From a virus: a stretch of 64,000 bases of DNA. Positions within the stretch are counted from its first letter, which is position 1, and every line of letters starts with the position of its first letter. Under the pieces are notes generated by a model, which had not been told where the DNA came from, did no database searches, and worked only from the letters and a program-made list of their open reading frames with translations. A program made the position numbers and the translations under genes. Positions 1 to 64,000 of this stretch are shown piece by piece. The stretch is from IMG/VR virus record IMGVR_UViG_3300021478_000016, positions 78,433-142,432 of that record. One strand, 5' to 3'.

Positions 1-15
1 CTTCGTCGAGCGGTT

Positions 16-306
16 CTACCTTGCCCTCGAGAGTTCCCTGCTCAGCAAGAAGCGTATGTAGCGGGTGGCGAAGACCACACCACCTACATGCCAACCGGCG
101 ACCTCCGCGTAGCTCATCACGTACTCGCGAACGGCCGCCTTCGACTCGGAGGTGAGCGCATCCCTCAACTTCAGCGTGACCACGTAGCCCTTCGGATGAG
201 GGTCCATGAGGCACTGGTCATCGAATTGATCTCCGGCTCTGTTGAGAGAGCTCCAGAGCCCGGAGACCAAAGCCTGAGGGTCGCTCGTCTTCTCTGGAGG
301 GAACAT
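16..306 (-). CDS. hypothetical protein, divergent from terminase
   Basis: An unrecognised 96-residue protein reading towards the left edge. Its ATG and the terminase ATG overlap inside one CATG. The last 60 residues alternate hydrophobic and charged positions ('GYVVTLKLRDAL', 'GWHVGGVVFATRYIRFLL'), which looks like a compact alpha/beta fold rather than out-of-frame noise. No good ribosome site precedes the ATG, so translation could begin at Met34 instead. A plus-strand ORF over the same stretch is Arg-rich and less convincing. Confidence 0.45.
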   Translation of the reverse strand: MFPPEKTSDPQALVSGLWSSLNRAGDQFDDQCLMDPHPKGYVVTLKLRDALTSESKAAVREYVMSYAEVAGWHVGGVVFATRYIRFLLSRELSRAR

Positions 307-2125
307 GGGTCTCGAACCTGAGACTATTGGAAAGTTCGGGACGACGGAAGACGAGTACTACGATCTCGAAGAACTGGCCCCGGCCGACAAGAACTGGCTG
401 GCAGAGCCTGAAGACTTCGACGACTTCATCGAGCTCGAGTACGAGAAGAACCTCGCCCCTAGGCTCACGGAGATCTCCCTCTCCGAGTTCACCCACGTCT
501 CCTTCCGCATGCCGACGGAAGACGGCGGCGCCTACGAGAACTTCTCGTTCAAGGGCCGTCGGCACATGGTCCGCATCTACGACACGCCGGCGAAGCGCAT
601 CTTGCTCGTATGCGCACGCCAGGTCGAGAAGTCGACACTGCTCGGCAACCGAGCCATCGCGTACTCGTGCCTCGTCCCAGGCTTCAAGACGCTCTACGTC
701 TCCCCCACCTCGACCCAGACCAAGACCTTCTCGACGGACCGTCTGAAGGAGCCCATCGAGACCAGCCCGATCTTGCGCGCCTTCACGACGACGATGCTCT
801 CGCAGAACGTCTTCGAGAAGCAATTCGTCAACTGGTCCAAGATCACCCTACGCAACGCCTTCCTCAACGCGGACCGGACCCGAGGCATCCCTGCCTGGAT
901 GCTGGAAGTCGATGAGTTCCAGGACGTCCTTTCGGAGAACGTCCCGGTCATCGAGCAGTGCACCAGCCACGCACCCGAGAAGTGGAAGCGCTTCTGTTAC
1001 GCCGGCACGCCCAAGAGTCTCGACAACAACATCGAGTACTACCGGGCGCAGCTCTCGACGCAAGGAGAGTGGGCGGTCCCCTGTGACTCCTGCGGTTCGA
1101 GCGCCGGCGCTGGGCGGTACTGGAACATCCTCGGAGAGAAGAATCTCGGCAAGCACTCTCTCATCTGCGAGAAGTGCGGAAAGCAGATCCACCCACAGCA
1201 CGACGAAGCGCAGTGGGTGCAGATGGTCAAGTACGACGCGAAGACCACGCCCTTCGAGAGCTACCGCATCCCGCAGCTCATGGTCCCATGGAAGTCGTGG
1301 GACGAGATCATGCTGGATTACCTCCGGTACCCGAGGGACAAGTTCTACAACGAGGTCCTCGGTCTCTCGTACGACTCGGGCATGCGCCCGCTCACAATGG
1401 CGCAGGTCAAGGAGTGCTGCCTCGATCGGCTCTCGATGCACCCGGCCTACCTCGAGCGGCTCAAGAAGAAGATGGGCGACACCCCCATCTTCATGGGCGT
1501 CGACTGGGGCACTGGCGAGCATACGTACACGGTCGTGGTTCTCGGGGCGTACTTCGACATGGACTTCCGCATCTTCTACCTGCATCGGTGCACGGGGGCT
1601 GAGCTCGAACCACCTGTCCAGGAGAAGTTCATCGACGACCTCATCGAGCAGTGGAACCCGCTCATCATCGGTGCGGACTACGGCGGTGGGTTTCACTCCA
1701 ACGACCATCTCGTTCGCAAGGTGGGTCCGAAGAGGATCGCCAAGTTCCAGTACATGGCTCGCTCGAAGAGGAAGGTCGAGTGGGACCCGAAGCTCCTGCG
1801 CTACAAGGTTCACCGGACGGAGGTCATGAGCGACCTGTTCAACGCCATCAAGAGGCAGAAGCTCCACTTCCCCCGTTGGGTGGAGATGCAGAACCCGTAC
1901 GCGCAGGACATGTGCAACATCTACGCGGAGTACAACGAGCAGCTCCGCATGATCATGTACGACCACAACCAAGACCGGCCGGACGACACGTTCCACGCAG
2001 TGCTCTACTGCTTCCTGGCCTCAATGATCAAGTTCCCACGCCCGGACATCATCACGCCGCTGCGAGAGGATCAGAACCGTGGTCCGCTAGTTGGCGGATA
2101 CACAGGGCCTATCTACCAGGGCTAG
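305..2125 (+). CDS. terL: terminase large subunit (DNA packaging ATPase/nuclease)
   Basis: The packaging motor and headful or end nuclease, acting at the portal of the empty prohead. The 606 residues are normal length. The ATPase domain has a deviant Walker A 'CARQVEKST' at 103-111 (Glu where Gly is usual) and Walker B 'MLEVDEFQDV' at 199-208. Two CxxC pairs (260/263 and 288/291) form a zinc-ribbon-like insertion between ATPase and nuclease, as in some GpA-type terminases. The RNase H-like nuclease is at 395-562, with acidic residues in 'MGVDWG' (Asp400), 'GADYGGG' (Asp458) and 'DRPDDTFHA' (Asp560/561). The ATG follows 'TGGAGGGA'. The TAG stop shares a CTAG with the stop of the convergent downstream gene. 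Family assignment is firm; the subfamily is not. Confidence 0.93.
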   Translation: MGLEPETIGKFGTTEDEYYDLEELAPADKNWLAEPEDFDDFIELEYEKNLAPRLTEISLSEFTHVSFRMPTEDGGAYENFSFKGRRHMVRIYDTPAKRILLVCARQVEKSTLLGNRAIAYSCLVPGFKTLYVSPTSTQTKTFSTDRLKEPIETSPILRAFTTTMLSQNVFEKQFVNWSKITLRNAFLNADRTRGIPAWMLEVDEFQDVLSENVPVIEQCTSHAPEKWKRFCYAGTPKSLDNNIEYYRAQLSTQGEWAVPCDSCGSSAGAGRYWNILGEKNLGKHSLICEKCGKQIHPQHDEAQWVQMVKYDAKTTPFESYRIPQLMVPWKSWDEIMLDYLRYPRDKFYNEVLGLSYDSGMRPLTMAQVKECCLDRLSMHPAYLERLKKKMGDTPIFMGVDWGTGEHTYTVVVLGAYFDMDFRIFYLHRCTGAELEPPVQEKFIDDLIEQWNPLIIGADYGGGFHSNDHLVRKVGPKRIAKFQYMARSKRKVEWDPKLLRYKVHRTEVMSDLFNAIKRQKLHFPRWVEMQNPYAQDMCNIYAEYNEQLRMIMYDHNQDRPDDTFHAVLYCFLASMIKFPRPDIITPLREDQNRGPLVGGYTGPIYQG

Positions 2126-2934
2126 TGCACGCGCTTCGAGTCGACGCGTACCCACTTGCGCTTGTGGCTAGAGGCCTCGGAGTCGAGCTTCAGCCTGATG
2201 TCTTCCTTCATGGCGATGCGGACGAGATGGGAGATGCCGCGCGTCACATCGCCATCTCGAGCCTCTGGGAAGGCCTTGTTCGCCTCTGCGGCCCCATCTC
2301 GCAGCCGGCAGAAGAAGTACGCCGCCTGTCTCATGCTGCGCAACGCGAAGCTGAAGTACGCGTAGGCCACTTCCAGATCTTTCTGAGCGTGGAAGAAGTC
2401 ACGTGGTGCCTTGGAGACCATCTGCTGGCCGAGCATGATGAAGTGCAGCCAGGGCTCTTGCGTCTTCATGAAGTGCGCGGCGAGAATCAGATACGTCTCA
2501 TCTACGCTCAGGAAGACCTTGGCCCAGTCCATCACCTCGACGGCTGTGAGTGTACGCAGGTCGCTCTTCAAGGCATTGGCGACACGGCGGTACATCGCCT
2601 CGATGTCATACGGATCTTCCGGGAGCCTTCTTTCTTTAGCCCCGAAGAGATCTAGGACTTCATCGAGCTTGCGTTCCACCCTCTTGCCGACAGCGTATGC
2701 AGTCAGGGCTCGGTTGTAGATCTTCGAGAGATGGACTCGGTCCTCGACCACCTTGAGGACCTCAGCCACATCCGAGATGTGGAACATCGGCTTCGCACCT
2801 GCTGGATTGCAGGACTGGAGAATGCCCTGGGCGATCATCTTGTTGACCGCACCGAGTGTGACGCAGAGAGTCCGTGCAACTTCGACCTTGGTCAGCAGCA
2901 GGTCGTCCGGAGCCTTCTCTTCGGCTTTCGGCAT
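2122..2934 (-). CDS. helix-turn-helix protein, possible small terminase or regulator
   Basis: A 270-residue protein whose N-terminus (about 12-62) has the excisionase/MerR-like winged-helix pattern: 'LLLTKVEVARTLCVTLGAVN' is followed by a wing and a 'FHISDVAEVLKV' helix. The rest is alpha-helical with no family I recognise. It lies antisense between terminase and a virion gene, on the strand opposite to the head operon. A DNA-binding protein next to terL could be the small terminase subunit, but the opposite orientation fits a regulator equally well. The ATG is preceded by 'TAGGAA'. Only about 40 nt separate its start from the divergent gene at 2975, so two promoters must be packed there. Confidence 0.7.
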   Translation of the reverse strand: MPKAEEKAPDDLLLTKVEVARTLCVTLGAVNKMIAQGILQSCNPAGAKPMFHISDVAEVLKVVEDRVHLSKIYNRALTAYAVGKRVERKLDEVLDLFGAKERRLPEDPYDIEAMYRRVANALKSDLRTLTAVEVMDWAKVFLSVDETYLILAAHFMKTQEPWLHFIMLGQQMVSKAPRDFFHAQKDLEVAYAYFSFALRSMRQAAYFFCRLRDGAAEANKAFPEARDGDVTRGISHLVRIAMKEDIRLKLDSEASSHKRKWVRVDSKRVH

Positions 2935-2974
2935 GTGCTATTCCTACAGTAGAATCCACCAGGGAGCACTGACA

Positions 2975-4258
2975 ATGGACCTTCCGTTCCTGATGCTCTC
3001 CCAGTCGCGTGGACGCTCGATCTCCGGCGAGGAGCTCGAGGCGTTCGGCAAGAAGGCTGCGGAGCTCTGGTCTTCGAGCGAGAAGACCCTGAACGATGCC
3101 GTCGTCGAGACCGTCAAGCAGGCCGGACTCACGCCGGAGCAGGTGCGGAGGGTCGTCGAGTTCGCGAACACCTCGGCGTACCTCGGCGAGTTCAAGAAGG
3201 AGGGCTCCACCCATCGGGTCATCGAGTTCTCAGGTGGCCCGGCAGACCCAGCGGCCGTCCTCCAGGACCTCAACGACGGTGGTGGAGGCTCGGTCCGGGA
3301 TCGAGGCATGCTCGACTATCAGAGCCCCCCCTCTCGCAGCAAGACCGCCTCGACCGACGAAGACCTGTCGCTCAAGCAGGCATTCGAGGTGGAGAAGTCG
3401 GCTGGCATCCCGGAAGAGAACCCTCTCGGCGACGTCATCGACCTACGCGAGAAGATGGCGGGTCTGCATGACCACATCACTTCACAGATCAGCGGCCTCG
3501 AGGTCATGTACATGGATCTCTGCGAACGTCTCTTCGAGAACGTGAAGCAGGCGTCTCTCGAGGGGTACACACTCGGCGAGGTCGTGCAGGTCTGGTCGAA
3601 GGTGACCGACGAACCCGTCTTCTTCAAGACGGCCTTCGACATGCTCTCGAAGCGTCTGGTCGACAACGAGGTCTTCCGCTCCACCCTGGACATCGCCGAG
3701 TCCCTCGAGAAGACGGGGTCCTCGCGGCTGGTCAACATGGGTCACCCGTTGATCGCCGACTTCCAGGAGTACTGCGACGTCCTGATGAAGCTCGCCGGTC
3801 TGCGCGGGCAGCAGGAGAACGCCGCCTCGGCCCTTCAGGAGACCACGGAGTTCATCCTCCGTCCGGAGAAGCGCGCGAGTTTTCGCGATAGCTCCTCGGC
3901 CAGCCAGCAGGCCGGAGAGCTGAAGCAGGCTGCTGGTGGGGCGATCGGCCAAGTGCTCGACGTCGCTCGTGCCGCCGGCGAGAAGGTGGCGCCGGCTGCC
4001 GGCAAGGTCGTCGGTTCCGTCATCGGACAGGGCCCTGGAGCTCAGGAGGCCGGCAAGTACATCGGCAAGGCCATCCAGTACACGCCGCACGCCATCGGCG
4101 CGGCTCTCGGCCTGCGCGCACTTCAGCATCTACAGGCGGCGGGCCAGAGTCCGATCGGACACGCCGTCAAGTCCTTCGTGCCCGGCACGGCGGACTACCA
4201 GCAGAAGCAGTACGAGCTCCAGATGCGGTACGGCGGCATGCCGTTCGGGACCTACTGA
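2975..4258 (+). CDS. putative virion structural protein (427 aa)
   Basis: I chose the ATG at 2975 because 'AGGGAG' lies 8 nt upstream; an in-frame extension to 2753 would run into the divergent gene. The N-terminal half is helical and charged ('LTPEQVRRVVEFANTSAYL'). The middle is predicted helical. The last 120 residues are Ala/Gly-rich with small-residue repeats ('GAIGQVLDVARAAGEKVAPA', 'IGAALGLRALQHLQ'). It starts the head operon and is 8 nt from the next gene. It lacks portal features that I can recognise. A virion or internal head protein is inferred from position only. Confidence 0.65.
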   Translation: MDLPFLMLSQSRGRSISGEELEAFGKKAAELWSSSEKTLNDAVVETVKQAGLTPEQVRRVVEFANTSAYLGEFKKEGSTHRVIEFSGGPADPAAVLQDLNDGGGGSVRDRGMLDYQSPPSRSKTASTDEDLSLKQAFEVEKSAGIPEENPLGDVIDLREKMAGLHDHITSQISGLEVMYMDLCERLFENVKQASLEGYTLGEVVQVWSKVTDEPVFFKTAFDMLSKRLVDNEVFRSTLDIAESLEKTGSSRLVNMGHPLIADFQEYCDVLMKLAGLRGQQENAASALQETTEFILRPEKRASFRDSSSASQQAGELKQAAGGAIGQVLDVARAAGEKVAPAAGKVVGSVIGQGPGAQEAGKYIGKAIQYTPHAIGAALGLRALQHLQAAGQSPIGHAVKSFVPGTADYQQKQYELQMRYGGMPFGTY

Positions 4259-4266
4259 GGTGGACG

Positions 4267-4941
4267 ATGAGCATCTTCGATGACGTCCTGAAGACGAAGA
4301 CGGCAGACCCGGCGGACATGGCTCGGAAGAGCATGGGTTTCGCAGGCCATCTCGGTCAGTCCCTGGCGACGGGGGCGGGTGCTGGCCTCGCCGGTGCCGC
4401 TATCGCTGGTGCCGGTGTCGCCGCCTCAAAGATCTACGACGCCATGACCAAGGCGCGTGACTTCCGAGCGATGCTCGGCTCGAGCTTCAACTCCGACCTC
4501 ATGGACTACTACCGGCAGAAGCCGAAGCAGTTCAATGAGGCGTTCAGCTCCCTGCGTTCGGCCAACCCATCGTTCAGCAAGGACCCGATGGTGGCCGGCA
4601 ACTACATGCGGCGCATCATGGAGATGCGGCCGGAGTCCGCCGGCGGCGCCATCGTCGAGTCGCTGTCGCACCGCAAGGACGTTTCGGAGTCGCCGATCTT
4701 CGACGCCTTCACCCGCTCTGGCACCTCGGTCGCCGGCGGCGTGATGGGAGAGCTCAGCAAGCCGAAGAAGACGGACCTCAAGAGCCCCGAGGAGATGGAG
4801 CAGTTCCAAGCAATGGAGCGCTTCAAGTCCACCCTCCGTCAGCGCGCAGGCGGGGAGCAGGAAGGCCACAAGCCTCGCTCGCGTCGCTCTCTCGGAGGCT
4901 CCGAGAGTTACGGAGGGACGCCGACTCCGGGCGCCGAGTGA
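4267..4941 (+). CDS. putative virion protein with glycine-zipper segment
   Basis: This 224-residue protein begins 8 nt after its neighbour and ends flush with the next ATG, so the three genes are translationally coupled. Residues about 30-55 form a Gly/Ala hydrophobic run ('GAGAGLAGAAIAGAGVAASK') of the kind repeated in many proteins of this window. A helical middle follows, then a basic, Ser/Gly-rich disordered tail. I recognise no family. The segment could insert in a membrane or pack in the virion. Confidence 0.6.
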   Translation: MSIFDDVLKTKTADPADMARKSMGFAGHLGQSLATGAGAGLAGAAIAGAGVAASKIYDAMTKARDFRAMLGSSFNSDLMDYYRQKPKQFNEAFSSLRSANPSFSKDPMVAGNYMRRIMEMRPESAGGAIVESLSHRKDVSESPIFDAFTRSGTSVAGGVMGELSKPKKTDLKSPEEMEQFQAMERFKSTLRQRAGGEQEGHKPRSRRSLGGSESYGGTPTPGAE

Positions 4942-6732
4942 ATGATCTACAAGGTCAGCTACTACCTCGGCAGTGACCCGAGAGGTCCTGCCGCCATCCC
5001 CCTCTTCACAGAGAAAACGGATGGGTACTTCGAGAAGGTGGCTGCACCCAAGCTTCTGCCCGATGTGGTGAAGTACATCGAGAACCTCAAGCCCCGCAGT
5101 GACGCGCAGTACGTGCTCGTCAACGCGATGGGTGCTGGGGAGTTCTGGGGATCGAACATCAACGGAGACTACTTCCCCGAGACTGCGCTCATCCATCGAC
5201 CGGACAACTGGACAGGCAATCCACTACTCGACAAGATCCGCTCGAAGGATTGGCCGTACGGCTACCCGACCTTCTACAACGCGAAGCCCTTCCTCCACCA
5301 CCGCAACAAGGACTACCCTCCGCACAACCACCCCTCGTTCGGAGAGATCGAGCTTGCAGCTTGGAATCCGAACATGAAGCGGGTGGAGTTGGTACACAGG
5401 ATCGACAAGGACCTGTGTGCGAAGGGTGGTGGTCTGGGTCTCTGGGACAAGCTCAAGGCCGGTGACTATCCGGACACGTCGATGGGTTGCAAGGTGCCTT
5501 TCGACACGTGCTCCATCTGCCTCGACGAGCAGCGCTACAGAGAGGCTCTCGCCACGTTCGAGCCGGGCAAGCACAAGAGCCCAGGCGAGGCGGTGCTGGT
5601 CATCCACGAGAAGAAGCCCATCCGCGGTGTCTCCAAGACGCGCAACGACTACTGCTCGCACGCGCGGGACATGATGAACCGCATCTTGCCTGACGGCAGG
5701 AAGGTCTTCGTCACGAACGACTTCCCGAAGTTCTTCGACGATTCGTTCGTCTTCATCGGTGCGGACAAGACCGCCAAGATGATGATGAAGATCGCCGATG
5801 ACGAGAACTTCACGCCCACCGCTCGTGCCTTCTACGGTGTGCCGTCGGGGACAGCTACGTACTCGCCCGAGCTCGACATGAACGGCGGGGTGGACTCGTC
5901 AACCAAGCCCGAGGCAGATGAGGACATGAAGGTGGGTGAGGCCCACGACTTCGAGGCGATCCGCCTGATGTTCAAGGTCGCCGAGGCCAAGGGTGCAGAG
6001 ATGGACAAGGAGGTTGTCCCCTCCCAGTTCGCTGGCAAGGCGATTCCAGTGCTCACGCAGAAGGAGTCGGACCTGCCCAAGAGTGTCATCGACGCACTCT
6101 CGACGCGCTCTCCGGAGGAGGCTCTCTCGACGACGACGGGCATGGGGATCGTGCTTCGTCCGCACGAGTTCCAGCGGATGATGCTCAAGACCCTGGGACA
6201 GCACTCGATGGCCGACGAGCTCGAGTCTGCGGGTCTGGTCTTTCCGAAGACCAAGGACGAGGCCCCCGTGAAGATGCACAGTTCTCTCTTCAGCGACGTG
6301 CTGGCAAAGCTGCTGATTCCCCTGCTTTCAGGCCGTTCTGCATTCGGCCCGTTCATCGAGCGGCGGTGCGTCATGATCGTTGCCGGACCGGGGGGTGAGC
6401 CAGAGAAGAGGGCTTCTTCCCTTACAACGCCCCTCCTGCGTAAGATAGGAGCTGCGTACAACGGGTATCGCCGTCAGATGATGAACTTCATCACCGAATC
6501 GCAGAGCGTCCTCGCCCAGTCTTCGCTGGGTGATTCTTCGCTCTCGAAGCTTGCACACCACCCGGTGAACGAGCTATTCACTCCTCTGACGGCCGCGTAT
6601 CTCCGAGATGCCTTCATCGACGAGATGGGCGAGCTCTCAATCAAACAGGCTCACGCCGGCGTGGAGAGGGGATTCCCCTCGAGGAACACGCGAGACACCT
6701 CGAATCTAGTGGAGGATCTCCATGCCCGGTGA
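4942..6732 (+). CDS. putative prohead maturation protease with fused C-terminal region
   Basis: Candidate head-maturation protease (596 aa) in the usual place, upstream of scaffold candidates and major capsid protein. The first 245 residues show an HK97-protease-like order: 'GSNINGDYFPE' (70-80), a His pair in 'FLHHRNKD' (119-120), a strand region 'MKRVELVHRIDKD', and 'DTSMGCKVPFDTC' with candidate nucleophile Ser180. Cys183, Cys190, Cys193, Cys238 and His240 could form a zinc site. The His and Ser assignments are by analogy. The C-terminal 330 residues are unusual for a simple protease and include 'RDAFIDEMGEL', related to the short tag found in the 60-63 kb genes. Its end overlaps the next gene by 11 nt. 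Confidence 0.6.
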   Translation: MIYKVSYYLGSDPRGPAAIPLFTEKTDGYFEKVAAPKLLPDVVKYIENLKPRSDAQYVLVNAMGAGEFWGSNINGDYFPETALIHRPDNWTGNPLLDKIRSKDWPYGYPTFYNAKPFLHHRNKDYPPHNHPSFGEIELAAWNPNMKRVELVHRIDKDLCAKGGGLGLWDKLKAGDYPDTSMGCKVPFDTCSICLDEQRYREALATFEPGKHKSPGEAVLVIHEKKPIRGVSKTRNDYCSHARDMMNRILPDGRKVFVTNDFPKFFDDSFVFIGADKTAKMMMKIADDENFTPTARAFYGVPSGTATYSPELDMNGGVDSSTKPEADEDMKVGEAHDFEAIRLMFKVAEAKGAEMDKEVVPSQFAGKAIPVLTQKESDLPKSVIDALSTRSPEEALSTTTGMGIVLRPHEFQRMMLKTLGQHSMADELESAGLVFPKTKDEAPVKMHSSLFSDVLAKLLIPLLSGRSAFGPFIERRCVMIVAGPGGEPEKRASSLTTPLLRKIGAAYNGYRRQMMNFITESQSVLAQSSLGDSSLSKLAHHPVNELFTPLTAAYLRDAFIDEMGELSIKQAHAGVERGFPSRNTRDTSNLVEDLHAR

Positions 6733-7609
6733 CATGAACGAGTTTCTGGCGGCAGCGTACGCCACGGCCCAGCCGGCACCCGTGCACACGGATGCGGCAG
6801 AGAAGGTCGCGCACGCAGAGCTGTTCGCCAAGCTGGCCGCAGAGAGCGGCCTGGACCTGACGCAGCTCACGGACGAGCAGATCGCGGCTGCCTGGAACGA
6901 GTTCCGGACGCAGGTGACGACGAAGACGGCCGAGGCGGGTCAGCCTGCGGGCCAGACCAAGGCTGCGGGCGAGCACGGTCACGCGCACAAGCACGAGCAC
7001 AAGGAAGCCGCGGCGAAGCGCGAGTTCGAGCAGACCAAGCAGGCGCAGGTCGAGTGGGAGCAGAAGAACGCCGAGGCCGACTTCCTCGGTCGTCGGATGG
7101 CCCACGCCTACGTGGACGAGCTGAAGAAGATCGCCAGCGCAACGGGCAGCCTGCCCGGTCAGACGGCGCCGGCGGCAGCTCCCGGGGAGAGCAAGGAGGC
7201 AGCGATGCCCCCGTTCCTCCAGAAGCTCAAGGGCCACGCCGCGGCAGCGGCCGGCAAGGCGAAGGACAAGGGCAAGGACGCCGTCGAGACAGCCAAGAAG
7301 CACAAGGGTCACGCCGCCGCGGCAGCCGGTGGTGCGGCAGCCGGCGCGGCCGGCGGCTTCATGGCGGGCAAGAGCAAGAAGGCGTCGGCGCTCGACGAGC
7401 TCGCGGCCCTCAAGGCGGTCGAGAAGGTCGCCGAGGCGGGTCTCGATGCGAACGAGGCGGCCGAGAAGATCGCCGCCATCTTCGGCAAGGGTGAGGTCAA
7501 GGACAGCGAGAAGATCGCGGGCGTCGAGGACTTCAACACGGCCCTCGAGGTCCGGTCTCTCGAGCTGCTCGAGCAGGTCGGCTACAAGGTCGAGTGGAAG
7601 CAGGCCTGA
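6722..7609 (+). CDS. Ala/Lys-rich virion, core or scaffold candidate
   Basis: A 295-residue, highly charged, Ala-rich protein starting after GGAGG inside the end of the protease gene. It begins 'MNEFLAAAYATA' and has a His-rich stretch near residue 85 ('HGHAHKHEHKE'), the tag-like 'MAHAYVDELKKIA' around 126-138, two 'KGHAAAAAG' repeats and a Gly/Ala hydrophobic segment near 200. Its composition and position between protease and capsid gene are typical of scaffold or core proteins, but the glycine-zipper segment is not. Function is inferred from position. Confidence 0.6.
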   Translation: MPGDMNEFLAAAYATAQPAPVHTDAAEKVAHAELFAKLAAESGLDLTQLTDEQIAAAWNEFRTQVTTKTAEAGQPAGQTKAAGEHGHAHKHEHKEAAAKREFEQTKQAQVEWEQKNAEADFLGRRMAHAYVDELKKIASATGSLPGQTAPAAAPGESKEAAMPPFLQKLKGHAAAAAGKAKDKGKDAVETAKKHKGHAAAAAGGAAAGAAGGFMAGKSKKASALDELAALKAVEKVAEAGLDANEAAEKIAAIFGKGEVKDSEKIAGVEDFNTALEVRSLELLEQVGYKVEWKQA

Positions 7610-7631
7610 GAAGGGCGTAGGGTGAAGGACA

Positions 7632-8933
7632 GTGGTCGCCGGTCGTCTGAAGCTCGCTGAAGATCCGACGGCCCCTGTCCGCGCCCAAGCTGCTGCCTCC
7701 TCGATCCCGCAGGTCACTCTTCCGACGCTTCCCGCTCCCGCAGGCAAGAAAGGTCCAGTAGGAACTTCACCTCGAACGAATTACTCTCGAGTGAACACGG
7801 GTGCTCCGCTGGCGCCTGACGCCGGCGCGGCGGAACAAAAGAGCCTTCAACCAAAGTACGGGTCGATCATGATGAACGGAACGAGCCAAGCACACACGCC
7901 GACCCTCCAGGACATGGTCAAGGCAGCCCAGACGGGTGCCCTCAGCCGGTCCCGCATCGCGACGGAGGCCCAGCGCCAGCTCGACAACGTCGGCGGAGAG
8001 AAGACCGCCGAGGAGATGTGCGAGAAGTGCAAGAAGCCGATGGAGCACTGCACGTGCAAGGCCGAGAAGAAGGGCTCTGCCTCGAAGGTCTCGACGGCGT
8101 ACGCCACGAAGGCGGCGGAGGCTCTCGAGTATCTCGCGCACGAGCTCAAGACGGAGAAGAAGGCCGCTCCGAACGCGCCGCCTCCGCACATGACCGAGCG
8201 TACGGTGGGCCCCGGTGAGGGTCCTGGCGCGATCGAGGTCTCGCACGCGACGGCGAGCACGCCGTTGCCCGACCACAAGGGTCAGGGCCATCAGCAGCCG
8301 CCGATGAAGCCGGGTGGCGAGAAGGTCTTGAAGGGCGAGCACGGCGAGACGCAGATGGCCACGAACATGGACCATCCGACGCACGGCACGACCCCGCAGA
8401 AGACGGTCGGCAAGACCGCTGCGGCGGAGCTCTACAAGGCGAACCTCACGAAGATGCTCGGCAAGGAGGCCGCGGAGAAGGTCGTTCAGACGAAGACCGC
8501 CGCTGCGGAGCTCTACAAGAAGAACTGCGAGCGCATGGGCATCAAGGTGGCCGAGGACGCCATCTTCCCGGCGCACATCACCGCGGGTCCGGCCGTGGCT
8601 CCCGAGACGAGCCAGGCAGGTCAGCCGGGTGGCGCGCCCGCCGGCGGGATGCCGCAGGGCCGCAAGGGGACCGACAGCAACCAGTCGTCGATCGACATCA
8701 CCAAGGGCCAGGCGAAGTCCGACCCGAAGTCGGACCTCAAGAAGTGGTTCGACGAGCCGGCCCTCTCGGGGTCCACGGACTCGACGCTCAGCGCGGCCTT
8801 CGACAACACGGGTCGCGCCGGCACCAAGTACGCGAGCAAGGACGAGCAGGGCGACGAGAAGGTGGCGACGGCAGCGGCTCGCGCGCTCCTCGAGAGTCTC
8901 CTCGAGAGCGTCAAGGGCCCCAAGGCAGCCTGA
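7632..8933 (+). CDS. hypothetical virion protein with CxxC cluster and internal repeat
   Basis: The 433-residue product starts at GTG after 'GGTGAAGGA'. The protein is largely disordered in appearance. Three recognisable patches are a cysteine cluster 'CEKCKKPMEHCTC' near 130 that could bind zinc, a helical 'KAAEALEYLAHELK', and a tandem repeat 'TAAAELYKANLTKMLG' / 'TAAAELYKKNCERMGI' around 264-302. It sits just upstream of the capsid genes, so it is probably a head or core component; no family name is justified. Confidence 0.55.
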   Translation: MVAGRLKLAEDPTAPVRAQAAASSIPQVTLPTLPAPAGKKGPVGTSPRTNYSRVNTGAPLAPDAGAAEQKSLQPKYGSIMMNGTSQAHTPTLQDMVKAAQTGALSRSRIATEAQRQLDNVGGEKTAEEMCEKCKKPMEHCTCKAEKKGSASKVSTAYATKAAEALEYLAHELKTEKKAAPNAPPPHMTERTVGPGEGPGAIEVSHATASTPLPDHKGQGHQQPPMKPGGEKVLKGEHGETQMATNMDHPTHGTTPQKTVGKTAAAELYKANLTKMLGKEAAEKVVQTKTAAAELYKKNCERMGIKVAEDAIFPAHITAGPAVAPETSQAGQPGGAPAGGMPQGRKGTDSNQSSIDITKGQAKSDPKSDLKKWFDEPALSGSTDSTLSAAFDNTGRAGTKYASKDEQGDEKVATAAARALLESLLESVKGPKAA

Positions 8934-8944
8934 AGGAGATGACC

Positions 8945-9301
8945 ATGTTGGAGAAGGTCGGACAGGACAAGGCCGCCGAGGCGATGCTCGAGGCGGCGCA
9001 GGTGATTCGCGCAGTCACGGACGAGCGCGACCAGGCTCTCGCCAAGCTGGCTGCCATCGAGCAGCACACGCGCTGCGAGAAGCTGGCCTCGGCCATGGCT
9101 GCGAAGAACCTGACCTCGGAGCCCCACGACTACGTGGTCAGCAACCTCGAGAAGATGGCTGCGCAGGGCAAGCTCGACGAGCTCGAGCGCGCTGTGGCCA
9201 TGGTCGGTCCGGACATGGGCCAGAAGATCGCCCATCTTTCGAACGACGAGCACCACGCACAGGGCGGAACGTCTCCTCTCGAGACGTACCTGCTCGGCTG
9301 A
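8945..9301 (+). CDS. small helical head-region protein (118 aa)
   Basis: I chose the ATG at 8945 because 'AAGGAG' is 7 nt upstream; ATG 8939 is too close to it. The protein is helical with heptad-like stretches ('VIRAVTDERDQALAKLAAI', 'VVSNLEKMAAQGKLDELERA') and a short disordered tail. It lies immediately upstream of the decoration and capsid genes, so it may assist head assembly. I recognise no family. Confidence 0.6.
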   Translation: MLEKVGQDKAAEAMLEAAQVIRAVTDERDQALAKLAAIEQHTRCEKLASAMAAKNLTSEPHDYVVSNLEKMAAQGKLDELERAVAMVGPDMGQKIAHLSNDEHHAQGGTSPLETYLLG

Positions 9302-9331
9302 GAACCCAAGGTCAAGCAGGAGGAAGAGATC

Positions 9332-9856
9332 ATGTCGACGGTCCAGAGAGTCAACTTCACCCCGGTGTCGGACGTTCTCCCCATCACGCGGAGGGACTTC
9401 GCACTGGCCGACCCGACCCTGGCGAACCCCTTCAACGCCACCGCCCTGATCGACGGGGAGTGGGTCACGCTGAACTCGAGCTACCAGATCCAGCGGCCGA
9501 TGAGCATCTCGGCGGCCGGCAACGCGGCAACGGCTCGCAGCTTCCCCCTCTGGGCGGAGAAGGGTCGCTACGACGTCCAGGCCAACTCGGGTCGCAAGAT
9601 GCCGGTCATCTGGCTCGGCGAGTCCGAGTGGGACACGCGCATCTTCGACGCGACGGCCGTCGTCGGTTCGGGTGCGGCCATCACGACCGTCCTCCAGCCG
9701 CTCAAGGTCGCTTCCGTCACCATCGGCGGCGTCATCTACTCGGGCCTCGTCGGCTCGGGCGGGTCGGCGGACAGCAACCCCATCGTCGGCTACGTCACCC
9801 GGCTGCCCGCCAACAACGGTGGTCAGCTTCGTTTCCGTACGGGCTACCGCCAGTAA
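9332..9856 (+). CDS. putative capsid decoration/stabilisation protein
   Basis: A 174-residue, beta-strand-rich, Gly/Ser/Thr-rich protein with almost no charged helix, starting after 'AGGAGGAAGAG'. It lies directly before the major capsid gene in the place where head-decoration proteins are usual. The sequence 'VTIGGVIYSGLVGSGG' and an aromatic/Arg C-terminus fit an extended beta protein. A decoration role is inferred from composition and neighbourhood; a short head fibre is the alternative. Confidence 0.55.
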   Translation: MSTVQRVNFTPVSDVLPITRRDFALADPTLANPFNATALIDGEWVTLNSSYQIQRPMSISAAGNAATARSFPLWAEKGRYDVQANSGRKMPVIWLGESEWDTRIFDATAVVGSGAAITTVLQPLKVASVTIGGVIYSGLVGSGGSADSNPIVGYVTRLPANNGGQLRFRTGYRQ

Positions 9857-9898
9857 GCGGGAGACCCAGGGCTGAACAGAAGGAGCAAGGAGAAAGCC

Positions 9899-11023
9899 AT
9901 GAGCGTCCCCGCGAGAGTCATGAACGACCTCTTCACGCAGAAGCTCGGCACTGCGGAAGGCAAGGAGAAGATCGCCGAGTACGGCGGCACATACGTGCGC
10001 GACCGTCTGCGTGAGGTGAGCTACGCGCGGAAGGTCATTCCGCCGCAGCAGGTCACTCGCGCGGACTGCCAGCGGTCGGTCAACCACGACACGCTGGTGA
10101 AGATCGTGGACGTCGAGCCGCAGAGCCGCGCGCTCACGCTCACGTTCCGTGGTCAGCCGACGGCCCGCTTCATCCGCGGTCCGAAGGCCGAGGTCGCCTT
10201 CTTCACCGTCTCCTCGGAGATGTTCCAGAAGACGGAGCAGGAGCTTCTCGCCTACGAGATGCCCATCACCAAGATCATCGAGGACAACTCGGTGAAGGAC
10301 ATCCAGGAGATCGAGGACCGCGAGTTCACGATCAACATCGAGGCGGCGGTTCAGGCGCTCCAGCAGCAGGCCAACGGCGGCGCGGTGACGACGCTCAACG
10401 CGGCGTCCATCCATGCCGGCACGGTGGTCGAGTTCTCCGTCCGCAAGGGCGAGCTCGCGCGCAACTCGACGCTCGCGGGCAGCGCCACCGTCCTGCCCAT
10501 CCAGCGGCCGGACCTCGTGAACCTCTTCAAGCTGCTGGACGGCAACAGGCTGCGCTCCGAGCGCGTCCTGATGACGGAGGTCGACTGGGACGATCTGCTC
10601 CAGTGGACGGTCGAGGACTTCGGCGACCGGCTCCAGTCGGAGACGGCCGTGGACGGCTACAAGTACAACACGCTGCTCGGCCGCGCGTACATCCGCACGG
10701 TCAAGACGGACATCCTCCGTCCGGGCAACGTGTACGTCTTCACCCGTCCGGAGTTCTTCGGGAAGTTCTACGTCCTGAACAACTCGAAGTTCTACATCGA
10801 CAAGATCGCGAACATGATCACCTTCCAGGCATGGGAGGACATCGCGATCGGCATTCTCAACATCGCCGCCGTGCGCAAGCTCGAGCTCTACTCGGGCGAC
10901 GCGACGACGAACAACGCGGACGGCATCCTCGCGTCCGTGATTCCCGTGACGGAGGACCAGCTCGGTGCGGTGAACAACCAGGTCGACGCCGGCCTCCAGT
11001 TCCCGCAGGTCCAGCAGTTCTGA
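9899..11023 (+). CDS. major capsid protein (HK97 fold)
   Basis: The 374-residue shell protein. It starts at ATG after 'AAGGAGAAAG'. The pattern fits HK97-fold capsid proteins: a helical N-terminus, 'YARKVIPPQQVTRADCQRSV', a long spine helix around 'DIQEIEDREFTINIEAAVQA', and a late P-domain-like end 'AWEDIAIGILNIAAVRKLEL'. It is flanked by decoration candidate and terminator, so it can be made at high level. The sequence shows no obvious large N-terminal delta domain; scaffolding may therefore come from one of the upstream Ala/Lys-rich proteins. Confidence 0.85.
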   Translation: MSVPARVMNDLFTQKLGTAEGKEKIAEYGGTYVRDRLREVSYARKVIPPQQVTRADCQRSVNHDTLVKIVDVEPQSRALTLTFRGQPTARFIRGPKAEVAFFTVSSEMFQKTEQELLAYEMPITKIIEDNSVKDIQEIEDREFTINIEAAVQALQQQANGGAVTTLNAASIHAGTVVEFSVRKGELARNSTLAGSATVLPIQRPDLVNLFKLLDGNRLRSERVLMTEVDWDDLLQWTVEDFGDRLQSETAVDGYKYNTLLGRAYIRTVKTDILRPGNVYVFTRPEFFGKFYVLNNSKFYIDKIANMITFQAWEDIAIGILNIAAVRKLELYSGDATTNNADGILASVIPVTEDQLGAVNNQVDAGLQFPQVQQF

Positions 11024-11045
11024 GCATCCTCCCCCAAGCAGGGCC

Positions 11046-11090
11046 GAACGGGCGCCGGTTGCCGCATGGCGCCGACGCCCGTTCTGCTTT
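11046..11090 (+). terminator. rho-independent-type terminator after capsid gene
   Basis: Arms GAACGGGCG (11046-11054) and CGCCCGTTC (11076-11084) pair perfectly, and three more pairs close the stem after one mismatch. A short T tract (CTTT) follows. It probably attenuates transcription between the capsid gene and the connector genes. Confidence 0.6.
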
Positions 11091-11102
11091 GGAGGCCACG
11101 AC

Positions 11103-11711
11103 ATGTTCCAGATCCACAACGTTGCGCATCACCCGAAGACACGTCTCGTCCGGGCAGCGGCTCCGGTCCATGCTCGCCACAAGCAGTACATCCTGAAGAC
11201 GCAGCGCCGGCTCATTCCGAACAGGCCCATCGCAGTCACGGAAGACGAGCTGACCGAGAACCTCGAGGAGCTCAAGGCGCTCGAAGCACGAGGCATCATC
11301 GAGTGCCGACTGGCCTCTGGTGAGCTCGTGGACCTGAAGACCTTCACGGTCACAGGGTCGCTGCCGGACACCAGCAAGCCCAGGTTCCGGCAGGACAGTG
11401 CGCAGAACGACCCTCCTCGCGGCAAGAGTGCGGTCTTCACGTCCGACACCACCGAGGAGATCGCCGTGAAGGAGGGAGAGCACGCCGGCGGTGGCATGAC
11501 CGAAGAGGCCATGGCGGAAGCTGCTCTGGAGCAGGGTCTTCCCCCTCTCCCCGAGGAGCTCCAGCATCTCGAAGACGAGCCGAAGCAGGCCTCAGCGCCC
11601 GTGCCCGAGGGCAACGCCTTCGGGGGTCCTTCACCGGAGGGTGTGGACGAGGACGAGCCGGAGCAGGAGCACAAGGAACAGCCGAAGGCCAAGAAGCGTC
11701 CCCGGAGGTAA
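11103..11711 (+). CDS. hypothetical protein with acidic disordered tail
   Basis: This 202-residue protein starts after GGAGG, directly downstream of the capsid terminator. The first 85 residues look folded (a basic start, then 'VTEDELTENLEELKALEARG' and 'SGELVDLKTFTV'). The second half is Glu/Pro-rich and ends in a Lys/Arg cluster. It may be a head-tail joining or head-surface protein by position, but nothing in the sequence identifies it. Confidence 0.55.
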   Translation: MFQIHNVAHHPKTRLVRAAAPVHARHKQYILKTQRRLIPNRPIAVTEDELTENLEELKALEARGIIECRLASGELVDLKTFTVTGSLPDTSKPRFRQDSAQNDPPRGKSAVFTSDTTEEIAVKEGEHAGGGMTEEAMAEAALEQGLPPLPEELQHLEDEPKQASAPVPEGNAFGGPSPEGVDEDEPEQEHKEQPKAKKRPRR

Positions 11712-11714
11712 GCG

Positions 11715-12215
11715 GTGGCTCTCGAAGGCATCCCCCAGTCGACTCCGTGCATGCGCAGCTTCGTTGCGACTGCGCGCGAGTACATGAGAGATCACCCCGA
11801 GTTGAACCGGTTGGTCCGAGGGGAGGAGTCCAGTGACCGGCAGATTGCCTGGGCGGTTCTGGATGCGCTCTCGAGCTTCAACGGCACGCCTCCTCTCACG
11901 GCCTACATCCTCGACGAGCTGCTCATGCGCAACCAACATCACCTGCTCTTGCGCATGACCATCATCGCTCTTCTCGAGAGCGTGGCGCTTCTCCAGGTCC
12001 GCAACCACATCAACTACTCGAACGGAGGCATCAACGTCGGCGTCAACGACAAGGCACCGATGATCCTCCAGTGGCTCCAGTACTACAAGGCCTACACGGA
12101 GCAGCTCAAGCTCCGGGTGAAGGTGGCGCTCAACATCGAGAGCATTCTGGGGCCCAGCAACAGCGGCGTTCACAGTGAGCTGTGGGCCGTCAACGCGACC
12201 TACGCTGCCTACTGA
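11715..12215 (+). CDS. putative head-tail connector/virion protein
   Basis: A 166-residue protein with a GTG start 5 nt after GGAGGT; there is no better ATG. It is mostly helical, with a hydrophobic core helix 'LLLRMTIIALLESVALLQV', then 'NHINYSNGGINVGVNDKAP' and a helix with many Tyr and Lys. Proteins of this type occur in the head-completion clusters of large myoviruses, but I cannot give a precise family. The next gene begins 9 nt later. Confidence 0.5.
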   Translation: MALEGIPQSTPCMRSFVATAREYMRDHPELNRLVRGEESSDRQIAWAVLDALSSFNGTPPLTAYILDELLMRNQHHLLLRMTIIALLESVALLQVRNHINYSNGGINVGVNDKAPMILQWLQYYKAYTEQLKLRVKVALNIESILGPSNSGVHSELWAVNATYAAY

Positions 12216-12224
12216 GGTGGAGAG

Positions 12225-12728
12225 ATGCTCAAGGTCTACAAGTTTCGGGAGATGGATGAGATCATCGCTTTTCTCAGCGGTGCAGTCTTCGGCACGGACG
12301 TCTCGTTCTTCCGCCAGGCCATCGTCAACGGGTCAGCCGGGTACAAGGTGGCGCCCTCGCTCGTCGGGCTCACGTTCAAGACCAAGTCCCCCGGCCCAGC
12401 AGGTACCTGTACCTTCGTCGCCGGCGCTGATACGGCTGGAGGTCGTCTGACTCCCGCTGAGATCAAGACGCAGATCGAGGCAGGCATCTCCGGTCTCAAG
12501 GTGACCTTCTTCGAGGGTCGCCTTGCTATCGCCGAGGCAACGCCCGCAAGCGGCGTGACGGTGGACCACACCGGCACGTCGAACGTCGCACTCGGTTTCG
12601 ACACGAACGCCGACGTCGTGGGCAAGTTCTTCAACTCGCCCTTCAGTGGAGCGCCTCCGACGACGCCGTACATGGTCCAGGCGTACTCGGTGAACGACAA
12701 CATGCACGTGGTCTACACTTGGGAGTGA
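12225..12728 (+). CDS. hypothetical virion protein (167 aa)
   Basis: It starts after 'GAGGTGGAG'. It has a short N-terminal helix, then a long series of beta strands with Gly and Thr ('LVGLTFKTKSPGPAGTCTF', 'TFFEGRLAIAEATPASGVTV'), ending in 'MVQAYSVNDNMHVVYTWE'. The composition fits a beta-sandwich virion or neck protein. It is co-transcribed with the large ferritin-like fusion protein downstream. No family recognised. Confidence 0.5.
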   Translation: MLKVYKFREMDEIIAFLSGAVFGTDVSFFRQAIVNGSAGYKVAPSLVGLTFKTKSPGPAGTCTFVAGADTAGGRLTPAEIKTQIEAGISGLKVTFFEGRLAIAEATPASGVTVDHTGTSNVALGFDTNADVVGKFFNSPFSGAPPTTPYMVQAYSVNDNMHVVYTWE

Positions 12729-12736
12729 GGCTCAAG

Positions 12737-15106
12737 ATGGCGACGGCATTCGACCCCATGTTCCGGCAGGGCCCTTCGATGGGCGAGGGTGCGGACTTCT
12801 TCCTCAAGCTGAAGAAGTTCGCGGAAGATCCGGCGACGGGTCCGGCGGAGCCGATGGCTTCGTCGGGAGCTCCGTTCCAGGACCAGGTCCTCGAGCTGAT
12901 GCTCAACATGGTCCAGAACGAGTTCAAGACCATGCTCGCCTACAAGACCTACGCGCAGACGCTGCGTGGGCCCGAGCACTTCGGTGTGGCGAAGGAGTTC
13001 GAGGAGCATGCCGAGAACGAGATCGAGCATGCCGACTTCTTGCTCCGCCGTCTCTCGGTGCTGATGGGTGGTCCGGTGCCGGTGCCGGACATCCCAGCTC
13101 CCGAGCCTCTCGACTCCTGCGAGGACATCATTCATGCGATGATCGCCATGGAGCAGGAGGGCATCAAGAACTGGCAGAACCTCCTCTCGATGCTGGGCGA
13201 CAACCCGACGAAGTACAAGGTCGAGGAGTTCCTGGCGCGGGAGCTGCACCATGTCGACGAGCTCTTCCAGCTTCTTCCCTCCGAGACCGCGCAGGCGCAG
13301 CAACCGCAGCCTGGTGGCTCCACTTCTGCTCCTCCTGCTGCTCCTCCTGCTGCTCCTCCTGCTGCTGAACAGCCCGAAGCTCCGCCGGCTACTCCTCAAG
13401 CTGGTGATGGACCTCAGGCCGGGCAGCCGCCCGGTCTGAAGCTCTCGAGCGTCAAGACCGCTGCGCGTCAGCGCTTCACGCGGGACGACAAGGGAAACAT
13501 CGTTCAGATCCCCGCTCGCTACGAGGGCAACCCCGAAGACCCGGGCTCGTTCTCGAGCGCCCTCGACGAGGCGTTCAAGTACGCGTGCAAGACCGCCGGC
13601 ATCAAGATCCCCGCTCCATCCCACGACAGCACCAAGGGCAGCTCCGAAGCCAAGACGCCGAACGGTGCCCAGAACCTCGACGTCTTCGACGCCGGCGGCA
13701 AGGAGGCATCCAACACGGGCCTCGGCAAGCCGCCGGTCGTCCCGATGGAGAACGAGCCGACGAGCGACGCGAAGGATCCGCAGGAGGAGACGAAGCAGGC
13801 AGCCGCTGCTCCCGAGCATCTTCGCAAGGCGAAGGAACGCGGTGAGGCCAATGCTGTCGCGCGCTCCACGCAGATGAAGGGTCAGCGCGGAGAGCTCTAC
13901 GGAGACCTCGTCGGCCGCCTTCTCGGCGGTGCTGCTGGTTGGAAGGCGGGCAAGACTCTCGCTGGCAAGAGTGGAAGCACGCTCGCTCGCGTCATGGGGG
14001 TCGGCATGGCCCAGGCTGCGGGCGGCCGGGTGGGGAAGCAGATCGGGAGAGAGGCCGACGCTGCACGCGCCAAGAAGAAGTACGGCGCAGCCCTCATCGA
14101 GAGCCTGCCGTCCTTCCTCAAGACCGCCCTCGAGGACGAGATGAACATGCTCGCCCAAGAGCAGGCGGCAGAGCAGGCGGAGATGGCCAACGCCGGCCGC
14201 TTCTACGCGACCCGCGCGCAAGAGCACGCGCAGGCCCGACAGGCGCTCGAGCAGCAGCTCCAGCAGGCGCAGTCGGACCTGGAGCAGAAGGAGACGTCGA
14301 TCCAGCAGATGCAGGAGGCCATGGCCGCCAACTCGTCGGCTGCGAGCGAGTCCACGACCAGCGCCATGCTCCAGGCCGTCAACTCGAATACACAGGCCAT
14401 CCAGCAACGGCAGCTCGCCTCCGACGCGGCCAACGCGAACATGACCCTGCGCGACCAGCTCCGTCAGCTCGCCGACGGACCGAGCGACGGCAACCCGCAG
14501 GGCCCCGGTGACATCCAGGGTGCCGTCCAGGGACCCTCAGGCGGCCCGACCTCCGGCAACGGGGAGAAGGAGCTCCAGGACGGTCCGGGCAGCGCCCCGC
14601 CGGCTGGCGAGAGCAACGCCTACCAGCCCATCCAGAGCCCCGAGAGCGGGCTAGCCAAGGGCGAGCCTGGACGCGTCGTGGGCATCGCCGGCGACAGCCG
14701 GCAGCCCTCCACGCCCTCGGCCTACAAGGACGGCGGGCAGGGCAAGCAGGCGGGCCTCCAGCTCCCGCCGGACGTCAAGGCGAAGCTCCGCGGCATGGGT
14801 CTGGGCGCCGCGGCCGGGGCCGGCGTGCTCGGTGGGGCGACGGCCATCGAGGCGGCACGGGGACCCGGACCGGTGCGCGAGAAGGTGGAGAAGCTCGAGG
14901 CGAAGCCGGAGAGTTTCCGCAACTCGATGCAGACCGCGCAGGCGAAGGGGCATCTCGCGTTCCGCGAGGCAGTGGCAGAGCATCCGGTAGCCGCGACGGC
15001 GGCCTCGATGCTTCCTGGTGCTGCGCTCGGGGCATCTCTCGGTCCGGCGGCGGTGAGCGCCGGCAAGAAGGTCATCCAGAACATCAAGGCGCTCCGCGCT
15101 CAGTGA
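12737..15106 (+). CDS. ferritin-like di-iron domain fused to a large virion protein
   Basis: A 789-residue product from ATG 12737 (a GTGAGG site precedes it; upstream TTG/GTG codons are poorer). Residues 45-182 form a four-helix ferritin-like domain. All six classical di-iron ligands are in place: Glu62 ('QNEF'), Glu95/His98 ('ENEIEH'), Glu139 ('AMEQ') and Glu169/His172 ('ARELHH'). The Glu62-Glu95 interval of 33 residues matches bacterioferritin. A Pro/Ala linker (about 195-232) leads to 'SALDEAFKYACK', glycine-zipper segments near 390-440 and 690-710, a coiled coil at about 470-560 and a disordered Gly/Pro stretch. It lies between connector and tail genes, so it is probably carried in the virion. 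Iron binding or oxidation is inferred from ligands, not shown. Confidence 0.8.
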   Translation: MATAFDPMFRQGPSMGEGADFFLKLKKFAEDPATGPAEPMASSGAPFQDQVLELMLNMVQNEFKTMLAYKTYAQTLRGPEHFGVAKEFEEHAENEIEHADFLLRRLSVLMGGPVPVPDIPAPEPLDSCEDIIHAMIAMEQEGIKNWQNLLSMLGDNPTKYKVEEFLARELHHVDELFQLLPSETAQAQQPQPGGSTSAPPAAPPAAPPAAEQPEAPPATPQAGDGPQAGQPPGLKLSSVKTAARQRFTRDDKGNIVQIPARYEGNPEDPGSFSSALDEAFKYACKTAGIKIPAPSHDSTKGSSEAKTPNGAQNLDVFDAGGKEASNTGLGKPPVVPMENEPTSDAKDPQEETKQAAAAPEHLRKAKERGEANAVARSTQMKGQRGELYGDLVGRLLGGAAGWKAGKTLAGKSGSTLARVMGVGMAQAAGGRVGKQIGREADAARAKKKYGAALIESLPSFLKTALEDEMNMLAQEQAAEQAEMANAGRFYATRAQEHAQARQALEQQLQQAQSDLEQKETSIQQMQEAMAANSSAASESTTSAMLQAVNSNTQAIQQRQLASDAANANMTLRDQLRQLADGPSDGNPQGPGDIQGAVQGPSGGPTSGNGEKELQDGPGSAPPAGESNAYQPIQSPESGLAKGEPGRVVGIAGDSRQPSTPSAYKDGGQGKQAGLQLPPDVKAKLRGMGLGAAAGAGVLGGATAIEAARGPGPVREKVEKLEAKPESFRNSMQTAQAKGHLAFREAVAEHPVAATAASMLPGAALGASLGPAAVSAGKKVIQNIKALRAQ

Positions 15107-15113
15107 GGAGATC

Positions 15114-16118
15114 ATGCTCGACTCGTTCCTGGCAGCCGCCTACGACAACACGAAGAAGAACGAGGAGAAGCGCGCGATGGTCGACGCGCTCAAGAAGTTG
15201 CCGGCGCCCTTCCTCGCGAAGCTCGCGAGTCGAGAGGTGAAGCTCGGCGACATCTTCAGCGCCCCGAACTGTTCCAAAGACGGCGACGAGAGCTGGCTCG
15301 GCAAGTTCAAGGGCACGCCGCTGGCAGAGCAGGCGATGCAGCTCGAACAGGCCGAGCTCCAGCTCGAGATGCAGCGACTCGAGAACCAGCAGCAGAGCCG
15401 GGCGGAGAGCCAGGCCAGCAACTCGATCTGGGACCAGCAAGACCAGCTCCGCCTCCAGAAGAAGCTCCTCGAGCTTCAGCTCTACCAGATGGAGCTCGAG
15501 GGGGAGCATGCAGCCATGGCACCACCCGCGACCGTCGACACTCAGAAGAAGAAGCCGATCCCGGAGGCAGGCAATCCGGGTGCTGGCTCGATGGGCCCGG
15601 AGGCCGAGAACAGCGAAGAGAACATGGCTCCGGTGGGCACTCGGGGTCCCGGCGATGCCAAGACGGCTTCGCTGAAGAAGCTCAGCGAGAGCCCGATGGG
15701 CAAGATCGCCGACGCCTGGGGTCGTGAGCTCGCACGCTCCGACATGCAGAAGACCGCCCTGCCCTCGATGGGCACTCTCGCCGGCGCCGGCAAGAGCATG
15801 CTCTCGGGCGCCAAGGGCATCTGGGGCGCTCTGCCGTCAGCTCAGAAGACCAAGATGCTCGGCGGTGCTGCGGTGGGTGCTCTCGGTGGTGCAGCAGCGA
15901 CCGGCCACGATCAACAGGGCTTCCACCCGCTGCGCGCCATCGGCGGAGCTCTCGGAGGCGCTGCCCTCGGCGGTGCCGCAGGCGGGGCGGCGCACAACAT
16001 CGCCGAGAAGGGTCTCGCCGGCGGCATCTCGCAGAGCGTGCAGCAGGGCAAGAACATCGGTGGCTTCCTCGCTGGGCAGGCCCGCGCTGCGATGCCGGGC
16101 CTCTCCCCAAAAGTCTGA
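15114..16118 (+). CDS. putative virion protein: coiled coil plus glycine zipper
   Basis: The 334-residue protein opens with 'MLDSFLAAAYDNTKK', echoing the start of the protein at 6722. Then 'MVDALKKLPAPFLAKLASR', a long Gln/Glu/Leu coiled coil at about 75-140, a disordered linker, and a C-terminal Gly/Ala hydrophobic run with repeats such as 'GGALGGAALGGAAGGAAH'. It is transcribed with the ferritin fusion and shares its architecture (coiled coil, linker, small-residue hydrophobic segment). An internal or ejection protein is one possibility. Confidence 0.55.
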   Translation: MLDSFLAAAYDNTKKNEEKRAMVDALKKLPAPFLAKLASREVKLGDIFSAPNCSKDGDESWLGKFKGTPLAEQAMQLEQAELQLEMQRLENQQQSRAESQASNSIWDQQDQLRLQKKLLELQLYQMELEGEHAAMAPPATVDTQKKKPIPEAGNPGAGSMGPEAENSEENMAPVGTRGPGDAKTASLKKLSESPMGKIADAWGRELARSDMQKTALPSMGTLAGAGKSMLSGAKGIWGALPSAQKTKMLGGAAVGALGGAAATGHDQQGFHPLRAIGGALGGAALGGAAGGAAHNIAEKGLAGGISQSVQQGKNIGGFLAGQARAAMPGLSPKV

Positions 16119-16136
16119 CCGGGGTCCCAGCCCCGG
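16119..16136 (+). terminator. short GC hairpin after 15114 gene, possible attenuator
   Basis: CCGGGG and CCCCGG pair perfectly around a 6-nt loop, starting just after the TGA stop. No T tract follows, so it is weaker than a standard terminator. The next 89 nt have no gene. Confidence 0.35.
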
Positions 16137-16225
16137 CTCCCAGTCAGCTCCCAACGGTCGCTCGCGCACCTGCACGTGCCCCCACATCGATGGCACCGAC
16201 ACAACTCGCGCCAGGAGGAACGAAG

Positions 16226-16561
16226 ATGTCCCCGGGAGTAGTCCCCGCTCCCGGCAAGAGCCACTCGCTCGCTGTCGGAGAGAGCTTCCAGAAGATGTAC
16301 GAAGGCCTCGACTCGAACATGCAGAAGACGATCTCCTCTCTGCCTCTCGTGTCGCAAGGCCATCTCAGTCCCGCAGCCGCGCTCAACATCCTGCACTACG
16401 ACAAGAAGCCCGGAGAGCAGCTCGGCGACGTCGTCTCGCGCGTCGCTCTTCCGAGCTCCATCCCCTCAGCGCCTGGTGGGTCCTCGATTCGACCGCGCTC
16501 CATGGCCACCGTCGGCCCGCGCCCACGCAGCTCGTCTGCGTTCGCCACCGGAATCGGATGA
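16226..16561 (+). CDS. hypothetical protein (111 aa)
   Basis: I placed the start at ATG 16226, 5 nt after AGGAGGAA. The product has a helical centre ('VGESFQKMYEGLDSNMQKT') and a Ser/Pro/Arg-rich disordered end. Its TGA overlaps the ATG region of the next gene. No family recognised; the neighbourhood suggests a virion or assembly role. Confidence 0.5.
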   Translation: MSPGVVPAPGKSHSLAVGESFQKMYEGLDSNMQKTISSLPLVSQGHLSPAAALNILHYDKKPGEQLGDVVSRVALPSSIPSAPGGSSIRPRSMATVGPRPRSSSAFATGIG

Positions 16562-16562
16562 C

Positions 16563-17480
16563 ATGCCCGTCTCGATCGAGGTCATCAAGCTCAAGGTTCG
16601 GTCCCTCGACCGGAACCTGATTGAGATCTCCTGGGAGCTCAAGAGCACCCAGGAGGATGTCTTCGACTATCAGTTCCAGATCTACCGCAGTGAGTCGCCG
16701 AGTGGACCCTGGGACATCATCTCGGTCCCCTTCCAGGACGAGTACCTCTTCATCGACAACGCCATCTGGGTCGGAGATCGATGGAGGATGCTGCACTATC
16801 AGGTGCGGGTCATCCACGTTCCGACAGGAGACACGAAGGACTTCGGCCCCGTGACCCAAGAGGCAGAGCCCGACCTCATCGCCCTCGAGCTGCGCCGCCA
16901 CACCCAGCTCCTCTTCCACGAGTACGCTGGTCGCAAGTGCTGGGTCTTGCCGATCCGCACCTTCGGTCCTCGCTGCGAGTGCTGGGACAACCGCCTCCAG
17001 AAGAAGACCCGGTCCCGCTGCGAGCTCTGCTTCGACACCGGCTTCGTGCGAGGGTACCTGTCCCCCATCGAGGTCTGGATGCAGGTCGATCCCTCACCGA
17101 AGACGAACCAGGTGACGAACGTGGGCACGATGCAGCAGTCGAATACGACTGCGCGAGTCGGCTACTACCCGCCGCTCAGACCGAACGACCTCATCGTCGA
17201 ACCGGAGAACCGCCGCTGGCGTGTCATCCAGGTCAACCAGACGGAGCAAGGTCGGGCCGCAGTCCATCAAGAGCTCCAGCTTCACGAGATTCCCCATCGT
17301 GACATCGAGTACGCTGTGCCGCTTCTCTTGGACCAGGCGCTCAAGGACATCTGGTTCTCCCCGCCGCGCAACTTCACGATGCCGACCAATCTCCAGAACG
17401 TGGAAGACACCGACATCCTCGACCCGTTCTCCATCTACCCGGCGCAGATCCCCGACCCCTCCAGCTTCGGTAAGGGATGA
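16563..17480 (+). CDS. neck/connector-type virion protein with FN3-like and zinc-knuckle regions
   Basis: A 305-residue protein whose ATG is 1 nt after the preceding TGA; a longer in-frame extension overlaps the previous gene and is Arg/Pro-rich. The first 100 residues have a fibronectin-III-like strand pattern ('LIEISWELKST', 'FDYQFQIYRSESPSGPWDI', 'YQVRVIHVPTG'). Residues about 137-162 hold a cysteine cluster ('CECWDNRLQKKTRSRCELC') followed by 'FDTGFVRGYLSP', a pattern I associate with structural proteins of large myoviruses. The rest is beta-rich. It lies between the connector genes and the sheath, so a neck or tail-completion role is likely. Confidence 0.6.
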   Translation: MPVSIEVIKLKVRSLDRNLIEISWELKSTQEDVFDYQFQIYRSESPSGPWDIISVPFQDEYLFIDNAIWVGDRWRMLHYQVRVIHVPTGDTKDFGPVTQEAEPDLIALELRRHTQLLFHEYAGRKCWVLPIRTFGPRCECWDNRLQKKTRSRCELCFDTGFVRGYLSPIEVWMQVDPSPKTNQVTNVGTMQQSNTTARVGYYPPLRPNDLIVEPENRRWRVIQVNQTEQGRAAVHQELQLHEIPHRDIEYAVPLLLDQALKDIWFSPPRNFTMPTNLQNVEDTDILDPFSIYPAQIPDPSSFGKG

Positions 17481-17482
17481 CC

Positions 17483-18040
17483 ATGAGCCTCCCCAGCATC
17501 TTCGACTACCTGCCTGAAGAAGGGCCCGGTCTCGTGAAGTCGGCGATGGATGCTGGTCTGCTGACGAAGCTCAAGACCGTCACCAAGAGCACTCCGAAGA
17601 TCAAGTTGAAGTGGGGAGGCAAGGGGCAGTTCAACGCAGATACCTTCAACTCCGAAGCGGCGGCTGCTCGTCCTCTCGTTCGTCCTCTCGAGGTGGCGAG
17701 CGACCCGTTCAAGAAGACTGGGGAGACGAAGAAGGAAGAACCGGTGCCCTTCAGTGGGGCAACGATTCGAGCGGCGCTGAAGACGACGCTCCCGTACATC
17801 GTCGGTGTTCCCATCGGCGCGGTCATCGGCCACGGACTCGGCAAGGGTCTGGACCTGCTCGAGAGAGAGCATGGGGTGCCGGTGACTGGTATGGTGACAA
17901 AGTACGGTCCGACGGCGTTCATGGCTCTTGGCGGTCTTCTGGCTGCTCGAGAGGCTGCTCACAGGAAGGCGGAGAGAGAGGTCTGGAGACGTGCCCACGA
18001 GAGTACCCAGAACGGAGCCGCGGGGAGCGCTACCGAGTAG
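17483..18040 (+). CDS. hypothetical virion protein with hydrophobic segment
   Basis: Two ATGs (17477, 17483) are possible; the second has AAGGG at better spacing. The product begins 'MSLPSIFDYLPEEGPGLVKS' and has a hydrophobic small-residue segment near 107-125 ('IVGVPIGAVIGHGLGKGL'). A second, 'YGPTAFMALGGLLAAREAA', is near 145-163. The C-terminus is charged and helical. It overlaps the following gene by about 50 nt. It resembles the other glycine-zipper proteins of this operon. Confidence 0.5.
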   Translation: MSLPSIFDYLPEEGPGLVKSAMDAGLLTKLKTVTKSTPKIKLKWGGKGQFNADTFNSEAAAARPLVRPLEVASDPFKKTGETKKEEPVPFSGATIRAALKTTLPYIVGVPIGAVIGHGLGKGLDLLEREHGVPVTGMVTKYGPTAFMALGGLLAAREAAHRKAEREVWRRAHESTQNGAAGSATE

Positions 18041-18947
18041 CAGCTTCAAGTACAACCCGCTTCAGCACGTTAGGTACCTCTACACGATCTTCGTGCAGGG
18101 GCTCTTCTATCGTGCGCCTCGTGGGGCATACCACTGGGAGGAAGAGCTTCAGGATTCGGAGATCGTGATAACGGCTGAAGCGCCTCTCAACACAACGACG
18201 CTCGGCGACCGCCCCGGCATCACGTTCACTCGAGCTCCCATTGCCTTCCGGCACCTCGGCTTCGACGACATGCTGAAGGTCGACGCGGCCAGCGGTCAGA
18301 AGATGAAGGGTCTTCTCATCCCGGGGACCATGATCGTCAACTGCTGCTCGAAGAACGACCTCGAGAGCGAGCAGATTGCCTGGGTCACAGCAGAGGGTAT
18401 CTGGCTCTTGCGTGACCAACTCATGCAACAGGGCTTCTACGACATCGGCAGGAACATTCAGATCAGTGCACCCAGCAAGGCCGGTGGTGTGGTCGAGGGC
18501 GATGGGGCTCAGGAGTTCTACTGCACCTCAATCACTTCCCCCTTCCAGTTCCAGAGGACGAGCGTGTTCACGCCTCTGGGGCAGAGGCTCTTGCAGGGTC
18601 TCACCCTTCAGATGGGGCTGAACCCTCAGGCATCTCTTCAACAGGGGATCCCCATTCCTGGAGGAACAGGGCCTGTAGATCCGCCCTTCGAACAAGATGT
18701 CTACCCCCCTCCGCCCTTCGCACCGGGTGCAGGGAATCCGAACATCCGCTCTCTGGGTAATCCATCTGGGCTTCCTCTTGTCCCTCACCCTCTCGACCCA
18801 TCAAAACTCGTCATCGTCAGACCTGTGAGAGCAGATCAACCAGGTGTGAGACCGCCTTCCATCAACGGACAAGTACTTCCCATACTGGCTCCGCCCGTGA
18901 CATCATCTGAGCCAGAGACGGTCCTCACGACCACCGTGAAAGTCTAG
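17991..18947 (+). CDS. virion structural protein upstream of tail sheath
   Basis: No ATG fits: the clear homology-like part begins at 'NPLQHVRYLYTIFVQGLFY'. I chose GTG 17991 after 'AGAGAGGT'; the start is uncertain. The folded region includes 'IPGTMIVNCCSKNDLESEQ' and 'WLLRDQLMQQGFYDIGR', then 'SPFQFQRTSVFTPLGQ'; the last 110 residues are Pro-rich. I associate this pattern with neck or tail-terminator proteins of large myoviruses, but cannot name the family. It overlaps the 17483 gene and is 15 nt before the sheath start. Confidence 0.6.
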   Translation: MPTRVPRTEPRGALPSSSFKYNPLQHVRYLYTIFVQGLFYRAPRGAYHWEEELQDSEIVITAEAPLNTTTLGDRPGITFTRAPIAFRHLGFDDMLKVDAASGQKMKGLLIPGTMIVNCCSKNDLESEQIAWVTAEGIWLLRDQLMQQGFYDIGRNIQISAPSKAGGVVEGDGAQEFYCTSITSPFQFQRTSVFTPLGQRLLQGLTLQMGLNPQASLQQGIPIPGGTGPVDPPFEQDVYPPPPFAPGAGNPNIRSLGNPSGLPLVPHPLDPSKLVIVRPVRADQPGVRPPSINGQVLPILAPPVTSSEPETVLTTTVKV

Positions 18948-18962
18948 GAAAAAGGAGCCGCC

Positions 18963-21836
18963 ATGGCGTCGAGTGGCCTGCCGCAACCCGGGGTCGAAGT
19001 CATTCAGGTCTTCCAGACGGTCAGCCCCACCGTCATCACCCCGACGCTCGTTCCGTGCGTCGTCGGCGCCTGCAAACAGGTCGTCGATGCTGTGGTGCCG
19101 AGCGCCACGGGCAGCACCCAGGTGAACTCGGGGGCGCAGGTCGAGAAACCTGCCACGCTCACGGCCATCGCCGCAACGGGCGGACCTCCGGTCGTCTACA
19201 CGCTGAACGGGAACCTCAAGTTCGCGTCCGATGGGCTGCCGACCGTGACCGTGAACTTCGTGAGCGGTACGTACACGCCGCAACAGGTGGTCACCATGGT
19301 CAACGCCGCGATCCTCGCGGCGGGTCAGTCCAACCTCGTCGCCGAGCTCGTGGGCACCACGCAGTGGCGCCTGCGCACGCTCTCGGAGACGGACTTCGAC
19401 TTCATCTCGGTCGACCCGACTTCGACGTCCGGCGTGCTCACGGCGTTCGGCTTCTTCGGCAACGAGTTCAAGTCCGGCGCGGCTTCGTACCACCAGTTCC
19501 AGGTCACGATCCCCACACCGTCGTTCCCGGACCCGAACAACAACCTCGCGCAGCTCGCCATCGATACGACCACCATCCGTGGATTCCTCGGCATCTCGGG
19601 CAACGCTGCTCTTCAGGAGGCGCTGCGCACGCAGACCGTCCTGCGCAAGGGTGGCGCCACGACGGTGATCGATAGTGGAAACGGAACCGGCTTCTCGAAC
19701 ATCATCCAGGCCGCAGGACAGGACTTCACGTCCCTGTCTACGGTGGCCACGGTGGCGTCCGTGACCGGCTCGGCAACGCCGACGTTCGGCAGCCTGGCGG
19801 GCAAGACCCTGGTCGTCTCGGATGGACGTGAGCCCATCACAGTCACGTTCGGGACGTGCGCGGTCATCGGCGATGTCGTCGCACAATTCAACGCGTTCTT
19901 CAGCGCGACGGACGGCATCCTCGCCTCGGCCTCGGGCACGGACCTCACGCTCACCAGCACGCGCCTGCGTGAGGATGGCCTGACGACCGCTCTCGGTGAG
20001 GACAGCTCGATCGTCCTGCTCGGCGGCAGCGCACTGTACCCGACCAACCTCCTCGATCCGGGTGGCACGCCGACCCTCCACATCGGCCGCTACACCGGCA
20101 GCCCGATGGCTGTCTTCCCCGGCGACCAGCTCTTCATCGACGGTGTTCTCGTCGGCGTCATCAACCAGGTCGCTCCGAACGGACAGAACGCGCAGCTCCG
20201 CGTCAACGCGAACAAGCCACTCTCGTTCACCGGCAGCCACTTCTACATCGTGGCGACGAGCCTCGCGGCTCTGCCCGGAGAAACAGCGAACCGCCCGCGT
20301 CCCGACTTCATCGTGGATGCGAACGGCAACGCGACGTTCAAGCACGGCCTGCTGCGAGACTCGAATGGAGTCGTCGTCGAGTCGCTCCAGACGTCGGCCC
20401 TCGTCGAGCCGAGCAGCAACATGTACATCGCGTACAAGGCGCTGCGACTCGATGTCTCGAGCAGGGCGACGAACCCGGGTCTGCTCCAGTTCAGCGACAC
20501 GGCGACGCTCCAGAGCCAGCTCGCTCCCATCACGACGGACAACCCGCTGGGTCTCGGTCTCTACTTCGCCCTGCTCAATGCACCGGCGGTGCAGATCACC
20601 GGTCTGGGTGTGGACGCAGTGTCTCCGAGCGAGCCGTTCGGCACCCTGGCAGCGTTCACGGATGCGGCGACGTTCCTCGAGCAGTTCGAGGTGTACGCCA
20701 TCGCGCCCCTGACGCACGAGACGACGGTCCATCAGGTCTTCCAGACCCACGTCGACACGATGAGCGCGCCCGAGAACAAGGGTGAACGCATCGTGCTCGT
20801 CAATCCGAGCAAGCCCGTCAACCGGCTCAATGCGCTGGTGGCATCCGGCACGGACGGCAACACGATCGGCACGGGCGGCCTGACCTTCGACACGGGCATC
20901 GCCAACCTGACCGCGCTGCTCGTCGCTGCGGGGATCTCGAACCCGGCCTCCATCCCGGTGAGCTCGGGCGTCTTCCTCAACATCAGCGACAACAACCTCA
21001 ACTACAACGTCTCGGCGGTGAGCGGGTCGGTCGTGACGGTGAACATCACCTTCACGGGCAGCCAGAACACCGACGGCTTCTTCTCGACGACGGACCTCAA
21101 GACTCCGCCGCTCCCATCGGCGCTCATCGAGGACCCGTTCTCCATCAAGGTCCGCGGCACGCCGCTGGTCTTGACGGACGGCATCACGCCGGACAAGCCG
21201 AGCATCGCCTCGACCATCACGGCCATGGCGCAGGCGTTCCTCGACCGCCGCGTGTGGATGGTCGTGCCCGATACGTGCGCCGCCACTCTCGGTGGGGTGG
21301 AGCAGGTCCTCGACGGCTTCTACATGTGCGCGGCCATCGCGGGCATGATCGGTCAGCAGCCTCCGCAGCAGTCGTTCACCAACTTCCCGATGACTGGCTT
21401 CACGCGCGTCATCGGCTCGAACGACTTCTTCACGCCGCAGCAGATGAACCAGATGGCTGGTGGCGGCGCGTACATCATCCTCCAGGACGTGAAGGGCGTC
21501 AGCCCGCTGTACTCGCGTATGGCGCTGACCACCGACCTCACGTCCATCGAGACGAGGACGGACAGCATCACGAAGATCGTGGACTTCTGCGCGAAGTTCT
21601 ACCGCACCGGTCTGAAGAACTTCATCGGGCGGTTCAACATCAACCAGGGTCTCCTCGACTCACTGGGTCACGTGCTCCAGGGTCTCACGGGATTCCTCAC
21701 GGAGTCCGGCGTCCTCATCGGCGCGCACGTGAACAACTTGATCCAGGACACCGCGGCTCCCGACACCGTGCTCGTCGACATCACGCTCGACGTGCCATTC
21801 CCCTGCAATTACATCCGCATCACGCTCGTCATCTGA
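18963..21836 (+). CDS. contractile tail sheath protein
   Basis: A 957-residue sheath subunit, starting after AAAAAGGAG. The N-terminus 'PGVEVIQVFQTVSPTVITPT' followed by 'LVPCVVGACK' is a typical sheath start. The C-terminal 170 residues have the conserved sheath core, including 'DRRVWMVVPDT' and ending 'VDITLDVPFPCNYIRITLVI'. The central 500 residues are a large beta-rich insertion that makes it longer than many sheaths. It defines a contractile-tailed (myovirus) particle and precedes the tube gene, with an endonuclease gene between them. Confidence 0.87.
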   Translation: MASSGLPQPGVEVIQVFQTVSPTVITPTLVPCVVGACKQVVDAVVPSATGSTQVNSGAQVEKPATLTAIAATGGPPVVYTLNGNLKFASDGLPTVTVNFVSGTYTPQQVVTMVNAAILAAGQSNLVAELVGTTQWRLRTLSETDFDFISVDPTSTSGVLTAFGFFGNEFKSGAASYHQFQVTIPTPSFPDPNNNLAQLAIDTTTIRGFLGISGNAALQEALRTQTVLRKGGATTVIDSGNGTGFSNIIQAAGQDFTSLSTVATVASVTGSATPTFGSLAGKTLVVSDGREPITVTFGTCAVIGDVVAQFNAFFSATDGILASASGTDLTLTSTRLREDGLTTALGEDSSIVLLGGSALYPTNLLDPGGTPTLHIGRYTGSPMAVFPGDQLFIDGVLVGVINQVAPNGQNAQLRVNANKPLSFTGSHFYIVATSLAALPGETANRPRPDFIVDANGNATFKHGLLRDSNGVVVESLQTSALVEPSSNMYIAYKALRLDVSSRATNPGLLQFSDTATLQSQLAPITTDNPLGLGLYFALLNAPAVQITGLGVDAVSPSEPFGTLAAFTDAATFLEQFEVYAIAPLTHETTVHQVFQTHVDTMSAPENKGERIVLVNPSKPVNRLNALVASGTDGNTIGTGGLTFDTGIANLTALLVAAGISNPASIPVSSGVFLNISDNNLNYNVSAVSGSVVTVNITFTGSQNTDGFFSTTDLKTPPLPSALIEDPFSIKVRGTPLVLTDGITPDKPSIASTITAMAQAFLDRRVWMVVPDTCAATLGGVEQVLDGFYMCAAIAGMIGQQPPQQSFTNFPMTGFTRVIGSNDFFTPQQMNQMAGGGAYIILQDVKGVSPLYSRMALTTDLTSIETRTDSITKIVDFCAKFYRTGLKNFIGRFNINQGLLDSLGHVLQGLTGFLTESGVLIGAHVNNLIQDTAAPDTVLVDITLDVPFPCNYIRITLVI

Positions 21837-21853
21837 GCGTGTGAGGAGATGCA

Positions 21854-22462
21854 ATGAATCAGCTTGACAACATGATCAATAGGAGCTTCGGCTTCTTGAC
21901 GGTCGTCGAGCGCGCCCCGAACGATCGCTTCGGGAACGTGTGGTGGAGATGTTTGTGTCGCTGTGGAGGGGCTTGCCTCAAGCGGGCCTCTCAACTTCGC
22001 GAAGGAAAGTTCTTCACCTGCGGTCGAGAGGCCTGTCGCTTCTGGTCGAAGGTCTACGTTCCTGAGGGAGATAGCTGCCACGAATGGACTGGCGGTCTGA
22101 AGGACTCCGGGTACGGCCAGTTCAAAACCTCTACAGGCACGATCTCAGCTCACATCTACGCCTGGGAACAGAAGCATGGTCCCGTGCCTGCCGGGAAACT
22201 CCTACGGCACACCTGCGATGTAAGGCACTGCGTTCGTGATGACCATCTGCTTTTGGGAACGCATCTACAGAACATGCAGGACATGGTGGATAGGGGGCGA
22301 AGTCATTCCCCAAGACCGCCTCTTCCTGTCCAGAAAAGACTGGAACTGCTACAAGACAAGGAGGAGGGTTTCACCGCCCTCGCTCTAGTCGAGAAGTACG
22401 GTGTGAGCCTCAGGACGGTGAGTAGGATCATCCAAGAACACCGCAAGGGAGTGGATCAATGA
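21854..22462 (+). CDS. free-standing HNH endonuclease between sheath and tube genes
   Basis: A 202-residue likely homing endonuclease. N-terminal Cys residues (33, 35, 37, 56, 61) suggest a zinc finger. The HNH core runs from His100 ('AHIYAWEQKHG') through 'LLRHTCDVRHCVRDDHLLLG' (118-135) to an Asn-rich helix. A C-terminal helix-turn-helix follows ('ALVEKYGVSLRTVSRIIQEH', about 177-196). It starts after 'GTGAGGAGATGCA' and overlaps the tube gene start by 4 nt. Its insertion between two essential tail genes is typical of mobile endonucleases. Confidence 0.82.
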   Translation: MNQLDNMINRSFGFLTVVERAPNDRFGNVWWRCLCRCGGACLKRASQLREGKFFTCGREACRFWSKVYVPEGDSCHEWTGGLKDSGYGQFKTSTGTISAHIYAWEQKHGPVPAGKLLRHTCDVRHCVRDDHLLLGTHLQNMQDMVDRGRSHSPRPPLPVQKRLELLQDKEEGFTALALVEKYGVSLRTVSRIIQEHRKGVDQ

Positions 22463-23214
22463 GCGGCAACTTCTCCGACTGGAGCCCCTACACCAGCTAC
22501 GTTCAGGCGGGGCTGGTCGACGGACGCTACGCGACCGGCGCCTACACGATGCTGGCCGCGGGACCTCCGCGGCTGGCGAACATCGGTGGTGCGGCGGGTC
22601 TGGCTCAGGCTGTTGCTGGCACGGGCCAGGCGGCCAACCAGATCGTGCTGCCGATGGGTATCGTGCAGAACCTCAACGTCAGCCACACGCGCAACTTCAG
22701 CCGCATCTTCGAGATCGGCTCGGAGCGCAGCTACTTCATCGCGGGTCGCACAGTGGGTCAGCTCGGGCTCGGGCGGATCTACTACCACGGCTCGTCGCTG
22801 CTGCGCATCCTCTACGCCTACTACCAGGACCTCATCCCTCCGACGATCGTGCCGTCGATGTTCCCCAATGCGGGGGCCGCGACGCAATCGAACCCGCACG
22901 ACGTCATCATCCCGCCGGGCTACGAGAACATCTACATCAACCTGGCGTCGGACCTCTTCGCGCAGCCCATCGGCATCCTGATGTACATCCGCGACGTCAA
23001 CCAGGCGACCCTGGGCGCGATGTACTTCGAGGCCTGCTACATCCCGAACCACGTCTGGGCCACGGACTCTCAGGGAGTCCTCATCCAGGAGAACGTCGCG
23101 GTCCAGTTCGAGCGTGGAGTGCCGGTGCAGGTTAGTGCGCTCACGCTCATCAGCCAGACCAACGCACAGAACGCCGGCGGCGCGAACGTGACCTTCCCGG
23201 GCCTGCCGGGCTGA
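22459..23214 (+). CDS. putative tail tube protein
   Basis: This 251-residue protein follows the sheath, separated only by the HNH gene, with an ATGA overlap. It is beta-rich and has strand/turn pairs like 'NFSRIFEIGSERSYFIAGR' and 'TVGQLGLGRIYYHGSSLLR'. Tail tubes of myoviruses normally follow the sheath, and the fold pattern fits. I cannot exclude another inner tail protein. Confidence 0.65.
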   Translation: MSGNFSDWSPYTSYVQAGLVDGRYATGAYTMLAAGPPRLANIGGAAGLAQAVAGTGQAANQIVLPMGIVQNLNVSHTRNFSRIFEIGSERSYFIAGRTVGQLGLGRIYYHGSSLLRILYAYYQDLIPPTIVPSMFPNAGAATQSNPHDVIIPPGYENIYINLASDLFAQPIGILMYIRDVNQATLGAMYFEACYIPNHVWATDSQGVLIQENVAVQFERGVPVQVSALTLISQTNAQNAGGANVTFPGLPG

Positions 23215-23225
23215 GGGAGTAGTCG

Positions 23226-23609
23226 ATGAGCACGCCGTACACCTTCACGGGGGCTCTGACATTCCCGCCTGACCCGGGCGGACCGCAGTCGCCCATCTCC
23301 ATCAGCTTCGCAGACCAGTTCGACCAGATCATCGCCGAGACCCTGACCCTTGCTGGGTCGGGGTCCAAGACCTTCGACCTGTCGGCGCTCTCGGGCGGTG
23401 GCGGTGCGAAGTGTTTGGTGGTCAAGGTCGACCCGCAGGTCGTCGGGACTCCTGCTGTCTTCGTCAAGGTGAACTCCGAGACGGTAGGGGAGGAGCTCCA
23501 GCCTGGGAGCTTCAAGGTCACGGGGAATCTCAACCCTGCGACTGGGATCACGAGCGTCACCGTCGTTTGGACGGGGGTAGGCAAGATACGGCTCTGGGCA
23601 CTCGGGTGA
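23226..23609 (+). CDS. hypothetical tail-region protein (127 aa)
   Basis: A beta-rich, Gly/Thr-rich protein starting after 'GAGGGAGTAG'. Strands such as 'TYTF'-type N-terminus, 'KTFDLSALSGGGGAKCLVVK' and 'ITSVTVVWTGVGKIRLWALG' suggest a small beta sandwich, perhaps a virion surface or tail-completion protein. No family recognised. Confidence 0.5.
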   Translation: MSTPYTFTGALTFPPDPGGPQSPISISFADQFDQIIAETLTLAGSGSKTFDLSALSGGGGAKCLVVKVDPQVVGTPAVFVKVNSETVGEELQPGSFKVTGNLNPATGITSVTVVWTGVGKIRLWALG

Positions 23610-23625
23610 GCCTTCTGGAGGTCAC

Positions 23626-23922
23626 GTGCAGGTCGAGATCGGGTACGCCATCATCGCCGGCATCGCATCCGGGGCCCTCACGGCGACCGGCTTCGTCTTC
23701 CTTCTGGGCCGTCGCTACCAGGCCATCGAAGAGCATCTGAAGGCACTGTTCGAAAAGAACAGGGAGCAGGACGCCAAGATCGAGAAGCTGGAGACGGACC
23801 AAACCACGATGACCAAGGAGAACAACGAGTCATGGCAGGACCTCAATCGAACGCTCGGGCAGATCGAGGGGTCTATCGGGATGCTGCCTCCCCCGCCACC
23901 TCCGAGGAAGACGAGACCGTGA
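23626..23922 (+). CDS. small membrane protein with coiled coil
   Basis: It starts at GTG with TGGAGG 5 nt upstream. Residues 5-29 form one transmembrane helix ('IGYAIIAGIASGALTATGFV'). Residues about 33-80 are a charged coiled coil, and the tail is Pro-rich. This single-pass layout occurs in holin-like and spanin-like lysis proteins and in small virion membrane proteins. It is coupled to the next short gene by GTGA. Which role it has cannot be told from sequence. Confidence 0.55.
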   Translation: MQVEIGYAIIAGIASGALTATGFVFLLGRRYQAIEEHLKALFEKNREQDAKIEKLETDQTTMTKENNESWQDLNRTLGQIEGSIGMLPPPPPPRKTRP

Positions 23923-24062
23923 AGACCCGCTCCAGGCCCCCGTCCGAGGGTGTAGTCGCCCTCCGTCCTCTTCGTGAGGAGGCGGTGCAGAAGGCGAACA
24001 GCATCCTCAAGAAGATCCAAAGCGTTCCGCGCATGCCAGCGGTCAAGGACCCCACGCGATGA
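23919..24062 (+). CDS. short basic protein (47 aa)
   Basis: A GTG at 23919 overlaps the previous stop (GTGA), and the stop overlaps the next ATG, so the frame sits in a fully coupled chain. The product is Arg/Lys-rich with a short helix ('REEAVQKANSILKKIQSV'). It is too short for family assignment. The longer frame upstream (from 23832) is out-of-frame reading of the neighbour. Confidence 0.4.
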   Translation: MKTRSRPPSEGVVALRPLREEAVQKANSILKKIQSVPRMPAVKDPTR

Positions 24063-24874
24063 CCGGACCGAACGAAGAGCTGATGTGCGAGTACGGCACG
24101 GAGGCGGTCGAGAAGACCGCCTCCGGTTCGCCGTTCGCTGCCAAGCTGCTCTTCGCGATGATGGCCATGCGCATGGCGCGCGACTTTGCCGAGGACCAGA
24201 CCTACCAGCGCCTCCAGGCCAAGAGCCTGAACGACCGGTTCCAGCAGCTCCAGAACTCGGACCTGGCTGTCACCCGTGACGCGCTACAGCACAGCCGGCC
24301 CCGGGTCTTCGTCGGGCCCAACCTGCCGATGGGCGGTCCCCAGGACCCGAACGCCCTCCAGGGGGTCCCTCTGGGCTGGGACGAGGGCATGGTGCGGACG
24401 GCGGCCGTGGCTGACGCTGTGGGGGGCGACCTGGCGAAGACGGCCCTGGGCATCCCCCAGGTTCAGGGGGCGCTCCAGCGAGGCGCACAGGCCGTGCGCG
24501 GGGCCTTCCAGTCAGGGGCGACGAAGCGTCTTCTCCAAGCGGCCAAGGTGGAAGGGGTAGCTCCCAGCGTTCAGGGTGGGAGCCCGTTCCGGGTGGCCCC
24601 CAAGATGCCTACCCCCACCCCTCCGCCGGCGGCGGGTCCGGGCCCTGTGAGCTCGACGCTCAAGGGGGTCGGTCGCGGGTTGGCGACGGCCGGCGCGCTC
24701 GGCGTCGGGGCAGTGGGCATGGGGGCCTTCGCGGCGGGTCGGCCGGCGCTCGGCTACCTATCTCGCGAGCAGGACAACCCGACCTACGGGGCTACCGCTA
24801 ACGGTGCTCCGCAACTAGCATACGGAGTCAACCAGTGGGGTCAGCCACAACTCGGAGCCCCGTTCATCCAGTGA
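24059..24874 (+). CDS. putative virion protein with glycine zipper
   Basis: A 271-residue protein with an ATGA overlap. It begins 'MTGPNEELMCEYGTEAVEK' and 'SPFAAKLLFAMMAMRMARDF', has a disordered Pro/Gly region, and a C-terminal hydrophobic small-residue segment near 208-230 ('GVGRGLATAGALGVGAVGMG'). Same general plan as the proteins at 15114 and 17483. Virion location is inferred. Confidence 0.5.
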   Translation: MTGPNEELMCEYGTEAVEKTASGSPFAAKLLFAMMAMRMARDFAEDQTYQRLQAKSLNDRFQQLQNSDLAVTRDALQHSRPRVFVGPNLPMGGPQDPNALQGVPLGWDEGMVRTAAVADAVGGDLAKTALGIPQVQGALQRGAQAVRGAFQSGATKRLLQAAKVEGVAPSVQGGSPFRVAPKMPTPTPPPAAGPGPVSSTLKGVGRGLATAGALGVGAVGMGAFAAGRPALGYLSREQDNPTYGATANGAPQLAYGVNQWGQPQLGAPFIQ

Positions 24875-24884
24875 GGAGAAGATC

Positions 24885-25568
24885 ATGAGCAAGGGTTCTG
24901 GACTCTTCAGCGGGTACGCGGCTCGGCGTCCCCATGTTCTCGCAGGTCACGGTGAGGGTACGGAGATCACCAACCTGGCAGCCGACGTCACAGCGTCGTT
25001 CGCCGGTCTGAAGGCGATCATCGTGGAGGAGTACTTGGCTCCGCACGCGGCCGTCACCAACGCCTTTCTCGCTGCGACGGCGTCGGTGAACGGTACGCAG
25101 ACCATCACCTCGGCATCCGGCCTCGTTCCGGCGCCGGCGGCGCTGACGGCGGCGGGGCGCAACGTCACACTCACCGGTGGTGGGACCACGGGTCAGTGCC
25201 CGACGTCGGCGGCGGTCACCGGCTTCGACGCCGGGGGCAACGCGCAGACCGAGACCATCGCTCTGACGGCGGGTTCCGGGACGGGCGTCAAGGGCTGGAG
25301 CAAGGTGACCAAGGTCGTCCTCACGGGCGGCACGGGCACGGCTGGCACGACGGCGATCGGCTACGGGGTGGTCATCGGCCTGTCCTACGCGCCGAAGCTG
25401 CGCGCGGGACAGACGTCGCCCATCTTGCCGCAGAAGGAGATCGTGGACGGTGCAGTCCTCTCGCCGGCGACGGGTTCGATCGACACGGTCAACCACACGT
25501 ACACGCCGGCCGCGGCGCCCAACGGGACGCACAACTACTGCATCGACTACGAGGCCGTCGGGAGCTGA
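24885..25568 (+). CDS. hypothetical virion surface-type protein (227 aa)
   Basis: It starts after 'GAGGAGAAGATC'. It is Thr/Gly/Ala-rich, low in charge and beta-rich ('VNGTQTITSASGLVPAP', 'GRNVTLTGGGTTGQCPTS'), like phage head or tail surface proteins. It ends the head-tail operon and its last 22 nt overlap the end of the convergent phosphatase gene. Confidence 0.5.
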   Translation: MSKGSGLFSGYAARRPHVLAGHGEGTEITNLAADVTASFAGLKAIIVEEYLAPHAAVTNAFLAATASVNGTQTITSASGLVPAPAALTAAGRNVTLTGGGTTGQCPTSAAVTGFDAGGNAQTETIALTAGSGTGVKGWSKVTKVVLTGGTGTAGTTAIGYGVVIGLSYAPKLRAGQTSPILPQKEIVDGAVLSPATGSIDTVNHTYTPAAAPNGTHNYCIDYEAVGS

Positions 25569-26011
25569 GTCGGCGTCTTCAAGCTGCTGAGCAGCTTGAG
25601 GAACTGCGGGTTTCGGAGGGCGAGAGGTCCTCGAGCAGCCCGGATGAGGCCCACGGCTTCGTCCGGGCTTGCTCGTTTGGAGAGCACGAGGGCGAGCGCC
25701 GCGATGAGACCTGAGCGGTTATGCCCCTCGTGGCAGGTGACGGCCGTCGACTCCCCCTCGTTCAGCCAGCGCGCCACCTGAGCTCCAGCCTCGAGGGCAC
25801 GGGCGGCTGTCTCGGCCGGCACGGGCTTGTTCGGGTCGTCCTCGAGCGAGACATGATGCACATCCACGCCAGGGAACTTGTCCGACGTCTGCTCCGCGAA
25901 GAGCTCGTGGGCTGCGAGGACAAGATGCTCTACGGGCGACAAGCTCCAGTCCTTGTTGAGGGGTGGGGCGTTGCCGACATAGAGCCCGGGGATGATGAGG
26001 GAAGCGGTCAT
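25547..26011 (-). CDS. dual-specificity/tyrosine phosphatase-like protein
   Basis: A 154-residue protein. I chose ATG 26011, which overlaps the upstream stop (ATGA); a GTG three codons earlier has no ribosome site. The active-site P-loop is Cys93-HEGHN-Arg99-Ser100 in 'VTCHEGHNRSGL', matching the Cx5R signature, with Thr instead of the usual His before Cys. Asp58/Asp59 in 'HVSLEDDPN' are general-acid candidates. The N-terminal 'IIPGLYVGN' is typical of dual-specificity phosphatases. It ends a minus-strand operon of accessory genes; targets could be phosphorylated host proteins, but that is inference. Confidence 0.75.
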   Translation of the reverse strand: MTASLIIPGLYVGNAPPLNKDWSLSPVEHLVLAAHELFAEQTSDKFPGVDVHHVSLEDDPNKPVPAETAARALEAGAQVARWLNEGESTAVTCHEGHNRSGLIAALALVLSKRASPDEAVGLIRAARGPLALRNPQFLKLLSSLKTPTQLPTAS

Positions 26012-26568
26012 CGAGTCCACCAGAAGGCGTCCATCACCGGCCCCTCGACAGGCTCCGCCTTCGGGGGAGACGTGTTCTCGCCGGCGGGTGGCGGACGCGG
26101 GGCTAGAAAAGAGGGGACTGACTTCTCGACCCTCTTCGCCGGCGAGAAGAACTCCACCGTCGCGTTGTCGAGCATGCCTCGCTCAGTCGCCGATAGGGTC
26201 TCCCACTTCCGCGCCCCTTCGTGCAGCTCGCCGAGCAGCGAAAGGGCTTGGTCGTCGTAGCGTTCCGCCTGGGTCCTCGCGTCCTGAAGGATGTGCGTCG
26301 GGTCTCGATGCAGGAACAGCTCGAAGAGGCCGGGCGGGTTCTTTTTAGCCTCTGGCTCTGGGGCTGTTCTTGCGAGCTCGAAGAGGGTTGGGAACTTCGG
26401 CGGCTCGAGCTTTCTTAGACCCCAGTACTTCAGCCCGCGTCTTCCCACGTGTTGCACCAGCATCTTGTCCCCGCTGTTTAGCGGATCGTCCAGTGTTGAC
26501 GTCTGGAAGTCCAAGTAGTCGTTGGTCCCCGGGGCGTAGGAGGGGTCTTGCGAATCTTGCGAGCTCAT
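26008..26568 (-). CDS. hypothetical protein (186 aa)
   Basis: The ATG has GAGG 8 nt upstream. The protein has an N-terminal segment rich in Asp/Ser, 'LVQHVGRRGLKYWGLRKLEP', a helical middle and a Pro-rich tail. No family recognised. It is coupled to the phosphatase by ATGA. It overlaps the preceding gene (26345-26779) by 224 nt in another frame, which is unusually long and may signal a frameshift. Confidence 0.5.
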   Translation of the reverse strand: MSSQDSQDPSYAPGTNDYLDFQTSTLDDPLNSGDKMLVQHVGRRGLKYWGLRKLEPPKFPTLFELARTAPEPEAKKNPPGLFELFLHRDPTHILQDARTQAERYDDQALSLLGELHEGARKWETLSATERGMLDNATVEFFSPAKRVEKSVPSFLAPRPPPAGENTSPPKAEPVEGPVMDAFWWTR

Positions 26569-26779
26569 GACGGACAGCCTCTTCGTGGGCTTGGAGGATC
26601 TGGTCCTTGTTCTGCAAGAGGAAGTAAGCGATGAACATCGAGAGGAAGACTTCAGGCGTCGGCTTCTTCGTCAGAGAGCCGCCCCCTTGGGTGTGGTAGC
26701 AGAGGACCGCCTGGAACTGCCTGTCGAAGAGCTCCCAGAGAGAGTCATCCATCCAGATCTTGTAGTAGCGACCAGCCAT
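26345..26779 (-). CDS. hypothetical protein, C-terminal part possibly out of frame
   Basis: The ATG directly abuts the upstream stop. Residues 1-72 look real, with a dense aromatic pattern ('YYKIWMDDSLWELFDRQFQ', 'EVFLSMFIAYFLLQNKDQI'). After about residue 72 the reading becomes Arg/Ala-rich and overlaps the start of the 26568 gene. Either the overlap is genuine, or translation or the sequence shifts +1 near 26568 to join both parts. No family recognised. Confidence 0.4.
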   Translation of the reverse strand: MAGRYYKIWMDDSLWELFDRQFQAVLCYHTQGGGSLTKKPTPEVFLSMFIAYFLLQNKDQILQAHEEAVRHELARFARPLLRPGDQRLLGLPDVNTGRSAKQRGQDAGATRGKTRAEVLGSKKARAAEVPNPLRARKNSPRARG

Positions 26780-27121
26780 TCACGTAGAAGATACCACGCC
26801 CTGGATGTTCTTCAGCAGTGCCTCGAGAGCCCTGAGGGATACCTCCGGGTCTTGCCCGGCCCGAAGGTCACGCACCAGGCCCTCCGCCTTGGCGAAGATG
26901 TCCGGTGCGTGACCGACGAGTCTTGCGTTGCAAGCGGTCTCGGAGAACCCCTTGCCCTTTCCCTCACGGTGAACGATGGTCGCAACGACCTTGCTCTGCT
27001 CGTCCACAATGAGGATGGGCCCCGTATCGTCTTCGATGGACAAGTACTTGTACGACCCGACGGAACCGCCGGTGACGCTAGACTTGATCTGAACGAACCA
27101 GGGACCCTTTGTGTGATTCAT
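26780..27121 (-). CDS. hypothetical protein, Ea22/Ead-like pattern (113 aa)
   Basis: ATG 27121 overlaps the upstream stop (ATGA); the longer upstream reading overlaps the nucleotidase gene and is not plausible. The protein has 'HTKGPWFVQIKS' near the start and 'CNARLVGHAPDIFAKAEGL' later. That 'GPW ... NARL..APD' layout recalls small phage proteins of the Ea22 type, whose function is poorly known. Weak assignment. Confidence 0.55.
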   Translation of the reverse strand: MNHTKGPWFVQIKSSVTGGSVGSYKYLSIEDDTGPILIVDEQSKVVATIVHREGKGKGFSETACNARLVGHAPDIFAKAEGLVRDLRAGQDPEVSLRALEALLKNIQGVVSST

Positions 27122-27705
27122 GTGAATGCTCGCCTTGCCTTGATCATCTCGATGAGCTCCCCCCATGACGTAAGACGATCGAGGTCCTTGGTCTCTTCCC
27201 CTCTGTTGCAAGGGTGGTCCCAGAGAAAGGCCGCGCCGTCCGGATTCGCTTCTTGCCATGCGCGCACGTTCTGATGCTTGTCATCCACGAAGAGGTCTCC
27301 TCGCAGGATGTACTTCGTCTCGATGTGCACTATGCGCTTGTGGCTGATGCCGTAGTGCAACTTCAGCCACGTCTCCCGCTCGTGAGCCCAGGTAGCTGAG
27401 CCCGAGAGCGGGGACGTGACGATGTGCAGCTCGGTCAGATCTTGCAGCAACGCGATGGCTGGCTGTGAGTTGACCAGTGGCTTGAGGTTCATCGCGAACC
27501 CCGGAGCTCGCAGCAACTTGTCGTAGGTCTCCTTCTCGGCCTTGGTCGCGAAGGGGAGGTTGCCGGTGAAGTCCCAGTCCGTGATGGTGTCGCGATCGAG
27601 GCCTTGTCCGGTCACGAGCTTGTAGAGATCCAGTGCTCCTCCAACGAAGTCGGACAAGACCCCATCGCAATCGCAGAGGAGCCGAATGACTCTCCCCTTC
27701 TTCAC
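27118..27705 (-). CDS. 5'(3')-deoxyribonucleotidase-like HAD phosphatase
   Basis: A 195-residue HAD enzyme. The start is GTG 27705 (AAGGGAG upstream, GTGA overlap with the preceding stop); the much longer in-frame extension is the reverse frame of another gene. Motif I 'LLCDCDGVLSDF' gives nucleophile Asp12 and Asp14; motif II is 'HIVTSPLSGS'; motif IV is 'GDLFVDDKHQNV'. This set matches NT5C-type nucleotidases that dephosphorylate (deoxy)nucleoside monophosphates. In a phage it may shift nucleotide pools during infection. It is translated with the neighbouring accessory genes. Confidence 0.75.
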   Translation of the reverse strand: MKKGRVIRLLCDCDGVLSDFVGGALDLYKLVTGQGLDRDTITDWDFTGNLPFATKAEKETYDKLLRAPGFAMNLKPLVNSQPAIALLQDLTELHIVTSPLSGSATWAHERETWLKLHYGISHKRIVHIETKYILRGDLFVDDKHQNVRAWQEANPDGAAFLWDHPCNRGEETKDLDRLTSWGELIEMIKARRAFT

Positions 27706-28382
27706 GGCGTAACTCCCTTCGTCTTGCGACGAGGGAAGGAACGCCAGTCGACCCGATGCCAGGGCAATCGGCTCGGGCCGTGGTGATGATGCACCTCCGG
27801 CCTGTTGATGTAGCGCCACCGCAGACCACCAAGCTCGGTGTCGTAGATGGCCGAGAAGCCCCACAGCTTCATGATGCCCGACGTATCCGCCGGCCGCATG
27901 CGGCTGAGGGCAACCTGCTGACGTTCCTTCGGCAGGCCGTGGTAGTAGTTTTCGAGGACCTCGCTGAGCGCCTTGTGGAACGCGAGGCCGATCGCCAAGC
28001 GCTCCTGCTCTGTCGGGACTCGCGTTACCTCGAATTCGCCCCTCTCGATCCTCTGTTCGAACTCCGCCTGTGGGATGACGAAGACCCTCTTCAGGGCCAG
28101 CATCTTGCACAGGCTGTCGGAGATGAACTTCGCGAACGTCTGGACGTCGAAGTCTTTCACCCAGCCCAGCTCCTTGTACGCCTCGAACTGCGCAGAGGCA
28201 GAGAGCAGAGCTACGTGACTGTGGAAGAGGATGTCCCCTTTGGGGTCCATCTCCATGAGCTGGAAGACGGACGGTTCGACCGGCTGAATTGAGAAGCGGC
28301 CCGGCAAGATCTCCTCCCGTAGGACGAAGACCCATGGGGCCTCTTCACGCATCGACCTTCCAACGAGTTGCAGTGGTTCCAT
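27702..28382 (-). CDS. hypothetical protein (226 aa)
   Basis: I chose ATG 28382 because AGGGAG lies about 9 nt upstream; the N-terminal extension overlaps the next gene in another frame. The protein looks folded and alpha/beta ('APWVFVLREEILPG', 'LALKRVFVIPQAEFEQRI'), with a C-terminal His run 'EVHHHHG' and a basic tail. No family recognised. It lies between the nucleotidase and the CHAP-like gene in one operon. A weak ATAAG motif copy lies upstream at 28422-28433. Confidence 0.55.
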   Translation of the reverse strand: MEPLQLVGRSMREEAPWVFVLREEILPGRFSIQPVEPSVFQLMEMDPKGDILFHSHVALLSASAQFEAYKELGWVKDFDVQTFAKFISDSLCKMLALKRVFVIPQAEFEQRIERGEFEVTRVPTEQERLAIGLAFHKALSEVLENYYHGLPKERQQVALSRMRPADTSGIMKLWGFSAIYDTELGGLRWRYINRPEVHHHHGPSRLPWHRVDWRSFPRRKTKGVTP

Positions 28383-28421
28383 GTGCACAGATCTCCCTCT
28401 CGAGCGACACATGCTCGTCAA

Positions 28422-28433
28422 GGTTCTTATCTC
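28422..28433 (-). promoter_or_regulatory. weak copy of ATAAG promoter motif
   Basis: On the minus strand the sequence reads GAGATAAGAACC, sharing ATAAGAACCT with the copy at 54268. It is about 40 nt before ATG 28382 and lacks the usual 6-nt spacing to the ribosome site, so it is a doubtful member of the set. Confidence 0.25.
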
Positions 28434-28447
28434 GTCTTCGAGGAGAT

Positions 28448-29182
28448 CTATGCGAGAGGTGAACCATCCGGCCCGACCAGCAGCGCCGGCGCCGAGTACG
28501 TCAGATTGTCGAGTGAGAGCCAGCCGATAAGTGTTCTCGAACCGACCGTGCGATGTGAGAGCACCGGGTGGTGGATGCGCGCGCACTGCTTGCCCTCGGT
28601 GTTGGTCTGCCCTGCCTCAGCCACCGTGAGGGTGAACGTGCCGTCCGGGTTCGGTGTGACGGCGAGGATGACGAAGACGTGCTCGGTCAGCGGGGGGCCG
28701 TTCGAGACGTACCCGATGTCACAGGGCTTCGGCAGGATGCCCGGGTGGAAGTCCACGAAGGGATACTTGCTCCCCTGCCAGAGCATCGAGATGTTCGCGC
28801 CGACGGTGTAGTGCAGACCATCTTGCGGCTCGGTGCGGTTCACGATCTTCGGATCGCGAACGCCGAGACGCCAGAGCATCCACTGCGGCAGGTAGCCGCA
28901 GGTCGTGCCGACGTTGCCGTAGTCCTTGCAGACCTCGGCGTACTTCGCGTCGCCGGCGTCGAAGGGCACGTACCCCTGGACCAGCTTCATGGCGAAGTCC
29001 CGGACGGTGTCCGGCGTCAGCATGATGGGGTCGGTCGATGTCAGGACTTGCGGCGGCGCCTCGATGAGAGCTCCCATGGTAGGCAGCTTCGGAGGAGGCG
29101 GAATCTCCTCCATCGTGTCGTTCACGGCCACGTTCGAGCTCACGCTCATCTTGCGGGTCGACTTCTTCTCGTTGTCAGCCAT
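28448..29182 (-). CDS. putative CHAP/NlpC-P60-like cysteine hydrolase
   Basis: A 244-residue protein whose ATG shares its A with the upstream stop (TGATG). After a disordered, Pro-rich start, Cys95 in 'YGNVGTTCGYLPQWMLWRLG' sits at the head of a helix. 'PKPCDIGYVSNGPPLTEHVFV' (151-171) then resembles the 'GD-I ... H-V' strand of CHAP and NlpC/P60 folds, giving His168 as partner. This would be a peptidoglycan amidase or endopeptidase. The match is by pattern only. It is transcribed with the papain-like peptidase. Confidence 0.45.
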   Translation of the reverse strand: MADNEKKSTRKMSVSSNVAVNDTMEEIPPPPKLPTMGALIEAPPQVLTSTDPIMLTPDTVRDFAMKLVQGYVPFDAGDAKYAEVCKDYGNVGTTCGYLPQWMLWRLGVRDPKIVNRTEPQDGLHYTVGANISMLWQGSKYPFVDFHPGILPKPCDIGYVSNGPPLTEHVFVILAVTPNPDGTFTLTVAEAGQTNTEGKQCARIHHPVLSHRTVGSRTLIGWLSLDNLTYSAPALLVGPDGSPLA

Positions 29183-30000
29183 CACAGCACCAGATCTTTC
29201 ATGAGGGTTCCGACGTAGAAGCCTGTGCTCTGGTCCCAGACGATGTACGTCTCGGAGGCCCAGAAGTAACCGAGGAGGCCCCAGCCCTTGCTCCAGGAGT
29301 TGCGGACCTTGAACTGGCGGACGCCGTTCAGGCGACGCACGCCGGTGATGACCAGAGCGTGTCCGCCCACGCTCGTAGCGGGCGGATTGAAGACGAAGTT
29401 CGGGTCGGCGTTCTGAGCCCAGTAGCTCTGGAGATCTTGCCCGACCTCTGTTCCGAAGACGACTGCGCGGTTCGCCTTCAGCGCGGTCTCGATGTCGTCG
29501 CCGCGCTGTGTACCCGTGCTGTCGATGTTGTAGTACGCCTGGAGCAGGTTGTTGCTGGCGTTGAAGAACGCCTCCTCCGGCGGAGAGGTCAGGACCTTGG
29601 AGGGGTCGTACGGCCAGTAGCTCTCTGGGCAGATGCCAGTCGATGAGAGAGCGACGGCCCCTGAGCGGGTGTAGCAGCCGGCGTCGAAGAGCTGGTCACC
29701 CGTCAGACAACGCGCTGTCCAGTAGAGGAACTGGCGAGCGAGTGCGGGCTCGACCTTCGAGAGCTCGAAGTAGAGCAAGATGCGCAACTTCGCCTCCCAG
29801 GCGTTCGCGACGCACGACTCCTCTTGGAGCTGGTCGTTGATGTCGATCTTGCTGTCGTCGATCTCGTAGTCCTCGTTCTCGTTTGCCACCGCCATGTCCT
29901 TGAGTGGACTGCGGAAGACGATGAACTTCCTGTCGTGGAGGTTCGGTCGGTGCGGCTTGCACCCGAGGTGGGTGTGGATCACTGCGGCTGCTGAAGGCAT
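29182..30000 (-). CDS. papain-family (C1) cysteine peptidase
   Basis: ATG 30000 has AGGTGA 5 nt upstream. The 272-residue protein carries the full papain set: oxyanion Gln57 and nucleophile Cys63 in 'DQLQEESCVANAWEA' (six apart, as in papain), His214 in 'SVGGHALVITGV', and Asn234 in 'VRNSWSKGWGLLGYFW'. No signal peptide is seen and the region before Gln57 is too short for an inhibitory propeptide. C1 peptidases are rare in phages. It could act on host proteins, on virion proteins or at lysis; the neighbouring CHAP-like gene favours the cell envelope. Confidence 0.8.
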   Translation of the reverse strand: MPSAAAVIHTHLGCKPHRPNLHDRKFIVFRSPLKDMAVANENEDYEIDDSKIDINDQLQEESCVANAWEAKLRILLYFELSKVEPALARQFLYWTARCLTGDQLFDAGCYTRSGAVALSSTGICPESYWPYDPSKVLTSPPEEAFFNASNNLLQAYYNIDSTGTQRGDDIETALKANRAVVFGTEVGQDLQSYWAQNADPNFVFNPPATSVGGHALVITGVRRLNGVRQFKVRNSWSKGWGLLGYFWASETYIVWDQSTGFYVGTLMKDLVL

Positions 30001-30278
30001 GGGTTCACCTGATCGCAGGAGGTCACGGTTGAGATGCACTTGGGAGCCTGAGGAACATCGGTCTGTTCTGCGTCACGACAGCGCTCTGCGTAGGTCTTGC
30101 CGAGCGTGTTCGGACCGCCGAGAAGACGGCCCTGGCTGTCGGTACAGCCCAGGGTCAAGAGCTTGGCTTGTGCGGCATCGCAGAAGGACGAATCGTCCGG
30201 CGCCGGCGCTTTCGGATTCTGCTTCGTACATGTCGAGGCTGAGATGCTCAGAGCGAGCAGGCAGACGAGTTTGAACAT
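29979..30278 (-). CDS. exported Cys-rich lipoprotein-like protein
   Basis: A 99-residue product from ATG 30278 (AAGGGAG about 12 nt upstream). Residues 1-16 form a signal peptide ('MFKLVCLLALSISAST') followed by Cys17, a near-lipobox. The mature part has six cysteines (33, 45, 67, 81, 88, 94), enough for three disulphides, and 'TYAERCRDAE' then 'PKCISTVTSCDQVNPC', a pattern I associate with myxobacterial lipoproteins. It heads the minus-strand operon and overlaps the peptidase start by 22 nt. Superinfection exclusion or a lysis role are guesses. Confidence 0.6.
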   Translation of the reverse strand: MFKLVCLLALSISASTCTKQNPKAPAPDDSSFCDAAQAKLLTLGCTDSQGRLLGGPNTLGKTYAERCRDAEQTDVPQAPKCISTVTSCDQVNPCLQQPQ

Positions 30279-30361
30279 GAAGAGCAGTGTACTCCCTTGC
30301 CAGTAGCAAGAGGAGTCGAGCCGGAGGTACAAGAAGCCCGTGACCAGTTTCTAGGAGAAGG

Positions 30362-30742
30362 ATGATGGACTACCTCATGAGGCTGTACGGAGACGAACTT
30401 GACCCGCTCCACTCTGGAGACACCAAGAGCTGGTTCCAGTTCTACAAGTGGCAGGTCGAGGGTGAAGTCCACGTGGACATCAGCGTGGACGACGTCCTCT
30501 ACCGAGACATCAAGGAGAAAGATCGACTCTGGTTCGTGATGGACCGAACGCTCATCGGTTACGTCCAGGTGCTGCGAGTCGTACACGACCCGACGCTAGA
30601 CAAGCTGGAGATCTGGTACAGCGGGGAGAAGTGCTACAAGTACGAGTACGATCTCGCTGCCCCCCTCACGGAGAACTTTGGGACGTTCGTCCCGAGCGAA
30701 GTCGCCGAGGAGTGGGTCAAGCGCTGCAAGGAGCCATCATGA
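30362..30742 (+). CDS. hypothetical protein (126 aa)
   Basis: It starts after CTAGGAGAAGG and is coupled to the glucosaminidase by ATGA. It is rich in Asp/Glu/Tyr/Trp with alternating strands ('SWFQFYKWQVEGEVHVDIS', 'LIGYVQVLRVVHDPTLDKL'). It begins the long plus-strand run that continues to 45 kb. About 83 nt separate it from the divergent operon; I see no convincing promoter there. No family recognised. Confidence 0.6.
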   Translation: MMDYLMRLYGDELDPLHSGDTKSWFQFYKWQVEGEVHVDISVDDVLYRDIKEKDRLWFVMDRTLIGYVQVLRVVHDPTLDKLEIWYSGEKCYKYEYDLAAPLTENFGTFVPSEVAEEWVKRCKEPS

Positions 30743-31362
30743 ACACGCTCGTCAAGGATCGACTCACTCCTGTCACCTCTCAGCAGTTCGCCAGTACCAT
30801 GAGCGAAGCGTGGCCAGTTCACTTCGTCACGCCGGCATCCAAGAGCTCCGTCCTGGTGCTGACGGCACAGTCCGTGCTCGAGACGGGGTGGTGGAAGTAC
30901 TGCCACAACTACAACCTCGGCAACATGAAGTCCGTCGCCGGCGATGGGTGGGACTACTCGTTCTTCGCCTGCGACGAGGTCTTGTACACCCCGGTCGCGC
31001 TGAAGTTCCAGGCGGCCTCCACACCGGCAGCGCCGTGCAAGATCACATCGCAGAACCCGCACAACAACACGTCCACGATCTGGTTCTACCCGGACCACCC
31101 CGGCTGCCGCTTCCGCGCGTTCTGCATGAAGAAGCCGGACGGTTCCATCGATGAGGCGGCCAGCCTGCGTGCCGGCATGGATGCGCATCTCAACACGCTC
31201 TACAAGCGGTTCGGGTTGGCATGGCCTGCGGTCCTGAAGGGAGACCCGCGCGCCTTCGTCCAGGCGCTCAAGGCTCAGGGCTACTTCACGGCACCCGAGA
31301 AGCCGTATGAGGACTCGGTCGCCGAGATCTTCGAAGAGCTCCAGAAGACCGTGACCATCTGA
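30739..31362 (+). CDS. glucosaminidase/FlgJ-type muramidase, endolysin candidate
   Basis: The real start is ATG 30739 (ATGA overlap). In 207 residues, 'SVLVLTAQSVLETGWWKYC' (37-55) followed by 'HNYNLGNMK' is the signature of the GH73 glucosaminidase family, with Glu48 the catalytic acid. It has no signal peptide, so release would need a holin or pinholin. Cysteines in the middle are unusual for the family. It is one of three candidate cell-wall hydrolases within 8 kb. Confidence 0.7.
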   Translation: MNTLVKDRLTPVTSQQFASTMSEAWPVHFVTPASKSSVLVLTAQSVLETGWWKYCHNYNLGNMKSVAGDGWDYSFFACDEVLYTPVALKFQAASTPAAPCKITSQNPHNNTSTIWFYPDHPGCRFRAFCMKKPDGSIDEAASLRAGMDAHLNTLYKRFGLAWPAVLKGDPRAFVQALKAQGYFTAPEKPYEDSVAEIFEELQKTVTI

Positions 31363-31377
31363 AGATGTGGACAGCAA

Positions 31378-31412
31378 GATGAAGATGGTCTATCCGAAGA
31401 TACATCTTCATC
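31378..31412 (+). promoter_or_regulatory. 10-bp inverted repeat abutting a start codon
   Basis: GATGAAGATG (31378-31387) and CATCTTCATC (31403-31412) are perfectly complementary with a 15-nt loop, and the second arm touches ATG 31413. In RNA it would bury the initiation region of the next gene. No T tract follows, so control of translation or an operator is more likely than termination. Confidence 0.5.
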
Positions 31413-31739
31413 ATGCCCCACGAAAGAAAGCCGCTGCACGTCTTTCCGTTCCTCGAAGGCAATGATCGCTTCGGTGGACAAGTCGAAGTGGTCCACCGCA
31501 CGACATCATACGAGGACGGCAACACTCGGCGGTTCATCGACCTCACGCTGAAGATCGGTGAGAGGTTCTTGAATCTGCCCATTAGGCAGCTCGACGACGT
31601 CATCGCGCAGCTTCTGAAAGCGCGGGATGTCGCCAGTGAAGAGCTCCAGAAGCTCTTGGCAGAGCAGCCTCGCGAGCAGCGCACCCGGGGCGGCCCCAGA
31701 ACTCAGAGCCGCCCGCGCAACAGGAACAGAGAGGACTGA
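31413..31739 (+). CDS. hypothetical small basic-tailed protein (108 aa)
   Basis: The ATG directly follows a 10-bp inverted repeat. Residues 1-60 are beta-rich ('GGQVEVVHRTTSYEDGNTRR', 'FIDLTLKIGERFLNLPIRQL') followed by a helix and an Arg-rich tail. The strand-strand-helix layout recalls small single-strand nucleic-acid-binding folds such as PC4, but the resemblance is weak. Confidence 0.5.
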   Translation: MPHERKPLHVFPFLEGNDRFGGQVEVVHRTTSYEDGNTRRFIDLTLKIGERFLNLPIRQLDDVIAQLLKARDVASEELQKLLAEQPREQRTRGGPRTQSRPRNRNRED

Positions 31740-31744
31740 ACATC

Positions 31745-31894
31745 ATGGATCTGGACACCTTCAAGAAGAAGCTCAAGAGCAACGGCTACGACGGCGCCAC
31801 CGGCGCGAAGCGCGCACTCGGTCGCGTCAACATGACGAAGAACGAGAAGGCGCAGGCACGCGCTGCCATCGACCGCAAGTACAAGGGGAAGTAG
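31745..31894 (+). CDS. small basic protein (49 aa)
   Basis: ATG 31745 follows GAGAGGA at about 11 nt. The 49 residues are Lys/Arg-rich and helical ('MDLDTFKKKLKSNGYDGA', 'MTKNEKAQARAAIDRKYKGK'). The next ATG is 3 nt after the stop, so it fits the coupled gene chain. A nucleic-acid-binding role would suit the charge. It is too short for most ORF cut-offs and is easily missed. Confidence 0.55.
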   Translation: MDLDTFKKKLKSNGYDGATGAKRALGRVNMTKNEKAQARAAIDRKYKGK

Positions 31895-31897
31895 CTC

Positions 31898-32686
31898 ATG
31901 ACCTCCAAGGAACAGGCGATCTACGACGCCTTCATCAAGCGCCTCAACGGCGAGACCGTCGATGGGAAACCGCCGTTCAAGGAGTTCGTCAACGCGGCCA
32001 AGTCCCTCGCCAAGTCCATGGTCACGCAGAAGGTCAAGGACGAGCTGCGGAGCATCGCCGAGACGAAGTTCGGTCGCGGTGGGGCTGCGGCACCACCGAA
32101 GAAGGGCAAGAAGGGTGGTGAGCCGGAGGAGCCGACGCTCTCGCAGGTCGTCGAGACCGCCGAGCTTCCGAAGCCGGTCCCGCCCTCGAGGATGCCGGTG
32201 TACAACACCATCCCCGAAGGCGCCTCGGCCAAGCTGGAGTTCCTGCGTCAGGCGATCGACAACAACGTCCGCGTCATCCACGGTCTGATGGAGGCCAAGG
32301 CTGCGGACCCGAGCGCCGACGTCTCGGAGATCCAGGACGCCATCAACAAGCTGACTCTCTTCAATCAGCAGCACAACGACGAGGTCGACATCATCCTGAA
32401 GATGGTCTTCCCGAGTGGTGGTCGCCCTCTCCTCTCGCAGAACGGTGGTCGCCTCACGCAGTCGGAACCGGCAACACCCAACGGAACAACGGCCGCGCCG
32501 ATGATGGCCCCTACCCCTCCGACACCGCCCACCACCACGCTCGGTCGCTCTCCGTTCGCCAAGCAGGAGATCAAGAACGTGGTCGTCACCGGCTTCCAGC
32601 CCCCCGACCGCGTTCAGCTCGCACCCGACCCGAAGGAGGTCGAGCTCCTGAAGAGGACGGCGCCCATCACGTACGGCAAGCGCTAG
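31898..32686 (+). CDS. hypothetical protein (262 aa)
   Basis: It begins 3 nt after the 49-residue gene. The N-terminus is helical ('KEQAIYDAFIKRLNGETVDG'), followed by a Gly/Lys linker, a helical region 'SAKLEFLRQAIDNNVRVIHG' and a Pro/Thr-rich tail. No family recognised. A strong hairpin follows its stop. Confidence 0.55.
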   Translation: MTSKEQAIYDAFIKRLNGETVDGKPPFKEFVNAAKSLAKSMVTQKVKDELRSIAETKFGRGGAAAPPKKGKKGGEPEEPTLSQVVETAELPKPVPPSRMPVYNTIPEGASAKLEFLRQAIDNNVRVIHGLMEAKAADPSADVSEIQDAINKLTLFNQQHNDEVDIILKMVFPSGGRPLLSQNGGRLTQSEPATPNGTTAAPMMAPTPPTPPTTTLGRSPFAKQEIKNVVVTGFQPPDRVQLAPDPKEVELLKRTAPITYGKR

Positions 32687-32713
32687 GCGCCCTCTCTTCT
32701 CCCTCGACCACAG

Positions 32714-32753
32714 CAGGCCGATCTCCTCCACGTTGTCGGAGGGGGTCGGCCTG
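32714..32753 (+). terminator. long hairpin after 31898 gene
   Basis: Positions 32714-32729 pair with 32738-32753 almost without interruption (two G-T pairs, 8-nt loop). No T tract follows. It can stop or slow transcription, and it overlaps the promoter candidate for the next gene. Confidence 0.5.
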
Positions 32754-32761
32754 TCTAGTAT
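32733..32761 (+). promoter_or_regulatory. sigma70-like promoter giving a near-leaderless mRNA
   Basis: TTGTCG (32733-32738), 17 nt, then TAGTAT (32756-32761). The next ATG is at 32769, about where transcription should start, and no clear GGAGG precedes it. Each box matches four of six consensus bases, so this is a candidate only. Confidence 0.35.
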
Positions 32762-32768
32762 TAGGCTC

Positions 32769-33059
32769 ATGAATCAGGCGCTGCGTGTACTTCGCCCGTT
32801 CTTGGGTGGATTGGGCAACTGGCGACCGGTCATCATCAAGTCCACGTACATCGACAAGCTCTCGATCGATCTGGTCGACACCGGCATCGAGGTCACGGCC
32901 TTCTGGAAGGACAAGTCCTGGAAGAAGGTCTTTACGAACGGAGAACTACTCGGACATACTGCTACTCTTCCAGCAGAGGCCTGGCGTGTGCCAAGAGAGC
33001 CTTGCTACTGGGCGAGACAGATCATCGCAGCCATCTTGAACCAGCGAGGAGTGACATGA
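32769..33059 (+). CDS. hypothetical protein (96 aa)
   Basis: ATG 32769 lies right after a promoter-like box and has no strong ribosome site. The protein is basic and alpha/beta ('RPVIIKSTYIDKLSIDLVD', 'IEVTAFWKDKSWKKVFTN'). It is coupled to the next gene by ATGA. No family recognised. Confidence 0.55.
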   Translation: MNQALRVLRPFLGGLGNWRPVIIKSTYIDKLSIDLVDTGIEVTAFWKDKSWKKVFTNGELLGHTATLPAEAWRVPREPCYWARQIIAAILNQRGVT

Positions 33060-33460
33060 CCCAGCCCGTTCCCACCAGCCTGACTCTCACGACGGACCAG
33101 TACACGGCGCTGGTCGCTCTTGCTCGAGTCGGGGCGCAGTCGCAGAACGGAGACCAGCTCGCTCTCGAGGCATTCCTCGTGCAGATCGAGAGGAACAACG
33201 GCGTCACCCGCTATCTCTTGTGGGTGCGCTGGCAGGAGTTGGACGAGCCTCTCCCGGCGACCGTGAGTTTCCCCACGAACTGGCCGCCCAACCTTTCGAA
33301 GAGCATCCAGCTCCTCAATCGACCCGTGGCCAAGGTCGATGTGGAGGCGGTGCTCACGCAGTACGCGAGGAACCCCACCAACGTGATGGTCACACCGGAC
33401 CCGAACGCGTTGCTTGGCTGGTCGACGCTCGATCAGTACTTCAACAACGAGGTTCCGTGA
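33056..33460 (+). CDS. hypothetical protein (134 aa)
   Basis: ATG 33056 overlaps the previous stop and has GAGGAG upstream. It is an alpha/beta protein with 'LTTDQYTALVALARVGAQ' and 'GVTRYLLWVRWQELDEPLP', then a Pro/Asn-rich end. Its stop shares a base with the next ATG (TGATG). No family recognised. Confidence 0.55.
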   Translation: MTQPVPTSLTLTTDQYTALVALARVGAQSQNGDQLALEAFLVQIERNNGVTRYLLWVRWQELDEPLPATVSFPTNWPPNLSKSIQLLNRPVAKVDVEAVLTQYARNPTNVMVTPDPNALLGWSTLDQYFNNEVP

Positions 33461-33624
33461 TGGACAAAGAGCAGGACTGTCACGTAGGTCACAGCATCGA
33501 AGAGCTTCCAGATCTTCCAGATGGATCTAAGCGGGCTTGGTGTAGAACCTGTCAGAGGCTGTTGGTTACCATCTTCAAGCCGCTAGAGTCGATTCACATC
33601 ACCCTCAAGTTCGAAGCCGAATGA
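33460..33624 (+). CDS. small zinc-finger-like protein (54 aa)
   Basis: The start is TGATG-coupled. Within 54 residues there are 'CHVGHS' and 'WCRTCQRLLV', giving Cys/His and CxxC ligands for one metal. The end is basic/hydrophobic. It is one of several tiny CxxC proteins in this region. It overlaps the next ATG by 4 nt. Confidence 0.5.
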   Translation: MDKEQDCHVGHSIEELPDLPDGSKRAWCRTCQRLLVTIFKPLESIHITLKFEAE

Positions 33625-33995
33625 AGGCGTTCCTCCACATCCAGGGCTATCTTCTGGTGGCCCGAGACCAGCAGATCATTCAGGAGCTCATCGAGCTGGC
33701 AAAGACAGGCGCTGGCTCATGGCTCAAGGCCACTCCTGTGGCGCTCGACGCGTACAGCATCAAGCTCGAGGCCGTCGAGGAGACGCTCTCTCCCGGAGAA
33801 GAGCACGAGTTCCTCGAGTTCCTGCACATGCTGGGTGAGAAGTACCCAGGCAAGATCTCCGGAGAGTTCGAAGTGTGGTGGCCGATGGCTGTCGAATCGG
33901 GCCCGCAATGGTGGCAGCTAGACAAAGATGGAAAGCTCTACATCACTGAAAGTGATATAATCCGCGGGGAGCGTGCTCCCTATGACAAGGCCTAA
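33621..33995 (+). CDS. hypothetical protein (124 aa)
   Basis: It is ATGA-coupled. An alpha/beta pattern ('FLHIQGYLLVARDQQIIQEL', 'DAYSIKLEAVEETLSPGEEH') with an aromatic patch 'EFEVWWPMAVESGPQWWQL' looks folded. Its 3' end changes to AT-rich sequence containing a promoter for the inserted endonuclease gene, so the last residues may differ from the ancestral ones. Confidence 0.55.
   Translation: MKAFLHIQGYLLVARDQQIIQELIELAKTGAGSWLKATPVALDAYSIKLEAVEETLSPGEEHEFLEFLHMLGEKYPGKISGEFEVWWPMAVESGPQWWQLDKDGKLYITESDIIRGERAPYDKA
33953..33961 (+). promoter_or_regulatory. extended -10 sigma70 promoter for endonuclease gene
   Basis: TGATATAAT gives a perfect TATAAT with the TGn extension, 20 nt before ATG 33982. 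No -35 is needed for such promoters. It lies in AT-rich sequence at the end of the preceding gene, so the inserted gene can be read by host RNA polymerase alone. Confidence 0.6.
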
Positions 33996-34446
33996 GAGAT
34001 GTGCTTGCGGTAGACCGACACAAGCAAAAGGTCTCTGCAATGCGTGCTATCTGAAACGATGGCGCAAGAATAATCCTGAGCGATCCCGGGCTATCAATAT
34101 TCGGTACCGCAAGAAGAATAAACAAGCGATCCTTAGATGGAACCGGCAGTACAACAAGAAGTATTACGAAGAGAATCGTGAAGTCATCTTCTTCAGAACC
34201 ATCAAGAGGAAGTACAAGATCTCACGAGAAGAATATGAAGCCTTATTGATCCAACAGGACGGTCGCTGTGCCATCTGTCGGAGAAAACCCTCACCTGGCA
34301 AAAGGCTTGGAGTTGATCATTGCCATAAGAAACTCAAGATCAGAAAGCTTCTATGTACTAATTGCAATGCCGGGCTAGGAAACTTCAAGGATAGTCTAAA
34401 GCTACTGAGGCTAGCGATCGAATATCTGATGCTGTACAAGGAGTAG
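33982..34446 (+). CDS. endonuclease VII-type HNH nuclease (mobile)
   Basis: A 154-residue protein from ATG 33982; a GTG three codons earlier is too close to its GGGGAG. Two zinc pairs, Cys96/Cys99 ('GRCAICRRKP') and Cys125/Cys128 ('LLCTNCNAGLG'), flank 'LGVDHCHKK' (109-117) with active-site Asp112-His113. This is the recombination endonuclease VII family, which cuts branched DNA in phage T4 and also occurs as free-standing mobile genes. An extra Cys-rich start ('CACGRPTQAKGLCNACYLK') may bind DNA. The gene is clearly more AT-rich than its neighbours and has its own promoter, so it is a recent insertion. Confidence 0.82.
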   Translation: MTRPKRCACGRPTQAKGLCNACYLKRWRKNNPERSRAINIRYRKKNKQAILRWNRQYNKKYYEENREVIFFRTIKRKYKISREEYEALLIQQDGRCAICRRKPSPGKRLGVDHCHKKLKIRKLLCTNCNAGLGNFKDSLKLLRLAIEYLMLYKE

Positions 34447-34449
34447 TTC

Positions 34450-34989
34450 ATGGACAACGACAAGGTGATCGCAATCGTGGCTGTCTTCGTCTTGGTGATC
34501 GCTGTGGCCATGGCCCTGCGTTCCCTCTTCATGAAGAAGACGAGAGAGCTCGCCCAAGACGTCCACATGGCCAACGCCCTCGAGGCATTCGGAGAGCAGG
34601 TACCTCGCTGCCTGTGTGGAGAGCCGGCCACCGAGCCGATGCCAGTGCTGCGTCGTGACCGCGGAACGTTCGACTTCCTTCGCAAGCTGTTCGCTGCCCC
34701 ACCACGCTACGTCAGGTACGTCGACAAGAACGCTGCGCCTGCGCTCTGTGCCGTCCATGCACACGTCGCCGACGCGAAGATGGACGAGTTCATCTTCCAG
34801 CGCGTGAGAGCTGTCTTCGCCGTGGCCAACGCGACGGTGGCCATCGAGGCGGCCGGCTTCGAACGTGAGTCCCTGGCGAAGCACCTCGAGGGTTCGCTCA
34901 CGGATAGGGAGAGGAAGTCTCTGCGCAAGACGACCAACAACGTGATCTCCCTGGCGGTGAACGGCGATGCCCGAGAATCCTCCGGCTGA
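34450..34989 (+). CDS. membrane-anchored protein (179 aa)
   Basis: It starts after AAGGAG. Residues 5-24 are one transmembrane helix ('KVIAIVAVFVLVIAVAMALR'); the rest should be cytoplasmic or periplasmic depending on topology. It has 'CLCGEPATEP' and a distant 'LCAVHAHVADAK', which could form a metal site. The C-terminus is charged and helical. No family recognised. Confidence 0.55.
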   Translation: MDNDKVIAIVAVFVLVIAVAMALRSLFMKKTRELAQDVHMANALEAFGEQVPRCLCGEPATEPMPVLRRDRGTFDFLRKLFAAPPRYVRYVDKNAAPALCAVHAHVADAKMDEFIFQRVRAVFAVANATVAIEAAGFERESLAKHLEGSLTDRERKSLRKTTNNVISLAVNGDARESSG

Positions 34990-34990
34990 T

Positions 34991-35000
34991 GGCATAAGAA
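34991..35000 (+). promoter_or_regulatory. GGNATAAGR phage promoter motif
   Basis: GGCATAAGAA, followed within 4 nt by GAGGAGG and ATG 35012. Plus-strand member of the repeated motif set described for 45-50 kb. Confidence 0.5.
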
Positions 35001-35011
35001 GAGGAGGAGAG

Positions 35012-35398
35012 ATGCGGTGCATGAACTGCGCTGCCTCTCTTCCTTCTTCGGACGCCAAGTTCTTCCAGGGCGTCCTCGTCTGTTCTTCATGCGAAGAGTC
35101 AGCGAAGCGTCTTCTCGCGTGGCGGCTGCGGCAGATTGAACATCTGCGAACCGCTGCACGAGAAGAGATTCGTCTGCTCTTGGTCGAGGGTCGCCTGCAC
35201 TTGGGACCTCTCGAGCTGAAGGACAAGCCGGAGATGCCTGCGCTCCTCCGGCCTCTACCCCTACTCGTGGAGGCAAGACATGCTGCTCGAACTCGCACTG
35301 GCTCTGGGAATCCGCCAAGCCAACCCGTACCTCAAGATGGAGACAGCTCAGAAGTGGGCGAGCGTGGTGGTACAGGAGTCGGAGGACAAGGGACTTGA
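35012..35398 (+). CDS. zinc-ribbon protein (128 aa)
   Basis: ATG 35012 follows AGGAGGAGAG and a GGCATAAGAA motif. 'MRCMNCAASLPS' and 'VLVCSSCEES' give two CxxC pairs about 30 residues apart, a zinc ribbon, followed by a helical region. The last 40 residues overlap the start of the transglycosylase gene by 119 nt and are low-complexity, so the C-terminus is less certain. Confidence 0.55.
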   Translation: MRCMNCAASLPSSDAKFFQGVLVCSSCEESAKRLLAWRLRQIEHLRTAAREEIRLLLVEGRLHLGPLELKDKPEMPALLRPLPLLVEARHAARTRTGSGNPPSQPVPQDGDSSEVGERGGTGVGGQGT

Positions 35399-35744
35399 TC
35401 CCTGGCTCTTCTTCGCCATCATCCGCCACGAATCTTGGTGGATTCCTTCCGTCATCCACCGTGAGAAGGGTGATGCATGTGACGTCGGTCTGGGGCAGAT
35501 CTTGCTCGTTCGGTGCCGAAGAGTCGATGTGCTTCCTCTTCTCGACCCCGTCATCAACCTCAGGAGATCTGCGCAGGTCCAGAAGACGGCCATGGACTAC
35601 TGCACGGAACGTACCTGCACGAAAGACTGGCTCTTCCTGTACAATCACAGCTCGACGTACGTCAGGCTCGTGAAACACGAAGCAGAAGAGGCCCGTCATG
35701 AATTCGAACTCCTTGCCCAAAGGGCAGCTCCCTCCTCGCGTTGA
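35280..35744 (+). CDS. lytic transglycosylase (SLT-like)
   Basis: A 154-residue protein whose ATG has GGAGG 6 nt upstream. Glu51 in 'LFFAIIRHESWWIPSVI' is the catalytic acid of soluble lytic transglycosylases; 'CDVGLGQILL' (67-76) is the conserved substrate-binding turn. No signal peptide. It cleaves peptidoglycan either at lysis or, if in the particle, at DNA entry. Cysteines near the C-terminus could form a disulphide. Confidence 0.75.
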   Translation: MLLELALALGIRQANPYLKMETAQKWASVVVQESEDKGLDPWLFFAIIRHESWWIPSVIHREKGDACDVGLGQILLVRCRRVDVLPLLDPVINLRRSAQVQKTAMDYCTERTCTKDWLFLYNHSSTYVRLVKHEAEEARHEFELLAQRAAPSSR

Positions 35745-35991
35745 AGCCATCTGGGGAGACTTCGAAGCCGACTGTGCCTGGAACGGCAGCGGCTGTGGCT
35801 TCAAGGGCTTGAAGTTCAAGGCAGCACATTCTGGGGGTCTTCGGGTGGGCGACATCGTCTACCAAGACCCCCAGAACCACTTCTTTGGGAGGTGTCCAAA
35901 GTGTCAACGCTACTGCATGAAGGTCACGAAGGTTCCGCAGGTGGCTCCGCCCCCGGGACCGAAGGGCTTCACGAAGATCCCCACAACGTAG
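35698..35991 (+). CDS. small zinc-finger-like protein (97 aa)
   Basis: It overlaps the transglycosylase end by 47 nt in another frame; a weak GAGG precedes its ATG. 'DCAWNGSGCGFKG' and 'GRCPKCQRYCMK' supply cysteine pairs for a zinc site. It has a Pro-rich tail. The long overlap lowers confidence, but the residue pattern is protein-like. Confidence 0.5.
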   Translation: MNSNSLPKGQLPPRVEAIWGDFEADCAWNGSGCGFKGLKFKAAHSGGLRVGDIVYQDPQNHFFGRCPKCQRYCMKVTKVPQVAPPPGPKGFTKIPTT

Positions 35992-36407
35992 TCCTATCGA
36001 TCAACGGCTACGAAGACAAGCAGGGATACGCCGACAAGCTCTTGTCGGAAGTCATCCGACGATGGCATGTCGACGGTGACTCGTACATCAACTGGAAGCG
36101 GATCGCCATCCCGCGGCTGTACCTCGAGCATGCAGCCCACCTTCTCTTTATCCAGGGGATCAGCCCAACGCAGTTCTTCATGGCGTCGGGGCTGACCTGG
36201 TACCGGGACGGAGTCCATCACGAGATACCCGGTCCCTTGATCTTTATCTCCGGCGCTCTCTCCGCCCCCTACGAAGTGCCGGCGCACTTCTCCAAGCTCG
36301 TTCTCGGGCAGCTCATGAAGGCGAGCTCGGAGAAGGTGAAGGTCGCAGATACCTGTCTGGCCATGGCCAGGTACGAGGCCCAACGCCATCTGAAACGCGG
36401 CGCTTGA
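35901..36407 (+). CDS. hypothetical protein (168 aa)
   Basis: No ATG fits; GTG 35901 has GGGAGGT 7 nt upstream. The first 30 residues overlap the previous gene and are low-complexity. From 'VVLSINGYEDKQGYADKLL' on it looks folded and helical ('RIAIPRLYLEHAAHLLFIQG'). No family recognised. The promoter for the chaperone gene begins inside its stop. Confidence 0.5.
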   Translation: MSTLLHEGHEGSAGGSAPGTEGLHEDPHNVVLSINGYEDKQGYADKLLSEVIRRWHVDGDSYINWKRIAIPRLYLEHAAHLLFIQGISPTQFFMASGLTWYRDGVHHEIPGPLIFISGALSAPYEVPAHFSKLVLGQLMKASSEKVKVADTCLAMARYEAQRHLKRGA

Positions 36408-36430
36408 AACGGTGCAAGCACCGCTATACT
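36404..36430 (+). promoter_or_regulatory. sigma70-like promoter with palindromic operator in spacer
   Basis: TTGAAA (36404-36409) and TATACT (36425-36430) each match five of six consensus bases with a 15-nt spacer. The spacer holds the perfect inverted repeat CGGTGC-AA-GCACCG (36410-36423), a likely repressor site. It would start transcription of the tail-assembly chaperone gene. Confidence 0.5.
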
Positions 36431-36462
36431 GTACAGACAATGGCCCCACACATGAGGTCCCG

Positions 36463-37641
36463 ATGAGTCAAGGTGACAAGCAAGGAATCGCTCCGCCTGG
36501 TGGACGCCCGCCGGCGGGCCCACAGGCGGCGGCGTACGGCGCGGGAGCGGCGGCACGGACGGCAGGGCCGGCGAAGTACGGCACTCCTCGAGCGGGTGGG
36601 CCGCCGCCGCCCATCCCTCCGCTCGATGGTCCTCCGGGGGAAGGGATGACGATGGCTGCGATGGCGATGGCGCAGCGTCAACCTCCTCGGCCGCCGGGGT
36701 CCATCCTCACGACCAAGGAGCAGATGCAGGGACCGGACATTCGTCCGACGGACTTGCTGCCGGCCGAGGCGCAGTCGGACGCCGGCTTCATTCAGGGCTC
36801 CGGTTCCATGTACGCCGCTGCTCAGCCAGCGCTTGCCATGAAGTACGGCGTCGTGCGGGAGGGTCGTCGCATTCCTCCGCAGCAGCTCATGGCTCGTCAG
36901 CAGGGGCCGGGAGGGCAGCCTCGAGCTCCTCTGCGCACGGAGACGATCGAGGGTCTCAAGAAGCTCGGCGAGCTCGCCAGCAATGAGATCGGCAGTGAGC
37001 GAGCAGCCAATGCCGCGGCCGAGAAGGAGAGTGAGCAGGGGCCAGCGGGTCGGGCTGCTGCCATCGGCCTCCCTCCCGGTTCTGGTGGGGAGGGGGGTGA
37101 ACGTCTCAGCGATGAAGAGATCAAGAAGCGTCTCGCTGGGATGGACGAGTTCGACCTGAACAATGTCCACGAGATGATGGTCAAGGACATCATCAACAAC
37201 GAAGAACAGCGCAAGATCGTGGAGGCGCGGCTCGAACCGCTCAACCTGGCCGACCTGGTCGTCAACTTCACCGTCACCCAGCGCGTCCCCATCATCCCGG
37301 GCGTGTTCGAAGTGGAGTACGAGTCGACGAGTGGCGAAGACGACCTCTGCATCAAGAAGATGCTGGTCGAGGAAGCCAAGAGCCTCAAGGTCGACGACCG
37401 CTACTTGCTCGACAAGTACTCGCTCATGGGGCTGGCCTGTGCCGTCAAGAGCATCAACGGCAAGCCCCTCGGCAGTCACCGAGACAACGAGGGCAACTTC
37501 AACGAAGAGGCTCTCGATAAGAAGTTCAAGAGGCTTCTCAAGATGCCACTGCCGATGCTCGCAGCGATCGGCCCGCACTACTTCTGGTTCGACATGCGAG
37601 TGCGGAAACTTTTCGTCGCGGAGACAATAAAAAATGGCTAG
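36463..37641 (+). CDS. tail assembly chaperone, zero-frame product
   Basis: From ATG 36463 (M-S-Q-G), 392 residues; an upstream ATG gives a Pro/Cys start with no ribosome site. The first 210 residues are Pro/Gly/Ala-rich and disordered. The folded part (about 220-392) includes 'LADLVVNFTVTQRVPIIPG', 'YLLDKYSLMGLACAVKSING' and 'FKRLLKMPLPMLAAIGPHYF'. These patterns and the slippery site at the 3' end match the G-type tail chaperones that coat the tape measure during tail assembly. Here the tape-measure gene is about 12 kb downstream instead of next door. Confidence 0.7.
   Translation: MSQGDKQGIAPPGGRPPAGPQAAAYGAGAAARTAGPAKYGTPRAGGPPPPIPPLDGPPGEGMTMAAMAMAQRQPPRPPGSILTTKEQMQGPDIRPTDLLPAEAQSDAGFIQGSGSMYAAAQPALAMKYGVVREGRRIPPQQLMARQQGPGGQPRAPLRTETIEGLKKLGELASNEIGSERAANAAAEKESEQGPAGRAAAIGLPPGSGGEGGERLSDEEIKKRLAGMDEFDLNNVHEMMVKDIINNEEQRKIVEARLEPLNLADLVVNFTVTQRVPIIPGVFEVEYESTSGEDDLCIKKMLVEEAKSLKVDDRYLLDKYSLMGLACAVKSINGKPLGSHRDNEGNFNEEALDKKFKRLLKMPLPMLAAIGPHYFWFDMRVRKLFVAETIKNG
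37629..37635 (+). promoter_or_regulatory. -1 ribosomal frameshift slippery heptamer A AAA AAT
   Basis: In the zero frame the codons are ATA AAA AAT GGC TAG; the preceding A gives X-XXY-YYZ (A AAA AAT), two codons before the stop. A -1 slip enters a frame open for 146 codons. Position just before the stop of the upstream tail chaperone is the standard place for such a site. Confidence 0.75.
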
Positions 37642-38075
37642 AGACTCCTGAAGGCTGGGCGCTGGCCAATCTCGTCCTTCAAACAGCGAGTAGTCCGCCC
37701 AAGCGAGGATCACTTCGGGAGTCTGTCCTTTTTGCTCTGATCCTCAAAAAGGAAGACATCGAGACAGCACGTACGAAGGTTCTCATCCAGTCCCTCCTAG
37801 AGAAGGAGCACACGCAAGACGCCTGGAAGCAGTTCATCACCATCGCCTATCCCTGGGCAGAGACGGCCAAGAAGAGGGAGATTGGCGAGTGGGCCAAGCG
37901 TCTGTCCCAAGAAGTTGCTCGAGGACCTCTCGTCATCACAGCGCAAGCAGATCCCTCCTTCCGAAGCCGGCTCAAGACACGCGTCGTCGACCGGGAGATG
38001 CTCAACCCGCAAGCCGCCGCCGCAGTCGCCAGGCTCTCCAAGAAGCTCAGACCAACCATTCCATCCAAGCCATGA
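37629..38075 (+). CDS. tail assembly chaperone, -1 frameshift extension
   Basis: After the slip at 37629-37635 the -1 frame reads W-L-E-T-P-E-G-W and stays open to TGA 38073-38075, adding 146 residues for a fusion of about 537. The extension is protein-like: helical, with 'ILKKEDIETARTKVLIQSLL', 'DAWKQFITIAYPWAETAKK' and a basic C-terminus. It has no start codon of its own. The next gene's ATG overlaps this frame's stop (ATGA), the same coupling used throughout the region, which supports its translation. Equivalent to the GT product of lambda-type tails. Confidence 0.75.
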   Translation, partial: KKWLETPEGWALANLVLQTASSPPKRGSLRESVLFALILKKEDIETARTKVLIQSLLEKEHTQDAWKQFITIAYPWAETAKKREIGEWAKRLSQEVARGPLVITAQADPSFRSRLKTRVVDREMLNPQAAAAVARLSKKLRPTIPSKP

Positions 38076-38470
38076 ACCCTACAGTCGCAAAAGCTCAGTT
38101 CTGTCCTCGCTGCCACAGTCCGGCGGTGGAGTTCGGAACGGTCATCGTGGAGAGTGGCCCGGCCAAGTGCAATGCATGCGGTTGGGCGGGGACCAGGAAG
38201 GAGCTGCTCGTCACTCCCTACATGCACAACATGGGGAGTGACGAGCAAGTACTCACCCAGTTCGTCTCGGACTTCCGCGGTGTCTTCACCAAGGAGTGTG
38301 CGGTCGCAATCGGTCGTTGGCTTGCTCGTTGGGGTTTCCTCGCGAAGGACGATCCGAAGGAGCAGGCCAAGGCTCTGGCGAAGTACATGACGAACATCTC
38401 TCGAGCGTGCATCACGGCAATCCTCGAGACTCGTCAGGCGATCGAGAAGGAGAAGAAGAATGTCTCATAG
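38072..38470 (+). CDS. zinc-ribbon protein (132 aa)
   Basis: ATG 38072 overlaps the stop of the frameshifted chaperone. 'FCPRCHSPAVEFG' and 'AKCNACGWAGTR' make a classic two-CxxC zinc ribbon at 11-37. The rest is helical ('CAVAIGRWLARWGFLAKDDP'). Position right after the chaperone suggests tail assembly, but the ribbon fits nucleic-acid or protein binding generally. Confidence 0.6.
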   Translation: MNPTVAKAQFCPRCHSPAVEFGTVIVESGPAKCNACGWAGTRKELLVTPYMHNMGSDEQVLTQFVSDFRGVFTKECAVAIGRWLARWGFLAKDDPKEQAKALAKYMTNISRACITAILETRQAIEKEKKNVS

Positions 38471-38780
38471 CCCTCCGCTCGAGGATGTGCCGGGTCAGCT
38501 TGGGATGAAGGCGGTCCCCGGCGAGACGAAGACGGACATGCCTCGTTGCTTCCTCGATGCAGATCGAGGTTGCGGTCCGGACTGCATGGCCTACCTGACG
38601 CACCCGCCGACCGATTCTGACTACCGAGATCAGACGTGGGCTCGCTGTCATCTACTGGTCAATGCCAATCGTGCTGGCAAGCACCTGGTCATCTTGGCCT
38701 CCATCGGCTCCCAGATGCTCAAGAGGCATGAGCCAGGACCGCCCAACCCGAACGATATCGCTCCGCCGAAGGTGGTCTGA
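38460..38780 (+). CDS. hypothetical Cys-containing protein (106 aa)
   Basis: It begins inside the end of the zinc-ribbon gene after GAGAAGGAGAAG. Four cysteines ('MPRCFLDADRGCGPDCMAY', 'ARCHLLVNA') could bind a metal. The C-terminus is Pro/Asn-rich. The next gene starts 1 nt after its stop. No family recognised. Confidence 0.55.
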   Translation: MSHSPPLEDVPGQLGMKAVPGETKTDMPRCFLDADRGCGPDCMAYLTHPPTDSDYRDQTWARCHLLVNANRAGKHLVILASIGSQMLKRHEPGPPNPNDIAPPKVV

Positions 38781-38781
38781 C

Positions 38782-39261
38782 ATGGGCATCCAGGTAGAGA
38801 TCGTCCGTGTGGTTCAGGAGCTCAACCTCTCCACCATGCAGACCGACAGGCAGCTTATCCTGCGCCTCCCTACGGGTTCGGAGGTGAAGCTCACTGTGAG
38901 CGAGGAGGACCTGAAGCAGATCATCGTAGCTGGGGCTCAGCAGGTCTCTGATGTGAGTCATGCCGTCTCTGTTGTATCGGACTCAAAGTCAGAGGGGGCT
39001 GTCGCTTCAACAAAGCTCAGCTTCGAGACCACGACGATGGAAGACGAAGCCGCTGTCGAGTTTGGGGGAGGGGGTACACAACCGGTCCCCAAGGCGGAGC
39101 CTCAGCCTCCTCCGACGTCGCCGCAGATTCCCTCTCGCCGGCGTACGGTGACGACGGACGCGGCGGGCTATCCCGTGGTGCACGGGACGGGTGGTGTGGA
39201 TCCTGGGGAGATCGCGAGCAACGAGGGACCTCTCGATGAGGATGGAGTCGGCTCCGTATGA
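38782..39261 (+). CDS. hypothetical protein (159 aa)
   Basis: ATG 38782 has AAGGTGG upstream. The first 60 residues are alpha/beta ('IQVEIVRVVQELNLSTMQT', 'LRLPTGSEVKLTVSEEDLKQ'), then a long Ser/Thr/Pro linker and 'TTDAAGYPVVHGTGGVDPGE'. It looks like a small folded domain with a disordered tail. No family recognised. Confidence 0.55.
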   Translation: MGIQVEIVRVVQELNLSTMQTDRQLILRLPTGSEVKLTVSEEDLKQIIVAGAQQVSDVSHAVSVVSDSKSEGAVASTKLSFETTTMEDEAAVEFGGGGTQPVPKAEPQPPPTSPQIPSRRRTVTTDAAGYPVVHGTGGVDPGEIASNEGPLDEDGVGSV

Positions 39262-39740
39262 TGCTCGTGCTCTGCACTGACCCGAACTGCAAGACCGTCA
39301 CGAGGGTGCTGGCCACCTCCGTGGTGGAGCTCACTGGTCTAGTGGGTGAGCGCAGTGAGTGGTGGCCGAACAACTACCACTGCACTGGATGCAACGGGCA
39401 GGCGACCGCCGTCTACGAGTCCGAGGTCGACCCCAACGACTTTCGAGACTTCGAGAAGAAGGAGATCGAGGCCCAGGACTTCTTCCGCTTCATGATGGGG
39501 GTGGGTCTCCCTGAAGAGCAAGACTGCCGCATCGAGGTTCTCCAGAAGCTCTTCGCAGAGAACAAGGTCAAGAACATCGCCGGCAAGGTCATCACCGGCA
39601 CTAAGAGGTTCTGCATTGAGTGGCTCGAGATGGAGAACGGTCAGCGTCTCTACTTCGGCTCGAGCACACACGGAGCCACGATCTACCGCATCACCGAGAA
39701 GCCAAGCTATACGGAGAAGGCACTGGAGAATGGAAGCTGA
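39258..39740 (+). CDS. hypothetical zinc-binding protein (160 aa)
   Basis: It is ATGA-coupled. 'MLVLCTDPNCKTVTRVLA' and 'NYHCTGCNGQATAVYES' supply two cysteine pairs at 6-51. The C-terminal half is alpha/beta ('RIEVLQKLFAENKVKNIAG', 'FCIEWLEMENGQRLYFGSS'). It overlaps the next gene by 11 nt. No family recognised. Confidence 0.55.
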   Translation: MMLVLCTDPNCKTVTRVLATSVVELTGLVGERSEWWPNNYHCTGCNGQATAVYESEVDPNDFRDFEKKEIEAQDFFRFMMGVGLPEEQDCRIEVLQKLFAENKVKNIAGKVITGTKRFCIEWLEMENGQRLYFGSSTHGATIYRITEKPSYTEKALENGS

Positions 39741-40449
39741 TCTGATCATTCGGTACAAGCACGACGTGGATCACAACAAGGAGCACGTCTGCACGGGGGA
39801 GATGTTCTACCGTCACAGCGACGGCAGTCTGCCTCCGCATGGCCACTGGGAGTTCGAGAAGGAGCACTTCAAGAAGCTCCTCATCGAGGCGGCGAACCGC
39901 CTCAACAAGGACGACCGGTTCCACATCGAGAAGGTCGTCATCGAGCGGACAGACCGGCAGGGCCTCAAGCCCATCGTCCTCGACCATCCGACGCAGGAGA
40001 TCTTGAAGGCGGACCCTGCGCTGGCCATCCGTCTTCTCAACTACGAGGGTCCAGCCGTCTTCTCGGGTGGTAAGAAGATCGAGCAGAAGCCCCTGCCGCC
40101 CCTTGTTTCTGGTTACGACACCTTGGCGGAAGCTCTTGGTGAGGACATCTACATCAGGCAGCACAAAGGCCTGGTCGAATGCCCCGGCTGCGGTCTGTGG
40201 AGCACGGGGAACAACCCGTTCACCTGCAAGAAGAAGTGCAAGATCTCCTTGCCGGTCACGTACACAGAGCAGTGGGCGAAGGTCAAGACTATCGACCTGC
40301 TCAATCTCAATCTGCCGAAGTACTTCATCCCCCGGGGCTTCAACAAGACCAAGCCCTGGATCTCCAACAGCGACCTCAAGGGCCTCTACGAAGCGTGGAG
40401 AGCCATAGCGCAATCCAACATCGATCTGACCAAGGAGAACGTATCATGA
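39730..40449 (+). CDS. hypothetical protein (239 aa)
   Basis: ATG 39730 has GGAG 4-5 nt upstream; the longer in-frame start lies in the preceding gene. The protein is charged and folded ('HWEFEKEHFKKLLIEAANRL'), with a zinc-ribbon-like 'LVECPGCGLWSTGNNPFTC' at about 151-169 followed by 'KKKC'. It contains many Lys and aromatic residues towards the end. No family recognised. Confidence 0.55.
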   Translation: MEADLIIRYKHDVDHNKEHVCTGEMFYRHSDGSLPPHGHWEFEKEHFKKLLIEAANRLNKDDRFHIEKVVIERTDRQGLKPIVLDHPTQEILKADPALAIRLLNYEGPAVFSGGKKIEQKPLPPLVSGYDTLAEALGEDIYIRQHKGLVECPGCGLWSTGNNPFTCKKKCKISLPVTYTEQWAKVKTIDLLNLNLPKYFIPRGFNKTKPWISNSDLKGLYEAWRAIAQSNIDLTKENVS

Positions 40450-40835
40450 ACAACCCGTCCAACCCCCGCCTCCAGGGTGTCCGCAGCACGCGCCCTGCCC
40501 AACGTGACGCCGGCGCTCCTCGTACCGTCGTCGCCGTCGAGAGGGCGGAGTACTTCGCCGTGGCCTTCAACGACGAGCAGGGGCGCCTTCAGCGCACTGT
40601 CGTCCTGCGTGTCGCCGGCAAAGTCTACATGGCGCCCGGCGCCATCGAGTGGGCAGCCAGCCTCAAGCCGGCAGCCGGCTGGCTCGAGGCGGAGGTCAAT
40701 CGTCAGGGGGGCGTCTCGGCGAGCGACGAGCTCGTCGCAGCAGCCCTGCCCACCAGCGACACGCTGGACGTGCTCGACCAGACCGGGGGAGCGAAGCCGG
40801 AGGAGAGCGATGACGACAAGACTACGACCCCGTAA
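40446..40835 (+). CDS. hypothetical protein (129 aa)
   Basis: It is ATGA-coupled. It has a basic N-terminus, then an alpha/beta core ('AVERAEYFAVAFNDEQGRLQ', 'TVVLRVAGKVYMAPGAIEWA') and an acidic tail. It overlaps the co-chaperonin start by 26 nt. No family recognised. Confidence 0.55.
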   Translation: MNNPSNPRLQGVRSTRPAQRDAGAPRTVVAVERAEYFAVAFNDEQGRLQRTVVLRVAGKVYMAPGAIEWAASLKPAAGWLEAEVNRQGGVSASDELVAAALPTSDTLDVLDQTGGAKPEESDDDKTTTP

Positions 40836-41163
40836 CGATCAGGTCGTCGTCAAGTGTGAGCCCCTCCAAGAGGAGCTCCGCAACGGTCTGATCATCCTGC
40901 CCCATCAGCAGCGCGTCCGTCACGGGGAGGTGGTGGCGGTGGGGCCGGGCTACACGAGGGAGAAGGTGCGGGGCTACATCCCGCTCTTCGTGAAGGTCGG
41001 AGATCGAGTGGCCTTCTTCCGCGAGAACATGGAGACCCTCAACGGGAAGCAGATCTCACACTCGCTGTACGACATCTCCGTGCAGTACGGGGCAGATGTC
41101 GCCCTTCTTCCGGAGTCGGCCATCCTCGCGGTGATCGATAAGGACACGGTGATGGACGCATGA
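40810..41163 (+). CDS. GroES-like co-chaperonin
   Basis: ATG 40810 has AGGAGAG upstream. The 117 residues follow the GroES fold: 'LRPRNDQVVVKCEPLQEELR' (5-24), the mobile-loop region with 'NGLIILPHQ', then 'GEVVAVGPGYTR', 'GYIPLFVKVGDRVAFF' and the closing 'PESAILAVIDKD'. The mobile loop keeps a hydrophobic triple (I-I-L) like the I-V-L of GroES that binds GroEL. Phage T4 uses such a protein (gp31) with host GroEL to fold its capsid protein; the same use here is inferred. No groEL gene is in the window. Confidence 0.82.
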   Translation: MTTRLRPRNDQVVVKCEPLQEELRNGLIILPHQQRVRHGEVVAVGPGYTREKVRGYIPLFVKVGDRVAFFRENMETLNGKQISHSLYDISVQYGADVALLPESAILAVIDKDTVMDA

Positions 41164-41447
41164 GAGCAGTGGTTGCTACTGGAAAGGGAACCGTCGAACT
41201 TGCCTACACGTGGCTTCCTACGTTTGTTGGCATGAACACGCCGCTGAAGAAGGAGATGGAGAGGGACCTCCAGAAGAAGGTTCTGGGACGTCCTCTGGAT
41301 GAGCGCGTCCTCGATGAGGTCCACGATCTCGTTGTGGACTGGCTGTGCTCGAAGTTCCCTCACATCGAGGGCCTTCGTGACTACCTCGACTCCCTGAAGT
41401 TCGTGCAGGTCGGCAACCCGATGGAGGAGCCGCAGCCGGCTACGTGA
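41160..41447 (+). CDS. hypothetical protein (95 aa)
   Basis: It is ATGA-coupled to the co-chaperonin. It is helical with 'MNTPLKKEMERDLQKKVLGR' and 'VLDEVHDLVVDWLCSKFP'. No family recognised. Confidence 0.55.
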   Translation: MRAVVATGKGTVELAYTWLPTFVGMNTPLKKEMERDLQKKVLGRPLDERVLDEVHDLVVDWLCSKFPHIEGLRDYLDSLKFVQVGNPMEEPQPAT

Positions 41448-41635
41448 AGATGCCTCGAGTGAAGAAAGCCCGCCTCAATATGCGCCTCGACCCGAGCCTT
41501 CTCGAAGAGGCCAAGACCATCGCCAAGAAGAAGCACCTGACGGTCACCGGGTTGGTCGAGGCGTTGCTCATCACCTGCGTGACGACCGAAAAACTACTGG
41601 AGCGCAGGAACCCACTAGACGCGGAGTCGGTCTGA
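41444..41635 (+). CDS. ribbon-helix-helix DNA-binding protein
   Basis: GTG 41444 overlaps the preceding stop; ATG 41450 is also possible. In 63 residues, 'KKARLNMRLDPSLLEEAKTI' and 'KKKHLTVTGLVEALLITC' are the strand and two helices of a CopG/Arc-type repressor. It is a candidate to bind inverted repeats such as the one at 36410-36423. It is TGATG-coupled to the next gene. Confidence 0.65.
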   Translation: MKMPRVKKARLNMRLDPSLLEEAKTIAKKKHLTVTGLVEALLITCVTTEKLLERRNPLDAESV

Positions 41636-42186
41636 TGCCCGAATACAAGGAAGTCACGAGTACGATCAACGTGCCAAAGAACACCGGTGTGGAGGGTTTC
41701 ATCTCCACCATCCGGAAGATCTTGTCGGTGCCGCGCATCCAGACCATCGCCATCAACGCCCAGGGGCACATCAAGTACACGCATGTGGCGAGGGAGGGGG
41801 AAGAGGCGGGGGACCTGGAGGTCGACTTCTCGAGCATCCGTCCTTCGGGCATCGTCCGGAACGGTGAACTCGTCGAGCTCGAGGAGGACAAGAATCCAAC
41901 GCGTGCCGTCGCTCGGCTGTTCGAGCGCGCCTCCCAGGAGCATCTCTTCCCGGTGTCCTGGGTCTCGGGTCCCTCATCTACCTTCTGGCTCTGGCACGAG
42001 AGGGAGGGGCTCACCATGTCACCGTCCAGGGACCAGGCGTATGGCCTGCCGTTCCTCTACGATGACCACTTCCCGCCCTCTACCCTCGTGCTTTGCACGG
42101 GGTACACTCGTACCAGTGCAATGATCGACGTCAAGAAGAGCTTCAAGATGCTGATGCCCGAAGCTCACATGCTGTTGAAGGGGTAA
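41635..42186 (+). CDS. hypothetical protein (183 aa)
   Basis: The ATG shares a base with the preceding TGA. Alpha/beta pattern ('GVEGFISTIRKILSVPRIQT', 'IAINAQGHIKYTHVAREGEE'). The second half has 'FPVSWVSGPSSTFWLWHERE'. No family recognised; it reads like a complete soluble domain. Confidence 0.55.
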   Translation: MPEYKEVTSTINVPKNTGVEGFISTIRKILSVPRIQTIAINAQGHIKYTHVAREGEEAGDLEVDFSSIRPSGIVRNGELVELEEDKNPTRAVARLFERASQEHLFPVSWVSGPSSTFWLWHEREGLTMSPSRDQAYGLPFLYDDHFPPSTLVLCTGYTRTSAMIDVKKSFKMLMPEAHMLLKG

Positions 42187-42188
42187 CC

Positions 42189-42752
42189 ATGAACGAGCTC
42201 GCCAAGCTGATGATTCAATCCGGGGTGCTGAGCAAGGAGCAGGTCTCCGAGTTCCAGCGCTGGGGAATGCACAACCTGACGGAGGAGGCGAAGTTCGACC
42301 TCGACAAGACCCAGGATGCTCAGGCCTTCCTCAAGCAGATCGAGTTGGCTCTCCAGAAGGACGAGATGGTCCTTGTTCGTGAGACCGACTTCGATGCCCT
42401 GCGCAACTACCTCGCGCATCAGCACAAAGGGCAGCTCCATCTCTACACCGGCGACGTCAAGAACGACCCGATCGAGGTGACCTACAGCATCTCGAAGACC
42501 GGGGAGTACTTGCTCCCTTGGGGTGGCGAGAACATCGTGGAGCTGCTGGCCAACGGCAAGACGTACTTGGTCACGGACGACGACAAGGTCGAGTTCTTCT
42601 ACGAGATCCGCGAGCTCTTCTACGGGGACGTGAAGGCGTTCGTCGCCTGCCGTCCTCTCTCCTCTGTTCGGGAGCAGTCTCCTGACCCTCTTTCTCTCAC
42701 CCACGGTGCCCCCAATGGATCTGACTCCGATCAAGCAGGCCCTTCGGACTAA
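42189..42752 (+). CDS. hypothetical protein (187 aa)
   Basis: ATG 42189 follows AAGGGGTAACC. N-terminal helices ('LAKLMIQSGVLSKEQVSEFQ', 'AQAFLKQIELALQKDEMVLV') lead to a beta-rich part and a Ser/Pro/Asp tail that overlaps the next gene. No family recognised. Confidence 0.55.
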   Translation: MNELAKLMIQSGVLSKEQVSEFQRWGMHNLTEEAKFDLDKTQDAQAFLKQIELALQKDEMVLVRETDFDALRNYLAHQHKGQLHLYTGDVKNDPIEVTYSISKTGEYLLPWGGENIVELLANGKTYLVTDDDKVEFFYEIRELFYGDVKAFVACRPLSSVREQSPDPLSLTHGAPNGSDSDQAGPSD

Positions 42753-43182
42753 GGTCGGGTTCGAAGCACTCACCGCCAACGCGGGGGCGAGGCAGATTCG
42801 AATGACCGGCCGCATGCCGCAGACCCGAATAGGGGACTACCTCATCCTCGTGCATCACATCGAGGGGTGGTTGGAGCGCAAGAACCCAGGCTGGACGATG
42901 GACGCTTCGAAGCACTACTTCTGCCATCCCAAGACCAAGAAGGTGGTCTTTGAGTGGCGGTACCTCTTCGGGGCCGAGGATATCGTGAAGCATCTGCACG
43001 ACATCCAGAGCGCCATCCTCTCTGTGCCCGGTAGTTCTCGCAACGAGGTGATGGAGGTCCCGCTGGTCGGTGCGAGCCCAGACCGCAACGCGCACGTTCG
43101 AGGCAAGGGTGTTGGTCTCACGGACCGTACGCCCACAGGCCCGCTGGCCCTGGGTATTCTCCAGACCCGGCAGGGAGGATGA
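42715..43182 (+). CDS. hypothetical protein (155 aa)
   Basis: ATG 42715 or GTG 42706 could start it; neither has a clear ribosome site, and coupling to the overlapping gene is likely. The protein is basic and folded ('YLILVHHIEGWLERKNPGW', 'KTKKVVFEWRYLFGAEDIVK'), with a Gly/Thr-rich tail. No family recognised. Confidence 0.5.
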   Translation: MDLTPIKQALRTKVGFEALTANAGARQIRMTGRMPQTRIGDYLILVHHIEGWLERKNPGWTMDASKHYFCHPKTKKVVFEWRYLFGAEDIVKHLHDIQSAILSVPGSSRNEVMEVPLVGASPDRNAHVRGKGVGLTDRTPTGPLALGILQTRQGG

Positions 43183-43185
43183 TCT

Positions 43186-43842
43186 ATGCCTACCCAAGAC
43201 GTAGCGTTCTCGCGAGAAGAGGTTCGCGGGGTCGAGCAGTTCTCCAAGGAAGAGCAGGAGGCCATCCGTCAGAGGATGTCGGCCATCGACCTGCTCATGA
43301 AGGACCAGGAGGGCAAGGGTAAGTACAAGATCGAGCTCTTCTTCACGTCGGCTCGCTCGCTGACCAAGCCCACGCCGGGGGTAATCTCCTTCTGGGAGAG
43401 CGGGTCTCGCCTTCACGGTGGTGGGGACGCCAAGATCTACATCTGCCCTGGCAAGATGCGTAAGATCAAGGACTGCGAGGCCTTCATCCCCGACTCTGGC
43501 AATGCTTCGGCCGTTCTCTTCTGTCCGAAGTGTGGTACGAGTTGGAAGGGTGACGATGTCATCGGAGAGCACATCGCGAGGTTGTCGATGAAGCAGTGGG
43601 CTGCCTTGCTCGTGCACTACTTCACGCGGATGGAGCTCAACGCGGACATCTACGTGAAGCACTCGAAGGACGATATCCGTACGGTGGCCATGCTCGAGAC
43701 GGCCAAGAGCAAGGGTGGGGAGGCTCTGAACAAGGTCCGCAACAAGAGGGCCGTGGTCATCTACCCTCTCAAGAACATCATCAAGGACACTGCGGCGGGG
43801 TCAGATCTGTACTCCCGCTTCACAGCGTTGCTGACCGCATGA
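43186..43842 (+). CDS. hypothetical zinc-binding protein (218 aa)
   Basis: It starts after GGAGGATGATCT. Helical N-terminus ('FSKEEQEAIRQRMSAIDLLM'), then 'IYICPGKMRKIKDCEAFIPD' and 'LFCPKCGTSWKGDDVIGEH', which give four cysteines for a zinc site, and a basic helical end. It could be a nucleic-acid-binding protein. No family recognised. Confidence 0.55.
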   Translation: MPTQDVAFSREEVRGVEQFSKEEQEAIRQRMSAIDLLMKDQEGKGKYKIELFFTSARSLTKPTPGVISFWESGSRLHGGGDAKIYICPGKMRKIKDCEAFIPDSGNASAVLFCPKCGTSWKGDDVIGEHIARLSMKQWAALLVHYFTRMELNADIYVKHSKDDIRTVAMLETAKSKGGEALNKVRNKRAVVIYPLKNIIKDTAAGSDLYSRFTALLTA

Positions 43843-44300
43843 GTTCCCAGTTCCACAACCCGACCTTCATCCGACACGCCCACCGGCGTGCGGTTCTCCA
43901 GTTCCTTCAACGGATGCTCAAGGAGAATCACCTCCAGATAGACTCTGCCCCCAGAGAAGCGATCATCTGTGAGGACGTGCTCTACGCGGACCGTATTGTG
44001 TCTCAGGACGCGCTCATCGAGGTGCTCGATGGGCTCGAGCAGCTCGAGAACATGGAGACCCTGGGCATGAACGAGTTCGAGCTCAAGAGGAGAGGCACAG
44101 CCTCCCTCCGTCTCCCCCCGCCTCCTAAGGAGAACGCTTCCGATGTCATCGACGAACAGCCGAAAGAGCAGACAGGCACTGGCCAAGGACCTCAGCAAGC
44201 AGGCGGTCCCGAAGATCGGCAAGGAGGAACCCCCGCAACCCCCGGAAAACCTGGAGACCAGGGTGGCTCTCCTGGAACGCCGCCTTCAAGAGCTGGCTGA
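43839..44300 (+). CDS. hypothetical protein (153 aa)
   Basis: It is ATGA-coupled. Residues 1-85 are helical and folded ('HAHRRAVLQFLQRMLKENHL', 'VSQDALIEVLDGLEQLENME'); the rest is Pro/Gly/Gln-rich and overlaps the next gene by 158 nt. The overlap makes the C-terminal tail doubtful. Confidence 0.5.
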   Translation: MSSQFHNPTFIRHAHRRAVLQFLQRMLKENHLQIDSAPREAIICEDVLYADRIVSQDALIEVLDGLEQLENMETLGMNEFELKRRGTASLRLPPPPKENASDVIDEQPKEQTGTGQGPQQAGGPEDRQGGTPATPGKPGDQGGSPGTPPSRAG

Positions 44301-44616
44301 TGCCTCACAGCAGAACACGACCGTCTTCCTGAGCGGCTTCGAGTCTGTCGACAAGCGCATGTACACGCTCATGCGCATCGTCTCCGAGATGTACTTCCGT
44401 CCCGGGACGATCCACCTCAAGACCGAACGCGAAGTCCTGCGAGACGAAGAGACCGGTGAGCCGTACGTCCACGGCGGTCTGAATGTCGACTGGATGGCGT
44501 ACTTCGGGGAGTTCCATGCCATGATGGCGCTCGTGGCGTTGGTCGAGTCCGTGCAGGCGCAGCCGGCAGAAGAAGTCCCGGACAACGTCATCGAGTTTGG
44601 AGGCAAGGACGCATGA
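44143..44616 (+). CDS. hypothetical coiled-coil protein (157 aa)
   Basis: ATG 44143 has AAGGAGAA 9 nt upstream. Basic start, then a coiled coil ('LETRVALLERRLQELADASQ') and an alpha/beta end. The long overlap with the previous gene (158 nt) is unusual but both readings look protein-like. It is ATGA-coupled to the next. Confidence 0.5.
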   Translation: MSSTNSRKSRQALAKDLSKQAVPKIGKEEPPQPPENLETRVALLERRLQELADASQQNTTVFLSGFESVDKRMYTLMRIVSEMYFRPGTIHLKTEREVLRDEETGEPYVHGGLNVDWMAYFGEFHAMMALVALVESVQAQPAEEVPDNVIEFGGKDA

Positions 44617-44813
44617 ACCAGAACTTCGAGTCCGACACCAAGACCAGCTACGTCCTGAGCGGCTGGTCCAGCAAGGACGTGCCTACGGAGATCACTGTAA
44701 CGGGAGAGCACATCCCAGCCCTGGTGCCTCTGCCCGGTAGTGCGAGGGTTCGTGAGTGGTGCCAGGCGGGCAAGAAGGTACGTGTTACCTTCGAGATCGT
44801 AGAGGAACCATGA
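44613..44813 (+). CDS. hypothetical small protein (66 aa)
   Basis: ATGA-coupled on both sides. A beta-rich short protein ('VPTEITVTGEHIPALVPLPG', 'KKVRVTFEIVEEP'), suggesting a small beta barrel. No family recognised. Confidence 0.5.
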   Translation: MNQNFESDTKTSYVLSGWSSKDVPTEITVTGEHIPALVPLPGSARVREWCQAGKKVRVTFEIVEEP

Positions 44814-45025
44814 GCAAGGCCATCAACCGCACCGACCACCTGAGTAACATTCGCCAGATCCCCGGCACGAACGTAGGCACCGTCTACGATCAGAACGGCA
44901 AAGGTGTTCGGCAGATAGCCTGCCCGAAGTGCAAGGGCAACACCATCAGCCCTTCGAAGAACGGCCAGGGCAAGACCGTGTACATCTGCGCATGCGGCGC
45001 CCAGTTCACGTCCAACCGGATGTGA
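44810..45025 (+). CDS. zinc-ribbon protein (71 aa)
   Basis: ATG 44810 overlaps the preceding stop. 'IACPKCKGNTISPSKNGQG' and 'VYICACGAQFTS' form a CxxC...CxC zinc ribbon, like those of transcription factor S or small phage nucleic-acid-binding proteins. It is the last gene of the plus-strand run and is followed by a strong terminator. Confidence 0.6.
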   Translation: MSKAINRTDHLSNIRQIPGTNVGTVYDQNGKGVRQIACPKCKGNTISPSKNGQGKTVYICACGAQFTSNRM

Positions 45026-45031
45026 TCATGG

Positions 45032-45074
45032 GGCTAAAAAGAAGAGGGCCTTGCGGCTCCTCTTCTTTTTAGCC
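45032..45074. terminator. bidirectional terminator between convergent operons
   Basis: A 16-bp perfect stem (45032-45047 with 45059-45074) carries a T5 run on the plus strand and the same on the minus strand, with a short GCC/GGC extension and TTGC loop. It ends both the plus run and the minus cassette. It shares GGCTAAAA with four other terminators nearby. Confidence 0.85.
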
Positions 45075-45075
45075 A

Positions 45076-45342
45076 TCAGCAGAACGGCAGGAAGATCTTC
45101 TCCCAGACCGAGCGAATGGCTTTGCCGGTGTCGGTCCCCTCGACTTCACGTCTGAGGAGGGTGATGACGTCTCCGGTCTCTAGATGCATGTCGACTCGAC
45201 AGAATGACTGACCGCCTTCGGTCCAGCAGTCGATGTCGATCGTCCCTGCCTCAATGCCGCGCGAGTAGTAGTTCAGGAGCTCCTTCTTCAGGTTCTCCGG
45301 CGTGCGTAGATTCTCTCTCTGCTGTGCAATGGTGGCGGCCAT
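45076..45342 (-). CDS. hypothetical protein (88 aa)
   Basis: TGATG-coupled to the upstream gene. A helical start ('RENLRTPENLKKELLNYYSR'), then strands 'GTIDIDCWTEGGQSFCRVDM' and a helix. Two cysteines may pair. It resembles the 115-residue protein at 46865 in its overall order and in ending 'IRSVWEKIFLPF' against 'IRSLWRMIFEYE', so the two may be distant paralogues. Confidence 0.55.
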   Translation of the reverse strand: MAATIAQQRENLRTPENLKKELLNYYSRGIEAGTIDIDCWTEGGQSFCRVDMHLETGDVITLLRREVEGTDTGKAIRSVWEKIFLPFC

Positions 45343-45671
45343 CAGTGCAACACCTCCGACTTGGGCATCTTGAGAGCCTCCAGGGCGTCATCGACGTCGA
45401 AGAGGCCGAGTGAAAGCAGGCCGCTGACGCGGTGGATGCAGCGGATGTTGGAGTCGGCGACGAGCAGAGTGGTGTTGGCGTTCTTCACCATCTCTTCGCT
45501 GCCGACCTGGAAACCGATCTCCCGAAGCTGGATGAGCATCTCTTTGGCCTGCTCGAGATGCTGGATGGCTTCGGTGAGCAGCCGTTGGTCGATGGCTGTG
45601 TTGGCCATCTTGCACTGCTCGAAGTACATCCTCAGTAAGTCTTGGACGACCTGGATCTTGGTGACGGACAT
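45342..45671 (-). CDS. hypothetical helical protein (109 aa)
   Basis: ATG 45671 follows GGAGGTAACCAACC and the GGAATAAG motif. Helical throughout ('VQDLLRMYFEQCKMANTAI', 'LTEAIQHLEQAKEMLIQLRE'), perhaps a helical bundle. It starts a two-gene unit with its own promoter motif. No family recognised. Confidence 0.6.
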   Translation of the reverse strand: MSVTKIQVVQDLLRMYFEQCKMANTAIDQRLLTEAIQHLEQAKEMLIQLREIGFQVGSEEMVKNANTTLLVADSNIRCIHRVSGLLSLGLFDVDDALEALKMPKSEVLH

Positions 45672-45691
45672 GGTTGGTTACCTCCGAACCT

Positions 45692-45699
45692 CTTATTCC
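45692..45699 (-). promoter_or_regulatory. GGNATAAGR phage promoter motif
   Basis: Minus strand GGAATAAG, then 6 nt, then GGAGG and ATG 45671. Preceded by GATCT. Confidence 0.6.
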
Positions 45700-45712
45700 A
45701 GATCGATGGCTA

Positions 45713-45736
45713 AAAAGAACTGAACCCAGCTCTTTT
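45713..45736 (-). terminator. minus-strand terminator
   Basis: AAAAGA-CTG pairs with CAG-TCTTTT across one mismatch and an AACC loop; on the minus strand it is followed by TTTTTAGCC. It lies just after the stop of the 45741 gene. Confidence 0.6.
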
Positions 45737-45740
45737 ACTT

Positions 45741-46217
45741 CTACTGCACCACTTCGATCAGCGAGTATCTGCCGTCGTGAAGGTAGACGGCTTGGGTGCC
45801 TGGCTTCAGGGGCAGACCGAACTCCCCAGACTGGCCTTCGAGTAGGGCTGCTGTGAGTCCTCCCACGCCTTCCTTCTTGGCGTTGATGAGGATGTACCCC
45901 TTGTTGAGCCACAGGTAGATGCGCAGATAGCCCAGGTCCTCATTGCGCAGAGCCAGATCGACGTCGTGCCTGCACGGGATGCCGTCCTGGGCGTGGTAGA
46001 CGCATGCGCACTTGGCCTTGGCGCAGATGCGATGCCTTTCTGCTTCGGGTAGGCTCGCAGTGAAGCTCACGAAAGCGCGGGTCACGAACTCTTCAGGGAG
46101 CTTCGCGAGTTCCGCAGCCTCCAGTGGGCCAACCTCTCGAAGGCGAGTCCAGCGACCACCATCGAACGGGTACGTGCCGTGGATCTTCACATCGGTCAGA
46201 GACATGGATCGGGTCAT
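45741..46217 (-). CDS. hypothetical Cys/His protein (158 aa)
   Basis: ATG 46217 follows GGAGGTAACC; the upstream in-frame extension crosses the promoter. 'RHRICAKAKCACVYHAQDG' then 'PCRHDVDLALRNEDLGYL' may bind metal. The C-terminus is beta-rich ('YILINAKKEGVGGLTAALLE', 'QAVYLHDGRYSLIEVVQ'). No family recognised. Confidence 0.55.
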   Translation of the reverse strand: MTRSMSLTDVKIHGTYPFDGGRWTRLREVGPLEAAELAKLPEEFVTRAFVSFTASLPEAERHRICAKAKCACVYHAQDGIPCRHDVDLALRNEDLGYLRIYLWLNKGYILINAKKEGVGGLTAALLEGQSGEFGLPLKPGTQAVYLHDGRYSLIEVVQ

Positions 46218-46233
46218 GGTTACCTCCAGATCC

Positions 46234-46241
46234 CTTATGCC
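46234..46241 (-). promoter_or_regulatory. GGNATAAGR phage promoter motif
   Basis: Minus strand GGCATAAG, then 6 nt to GGAGG and ATG 46217. Confidence 0.55.
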
Positions 46242-46254
46242 GTGCTCTTGGGCA

Positions 46255-46644
46255 CTATCGCCACATGACCAGTGAATTATCCTGCGGAACGATGCCAACG
46301 AATCTGAAACCTAGCTTCTTGTAGAGGTTCTGAGCCCGTAGGTTGTCCTTCTTGACCGTGAGGACTATGGGCAGCCAAGCAACTTCGAGTACGACCTCCA
46401 TGAGCTCTTGCCCGATGCCTTTGCCCTGATGGTCTGGGTGAACGGCGATACGAAGAACGTCCACCAGCTCCGGTCCCCAGGCCGTGATGATGTAACCCTT
46501 TTGATCGCAGACCTGTGCCATCCCAGCTTCGATGACCTGCTTCACGGCGTACTCGTTCACGCCGTACTCCTGGAAGAGCGAGAGCTCGAGCTCCGCGATG
46601 AAGTCGATGTCGTCCAAAGAGGCAAGTCGAATCACGTGAGCCAT
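46255..46644 (-). CDS. GNAT-family acetyltransferase
   Basis: A 129-residue protein starting after AGGAGGG. The acetyl-CoA-binding motif is 'LRIAVHPDHQGKGIGQELM' (about 65-83), and 'AQNLYKKLGFRFVGIVPQD' (103-121) is the usual GNAT end; 'IRLASLDDIDFIAELELS' is a typical first strand-helix. It may acetylate a small molecule or a protein N-terminus. It lacks the GGNATAAG motif seen before its neighbours. Confidence 0.8.
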   Translation of the reverse strand: MAHVIRLASLDDIDFIAELELSLFQEYGVNEYAVKQVIEAGMAQVCDQKGYIITAWGPELVDVLRIAVHPDHQGKGIGQELMEVVLEVAWLPIVLTVKKDNLRAQNLYKKLGFRFVGIVPQDNSLVMWR

Positions 46645-46658
46645 GGTACAACCCTCCT

Positions 46659-46868
46659 ATGCTGAGAGCGACGGCTGACAGTACGAACGGGCAGGAGTTG
46701 AAGAAGGAAGTCGAGGAAGCCATCGCCGAGTTCGGTGAGTGGTTCGAGAAGGACTTGAAGAACGAGCGCCTCTCGAATCCCGAACGAGCGATCCTCGACA
46801 CCTTCTGCTACTGGATGGTGGCGGTACGGGGCAAGAAAGAAGGGGACCCGAAGGTCCCCTCTCCCTAA
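46659..46868 (+). CDS. possible small protein (69 aa), opposite strand
   Basis: A plus-strand frame in the minus cassette, 14 nt from the divergent GNAT start. It is helical and looks protein-like ('ELKKEVEEAIAEFGEWFEK', 'LSNPERAILDTFCYWMVAV'). No ribosome site precedes ATG 46659; an internal TTG after GGAG is possible. Its 3' end overlaps the terminator and stop of the convergent gene. Confidence 0.45.
   Translation: MLRATADSTNGQELKKEVEEAIAEFGEWFEKDLKNERLSNPERAILDTFCYWMVAVRGKKEGDPKVPSP
46841..46860 (-). terminator. UUCG-tetraloop terminator on minus strand
   Basis: Perfect 8-bp stem. On the minus strand the loop reads TTCG closed by C-G (a very stable tetraloop) and is followed by TTCTTTCTT. 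It is a few bases after the stop of the 46865 gene. Confidence 0.65.
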
Positions 46869-47212
46869 CCGGGCTCGTACTCGAAGATCATCCGCCACAA
46901 GCTGCGGATGGCATCTTCTCGAGTCGCCCCATTCGCCTCCCGGAAGATGACCCTCCCCACCCGGTAGTGGTCACGCAGCCCCTTCAGCATGTCCACCAGC
47001 CGCCACTCGAGCTCACTCTTCGCCGGCTGGAACTCGGGGTCTTTCCGGTACTGGACCTCGAACCAGACGGCGATGTCGTACTCGTCATTGCCGGGGTGGA
47101 AGGTGAAGCCGTAGCTCGTGTTGTCTCCGAAGAGGGAGTAGAGCCTCTCCTCGATCTCCGTCAGCAGCACAGTCTCCGACCGGCTATCGGGCCGGTCAGT
47201 TGTAGTAGTCAT
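46865..47212 (-). CDS. hypothetical protein (115 aa)
   Basis: ATG 47212 follows GGAGGCAACCT and a GGAATAAG motif. Thr/Asp-rich start, then a helix, strands 'EYDIAVWFEVQYRKDPEFQP' and a helical end 'AIRSLWRMIFEYEPG'. Possible distant relative of the 45076 protein. Complete promoter-gene-terminator unit. No family recognised. Confidence 0.6.
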   Translation of the reverse strand: MTTTTDRPDSRSETVLLTEIEERLYSLFGDNTSYGFTFHPGNDEYDIAVWFEVQYRKDPEFQPAKSELEWRLVDMLKGLRDHYRVGRVIFREANGATREDAIRSLWRMIFEYEPG

Positions 47213-47229
47213 AGGTTGCCTCCGGATCT

Positions 47230-47237
47230 CTTATTCC
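47230..47237 (-). promoter_or_regulatory. GGNATAAGR phage promoter motif
   Basis: Minus strand GATCTGGAATAAG, then 6 nt to GGAGG. The preceding terminator's T-run and TAGCC adjoin it. Confidence 0.6.
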
Positions 47238-47252
47238 AGATCCAGGGCTAAA

Positions 47253-47278
47253 AGAGAGAGGCCTTGCGGCTTCTCTCT
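47253..47278 (-). terminator. minus-strand terminator of collagen-like gene
   Basis: An 11-bp stem with one G-T pair around a TTGC/GCAA loop, followed on the minus strand by TTTTAGCC. About 70 nt separate it from the gene's stop. Confidence 0.7.
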
Positions 47279-47347
47279 CCCCATCCGGAGATCGAGCAGG
47301 GAACTCGACCTCCGAACAGTTCCACCCGGTGCTGGGTGACGCCTCAC

Positions 47348-47929
47348 TCACTGACCCTTGAGGCACGTGGCGGTTGCGACGAGCCCCATTCCCTGGACCA
47401 GGAGCTGTGAGTCGATCAAACACTGGAACTCGTCCTGGGTGTTCGCGTTGTCGGTGTACGAGGGGGCTGCGACGTACTGGGAGTTGTTCCCAGTCACGAT
47501 GCAGTACCCGTGCAGCATGATGTCGTTGGCGTTGCAGAAGGCCACCGCCTTGCAGTCGATGCCCGTGGAGCACGCCTGCGGGTTGCCCGTCACAACGTAG
47601 CGGCCAGACTTCGTGAGTGGCGTACCAGCAGGTCCCTGAGGACCGGCAGGACCCTGCGGACCCTGGGGACCAGGAGGGCCCTGGAGCGATGCCGCGTCGA
47701 ACGTCTCCGTCGGGCCACCATCCGGCCCGATGATCTCGGTCACGCCCGGCTGCCCCTGAGGCCCCTGTGGACCTTGAGGACCGGTCGGACCTTGAGGTCC
47801 CTGCTCCCCCTGGGGTCCTGGGGGGCCGGCATCGCCCTGCTCACCTACGGTGCCAAAGGCCCCGCCACCGCAAGCCATCGTGGACATGGCCAGAAGTACA
47901 CTCAGAAACACATGGATCAGATTCTTCAT
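47348..47929 (-). CDS. collagen-like secreted lipoprotein
   Basis: ATG 47929 (GGAGGC upstream) gives 193 residues. Residues 1-19 are a signal peptide ('[19 protein letters not shown]') followed by Cys20, so lipid anchoring is likely although the lipobox is not canonical. Two collagen-type Gly-X-Y runs follow (about ten triplets at 32-62 and six at 84-102), rich in G-P-Q. The C-terminal 90 residues hold six cysteines (120, 126, 132, 143, 170, 189) and look globular. It should sit outside the inner membrane as a trimeric stalk with a head domain. Phages usually carry collagen repeats in tail fibres; a signal peptide plus anchor is unusual and points to host-surface change. Confidence 0.75.
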
Positions 47930-47948
47930 AGCTGTTGCCTCCATGAAC

Positions 47949-47956
47949 CTTATTCC
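47949..47956 (-). promoter_or_regulatory. GGNATAAGR phage promoter motif
   Basis: Minus strand GATCGGGAATAAG, then 6 nt to GGAGG, driving the collagen-like gene. Confidence 0.6.
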
Positions 47957-47988
47957 CGATCGCCCTGGGAAAGTGCTAGTAATGAGGC

Positions 47989-48342
47989 ATGAAGAAGACC
48001 GTTGTCGAGCTCGAGTGCTCCCGCTGCCACCGCAAGGAGTACGTCCCAGCCTCCGAGGCCACCCAAGAGACCTCTCCAGCCTTGGTCATCTTGCTGGACG
48101 GCAAAGAGGTGGCCAAGTTCGAGGACCTCTGCGCTCCGTGCAAGGAGGCTCTTGGCGGATACCTCGAGCAGATCTGCAAGCCGATGGAGAAGAAGTCTCC
48201 CAACCGCAAGAAGAAGGATGCTACCGAGCTCCTGGAAGCGATCGCCGATGCCAAGAGAGGCACGGGAACCCTTCACAACGGTGAGGGGGCTAAGGAGAAA
48301 GGGCCAAAGCCCCATCCCCCAGTCGTGACTCGGTCGCCCTAG
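47989..48342 (+). CDS. zinc-ribbon protein (117 aa), opposite strand
   Basis: A plus-strand gene inside the minus cassette. '[14 protein letters not shown]' (9-22) and '[13 protein letters not shown]' (45-57) give two CxxC pairs; a basic helical and Pro-rich tail follows. The ATG has only TGAGG upstream and a TAGTAAT box just before, similar in layout to the near-leaderless start at 32769. Its stop shares a CTAG with the convergent gene. Confidence 0.6.
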
Positions 48343-48803
48343 TTCAGCTCCTTGTCCTTCTTGGACAAGATCTTGGGTCTCAGGTCCATGTTGGTGTTGG
48401 CGATGAGCTGATCGAGTCTGTAGTCAGGGACACCGGCGATGCGTGCCAGCCGACGGACCTCTTCACGAGGCTTCCCACCAGCAATCCACTTGGTGAGCGT
48501 GCTGAAGAGAAGATGGTCGACGTCTGTCTGGAGAGCGTGGATGTTGCAGTGAAGGTTCTTCACGCTCTCGAGGTCTCCCTCGAGGATACGGACCTTCTGG
48601 TCCATGGCCGTCATGATGAGGCCTTCGAGGGCACGGGCGTTGTCGTTCGCGAGGTTGACGTACTGGTAGGTCTTGAAGGGGTCCGGTTCGGACAAGAGCA
48701 TCTCGTGAGTGACGGCCTGCATGTAGTGGATGGTGCTCCCGAGCAAGAACTCGAGAGCGTGTTGTACTGCGTACTGCTTGTCACCAAGCTGGATGTGACT
48801 CAT
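48339..48803 (-). CDS. hypothetical helical protein (154 aa)
   Basis: ATG 48803 follows GGAGGCACCCCC and a GGTATAAG motif. Helical with 'QYAVQHALEFLLGSTIHYM', 'YVNLANDNARALEGLIMTA' and 'TKWIAGGKPREEVRRLARIA'. It ends in a Lys/Glu-rich tail. No family recognised; size and helices suggest a soluble bundle. Confidence 0.6.
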   Translation of the reverse strand: MSHIQLGDKQYAVQHALEFLLGSTIHYMQAVTHEMLLSEPDPFKTYQYVNLANDNARALEGLIMTAMDQKVRILEGDLESVKNLHCNIHALQTDVDHLLFSTLTKWIAGGKPREEVRRLARIAGVPDYRLDQLIANTNMDLRPKILSKKDKELN

Positions 48804-48821
48804 GGGGGTGCCTCCGAGCCT

Positions 48822-48829
48822 CTTATACC
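48822..48829 (-). promoter_or_regulatory. GGNATAAGR phage promoter motif
   Basis: Minus strand GATCCGGTATAAG, then 6 nt to GGAGG and ATG 48803. Confidence 0.6.
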
Positions 48830-48834
48830 GGATC

Positions 48835-48970
48835 ACATAGATAAATGGGAGGCGGGCGACCTTTTGGAGGCAACCAGCGCGACTGCGGTTTGACCCTGCG
48901 CGCGAATTAGCACGGGTCGTCCACACTCCCAGTTCTCTTTTGCCTCTATTGATCTCCCTTTTGCAGGGCT
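48835..48970. other. non-coding stretch with degenerate module remnants
   Basis: About 135 nt without a convincing gene. On the minus strand it begins with a sequence like the module core (GGAGATCAATAGAGGC), and on the plus strand it holds GGAGGCAACC, the ribosome-site sequence of the neighbouring genes, without a following ATG. This looks like remains of a lost gene unit. I tried to fold it as a tRNA and could not. Confidence 0.35.
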
Positions 48971-49003
48971 AAAAGAGAGGCTCCACCATGTGGTAGAGCC
49001 TCT
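48971..49003 (-). terminator. minus-strand terminator
   Basis: AGAGGCTC pairs with GAGCCTCT, with an inner CAC/GTG; minus-strand TTTTAGCC follows. It lies 5 nt after the stop of the 49008 gene. Confidence 0.7.
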
Positions 49004-49007
49004 TGCG

Positions 49008-49373
49008 TCACGCACCCGGCTGACCTGCCGGCGGCATGGGCGCCGGCGCCATCAGACTGGCGAGCAGCGACAGCGTGACGAACCCGGTCGCGACCACGAG
49101 GATGACCGCGCCGCCGACGACCAGGACGTCCAGCGCCTGGCCCCAGCGGTTCGCCTCGATGAGGTCGAGCCGGACGATGTCCGCGATGAGCCGCTCCTGG
49201 TCGGACGACGAGAGCTGCTCCATGTTCTTGATGGTCTGGATGTCCCGCAGCGCGGACTTGCTGAGGACGGGCGCGGCGCCGGTCGGCTTGGTGTAGACCT
49301 CGGGTTGGTCGGCGTGGCGCTCGACGTGACGGTGCTCGGAACGATCGGTGGTGTGCTGAGTTTCTGCGGCCAT
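49008..49373 (-). CDS. single-pass membrane protein, holin-like candidate
   Basis: A 121-residue product from ATG 49373 after GGAGGC. A charged N-terminal part precedes one long transmembrane segment near 85-108 ('ALDVLVVGGAVILVVATGF'), then a Pro-rich tail. A longer in-frame form (169 aa) begins at ATG 49517, which has an even better GGAGGAGG; the promoter motif at 49416 lies inside it, so both forms may be made. One helix and small size would suit a holin or an inhibitor of one, but this is speculation. Confidence 0.55.
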   Translation of the reverse strand: MAAETQHTTDRSEHRHVERHADQPEVYTKPTGAAPVLSKSALRDIQTIKNMEQLSSSDQERLIADIVRLDLIEANRWGQALDVLVVGGAVILVVATGFVTLSLLASLMAPAPMPPAGQPGA

Positions 49374-49415
49374 GATGATTGCCTCCATGGGGGTTGTATG
49401 ATCCCCGTTACCGGT

Positions 49416-49423
49416 CTTATCCC
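49416..49423 (-). promoter_or_regulatory. GGNATAAGR motif with long spacing
   Basis: Minus strand GGGATAAGAC, about 30 nt before GGAGG and ATG 49373, instead of 6. It lies within the longer reading of the membrane-protein gene. A second related sequence (GGATAATAGAG) precedes the longer start. Confidence 0.4.
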
Positions 49424-49575
49424 GGGTTGTGCTGGGATCTTGCCGATTCTGGGTCCTGTGACGTGGTTTGATGCCCGCCAGTTGCTCCACTGACGGGGGT
49501 TTGATGCCGTGCGGCATGCCTCCTCCGTGATACGTAGTGCAGTTCATCTCTATTATCCCTCGATCACCTCGAGGA

Positions 49576-49884
49576 TTATCGCTGGCTCAGGAGGTACCTC
49601 AGTTGGGCCTCTGGGATGAGGGGAAGGATCTCCTTTGCTCGTTGGACGGCCATCTCTTGTTCCTCGAACCGCACTGCGGTAGGTGCCGGCAGCTTCCCTT
49701 CGGCGATGGCCATGCGGATGGGGCTGTCGTAGATCTTCGCGGGGACGAGAACGAATCGAGGGTTGTCCTGAACGTAGTTCTGGAACTCCTTCAGCCCCTT
49801 CTTCGCCACCAGCTTGGTTGTCAGAGCCTCGGAGGCCTTCATCAGACCAAACCCGAGGAAGATCACAGGCAGAGCAATGAACAT
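49576..49884 (-). CDS. N-terminally membrane-anchored protein (102 aa)
   Basis: ATG 49884 after GGAGGCAACTAC. Residues 1-15 are hydrophobic ('MFIALPVIFLGFGLM'), an anchor or uncleaved signal; the rest is soluble and helical ('KGLKEFQNYVQDNPRFVLVP', 'AVQRAKEILPLIPEAQLRYL'). A 6-bp hairpin overlaps its stop. No family recognised. Confidence 0.55.
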   Translation of the reverse strand: MFIALPVIFLGFGLMKASEALTTKLVAKKGLKEFQNYVQDNPRFVLVPAKIYDSPIRMAIAEGKLPAPTAVRFEEQEMAVQRAKEILPLIPEAQLRYLLSQR

Positions 49885-49902
49885 GTAGTTGCCTCCAGCC
49901 CT

Positions 49903-49910
49903 CTTATTCC
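49903..49910 (-). promoter_or_regulatory. GGNATAAGR phage promoter motif
   Basis: Minus strand GATCAGGAATAAG, then 6 nt to GGAGG and ATG 49884. Confidence 0.6.
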
Positions 49911-49923
49911 TGATCCAGTGGCT

Positions 49924-49957
49924 AAAAGAACAACTCGGGTAGTCCCCCGGGTTGTTC
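49924..49957 (-). terminator. minus-strand terminator
   Basis: A 12-bp stem (one G-T pair) and 6-nt loop, followed on the minus strand by TTTTAGCC, just after the 49964 gene. Confidence 0.7.
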
Positions 49958-49963
49958 CCTACA

Positions 49964-50197
49964 TCACACAGGCTTGCCTAGACGGCGTTCGCTAGGACGG
50001 AGGAACTCCCCATCTTTGTTGAACTGAAACGCAACCTCTCCAGCTCTGACTGTGTAGAGGAGCGTGTCCGCGACCATTACATCGTGGACGGTGGCCTCGT
50101 TCAAGAACTGTTGGATCTCCTCCGGACTGTAATCGTTGTACTTTCGAAGCAGATCCGGCAGGCTGGCGACGATCTTCTTCAGGGTGTTGAGATGCAT
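49964..50197 (-). CDS. hypothetical protein (77 aa)
   Basis: ATG 50197 after GGAGGCAACAAACC. Helices 'LNTLKKIVASLPDLLRKYND' and 'EEIQQFLNEATVHDVMVAD', then strands 'TLLYTVRAGEVAFQFNKDG'. First gene of the minus cassette, divergent from the tape-measure gene. No family recognised. Confidence 0.55.
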   Translation of the reverse strand: MHLNTLKKIVASLPDLLRKYNDYSPEEIQQFLNEATVHDVMVADTLLYTVRAGEVAFQFNKDGEFLRPSERRLGKPV

Positions 50198-50217
50198 GGT
50201 TTGTTGCCTCCGATTCC

Positions 50218-50225
50218 CTTATTCC
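50218..50225 (-). promoter_or_regulatory. GGNATAAGR phage promoter motif
   Basis: Minus strand GGCGGAATAAGGG, then 6 nt (counted from ATAAG) to GGAGG and ATG 50197. Confidence 0.6.
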
Positions 50226-50279
50226 GCCTAGATTCCAGAAACTGCCCACCCAGGCACACCTGAGGTAGACTGAGCGGCG

Positions 50280-53200
50280 ATGCCCATCAGCAGCGCCGAG
50301 ATTGCGGGCCTCCAGGGTCAGTTCCAGGGCTCGTACATGCAGCAGGCCCAGTACTCTGGGATGATCGGCGGCATGATGAACATGCCTGGTCCCCCGCAGA
50401 TGCAGGGGGAGCAGATTGCCGGTGGCATGATGAATCGAATCGGGTCCGTGGCAGGCCCGGTTTCGAGCCTTGGGATGGGTCTTCTGGGTCTGGATCCCCT
50501 ATCCATGGGTCTTCGGGCGGGCATGGGGGCTTACGGGGCAGGAGCAGGGGTCGTTGGAGGGGCTGCTGCGGGACTGGGGGTAGCAGGGGGCATGGCTCTC
50601 CCCCTCATGGCTGCTCAGTATGCGGGATCTCAGGTCATGACCGGGGCCCAGCAACAGCAGCAGTTCAACGCTTCCATGCGTCAGTCCTTCGCCTTCAACA
50701 ACCCCTGGGGACAGGGCTTCTCCAACAACCAGTTGGGGGTTATGGGGGCTGACATCCGGGGGATGGCCGGTCAGACCGGCCCTGGAGGGGAGATCTCCAC
50801 CTTCCGAGAGCTCTCTACACTAGCCGCGAACATGGGCCGGATGGGTATGGCTACGGGGGTGCGGGATGTGACCGCCTTCCGGCAGCGCTTCTCAGAGATG
50901 CTCAGCACCGTCAAGACGATCGCCCAGGAGATGGGTACCACCCTCGAGCAAGCGCAGCAGGCCATGGCCTCCATGAGGGGGTCAGGCGTCTTCCGGACAT
51001 CAGATCAAGTCAAGTTCGCCATGCAGATGCGCCAGTACTCGGTGGGTGGGGGTCTTTCCACCGCTGAACTGGGGGCCATGGCGAACATCGGGTCGCAGAT
51101 CTCCCGCTCTGTTGGTGGGCGTGGCAATGCCGGGGCCTTCGCTGGGATGCGGACCCTTGGCATGGTCGGTTCCGCAGTCCAGTCCGGAACCCTATCGGAA
51201 GAGGACATCTACAACGCCACCGGTTTGTACGGAGCAGAAGGTCGTCAGGCTCTGGCCACCAGGCAGCTCGAGAGCAGCGCCAGCTTCCTCAAGTCGGGTC
51301 GTGGACGGTACTTCCTGGCCTCTGTTGCCGGGCGGGATGGCACTCTCGATGAGGAGGGTGTCAACGCTTGGATGAGCGGTGGCATGGGTGTGGGCGATAC
51401 GAAGGGCATGGCCAACCGGAATCTGGGCCGGACGGGTCGTGCGAACTTCATCCGGAACGAGGGCCGCCTCCGTGGGGCAGCCATGGAGAAGTTCGGGGGT
51501 CTGCTTCCAGCCATGGCTCTCACCCAGTGGGCTGGTGAGAGGGGTGTTGACGTCAACAGCATGGGCGATCGCGAGATGCTCTTTGCCTCTCGCCAGCTCG
51601 GCATGGGGATGGACGAACTCGAGGCCACGGTCAAGGAGGCCAGAGACCTCCCGAAGCTCATGGCCAACATGCAGACCGAGTCCCAGATGGACCAGCAGCT
51701 CAAGTCGATGGCCAATCGACGCCGCACGCAGGGCATCGAAGGGGTCAAGCGAAAGCTCGAGCAGGCCAGGGAGTCAGTCCAGAACGGTCTCCAGCAGGTC
51801 GGTGCGGAGATCTACACCAGTGGAGCTGACTTCATCGAACGGTACTTGAACCGCATGGCCGGCAACTACATCGAGACCTTCAATCCCGATGCGATCCGCG
51901 CCAGCATGACCGCCACCAGCATGAACCAGTTCGGCTCCATGACGGGCATCGGCCGGACCAGCAGGCTCGGTGGGGGGATGGTCTCGCCACCGTCTGGAGT
52001 CGCCGGCGCTGGGTTCTTTGGTCAGACAGGAGATAGATCTCCCGCTGGTCGATTGATGGCCCTCCTCGGGACCTCGGACTACGATCGCGCGTCGCAGGCG
52101 GGCTACGGCTCTCTCTTCTCAGGGCTCGAGGGCATGCGCCCAGGGACGGCGAAGGACAAAGGGGTGGCGGATGCCATCGCTCTGGCCCGGAGATCGTATG
52201 CCAACATGGCCAATCCAGCAGCCGTGCCGGCCTTCAGCTTCAGCGAAGGCATGCAACAGCACCTCCAGGACATGTACGCGGGTAGTTTGGGTGCGAAGCA
52301 GGGCATGGATCGAGTCAATGCCCTTCAGTCTGCCCTCGCAGCCGAGTCTGCGAAGGGCAACGCCGAAGCCACCGCAGCTCTCAAGCAGCTCCAGGCAGCC
52401 TCTCCGGACCAGAAGATGGCCGTGGCTCTTGGCATCGAGAAGGGTGGGAAGATCACAGCCGCTGCCAGGCTCAGTGCCCAGGACCCCCTCAACGTCTCCC
52501 TCACTGGAGGTCGATGGCTGAGCGAGGGTCAGCGCGCCACGGAGCGCGGCAAGCAGATGACTGGGCTCGACTGGGAGAAGGAGGGCATGAACAAGGCTGG
52601 TATCGGGGCGGGTCTGTTGGCTACAGGACCTCTCGGCATCGTGGCTGCCGGCGCTCTCATACCAGGCGCCGTCACTAACTTGATCATGCATCGTCGGCAG
52701 CAGCTTGCCGCAGGCGAATACACCGAAACCGCAGAGGGCAAGGCGTTCGCCAGGGCCTTGGCCTTCGGAGATAAGGACGAGCTCGCGGCTGCCATGCAAG
52801 CCATGCGTGCAAAGACGGCTGCTGCCCAGCAGGCCTTTGGCAAGACGCCACATGATGGCTCGAAGGAAACGCAGCTCAGGATCTCCCAGAGCGAACTCGC
52901 CGCAGGTCTGGTGGTCGAGGCCGCGGCCAAGAACAACCGCGCCCCCACGGACGCTGACCTGGATGCTGCTCTTGCGAACCCTGCTCTTGCAGGACTTGGC
53001 ATGACCAAGGAGACCCTGCGGAACATGGTGCAGGGCGTTCAGCAGAGGGCGATGGAGCAGCGGACAGAGGCCGCAGCCTCCTACGGAAAGGTCATGGCTC
53101 CGATGGGAGCAGCGCGGCTGTCTCGAATCAATGCCACAGGTCTGTTCGGAACCGATGGCCGTCTTGCGCTCTCCGGACAAGATCGAATGGGTCATACGGT

Positions 53201-53951
53201 CGGCATTCACGGAGGTGAACGCCAGACCGTCTTGGCCTACCAGCAGATGGTGCAGGCACAGGCTGCACTCGGCAGTGACTCCAGCCCGGAAGCCGTGGCA
53301 AAGGCGGAAGCCGCACGACTGAACTTCGAGAAGACCATGGGTGGCCAGGCCGGGGACTGGCGCTCCCTCATGGCCGGAGCGAAGCAGTCTGAGTCTCTCG
53401 GTCTCTACGACATTGCGGCAGAGCAACGAAGACTCGGTGGAGCAGAACGCGAGGTTGCTCGAGGCATGTCTCGAGGTCGAGGAGCTGGTGGGGTTCTGGG
53501 GGGGCTACTCGGTGTTCGCTTCGATCGGCAGAACGCAGAGCTCCTTCGTCGCATCAGCTCCGGAAACGTCGGCGCCAACCAGATCTCCGAGCTCCTAGAG
53601 CGCGCAGGTATGGGCGGCCAAGGTGCTGACCAAGACAAGTTGGTCTCGGAGCTCACGCGCATCTCGAATCTCAAGGGAGGCGAGCAGGTCAAGGCCCTGG
53701 CAGAGCTCAAGATGGGCAAGGGTGACGTCGGGGAGATCTTGGACAAGAAGCGCAAGGAGCAGAAGGAACGGGAGGACCGAGACAAGAACCCGGTTCTCGA
53801 CAAGATCGAAGGCCATCTGGAGAAGATTGCTACGACCCACGGTCGGTCTCTCGACCTCATCGCAACGAACACAGGCCTCACGGCTACCAACACGGACAAA
53901 GAAAACGGCGGCGGTGCTGGGCAACCCGGCCAAGGGCCGCCAGGGCATTGA
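50280..53951 (+). CDS. tail tape-measure protein
   Basis: A 1223-residue protein, the longest gene of the tail block, lying before the baseplate genes. It has Met/Gly-rich hydrophobic stretches near 60-115 ('GLRAGMGAYGAGAGVVGGAA') and long helical, heptad-like Ala/Gln regions ('TIAQEMGTTLEQAQQAMASM'), and ends in a charged Lys/Glu helix followed by a Gly-rich tail. This is the usual make-up of tape measures, which set tail length and carry membrane-insertion segments. At roughly 0.15 nm per residue a tail near 180 nm would follow; that is inference. No peptidase or lysozyme domain is visible. Confidence 0.7.
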   Translation: MPISSAEIAGLQGQFQGSYMQQAQYSGMIGGMMNMPGPPQMQGEQIAGGMMNRIGSVAGPVSSLGMGLLGLDPLSMGLRAGMGAYGAGAGVVGGAAAGLGVAGGMALPLMAAQYAGSQVMTGAQQQQQFNASMRQSFAFNNPWGQGFSNNQLGVMGADIRGMAGQTGPGGEISTFRELSTLAANMGRMGMATGVRDVTAFRQRFSEMLSTVKTIAQEMGTTLEQAQQAMASMRGSGVFRTSDQVKFAMQMRQYSVGGGLSTAELGAMANIGSQISRSVGGRGNAGAFAGMRTLGMVGSAVQSGTLSEEDIYNATGLYGAEGRQALATRQLESSASFLKSGRGRYFLASVAGRDGTLDEEGVNAWMSGGMGVGDTKGMANRNLGRTGRANFIRNEGRLRGAAMEKFGGLLPAMALTQWAGERGVDVNSMGDREMLFASRQLGMGMDELEATVKEARDLPKLMANMQTESQMDQQLKSMANRRRTQGIEGVKRKLEQARESVQNGLQQVGAEIYTSGADFIERYLNRMAGNYIETFNPDAIRASMTATSMNQFGSMTGIGRTSRLGGGMVSPPSGVAGAGFFGQTGDRSPAGRLMALLGTSDYDRASQAGYGSLFSGLEGMRPGTAKDKGVADAIALARRSYANMANPAAVPAFSFSEGMQQHLQDMYAGSLGAKQGMDRVNALQSALAAESAKGNAEATAALKQLQAASPDQKMAVALGIEKGGKITAAARLSAQDPLNVSLTGGRWLSEGQRATERGKQMTGLDWEKEGMNKAGIGAGLLATGPLGIVAAGALIPGAVTNLIMHRRQQLAAGEYTETAEGKAFARALAFGDKDELAAAMQAMRAKTAAAQQAFGKTPHDGSKETQLRISQSELAAGLVVEAAAKNNRAPTDADLDAALANPALAGLGMTKETLRNMVQGVQQRAMEQRTEAAASYGKVMAPMGAARLSRINATGLFGTDGRLALSGQDRMGHTVGIHGGERQTVLAYQQMVQAQAALGSDSSPEAVAKAEAARLNFEKTMGGQAGDWRSLMAGAKQSESLGLYDIAAEQRRLGGAEREVARGMSRGRGAGGVLGGLLGVRFDRQNAELLRRISSGNVGANQISELLERAGMGGQGADQDKLVSELTRISNLKGGEQVKALAELKMGKGDVGEILDKKRKEQKEREDRDKNPVLDKIEGHLEKIATTHGRSLDLIATNTGLTATNTDKENGGGAGQPGQGPPGH

Positions 53952-53959
53952 GGTAGTGC

Positions 53960-54262
53960 ATGAGCACGCAATTCGATCCCTTCGCACCCATCACTTCACA
54001 GGTGATGCAGACGCTTCTTCCGACCAGCGTCTTCACGCCGCCCCCGGATTGCGGTCCGGGGCGTGTCGAGAGTACCGTTCGCATACAGAGGGCTGGCAAG
54101 ATGTACAACTTCGTCTTCAGGGACAAGATCGTGCCCGAAGACTGGTACCTCACCGCCATGAAGGCTGCTGCATTCTCCATCTCCCGCACCGAGCAGTACC
54201 GAGGAGTGCCTCCGCCGCGCAACGTGCGTGACTTCCTGGTGAAGACCAACCTGATCACCTGA
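53960..54262 (+). CDS. hypothetical tail-region protein (100 aa)
   Basis: It starts after TTGAGGTAGTGC. The pattern 'VESTVRIQRAGKMYNFVFRD' and 'WYLTAMKAAAFSISRTEQYR' looks like a small folded tail or baseplate protein. The endonuclease gene follows 33 nt later with its own promoter motif. No family recognised. Confidence 0.55.
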   Translation: MSTQFDPFAPITSQVMQTLLPTSVFTPPPDCGPGRVESTVRIQRAGKMYNFVFRDKIVPEDWYLTAMKAAAFSISRTEQYRGVPPPRNVRDFLVKTNLIT

Positions 54263-54267
54263 CCTCC

Positions 54268-54276
54268 GGAATAAGA
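54268..54276 (+). promoter_or_regulatory. GGNATAAGR phage promoter motif
   Basis: GGAATAAGA, 8 nt before GGAGG and ahead of ATG 54296, giving the HNH gene its own start within the tail operon. Confidence 0.55.
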
Positions 54277-54295
54277 ACCTCACGGAGGTCTTTCT

Positions 54296-54823
54296 ATGTC
54301 TATGACGTTCTGGGATAGGTTCTATGAGCGGGTTGATCTGAATGGTCCTGTGATGCGGCCGGGCCTCACTCCGTGCCATGTATGGCAGGGAGCTTTGATG
54401 GATGGGTACGCCTGGACCTACTTTGAGGGCAAGACCCGTCGCGCACATGCCATTGTCCTAGAGAAGAAGATCGGTAGGCCCATCGACAAGGGCATGTGTG
54501 CTCTTCACCACTGCGACAATCGTGCTTGTGTGAATGAAGATCACATCTACGAAGGCACCAAGAAAAACAACGCCCAAGATCGTGAGATGCGAGGCCGCAG
54601 TAACCATGCCTTTGGATCTAGGAATGGGGCTGTCAAGCACCCAGAGATCCGTCAGGGTGAGAACAACGGTAGGGCAAAGCTGACTGAGGACGACGTTCGC
54701 TCTATGCGGACGCGTCATCGTGCTGGTGTGAAGGGTGCTACCCTTGCACGAGAGTACGGCCTGACCAGAACTACGGTTTCAGCCATCCTCCGGGGCAAGC
54801 TCTGGAAGAACGTGGAAGGGTAG
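54296..54823 (+). CDS. free-standing HNH endonuclease in tail operon
   Basis: A 175-residue HNH nuclease: 'RAHAIVLEKKIGRPIDKG' (His51) then 'MCALHHCDNRACVNEDHIYE' (67-86) and 'GTKKNNAQD' supply the His-Asn-His set. A C-terminal DNA-binding part has 'NNGRAKLTEDDVRSMRTRH' and the helix-turn-helix 'ATLAREYGLTRTTVSAILRG', as in intron-type homing nucleases. It separates 53960 from the large tail gene, whose start codon appears lost at the junction. Similar in plan to the 21854 gene. Confidence 0.82.
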   Translation: MSMTFWDRFYERVDLNGPVMRPGLTPCHVWQGALMDGYAWTYFEGKTRRAHAIVLEKKIGRPIDKGMCALHHCDNRACVNEDHIYEGTKKNNAQDREMRGRSNHAFGSRNGAVKHPEIRQGENNGRAKLTEDDVRSMRTRHRAGVKGATLAREYGLTRTTVSAILRGKLWKNVEG

Positions 54824-54887
54824 GTGTCCCATCACTGTTTTCATTGAGCTCACGCTGGACGACTTCGACAGGGTCTTCCAGCAGCAG

Positions 54888-56981
54888 GTGGCAAGCGGTC
54901 GAGCCGGGAACGGTGGCCGTTACGGTGCTGGCAAGTCGGTGAACGTCCGTCGACCCGTGCGTGGGTTGGAGATCAAAGACGACACGTATTGTATGGTGAA
55001 GGTCATCGATGCCGCAGGCAACGAGCTCCCGCTCTTCGACTCAGGAAGTCAGGGTGGGCGGACCACCCAGTATGCCAACTTCATCCTCCAGTCGGTTCAA
55101 GAGGTCCGGATGGAGAAGCAGCAGATCGTCGAAACCTTCGGTGACCCCTACATCTTCTTCTTCGGAGAGCAACCCAGGTTCCTTGACGTCACGGCCATTC
55201 TGATCAACAGCCTCGACTTCAACTGGCACGGAGAGTGGTGGTACAACTACGACAACTACCTGCGGGGGACGAAGCTCACTGAGATGGGTGCTCGCGTCTA
55301 CCTCTTCTACGACGACATCATCGTGGAAGGGTACATGCTGATGGCACAGTCGAACCTGACATCAGAAGGTCCGCTCCTCGCGACGCTCACCTTCCGGCTG
55401 TTCGTGACCAACTACACGAACATCTCCATCACCGGCAGCGACTACTACCCAGTCCGTGCCAGCGCGCAGCTCTTCACGTCGGTCGATCTGACCGCCTCGG
55501 ACTCTTCGCAACTCCTCACGCCTACCCAACCTGATCAACCCGTGCCCCAGACGGTGCTCAACCAGCAGGCCTACCTGGCCCTGCTCCAACAGACGGGAGC
55601 AGCACAGCTCGACCAGGAACTTCAGAAGATCTCCGGACTCGATGAGCTGACTGCCGAGGAGCAACAGCTCGCTGCTCAGAATGCCCTCAACTCGGCTCAA
55701 GGGTTTGGCGGGGGCGGCCTGCTTACCCAGATGCTCCAACTGGGTCTCCAGAGCACCACGTTCCCTGCCCAGAACATCTCAACGTTCCTCGACAACGTTC
55801 AGCAGGCCTTTGCTGCTGCGATGCAGTCGGCCTTCGGAGGCCCACAGGCAGACCCAAACTTGGTGCGACAGCTCCCGCTCCGCAGCAAGATCACCGACAA
55901 CACGGACGAGTACCTGAGTTGGGTGGGTACAGATACCTTGGCCCCTGGCGTGGCTCTGCCCACCCAACAGAGTCCGGGCGTCTTCGGTCCAGTCGGTGGT
56001 GACACCGAAGACATCGTGGACGAGCTCAATCGACAGGCCTGCATGCGGGGATGTCAGCTCGATCCCTCCAACTTCTTCGGCTTCGGTGTCGTGCCCTACC
56101 AGCCAGGCCAGGGCTTCATCACGAACGGGGCCTACGGGCGTCCGTCTGGTGCTGGCGGTGCGTTTGCTGGTGCTGGGGTGAGCATAGGCGGGGGTGTTGG
56201 CATCTCAGCCGGCGCCGGCTTCTCCGGGACCGTGGGTACCCCCTTCGCGCCTGGCGCCGCTGGAGGTGTCGGTCTGGGGGTGGGGGGTGGCATCGGAGGG
56301 TCGACGGACCTCATCAACCTCCAGCGCTCCAACGGCCAGTCGGGCTTCTTCGGAGGGTCGTTTGCCGGGCCTGGGAGCCCCTCAGGAGCAGGCATCTCCC
56401 CTGGGGTGGGCTACGGCTATGGCCAGGGCTTCGGCGCCGGCTTCTCGGCCTCCTACGGGTACACCGCTGGCGTCGGCGGGGCCTCGGGGGGAGGCATGGG
56501 CGGCACCTTCGGCCCCGGAGTGGGCGGTGGCCTCGGCGGGTGGGGTTCAGGGACGTACGGCAACCCCCTGTTCCGACAGTCGGGCAACCCTCTGGTGCAG
56601 AACTTCCTCCAGTCGCCGTATGGGCAGCCTACCGGGACACCCTTCGGCCTGCCTGTTACCGCCGCAGGCCCCCAGTCCCAGAACGTATATGCGTTCACGG
56701 CGGGCATCGGTCCGGACGGCCGCATCCAGACGGCAGCGTTCGGAGGTACGAACCCCTACGGAGTCGGCGCTTACGCAGGGCCTGGTTTCCCGGGTGGGTT
56801 CGGGGCAACATCGACGCTCTCCCCACCCACCATGTTTGGGGGATCTGTCGACGTGGCTGCGGTAGCCAGCTTCAGTGCGGGCATCTCTGGTGACGGCGCC
56901 TTCGGTGTCCAAGCGGTGGCTGGCACATTCGATCCCACTCTCCAAGGCGGCGGCAACGCTCCCTGCAACCTGGGGTACTAG
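54888..56981 (+). CDS. baseplate/tail protein with long Gly-rich tail, start uncertain
   Basis: From GTG 54888 it has 697 residues, but this GTG has no ribosome site. The same frame is open and protein-like upstream to 54825 ('CPITVFIELTLDDFDRVFQQ') without ATG, GTG or TTG, right where the HNH gene ends. Residues 30-190 are alpha/beta and folded ('PYIFFFGEQPRFLDVTAIL', 'NWHGEWWYNYDNYLRGTKL'); the second half is Gly/Ala/Pro-rich. Position between tape measure and hub suggests a baseplate protein. Confidence 0.6.
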   Translation: MASGRAGNGGRYGAGKSVNVRRPVRGLEIKDDTYCMVKVIDAAGNELPLFDSGSQGGRTTQYANFILQSVQEVRMEKQQIVETFGDPYIFFFGEQPRFLDVTAILINSLDFNWHGEWWYNYDNYLRGTKLTEMGARVYLFYDDIIVEGYMLMAQSNLTSEGPLLATLTFRLFVTNYTNISITGSDYYPVRASAQLFTSVDLTASDSSQLLTPTQPDQPVPQTVLNQQAYLALLQQTGAAQLDQELQKISGLDELTAEEQQLAAQNALNSAQGFGGGGLLTQMLQLGLQSTTFPAQNISTFLDNVQQAFAAAMQSAFGGPQADPNLVRQLPLRSKITDNTDEYLSWVGTDTLAPGVALPTQQSPGVFGPVGGDTEDIVDELNRQACMRGCQLDPSNFFGFGVVPYQPGQGFITNGAYGRPSGAGGAFAGAGVSIGGGVGISAGAGFSGTVGTPFAPGAAGGVGLGVGGGIGGSTDLINLQRSNGQSGFFGGSFAGPGSPSGAGISPGVGYGYGQGFGAGFSASYGYTAGVGGASGGGMGGTFGPGVGGGLGGWGSGTYGNPLFRQSGNPLVQNFLQSPYGQPTGTPFGLPVTAAGPQSQNVYAFTAGIGPDGRIQTAAFGGTNPYGVGAYAGPGFPGGFGATSTLSPPTMFGGSVDVAAVASFSAGISGDGAFGVQAVAGTFDPTLQGGGNAPCNLGY

Positions 56982-56984
56982 TCC

Positions 56985-59900
56985 ATGTCTGCTACGGGTC
57001 AGCGTCTTCGCCTTCGTCTGTTCCTCGAGGGCATCGAGGTCCCGGTTATCGCTGCGCAGATCACCAGCCAGCCGAACTCACCACTCCAGGCGGCCATCCA
57101 GATCGTGCCGCATCATCTGGCGACCAAGTTCTATCCCCGCACGCTGGTCCATCTCTACTTCCTGGACTTCTTCGAGCAGGCCAACCCACTGTTGGCACAG
57201 CGCCCGGCAGGAAACCCTGGAGATCCAAAAGCTCAAGACCCCACGGCCTACGAGCAGGGAAAGCAGCGAACGCAGAATCAGTCAGGCGTTGGGCAGGCCG
57301 AGTCGAACAGCAGCTTCCTCCAGGACGCGGCGAACACACGCTACAAGCTCTGCTTCGTTGGGGAGATCGTCGGCTTTCAGTGGTCGAAGAACCAGTCGAA
57401 GCGTTCTGTAGTACTCCAGTGCCTTGGTCTGTCCAATTACTGGGACTACGCCTACCAGTTCAACAACACAGATCTCTTCGGCCCCGGACTCAAGGCGCTC
57501 TTCAGCGGCGGTTCAACCAACCTGTTGACCGACTTCCTCACGACGCCAGCGGAGGTCATCACCTCGCTCTTGCATCAGACCTCCATCCAGTACCCCGCAC
57601 TCAAGGGTCTGCTAGGTGGCATCGTACGCGTGCTCGAGTCTATCGGAGGCAGCTACTACTACGAGAAGACCTTCTCCGGCCAGAACGTCTTCTTCTCACT
57701 CGCCGAACTGCGGCTGCACATCACCCAGTGCATCACGGCCTTCGACCAAGACGATACCGGAGCTCGATTGCTGTCCGCAGGGGGCTGGGACTCGCTCTTC
57801 GGCCGTGTTCTGGGCGGGTTGGGTGAGCAAGTCTCGATCCGCGATGTGATGAACAGCATCAACGCGACTATCTTCCACGAAACCTACGACCAGCCCTGCC
57901 CCATGTACATGCCTGGCAGTGGCGGCACCGTGAATGGTCTCGGACGACAGAAGCTGAAGAACATCCCCAACCTTCAGGTCTTCTATCAGGCTGCACTCGG
58001 AGCAGATCAAGAGCTCACTCAACAGCAGCAGGACATCACAGCACCGGCGACGGTAGTGGGTGACCCCAACTCCACTGACCTGCTCACGCTCAGCCAGCAG
58101 ACCCTCCAGGCCGAGGCCGAGAAGTCCGGGACGGCGAAGAACTCACTGCTGCTGCGGATGCAGAACCTCAGTCAGTCGCTGAGGAACAATGGCACGCACG
58201 CCATGCGTCTGGGCATCAACGACATCTACGGAGCCTTCCAGGCAGCATCTTCGGCGATCAATCAGGCCATCACCTTGGTCAAGAAGAACTGGGCCCCCGG
58301 TCAGGGACCAGGCAAGGTTGCCTCGAGCATCAACAACTTCCTCAGCCAGGCCCAGACACAGGTCCAGAAGGTCGAGAACCTCGAGGTCAACACCATCAAG
58401 CAGAGCAAGGCCATCCCTTCTCGGCTTCAGTCCTCGATCCTACGCCCAGACATCTGGTTCGGAGCTCCTCCGAAGTGCAACGTCCTCTTCCCGGACAACT
58501 ACCACACGGTCCAGTTCCAGAGGATGTTCCTTCAAGAACCCACCCGCTTCCTTCTGAAGACCAACGATGAGTTCTTTGGGGAGGACGAGCTCTTCGACAG
58601 CTTCTACTTCGCTCCCAAGATCCGCACGGTGAAGGGACAGAAGGGCACACTCGATGCGCTCTTCAACAACGACATCTTCTCGCACGAACTCTTCACCGGC
58701 ATCCTCCCCATCTTCGAGAAGATGGGCGAGTTCAACATCTTCGCGGTCCGCTCCGGTACTGTGGACTCCACCATCCCGAAGATCGGCCTGGCTCAGCGCT
58801 CGACGAACTTCCTCTACTTCAAGCACCGCTACTCCACGCGGCAGATGAGCATCTCGGCGAAGTTCAACCCGTACATCGCGGCAGGCTTCCCCGGGTTGGT
58901 CATCGACAAGTACATCGACCTTCAGAGCATTGCGCAGATCCAAGCGCTGATGCAGAAGAGGGGGCAACCTACGCCAGAGCAGCAAGCCTTTCTCGGCACG
59001 CACTACCTCGGCGACTTCTCGGTGGTTCAGCACACCATCGACCAGAGGCAGGGTAGAACGGACATCCAGGCTACCTTCGCTCGCCAGCATGACGAGATCA
59101 GCAAGTTCCTGGGACCTATCGAGTCAGACACTCAGGTCATGCAGCAGACAGGCACGGTGAGTCGAGACACCGTGGTGGCGGCTCTTCAGCAGCCGCCTTT
59201 GGGTGGGGTGGGTCCTAACTTCGGCAAGATCACACAGGCAGTCGATGTCACGAGTGCCTATGCAGCCCCTTCTGGGTCGGTTGCCACGGCACAGCAGCTT
59301 CCTCTCTACCGAGGTCCGCGAGACCCGAACACCGAGACCTTGGGATTGTTGGTACCTGTGGGGGTACCTCTGGTTGCTGGCGACCTGGGGCCTGAGATCA
59401 CCGCTCTAGTGGGTTCTGCTTCCGCATCCGTGACGTTCAGGGCGTTCAAGGTGACCGAGCAGGTCCCGCAGTACCGGTCCAAGACTGTGGACATCCCTCC
59501 CGAGGAGTACATCCGACCGGGTTGGTATGGGGATGTCTGGCGTCCGCAGAAGATCGGCCAGACTTACCAGTTCTACTTCAACACGGGCTCGGTCGTGGAT
59601 GCCAACCAACTCTCCCTGCCTCAGGGAATCTCCCAGCCCGGCGCCGTCGATCCCCAGACCCAGGACGCTATCAGTCAAGCATCGAACGCTACGAGTGGTG
59701 ACAACCAGAGCCTCCAGAACCTCCTGCTCCTTACTCTTCAGCAAGGAGCCACCATCGAACAGGCCGTCGACTTCCTCGTCACGACGTACTCGTACGCCAA
59801 GATCATCGGTGCAGGCATCGACAAGTTCACGCAGACATACACCTGGCGTCCCATCGCTACGATGGTGGACATGTTCGGGTCGTCCGATCTGAAGTTCAGC

Positions 59901-60122
59901 CCAGATGGCTCGCGTACGGTCTCTGGAGTGGAGGGTTTCCACTCGAGGGCGTTCGGCCCGTACGACGATCTCTTCACGTTGGTCACCCCCAGCATCGAGA
60001 GCATCCTCGGCATCAAGAAGACTTCCGTCGCCCGACAGACCGGGGACGTTCGAGGTCCCCGCTTCCGCGCAGTAGCAGACTACGTTACCGCCCTACAGTT
60101 CTCGAGAGGGCTGCTAGGTTGA
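56985..60122 (+). CDS. putative baseplate hub/tail protein (1045 aa)
   Basis: It starts 3 nt after the previous stop. The N-terminal region is beta-rich and hub-like ('RLRLFLEGIEVPVIAAQI', 'AIQIVPHHLATKFYPRTLV'). The middle is helical with Gln-rich linkers. A later domain has 'HRYSTRQMSISAKFNPYIAA' and 'GFPGLVIDKYIDLQSIAQI'; the end includes 'TYSYAKIIGAGIDKFTQTY'. Size, fold pattern and position after the tape measure fit a central baseplate hub, but no lysozyme or spike domain is seen. Confidence 0.55.
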   Translation: MSATGQRLRLRLFLEGIEVPVIAAQITSQPNSPLQAAIQIVPHHLATKFYPRTLVHLYFLDFFEQANPLLAQRPAGNPGDPKAQDPTAYEQGKQRTQNQSGVGQAESNSSFLQDAANTRYKLCFVGEIVGFQWSKNQSKRSVVLQCLGLSNYWDYAYQFNNTDLFGPGLKALFSGGSTNLLTDFLTTPAEVITSLLHQTSIQYPALKGLLGGIVRVLESIGGSYYYEKTFSGQNVFFSLAELRLHITQCITAFDQDDTGARLLSAGGWDSLFGRVLGGLGEQVSIRDVMNSINATIFHETYDQPCPMYMPGSGGTVNGLGRQKLKNIPNLQVFYQAALGADQELTQQQQDITAPATVVGDPNSTDLLTLSQQTLQAEAEKSGTAKNSLLLRMQNLSQSLRNNGTHAMRLGINDIYGAFQAASSAINQAITLVKKNWAPGQGPGKVASSINNFLSQAQTQVQKVENLEVNTIKQSKAIPSRLQSSILRPDIWFGAPPKCNVLFPDNYHTVQFQRMFLQEPTRFLLKTNDEFFGEDELFDSFYFAPKIRTVKGQKGTLDALFNNDIFSHELFTGILPIFEKMGEFNIFAVRSGTVDSTIPKIGLAQRSTNFLYFKHRYSTRQMSISAKFNPYIAAGFPGLVIDKYIDLQSIAQIQALMQKRGQPTPEQQAFLGTHYLGDFSVVQHTIDQRQGRTDIQATFARQHDEISKFLGPIESDTQVMQQTGTVSRDTVVAALQQPPLGGVGPNFGKITQAVDVTSAYAAPSGSVATAQQLPLYRGPRDPNTETLGLLVPVGVPLVAGDLGPEITALVGSASASVTFRAFKVTEQVPQYRSKTVDIPPEEYIRPGWYGDVWRPQKIGQTYQFYFNTGSVVDANQLSLPQGISQPGAVDPQTQDAISQASNATSGDNQSLQNLLLLTLQQGATIEQAVDFLVTTYSYAKIIGAGIDKFTQTYTWRPIATMVDMFGSSDLKFSPDGSRTVSGVEGFHSRAFGPYDDLFTLVTPSIESILGIKKTSVARQTGDVRGPRFRAVADYVTALQFSRGLLG

Positions 60123-60126
60123 CGGC

Positions 60127-60360
60127 GTGACGTCGGTCGAGCACAAGTTCACCTTCCCAGATGCCATACTCGCGCGGTTGTTTGTAGGAAAGCTCTGTAC
60201 TCGACTTCGCAACCCTCCGGCGATCTACATCGATGACTGCGTCGTCTATGTGATCGATGGGGACTACCAGATGGAAAGAATCCTCCAACTGGCCAAGTCT
60301 TCGAGTGCATCGCATGTTCAAGTGCTATCGCCGACCTACCCCTCCAAGCCGGGGACGTAG
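60127..60360 (+). CDS. hypothetical protein (77 aa)
   Basis: GTG start 4 nt after the hub stop. Alpha/beta with 'KFTFPDAILARLFVGKLCTR' and 'AIYIDDCVVYVIDGDYQM'. No family recognised. Confidence 0.5.
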   Translation: MTSVEHKFTFPDAILARLFVGKLCTRLRNPPAIYIDDCVVYVIDGDYQMERILQLAKSSSASHVQVLSPTYPSKPGT

Positions 60361-60372
60361 TAGACTGACTCC

Positions 60373-60750
60373 GTGAACCCGTACTTCGAGACCGTGCGTG
60401 CGGCCTTCCTCGACGAGCTCGAGAAGATCGCCGCATCATCCAAGCTGCTCCGTCATGGGAAGGCTCGGGTGGGTCGTCGCCCCCTTCGGGTTGCGACTCT
60501 GCTCCGCAAGGAGAAGGACGGGGAGATCTACAAGTTCAGCGGTGATGGGTCCATGGGAAACGTGGTGCCGTTCTCCAACGAGGATGCCCCAGGAGTAACC
60601 GGCCGTGCCGCTCAGGCACCGAAGTCCCCAAACGATGTCCCCTCTCGAGAAGATGGACGCGAGAACTCGGGTACCAAGATCCCTGGCACCGGTCGCTTCG
60701 TCATGGCGCCGGCAGCGGCCAACAGCCCCGAAGAACACGGCAACTACTAG
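60373..60750 (+). CDS. tag-bearing virion-protein candidate (125 aa)
   Basis: GTG start with a TAGACT box 14 nt upstream and no strong ribosome site. It begins 'MNPYFETVRAAFLDELEKIA' (the tag A-F-L-D-E-L-E-K-I-A at 11-20), then a basic region and a disordered Gly/Asn/Pro tail. First of five neighbours carrying variants of this tag. Function unknown. Confidence 0.55.
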   Translation: MNPYFETVRAAFLDELEKIAASSKLLRHGKARVGRRPLRVATLLRKEKDGEIYKFSGDGSMGNVVPFSNEDAPGVTGRAAQAPKSPNDVPSREDGRENSGTKIPGTGRFVMAPAAANSPEEHGNY

Positions 60751-60759
60751 GAGAGGCAG

Positions 60760-61212
60760 ATGAAGACCGCGTTCATCGACGAGTTCGAGAAGATCTCCAA
60801 CGCCGGCGGCGTGAGCTTTCTCCCCGGCCTGATGAAGACCGCCAGGCCGAACGAAGACTTCGCCGTCTCATCCAAGAAGTCGAACACTGGCAAGCCGGCC
60901 TACCCCATCCCGGACAAGAAGCACGCCATCTCAGCTCTGGGTTTCGCGAAGATGCACCACGACTCGGCAGATCTGGCCGAGGTCCGCAAGGACGTGGCAG
61001 CGAAGTACCCGGACCTGGTGCACAAGGCCGCCTCTGTCCTCGTCGCCGTCACGAAGTTCGCCAACGACTCGTGCGTGCCGAAGAAGGGCAAGGAGAAGGA
61101 CAGCAACATGGGCATGGGCACGTACGGCCCGGCCAGTGCGGCACCTCCGGGCATGATGGGTGGTCCCCCTCCCGGTGCTGCGATGAAGGCAACGATGCAG
61201 GCGGGGATGTGA
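60760..61212 (+). CDS. tag-bearing virion-protein candidate (150 aa)
   Basis: It starts after AGGAGAGGCAG. It begins 'MKTAFIDEFEKISNAGG' (tag at 4-12), then a helical part 'KKHAISALGFAKMHHDSAD', a cysteine and a Met/Gly/Pro-rich tail. No catalytic residues recognised. Confidence 0.55.
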   Translation: MKTAFIDEFEKISNAGGVSFLPGLMKTARPNEDFAVSSKKSNTGKPAYPIPDKKHAISALGFAKMHHDSADLAEVRKDVAAKYPDLVHKAASVLVAVTKFANDSCVPKKGKEKDSNMGMGTYGPASAAPPGMMGGPPPGAAMKATMQAGM

Positions 61213-61213
61213 C

Positions 61214-61531
61214 ATGCAGCCCTCGTTCACGGCCTTCAAGGAGGAGCTGCTCGCCATCAAGGAAGCTGGCGGCTTCTCTAATCTCATGCGCGGGCTGGCC
61301 TCTGAGGCTGGCACGCACAAGACGGAGATCGCCGGGCTCGGCGTGCTTGCCGCACCCAGTCTCGATGAGGCGCAGGCACACGCTCGAGCGGCTGTCGCTG
61401 GCGACTACAACAAGGCTGGCGTGGAGAAGAGGACTCTCCTCCCCCATGTTGCCAAGCCGGCCACGGAGCTCGCCGGACTCGGCATGCTGATGGGTCCCTC
61501 CATCGCGCATCTGAAGGGCTACGGTCCCTGA
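61214..61531 (+). CDS. tag-bearing virion-protein candidate (105 aa)
   Basis: The ATG is 1 nt after the previous stop. It begins 'MQPSFTAFKEELLAIKEAGG', a variant of the tag, then 'TEIAGLGVLAAPSLDEAQAH' and 'LAGLGMLMGPSIAHLKGYGP', with two small-residue hydrophobic repeats ('EIAGLGVLAAPS', 'ELAGLGMLMGPS'). Confidence 0.55.
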   Translation: MQPSFTAFKEELLAIKEAGGFSNLMRGLASEAGTHKTEIAGLGVLAAPSLDEAQAHARAAVAGDYNKAGVEKRTLLPHVAKPATELAGLGMLMGPSIAHLKGYGP

Positions 61532-62370
61532 TGAACCTCTCGTCCACCCTCGATGAGCTCGAGAAGCTTGGCGTCATCAGCGCCGAGGAGGCTCGTCGCA
61601 CGCTCGATCGCCTGGACAGCATCGAGAAGAGCAAGCCTACGTCCACGCAGGCGCTCCAGTACGGTGCTCTGGGGGCCGGGGCTGGAGCTCTCACCAGGGG
61701 GATTGGCCATGCCATCGAACACGGGCACCTTCCGACGAAGCGCAGCCTCCTGGGGGCAGCGGCTGGCGGAGCAGTTGGTCTGGGCGCTGTGCCTCTTCTT
61801 CGTACTGGTCTCGATCGTCATCGAGAACGCAACAAGCTGCGCTCTTTCATGGCGCAACCCGAGGTGAAGACGGCGGAGAACGAAGAGGAGTTGAAGGAGG
61901 CGCCGGCGGGGAAGCTGCCGGTGTCCTTCAGCAACATCGGGAAGATCTCGATGCCGGCGTCGTCGTACAGCACGCCCATCGAGGGAGCGAAGCCCAACAT
62001 CATGGAGAGTCGCGGGCCGATGCGTTCGATGCCCATCACGGCTCCCTTCCTGAGCCCGAAGGTGGCCTTCACGGTCTCGCAGTACAGCGGTCCGCTCAGC
62101 ATGGGTCCCTTCAAGATGGTGAGCGGCATGCCTCCGTTCACGGCGCCCTCGCTGCGCGCCGGCTTCACCAAGAAGCAGGATGCGCTCCAGATGGCGAAGA
62201 GTTCTGGGGCGATGGCTCAGACAGGGCTGACACCCAAGAGTCTTCTCTCCTCTGGCCAGGCGCTGGCCAAGCCGAAGATCACTAACCCTTCAGGCCCCAG
62301 CATCGGAGACCTCTCGAAGCCCATCGGCTTCGGCTCCAAGCTGCCGGGCGCGACGAAAGGGACGCTCTAA
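61531..62370 (+). CDS. tag-bearing virion protein with glycine zipper (279 aa)
   Basis: The ATG shares a base with the previous TGA. It begins 'MNLSSTLDELEKLGVISAEE' (tag 'LDELEKL'). Residues 43-90 are a hydrophobic small-residue segment ('YGALGAGAGALTRGIGHAIE', 'LLGAAAGGAVGLGAVPLLR'), possibly membrane-active, followed by a Ser/Pro/Met-rich remainder. Same plan as several proteins of the head region. Confidence 0.55.
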   Translation: MNLSSTLDELEKLGVISAEEARRTLDRLDSIEKSKPTSTQALQYGALGAGAGALTRGIGHAIEHGHLPTKRSLLGAAAGGAVGLGAVPLLRTGLDRHRERNKLRSFMAQPEVKTAENEEELKEAPAGKLPVSFSNIGKISMPASSYSTPIEGAKPNIMESRGPMRSMPITAPFLSPKVAFTVSQYSGPLSMGPFKMVSGMPPFTAPSLRAGFTKKQDALQMAKSSGAMAQTGLTPKSLLSSGQALAKPKITNPSGPSIGDLSKPIGFGSKLPGATKGTL

Positions 62371-62837
62371 TGCCTGCCTGGATTCACGATCGCGCGGAGC
62401 ACATCCTCGCGAAGAACCCCGACATGGGCAAGTCGACAGCCTTTGCCATCGCCACTCAGCAGAGCCACGCCACAGGGCATTCGCCCAAGGGCTACGGCAC
62501 AGCGCAAGGCAAGCGGAAGGCGAAGGCCAAGTTCGATACGCCGAAGGACGACGTGCAGTCGGCCAACCCTGGTGGTCTCGAGAGCCCCAAGATGGGGTCT
62601 GTGATGGTCGAAGCCTTCTTCGACGAACTGGGGAACATCAAGAACGCCGGGCTTCTGGAGGGCGTGAAGAAGGTGCTCACGACGCCCATACCAGGCACTC
62701 CGGAGATCTTCCCCCATGCAGCCATAGAGGCGGCAGGGAGGTTCGGGAAGACGGCTCCTGCTACTCTTCCCGCAGTCGCCAAGAAAACACCACAAGACTG
62801 GCGGGCCAACAGGGCTGCTGCCTGGAAGACACCGTAG
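62370..62837 (+). CDS. tag-bearing virion-protein candidate (155 aa)
   Basis: The ATG shares a base with the previous stop. 'MPAWIHDRAEHILAKNPDM' and 'STAFAIATQQSHATGHSPKG' form a small N-terminal helical domain I have seen in other phage structural proteins. The tag is internal here: 'MVEAFFDELGNIKNAG' at about 79-94. Basic, Pro-rich tail. Confidence 0.55.
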   Translation: MPAWIHDRAEHILAKNPDMGKSTAFAIATQQSHATGHSPKGYGTAQGKRKAKAKFDTPKDDVQSANPGGLESPKMGSVMVEAFFDELGNIKNAGLLEGVKKVLTTPIPGTPEIFPHAAIEAAGRFGKTAPATLPAVAKKTPQDWRANRAAAWKTP

Positions 62838-62846
62838 GAGGATGCC

Positions 62847-63383
62847 ATGACGTACAAGCCCGAAGAGGTCATCGATCTGCGGTCTCGAGCTCTGGATGCC
62901 CAGGGACCATCGGCCGACAGGTTCGAAACGGACTTCATGAAGTTCGCTCACGAGAGCTCCGCTCAGGAGAAGCTCGCGAACGAAACGTCCGATGTCGAGA
63001 CCGAAGGCAGCCTCGACTCGAACATCGACCGCTCGACGGTCGAGACGAACCACGTGAACCAGACGGCGGAAGAGACCAACGGGATGACCGGCAAGGACCC
63101 GCTGGGCATGAACACCTACCGCTGGGGGGAGAAGGCGCCGGAGGATCAGCCCGGGACCTCTGGGCGCCGCCATGACGCCGAGACTCTCTCGACTTCGGCC
63201 GAGGAGATCAACAAAGAGGACAACCTCGACCTCCTCGCCCGCAGCTTCAATCAGTTCACGGAAGCGCGGCGCAACGCGCAGTCGGTGGTGTCCCAGAACC
63301 TCGACCACGGCAAGCCCGGCTCGTACGTGACGCGTTCGAAGACCCTCCTCGAGAAGGTGCAGGGCACGACCGGGCGTCGCTGA
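62847..63383 (+). CDS. hypothetical protein (178 aa)
   Basis: It starts after TAGGAGGATGCC. It is acidic, Thr/Ser/Asn-rich and mostly disordered, with 'RFETDFMKFAHESSAQEKLA' (a loose relative of the tag) near residue 26 and a helical basic end. Last gene before the sigma-factor promoter. No family recognised. Confidence 0.5.
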   Translation: MTYKPEEVIDLRSRALDAQGPSADRFETDFMKFAHESSAQEKLANETSDVETEGSLDSNIDRSTVETNHVNQTAEETNGMTGKDPLGMNTYRWGEKAPEDQPGTSGRRHDAETLSTSAEEINKEDNLDLLARSFNQFTEARRNAQSVVSQNLDHGKPGSYVTRSKTLLEKVQGTTGRR

Positions 63384-63400
63384 AGTTCGCACGGAAACGC

Positions 63401-63410
63401 GGGATAAGGG
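63401..63410 (+). promoter_or_regulatory. GGNATAAGR motif before sigma-factor gene
   Basis: GGGATAAGGG, 8 nt (from ATAAG) before GGAGG and ATG 63426. Suggests the sigma factor may drive its own gene. Confidence 0.55.
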
Positions 63411-63425
63411 TTTCGAGGAGGTGGC

Positions 63426-64000
63426 ATGGCCACAGACAAGCGAGATCCTGTCTCCGCGCTGCTCGAAGAGAAGACCTCAGCAGCTCAGGGCAGGCAAGCG
63501 AAGGAACTGGCCTTGTGGGAGCAGTGGAAGCAGTCCAAGTCCCCGGATGACCTCGAGCCTCTTCTCGATGCCTACGCGCCGCTCATCGAGCGCAAGGCGA
63601 CCGAGTATGGGGCCGGAGCTGTACTCATCCCTCGAGTGGCGCTCAAGGCCGAGCTCACGAAGCACATCATCGGTGCCTTCGAGACCTACGACCCCAACCG
63701 TGGCGCGGCACTCAACACGCACATCCAACACCGCATCCAGAAGGCGAAGCGCTACGTCGCTCAGCACCAGAACGTGGCGTACTTGCCCGAGACCTTGACG
63801 TACAAGATCGGCCCCATCGCACGTGCTACCGATGCTCTGACGCAAGACCTGGGCAGGTCACCCACTCCATATGAGATTGCAGACCATCTGAAGATGCCCG
63901 TACGTACAGTGCAGCGACTCCAGAAGTCGATGCTGCGTGACGTGCCGGCCAGCGGCGCTCCGGTGACCGAAGAGAGCGATGTCACGATGCGCCTGGGCCC
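63426..64000 (+). CDS. phage RNA polymerase sigma factor (partial)
   Basis: Open to the right edge (191 codons). ATG 63426 follows GAGGAGG. Region 2-like core at 43-120: 'LLDAYAPLIERKATEYG', then 'FETYDPNRGAALNTHIQHRI' (the usual D-P-x-R-G of region 2.3/2.4) and 'AKRYVAQHQNVAYLPE'. Region 3-like part at 132-170 has 'LGRSPTPYEIADHLKMPVRT'. It would direct host RNA polymerase to phage promoters, plausibly the GGNATAAGR sites. Region 4 (the -35 reader) would lie beyond the window; the repeated motif has no conserved -35, so it may be missing. Confidence 0.8.
   Translation, partial: MATDKRDPVSALLEEKTSAAQGRQAKELALWEQWKQSKSPDDLEPLLDAYAPLIERKATEYGAGAVLIPRVALKAELTKHIIGAFETYDPNRGAALNTHIQHRIQKAKRYVAQHQNVAYLPETLTYKIGPIARATDALTQDLGRSPTPYEIADHLKMPVRTVQRLQKSMLRDVPASGAPVTEESDVTMRLG

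Follow-up and report, generated by a model that had tools for sequence, protein, structure and literature searches.

The capsid-targeting sequence (CTS) of phage T4, found on the internal proteins IPI, IPII and IPIII and on Alt, is the closest described system to the peptide reported here. The first ten residues of IPIII suffice for its packaging, and the targeting residues precede the processing residues, with gp22 as the probable partner (PMC9026906). In the case of Alt, C-terminal processing also happens (PMC5694885). Comparing the N-termini of gp22 (MLKEQLIAEA) and IPIII (MKTYQEFIAEA), we found an [FL]IAEA element in common. The propeptides of head and ejection proteins in the giant phages phiKZ and SPN3US mostly exceed 100 aa and are cut after glutamate (PMC5694885, PMC9026906). 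Finally, the part of the survey of polyvalent proteins of phages and conjugative elements considered here (Iyer et al. 2017, PMC5512222) predicts that InPase and GNAT domains are packaged in virions and injected, and mentions no tag of the kind described below; an open-access literature search found no description of it either.

A stretch of 64,000 nucleotides was analysed (hereafter the window; bases 78,433-142,432 of a phage record of 142,432 b), in which five consecutive genes carry variants of one peptide. Like the T4 CTS, for which gp21 is the protease, this tag is a short peptide at the terminus of accessory proteins that are unrelated and poorly conserved, has a targeting part of aromatic/hydrophobic character ahead of a P3-x-P1-type site (predicted here), and co-occurs with a related element in a scaffold protein and with a protease of predicted gp21-type fold. 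Unlike the T4 CTS, its sequence is AFxDELxKIA, without a required L/I-x-E, the counterpart of which at the end of the tag is the predicted site K-x-[AGS]; moreover, it occurs in many phages on 97 or more families, it can move to the C-terminus, and the scaffold copy is internal. Because sequence and specificity differ, the tag cannot be counted as a T4 CTS, though it appears to work like one. With phiKZ and SPN3US (protease motif S/A-x-E) it would have in common head cargo with propeptides cut by a gp21-like protease, at several sites per precursor, but the tag has only ~10 residues and its predicted site ends in A, G or S. As far as the part of PMC5512222 considered here goes, cargo domains such as InPase and GNAT are also those of polyvalent proteins; these unite several effector domains in a polypeptide, whereas the tagged proteins are mostly small and single-domain under one common tag, with a few (608 and 714 aa) combining InPase with other regions.

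Five tagged genes and the full motif

Genes were called with our own hexamer model, and start codons are therefore approximate. All five tagged genes are on the + strand. The first (60373-60750, 125 aa) has AFLDELEKIA at residues 11-20 (60403-60432), ending in K-I-A, and the second (60760-61212, 150 aa) has AFIDEFEKIS at residues 4-13 (60769-60798), ending in K-I-S. In the third (61214-61531, 105 aa), the tag AFKEELLAIKEA covers residues 7-18 (61232-61267), with AFKEELLAIK starting at residue 7 and K-x-A placed at +8 from the F, not at +6. The fourth (61531-62370, 279 aa) carries TLDELEKLG at residues 6-14 (61546-61572), and the fifth (62370-62837, 155 aa) AFFDELGNIKNA at residues 82-93 (62613-62648). 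Since this last copy (AFFDELGNIK) starts at residue 82, it is internal and not N-terminal; it is preceded by an IHDRA..AFAIATQQ..HA domain, which is also present in G008_95, there with GLFDELDKIAK. The domain, in its longer form IHDRA..NP.M..S.AFAIATQQ.HA.G.SPK.YGT, recurs in the phage group (62370-62837; L124:5805-6281).

All peptides quoted in the sequence-only reading of the window were confirmed at the named genes, including AYVDELKKIA (6722, residue 129) and AFIDEMGEL (4942, residue 557). Its description of the five proteins as otherwise unrelated also holds, because pairwise BLASTP aligns the tag region only, and searches of the five against Pfam and PHROGs gave nothing significant. Relatives of the 60373 protein were found. 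For the 61531 protein, a scan of viral contigs found none, but a direct genome search showed that 12 of 18 related phages encode a homologue; one of these homologues (G001_179) has AFFDELEKLGA.

The consensus given in that reading, F-x-(D/E)E-(L/F), is a real motif, but it lacks the K-[IL]-[AGS] half: the full form is [AS]-F-x-[DE]-E-[LFM]-x-K-[IL]-[AGS], mostly within 20 residues of the N-terminus. Outside the window, the same record holds the further copies AFRDELQKLA and AFVDEYCKIAG, as well as the C-terminal copies GFIDELTAIEARG and GFRDELTKLR, each running up to the stop. Motif discovery with comparison to shuffled proteins had been proposed as a check, and an unseeded EM run over nine genomes, which took the N-terminal segments of 1,735 non-redundant proteins, recovered AFxDELxKIA well above the shuffled sets (log-likelihood 546 versus 207-238). 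Within the five proteins, F-x-[DE]E-[LFM] has four exact matches against 0.018 expected, with four or more in none of 5,000 shuffles. A profile trained iteratively on the same genomes overstates significance, which one trained only on other genomes does not. The latter recovered 60373, 60760, 62370, 61531 and 6722 at 0 chance matches expected in the whole record, and left 61214 weak when taken alone (0.45 chance matches expected). Thus, the tag is present on all five consecutive proteins, as had been claimed, with 61214 weak by profile alone. Of the weaker head-region copies, the one at 6722 stands with 0 chance matches expected, but AFIDEMGEL lies outside the 14 best profile matches.

Head module and K-x-A signal

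The head module of the window, also on the + strand, is bounded by the terminase large subunit (305-2125; phrog_675, E 5.8e-62) and includes a protease candidate, a scaffold-like gene and the major capsid protein (MCP; 9899-11023, phrog_2522), which defines the tag-carrying phage group. Two further head precursors are rich in K-x-A over eight genomes (2933-4258, 89 K-x-A versus 20 A-x-K; 7632-8933, 99 versus 36). In the MCP itself, K-x-A at residues 24-26 (EKIAEYGG) is kept in nearly all homologues and is a possible capsid maturation site.

The protease candidate (4942-6732, 596 aa) is encoded directly 5' of the scaffold-like gene. It has no Pfam or PDB sequence match to any protease family, a profile search of the PDB included. 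A structure model built from 28 homologues (mean pLDDT 72, pTM 0.46) has T4 capsid protease gp21 as its only confident match in the PDB (5JBL_B, prob 0.97, E 0.039), and in BFVD many prohead proteases are among the viral matches, also among those with E <1e-3. Because the PDB E-value is moderate, we treat the gp21 fold as likely, short of proven, and the model makes the candidate a likely gp21-like prohead protease. K32 (in FEKxA) is invariant, as is K536 (in K-x-A), upstream of the C-terminal AFxDE copy; H119, H120 and S180 are candidate His/Ser catalytic residues by conservation, being invariant in the 28 homologues. The length of the gene among relatives varies from ~550 to 1,339 codons (window 4942-6732, G008, G016, L079, L055), which suggests inteins or fused domains, and one homologue in the alignment matches InPase. 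The scaffold/core-like protein (6722-7609, 295 aa; helical, low complexity) carries AYVDELKKIA at residues 129-138, within an AlphaFold helix spanning 87-140. This internal copy is conserved across 40 relatives, and in the alignment of these homologues K-x-A is conserved at residues 28-30, 115-117 and 264-266.

To read a cleavage preference from genomes, the 12 genes upstream of the MCP were stripped of their tags and all X-x-Y pairs in them scored relative to shuffled sequences. K-x-A ranked first (520 versus 260, z 16.1; runner-up 6.8), as it did in distant relatives (z 11.5), and it was not the top pair in the rest of the genome. The same scan of T4 core and internal proteins placed I-x-E first and L-x-E fifth, the known specificity of gp21 (PMC9026906). 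In the head genes of the cultured Salmonella phage Arash and Vibrio phage D69, K-x-A and A-x-K number 40/16 and 44/15, respectively. The sites in the head genes read [LM]-E-K-[TILV]-A-[SA], a pattern equal to the tag's second half. In N-terminal tags, K-x-[AGS] is at +6 from the F in 147 of 188; where K is missing at +6, it is found at +8/+9 in 13 of 41 (IKEA, IKNA, QKEA; ~1.3 expected, estimated from the control rate). At C-terminal tags, K-x-[AGS] lies 6-12 residues upstream in six of six, about four of them independent, with a background of 0.19 per window. These placements put the site between tag and cargo on either side. Cleavage of T4-like L/I-x-E type within the tag was also considered and rejected, as the residue before D/E-E is unconstrained.

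The bodies of the tagged proteins have the opposite composition. In representatives of 97 families, the ratio of K-x-A to A-x-K is 114/211 (0.54), compared with 520/245 (2.1) in head precursors and 1650/1643 (same strand) and 557/530 (opposite strand) in untagged genes, together 2207/2173 or ~1.0. The depletion in cargo against all other non-head genes is significant (Fisher p 1e-7), and the controls R-x-A, KA and K-x-x-A are balanced, with no such effect in cargo. This avoidance would be the expected outcome of sharing a compartment with a K-x-A protease and is, in our view, the strongest argument that tagged proteins enter the prohead. Two other genes of the record differ in the same count over nine genomes. 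Homologues of a 327-aa protein (record 55,932-56,914; window -22501 to -21518), near a tagged gene, have 107 K-x-A versus 18 A-x-K; this protein is probably another precursor of the core or scaffold. A late protein of 2,131 aa (record 65,969-72,363; window -12464 to -6069) is depleted (94 versus 176), as if it were exposed to the protease.

Alternatively, K-x-A could serve docking instead of cleavage: the tag would still target the prohead or virion, K-x-A would add another contact for docking (to scaffold or protease), and the mature protein would keep its tag. A repeated docking site would match the conservation of K-x-A within the scaffold, the protease and other head proteins. We nevertheless find this account unlikely, since cargo bodies avoid K-x-A, the site lies between tag and cargo at whichever end, and the T4 calibration shows that a protease motif yields such a signal.

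Tag-carrying phages and their cargo

The recurrence of the tag spans a large phage group. Among 33 contigs sampled via the tag alone, 29 encode the MCP lineage of the window, some at ~30% identity. In eight genomes, 53 of 53 strong tags share the strand of the MCP, on which 73% of the genes lie. In distant relatives (GC 36-43%), tagged genes are directly beside the protease gene in the head cluster (L317, L319, L321). No canonical tag was detectable in Salmonella phage Arash, the closest cultured relative, no tag-carrying isolate was found in the collections searched, and tblastn with the tag consensus and two window cargo proteins gave no match in named phages. An MCP search of GTDB genomes for hosts matched two metagenome-assembled contigs only. 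Since tagged genes come after large tail/baseplate-type genes in the window and several relatives, the destination of tagged proteins might instead be a different site of late assembly (tail/baseplate, membrane or replication compartment). This is improbable given the copies in the scaffold-like protein and the protease, the head-cluster location in distant relatives, the linkage to the MCP lineage, and a K-x-A signature common to head precursors only.

The tagged bodies form 60 families among the pattern matches and 97 among the 160 proteins of all loci. Their domains include SNF2/DEAD helicases, permuted papain amidases, ATP-dependent ligase, GNAT, MazG, InPase and Peptidase_C39, of which InPase, SNF2 helicase, GNAT and amidase are polyvalent or injected-effector types according to the part of PMC5512222 considered. 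The InPase of the present phage (record 22,283-22,795; PF18823, E 2e-40) has its tag at the C-terminus, as does its homologue in G001; the InPase of G004, 51% identical to the former and 64% to the latter, has it at the N-terminus. The tag is thus portable between both ends. In one small tagged family, MxFxDxTxxFFDELSxI... (L270, L284, L231, L249), the targeting half is found without K-x-A close by, and these proteins may remain tagged in the virion.

Neighbouring genes with leaders of similar length could also have arisen if a single leader-coding segment was recently duplicated, without selection for any function. However, the codons of the tag differ among the five window genes, so that these are not recent copies of one another; residues at position x vary freely, in contrast to the conserved F, E, L and K, and C-terminal and internal tags also occur, all of which make such an origin very improbable. 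A codon-degenerate DNA pattern for AFxDELxKIA found at least 120 stretches in IMG/VR, against 11 with a permuted-codon control; the tag lies within 20 aa of the predicted start in 77 of 92 examined sites, and the density of F-x-[DE]E-[LFM] in the first 20 residues is 14 times that of protein interiors. Although the pattern is short and helix-like and single-genome regex counts are modest, chance recurrence or a generic amphipathic helix with no common function is hardly credible and was rejected in view of the shuffles, the codon-permuted control, the profile trained without the present genome, the N-terminal density and the fixed F, E, L and K.

A probable capsid-targeting tag with a predicted protease site

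Taken as a whole, AFxDELxKIA is best explained as a capsid-targeting sequence with an adjoining protease site, and we regard this as probable. The amphipathic helix (F..EL..I) would dock the cargo on the scaffold or core of the growing prohead, and the K-x-[A/G/S] beside it would be the recognition site of the gp21-like prohead protease of the lineage. This protease would cut the tag off the cargo, from either end, and would also cut up the scaffold before the head is filled with DNA; the freed cargo would stay in the virion and probably be injected with the DNA. Virion targeting in the manner of T4, as put forward in the sequence-only reading, is now the best-supported account, on the grounds of the MCP lineage, the late/head clusters, portability, the neighbour of likely gp21 fold and K-x-A, but the 62370 copy, being internal, does not conform to an N-terminal peptide. 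The tagged proteins without a nearby K-x-A, the lack of a detectable canonical tag in Arash and the moderate gp21 match count against the explanation.

We lean, if only slightly, towards a clade-wide plug-in packaging, in which a variable assortment of unrelated host-acting proteins is loaded into the heads of hundreds of large uncultured phages through a single portable tag of 10 residues, and is released by a prohead protease with a predicted, previously undescribed K-x-A specificity. If this is true, the T4 capsid-targeting principle would extend to a new lineage, with a prohead protease predicted to cut at K-x-A rather than after glutamate, and phage heads could be loaded with proteins by means of a new peptide. 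X-x-Y enrichment combined with depletion in cargo offers a general, genome-only way to predict prohead protease specificity. The tag would be a sequence-readable label for injected effectors, such that any AFxDELxKIA protein in a large uncultured phage group would be a predicted early effector and dozens of unknown genes would become testable candidates for anti-defence or host takeover.
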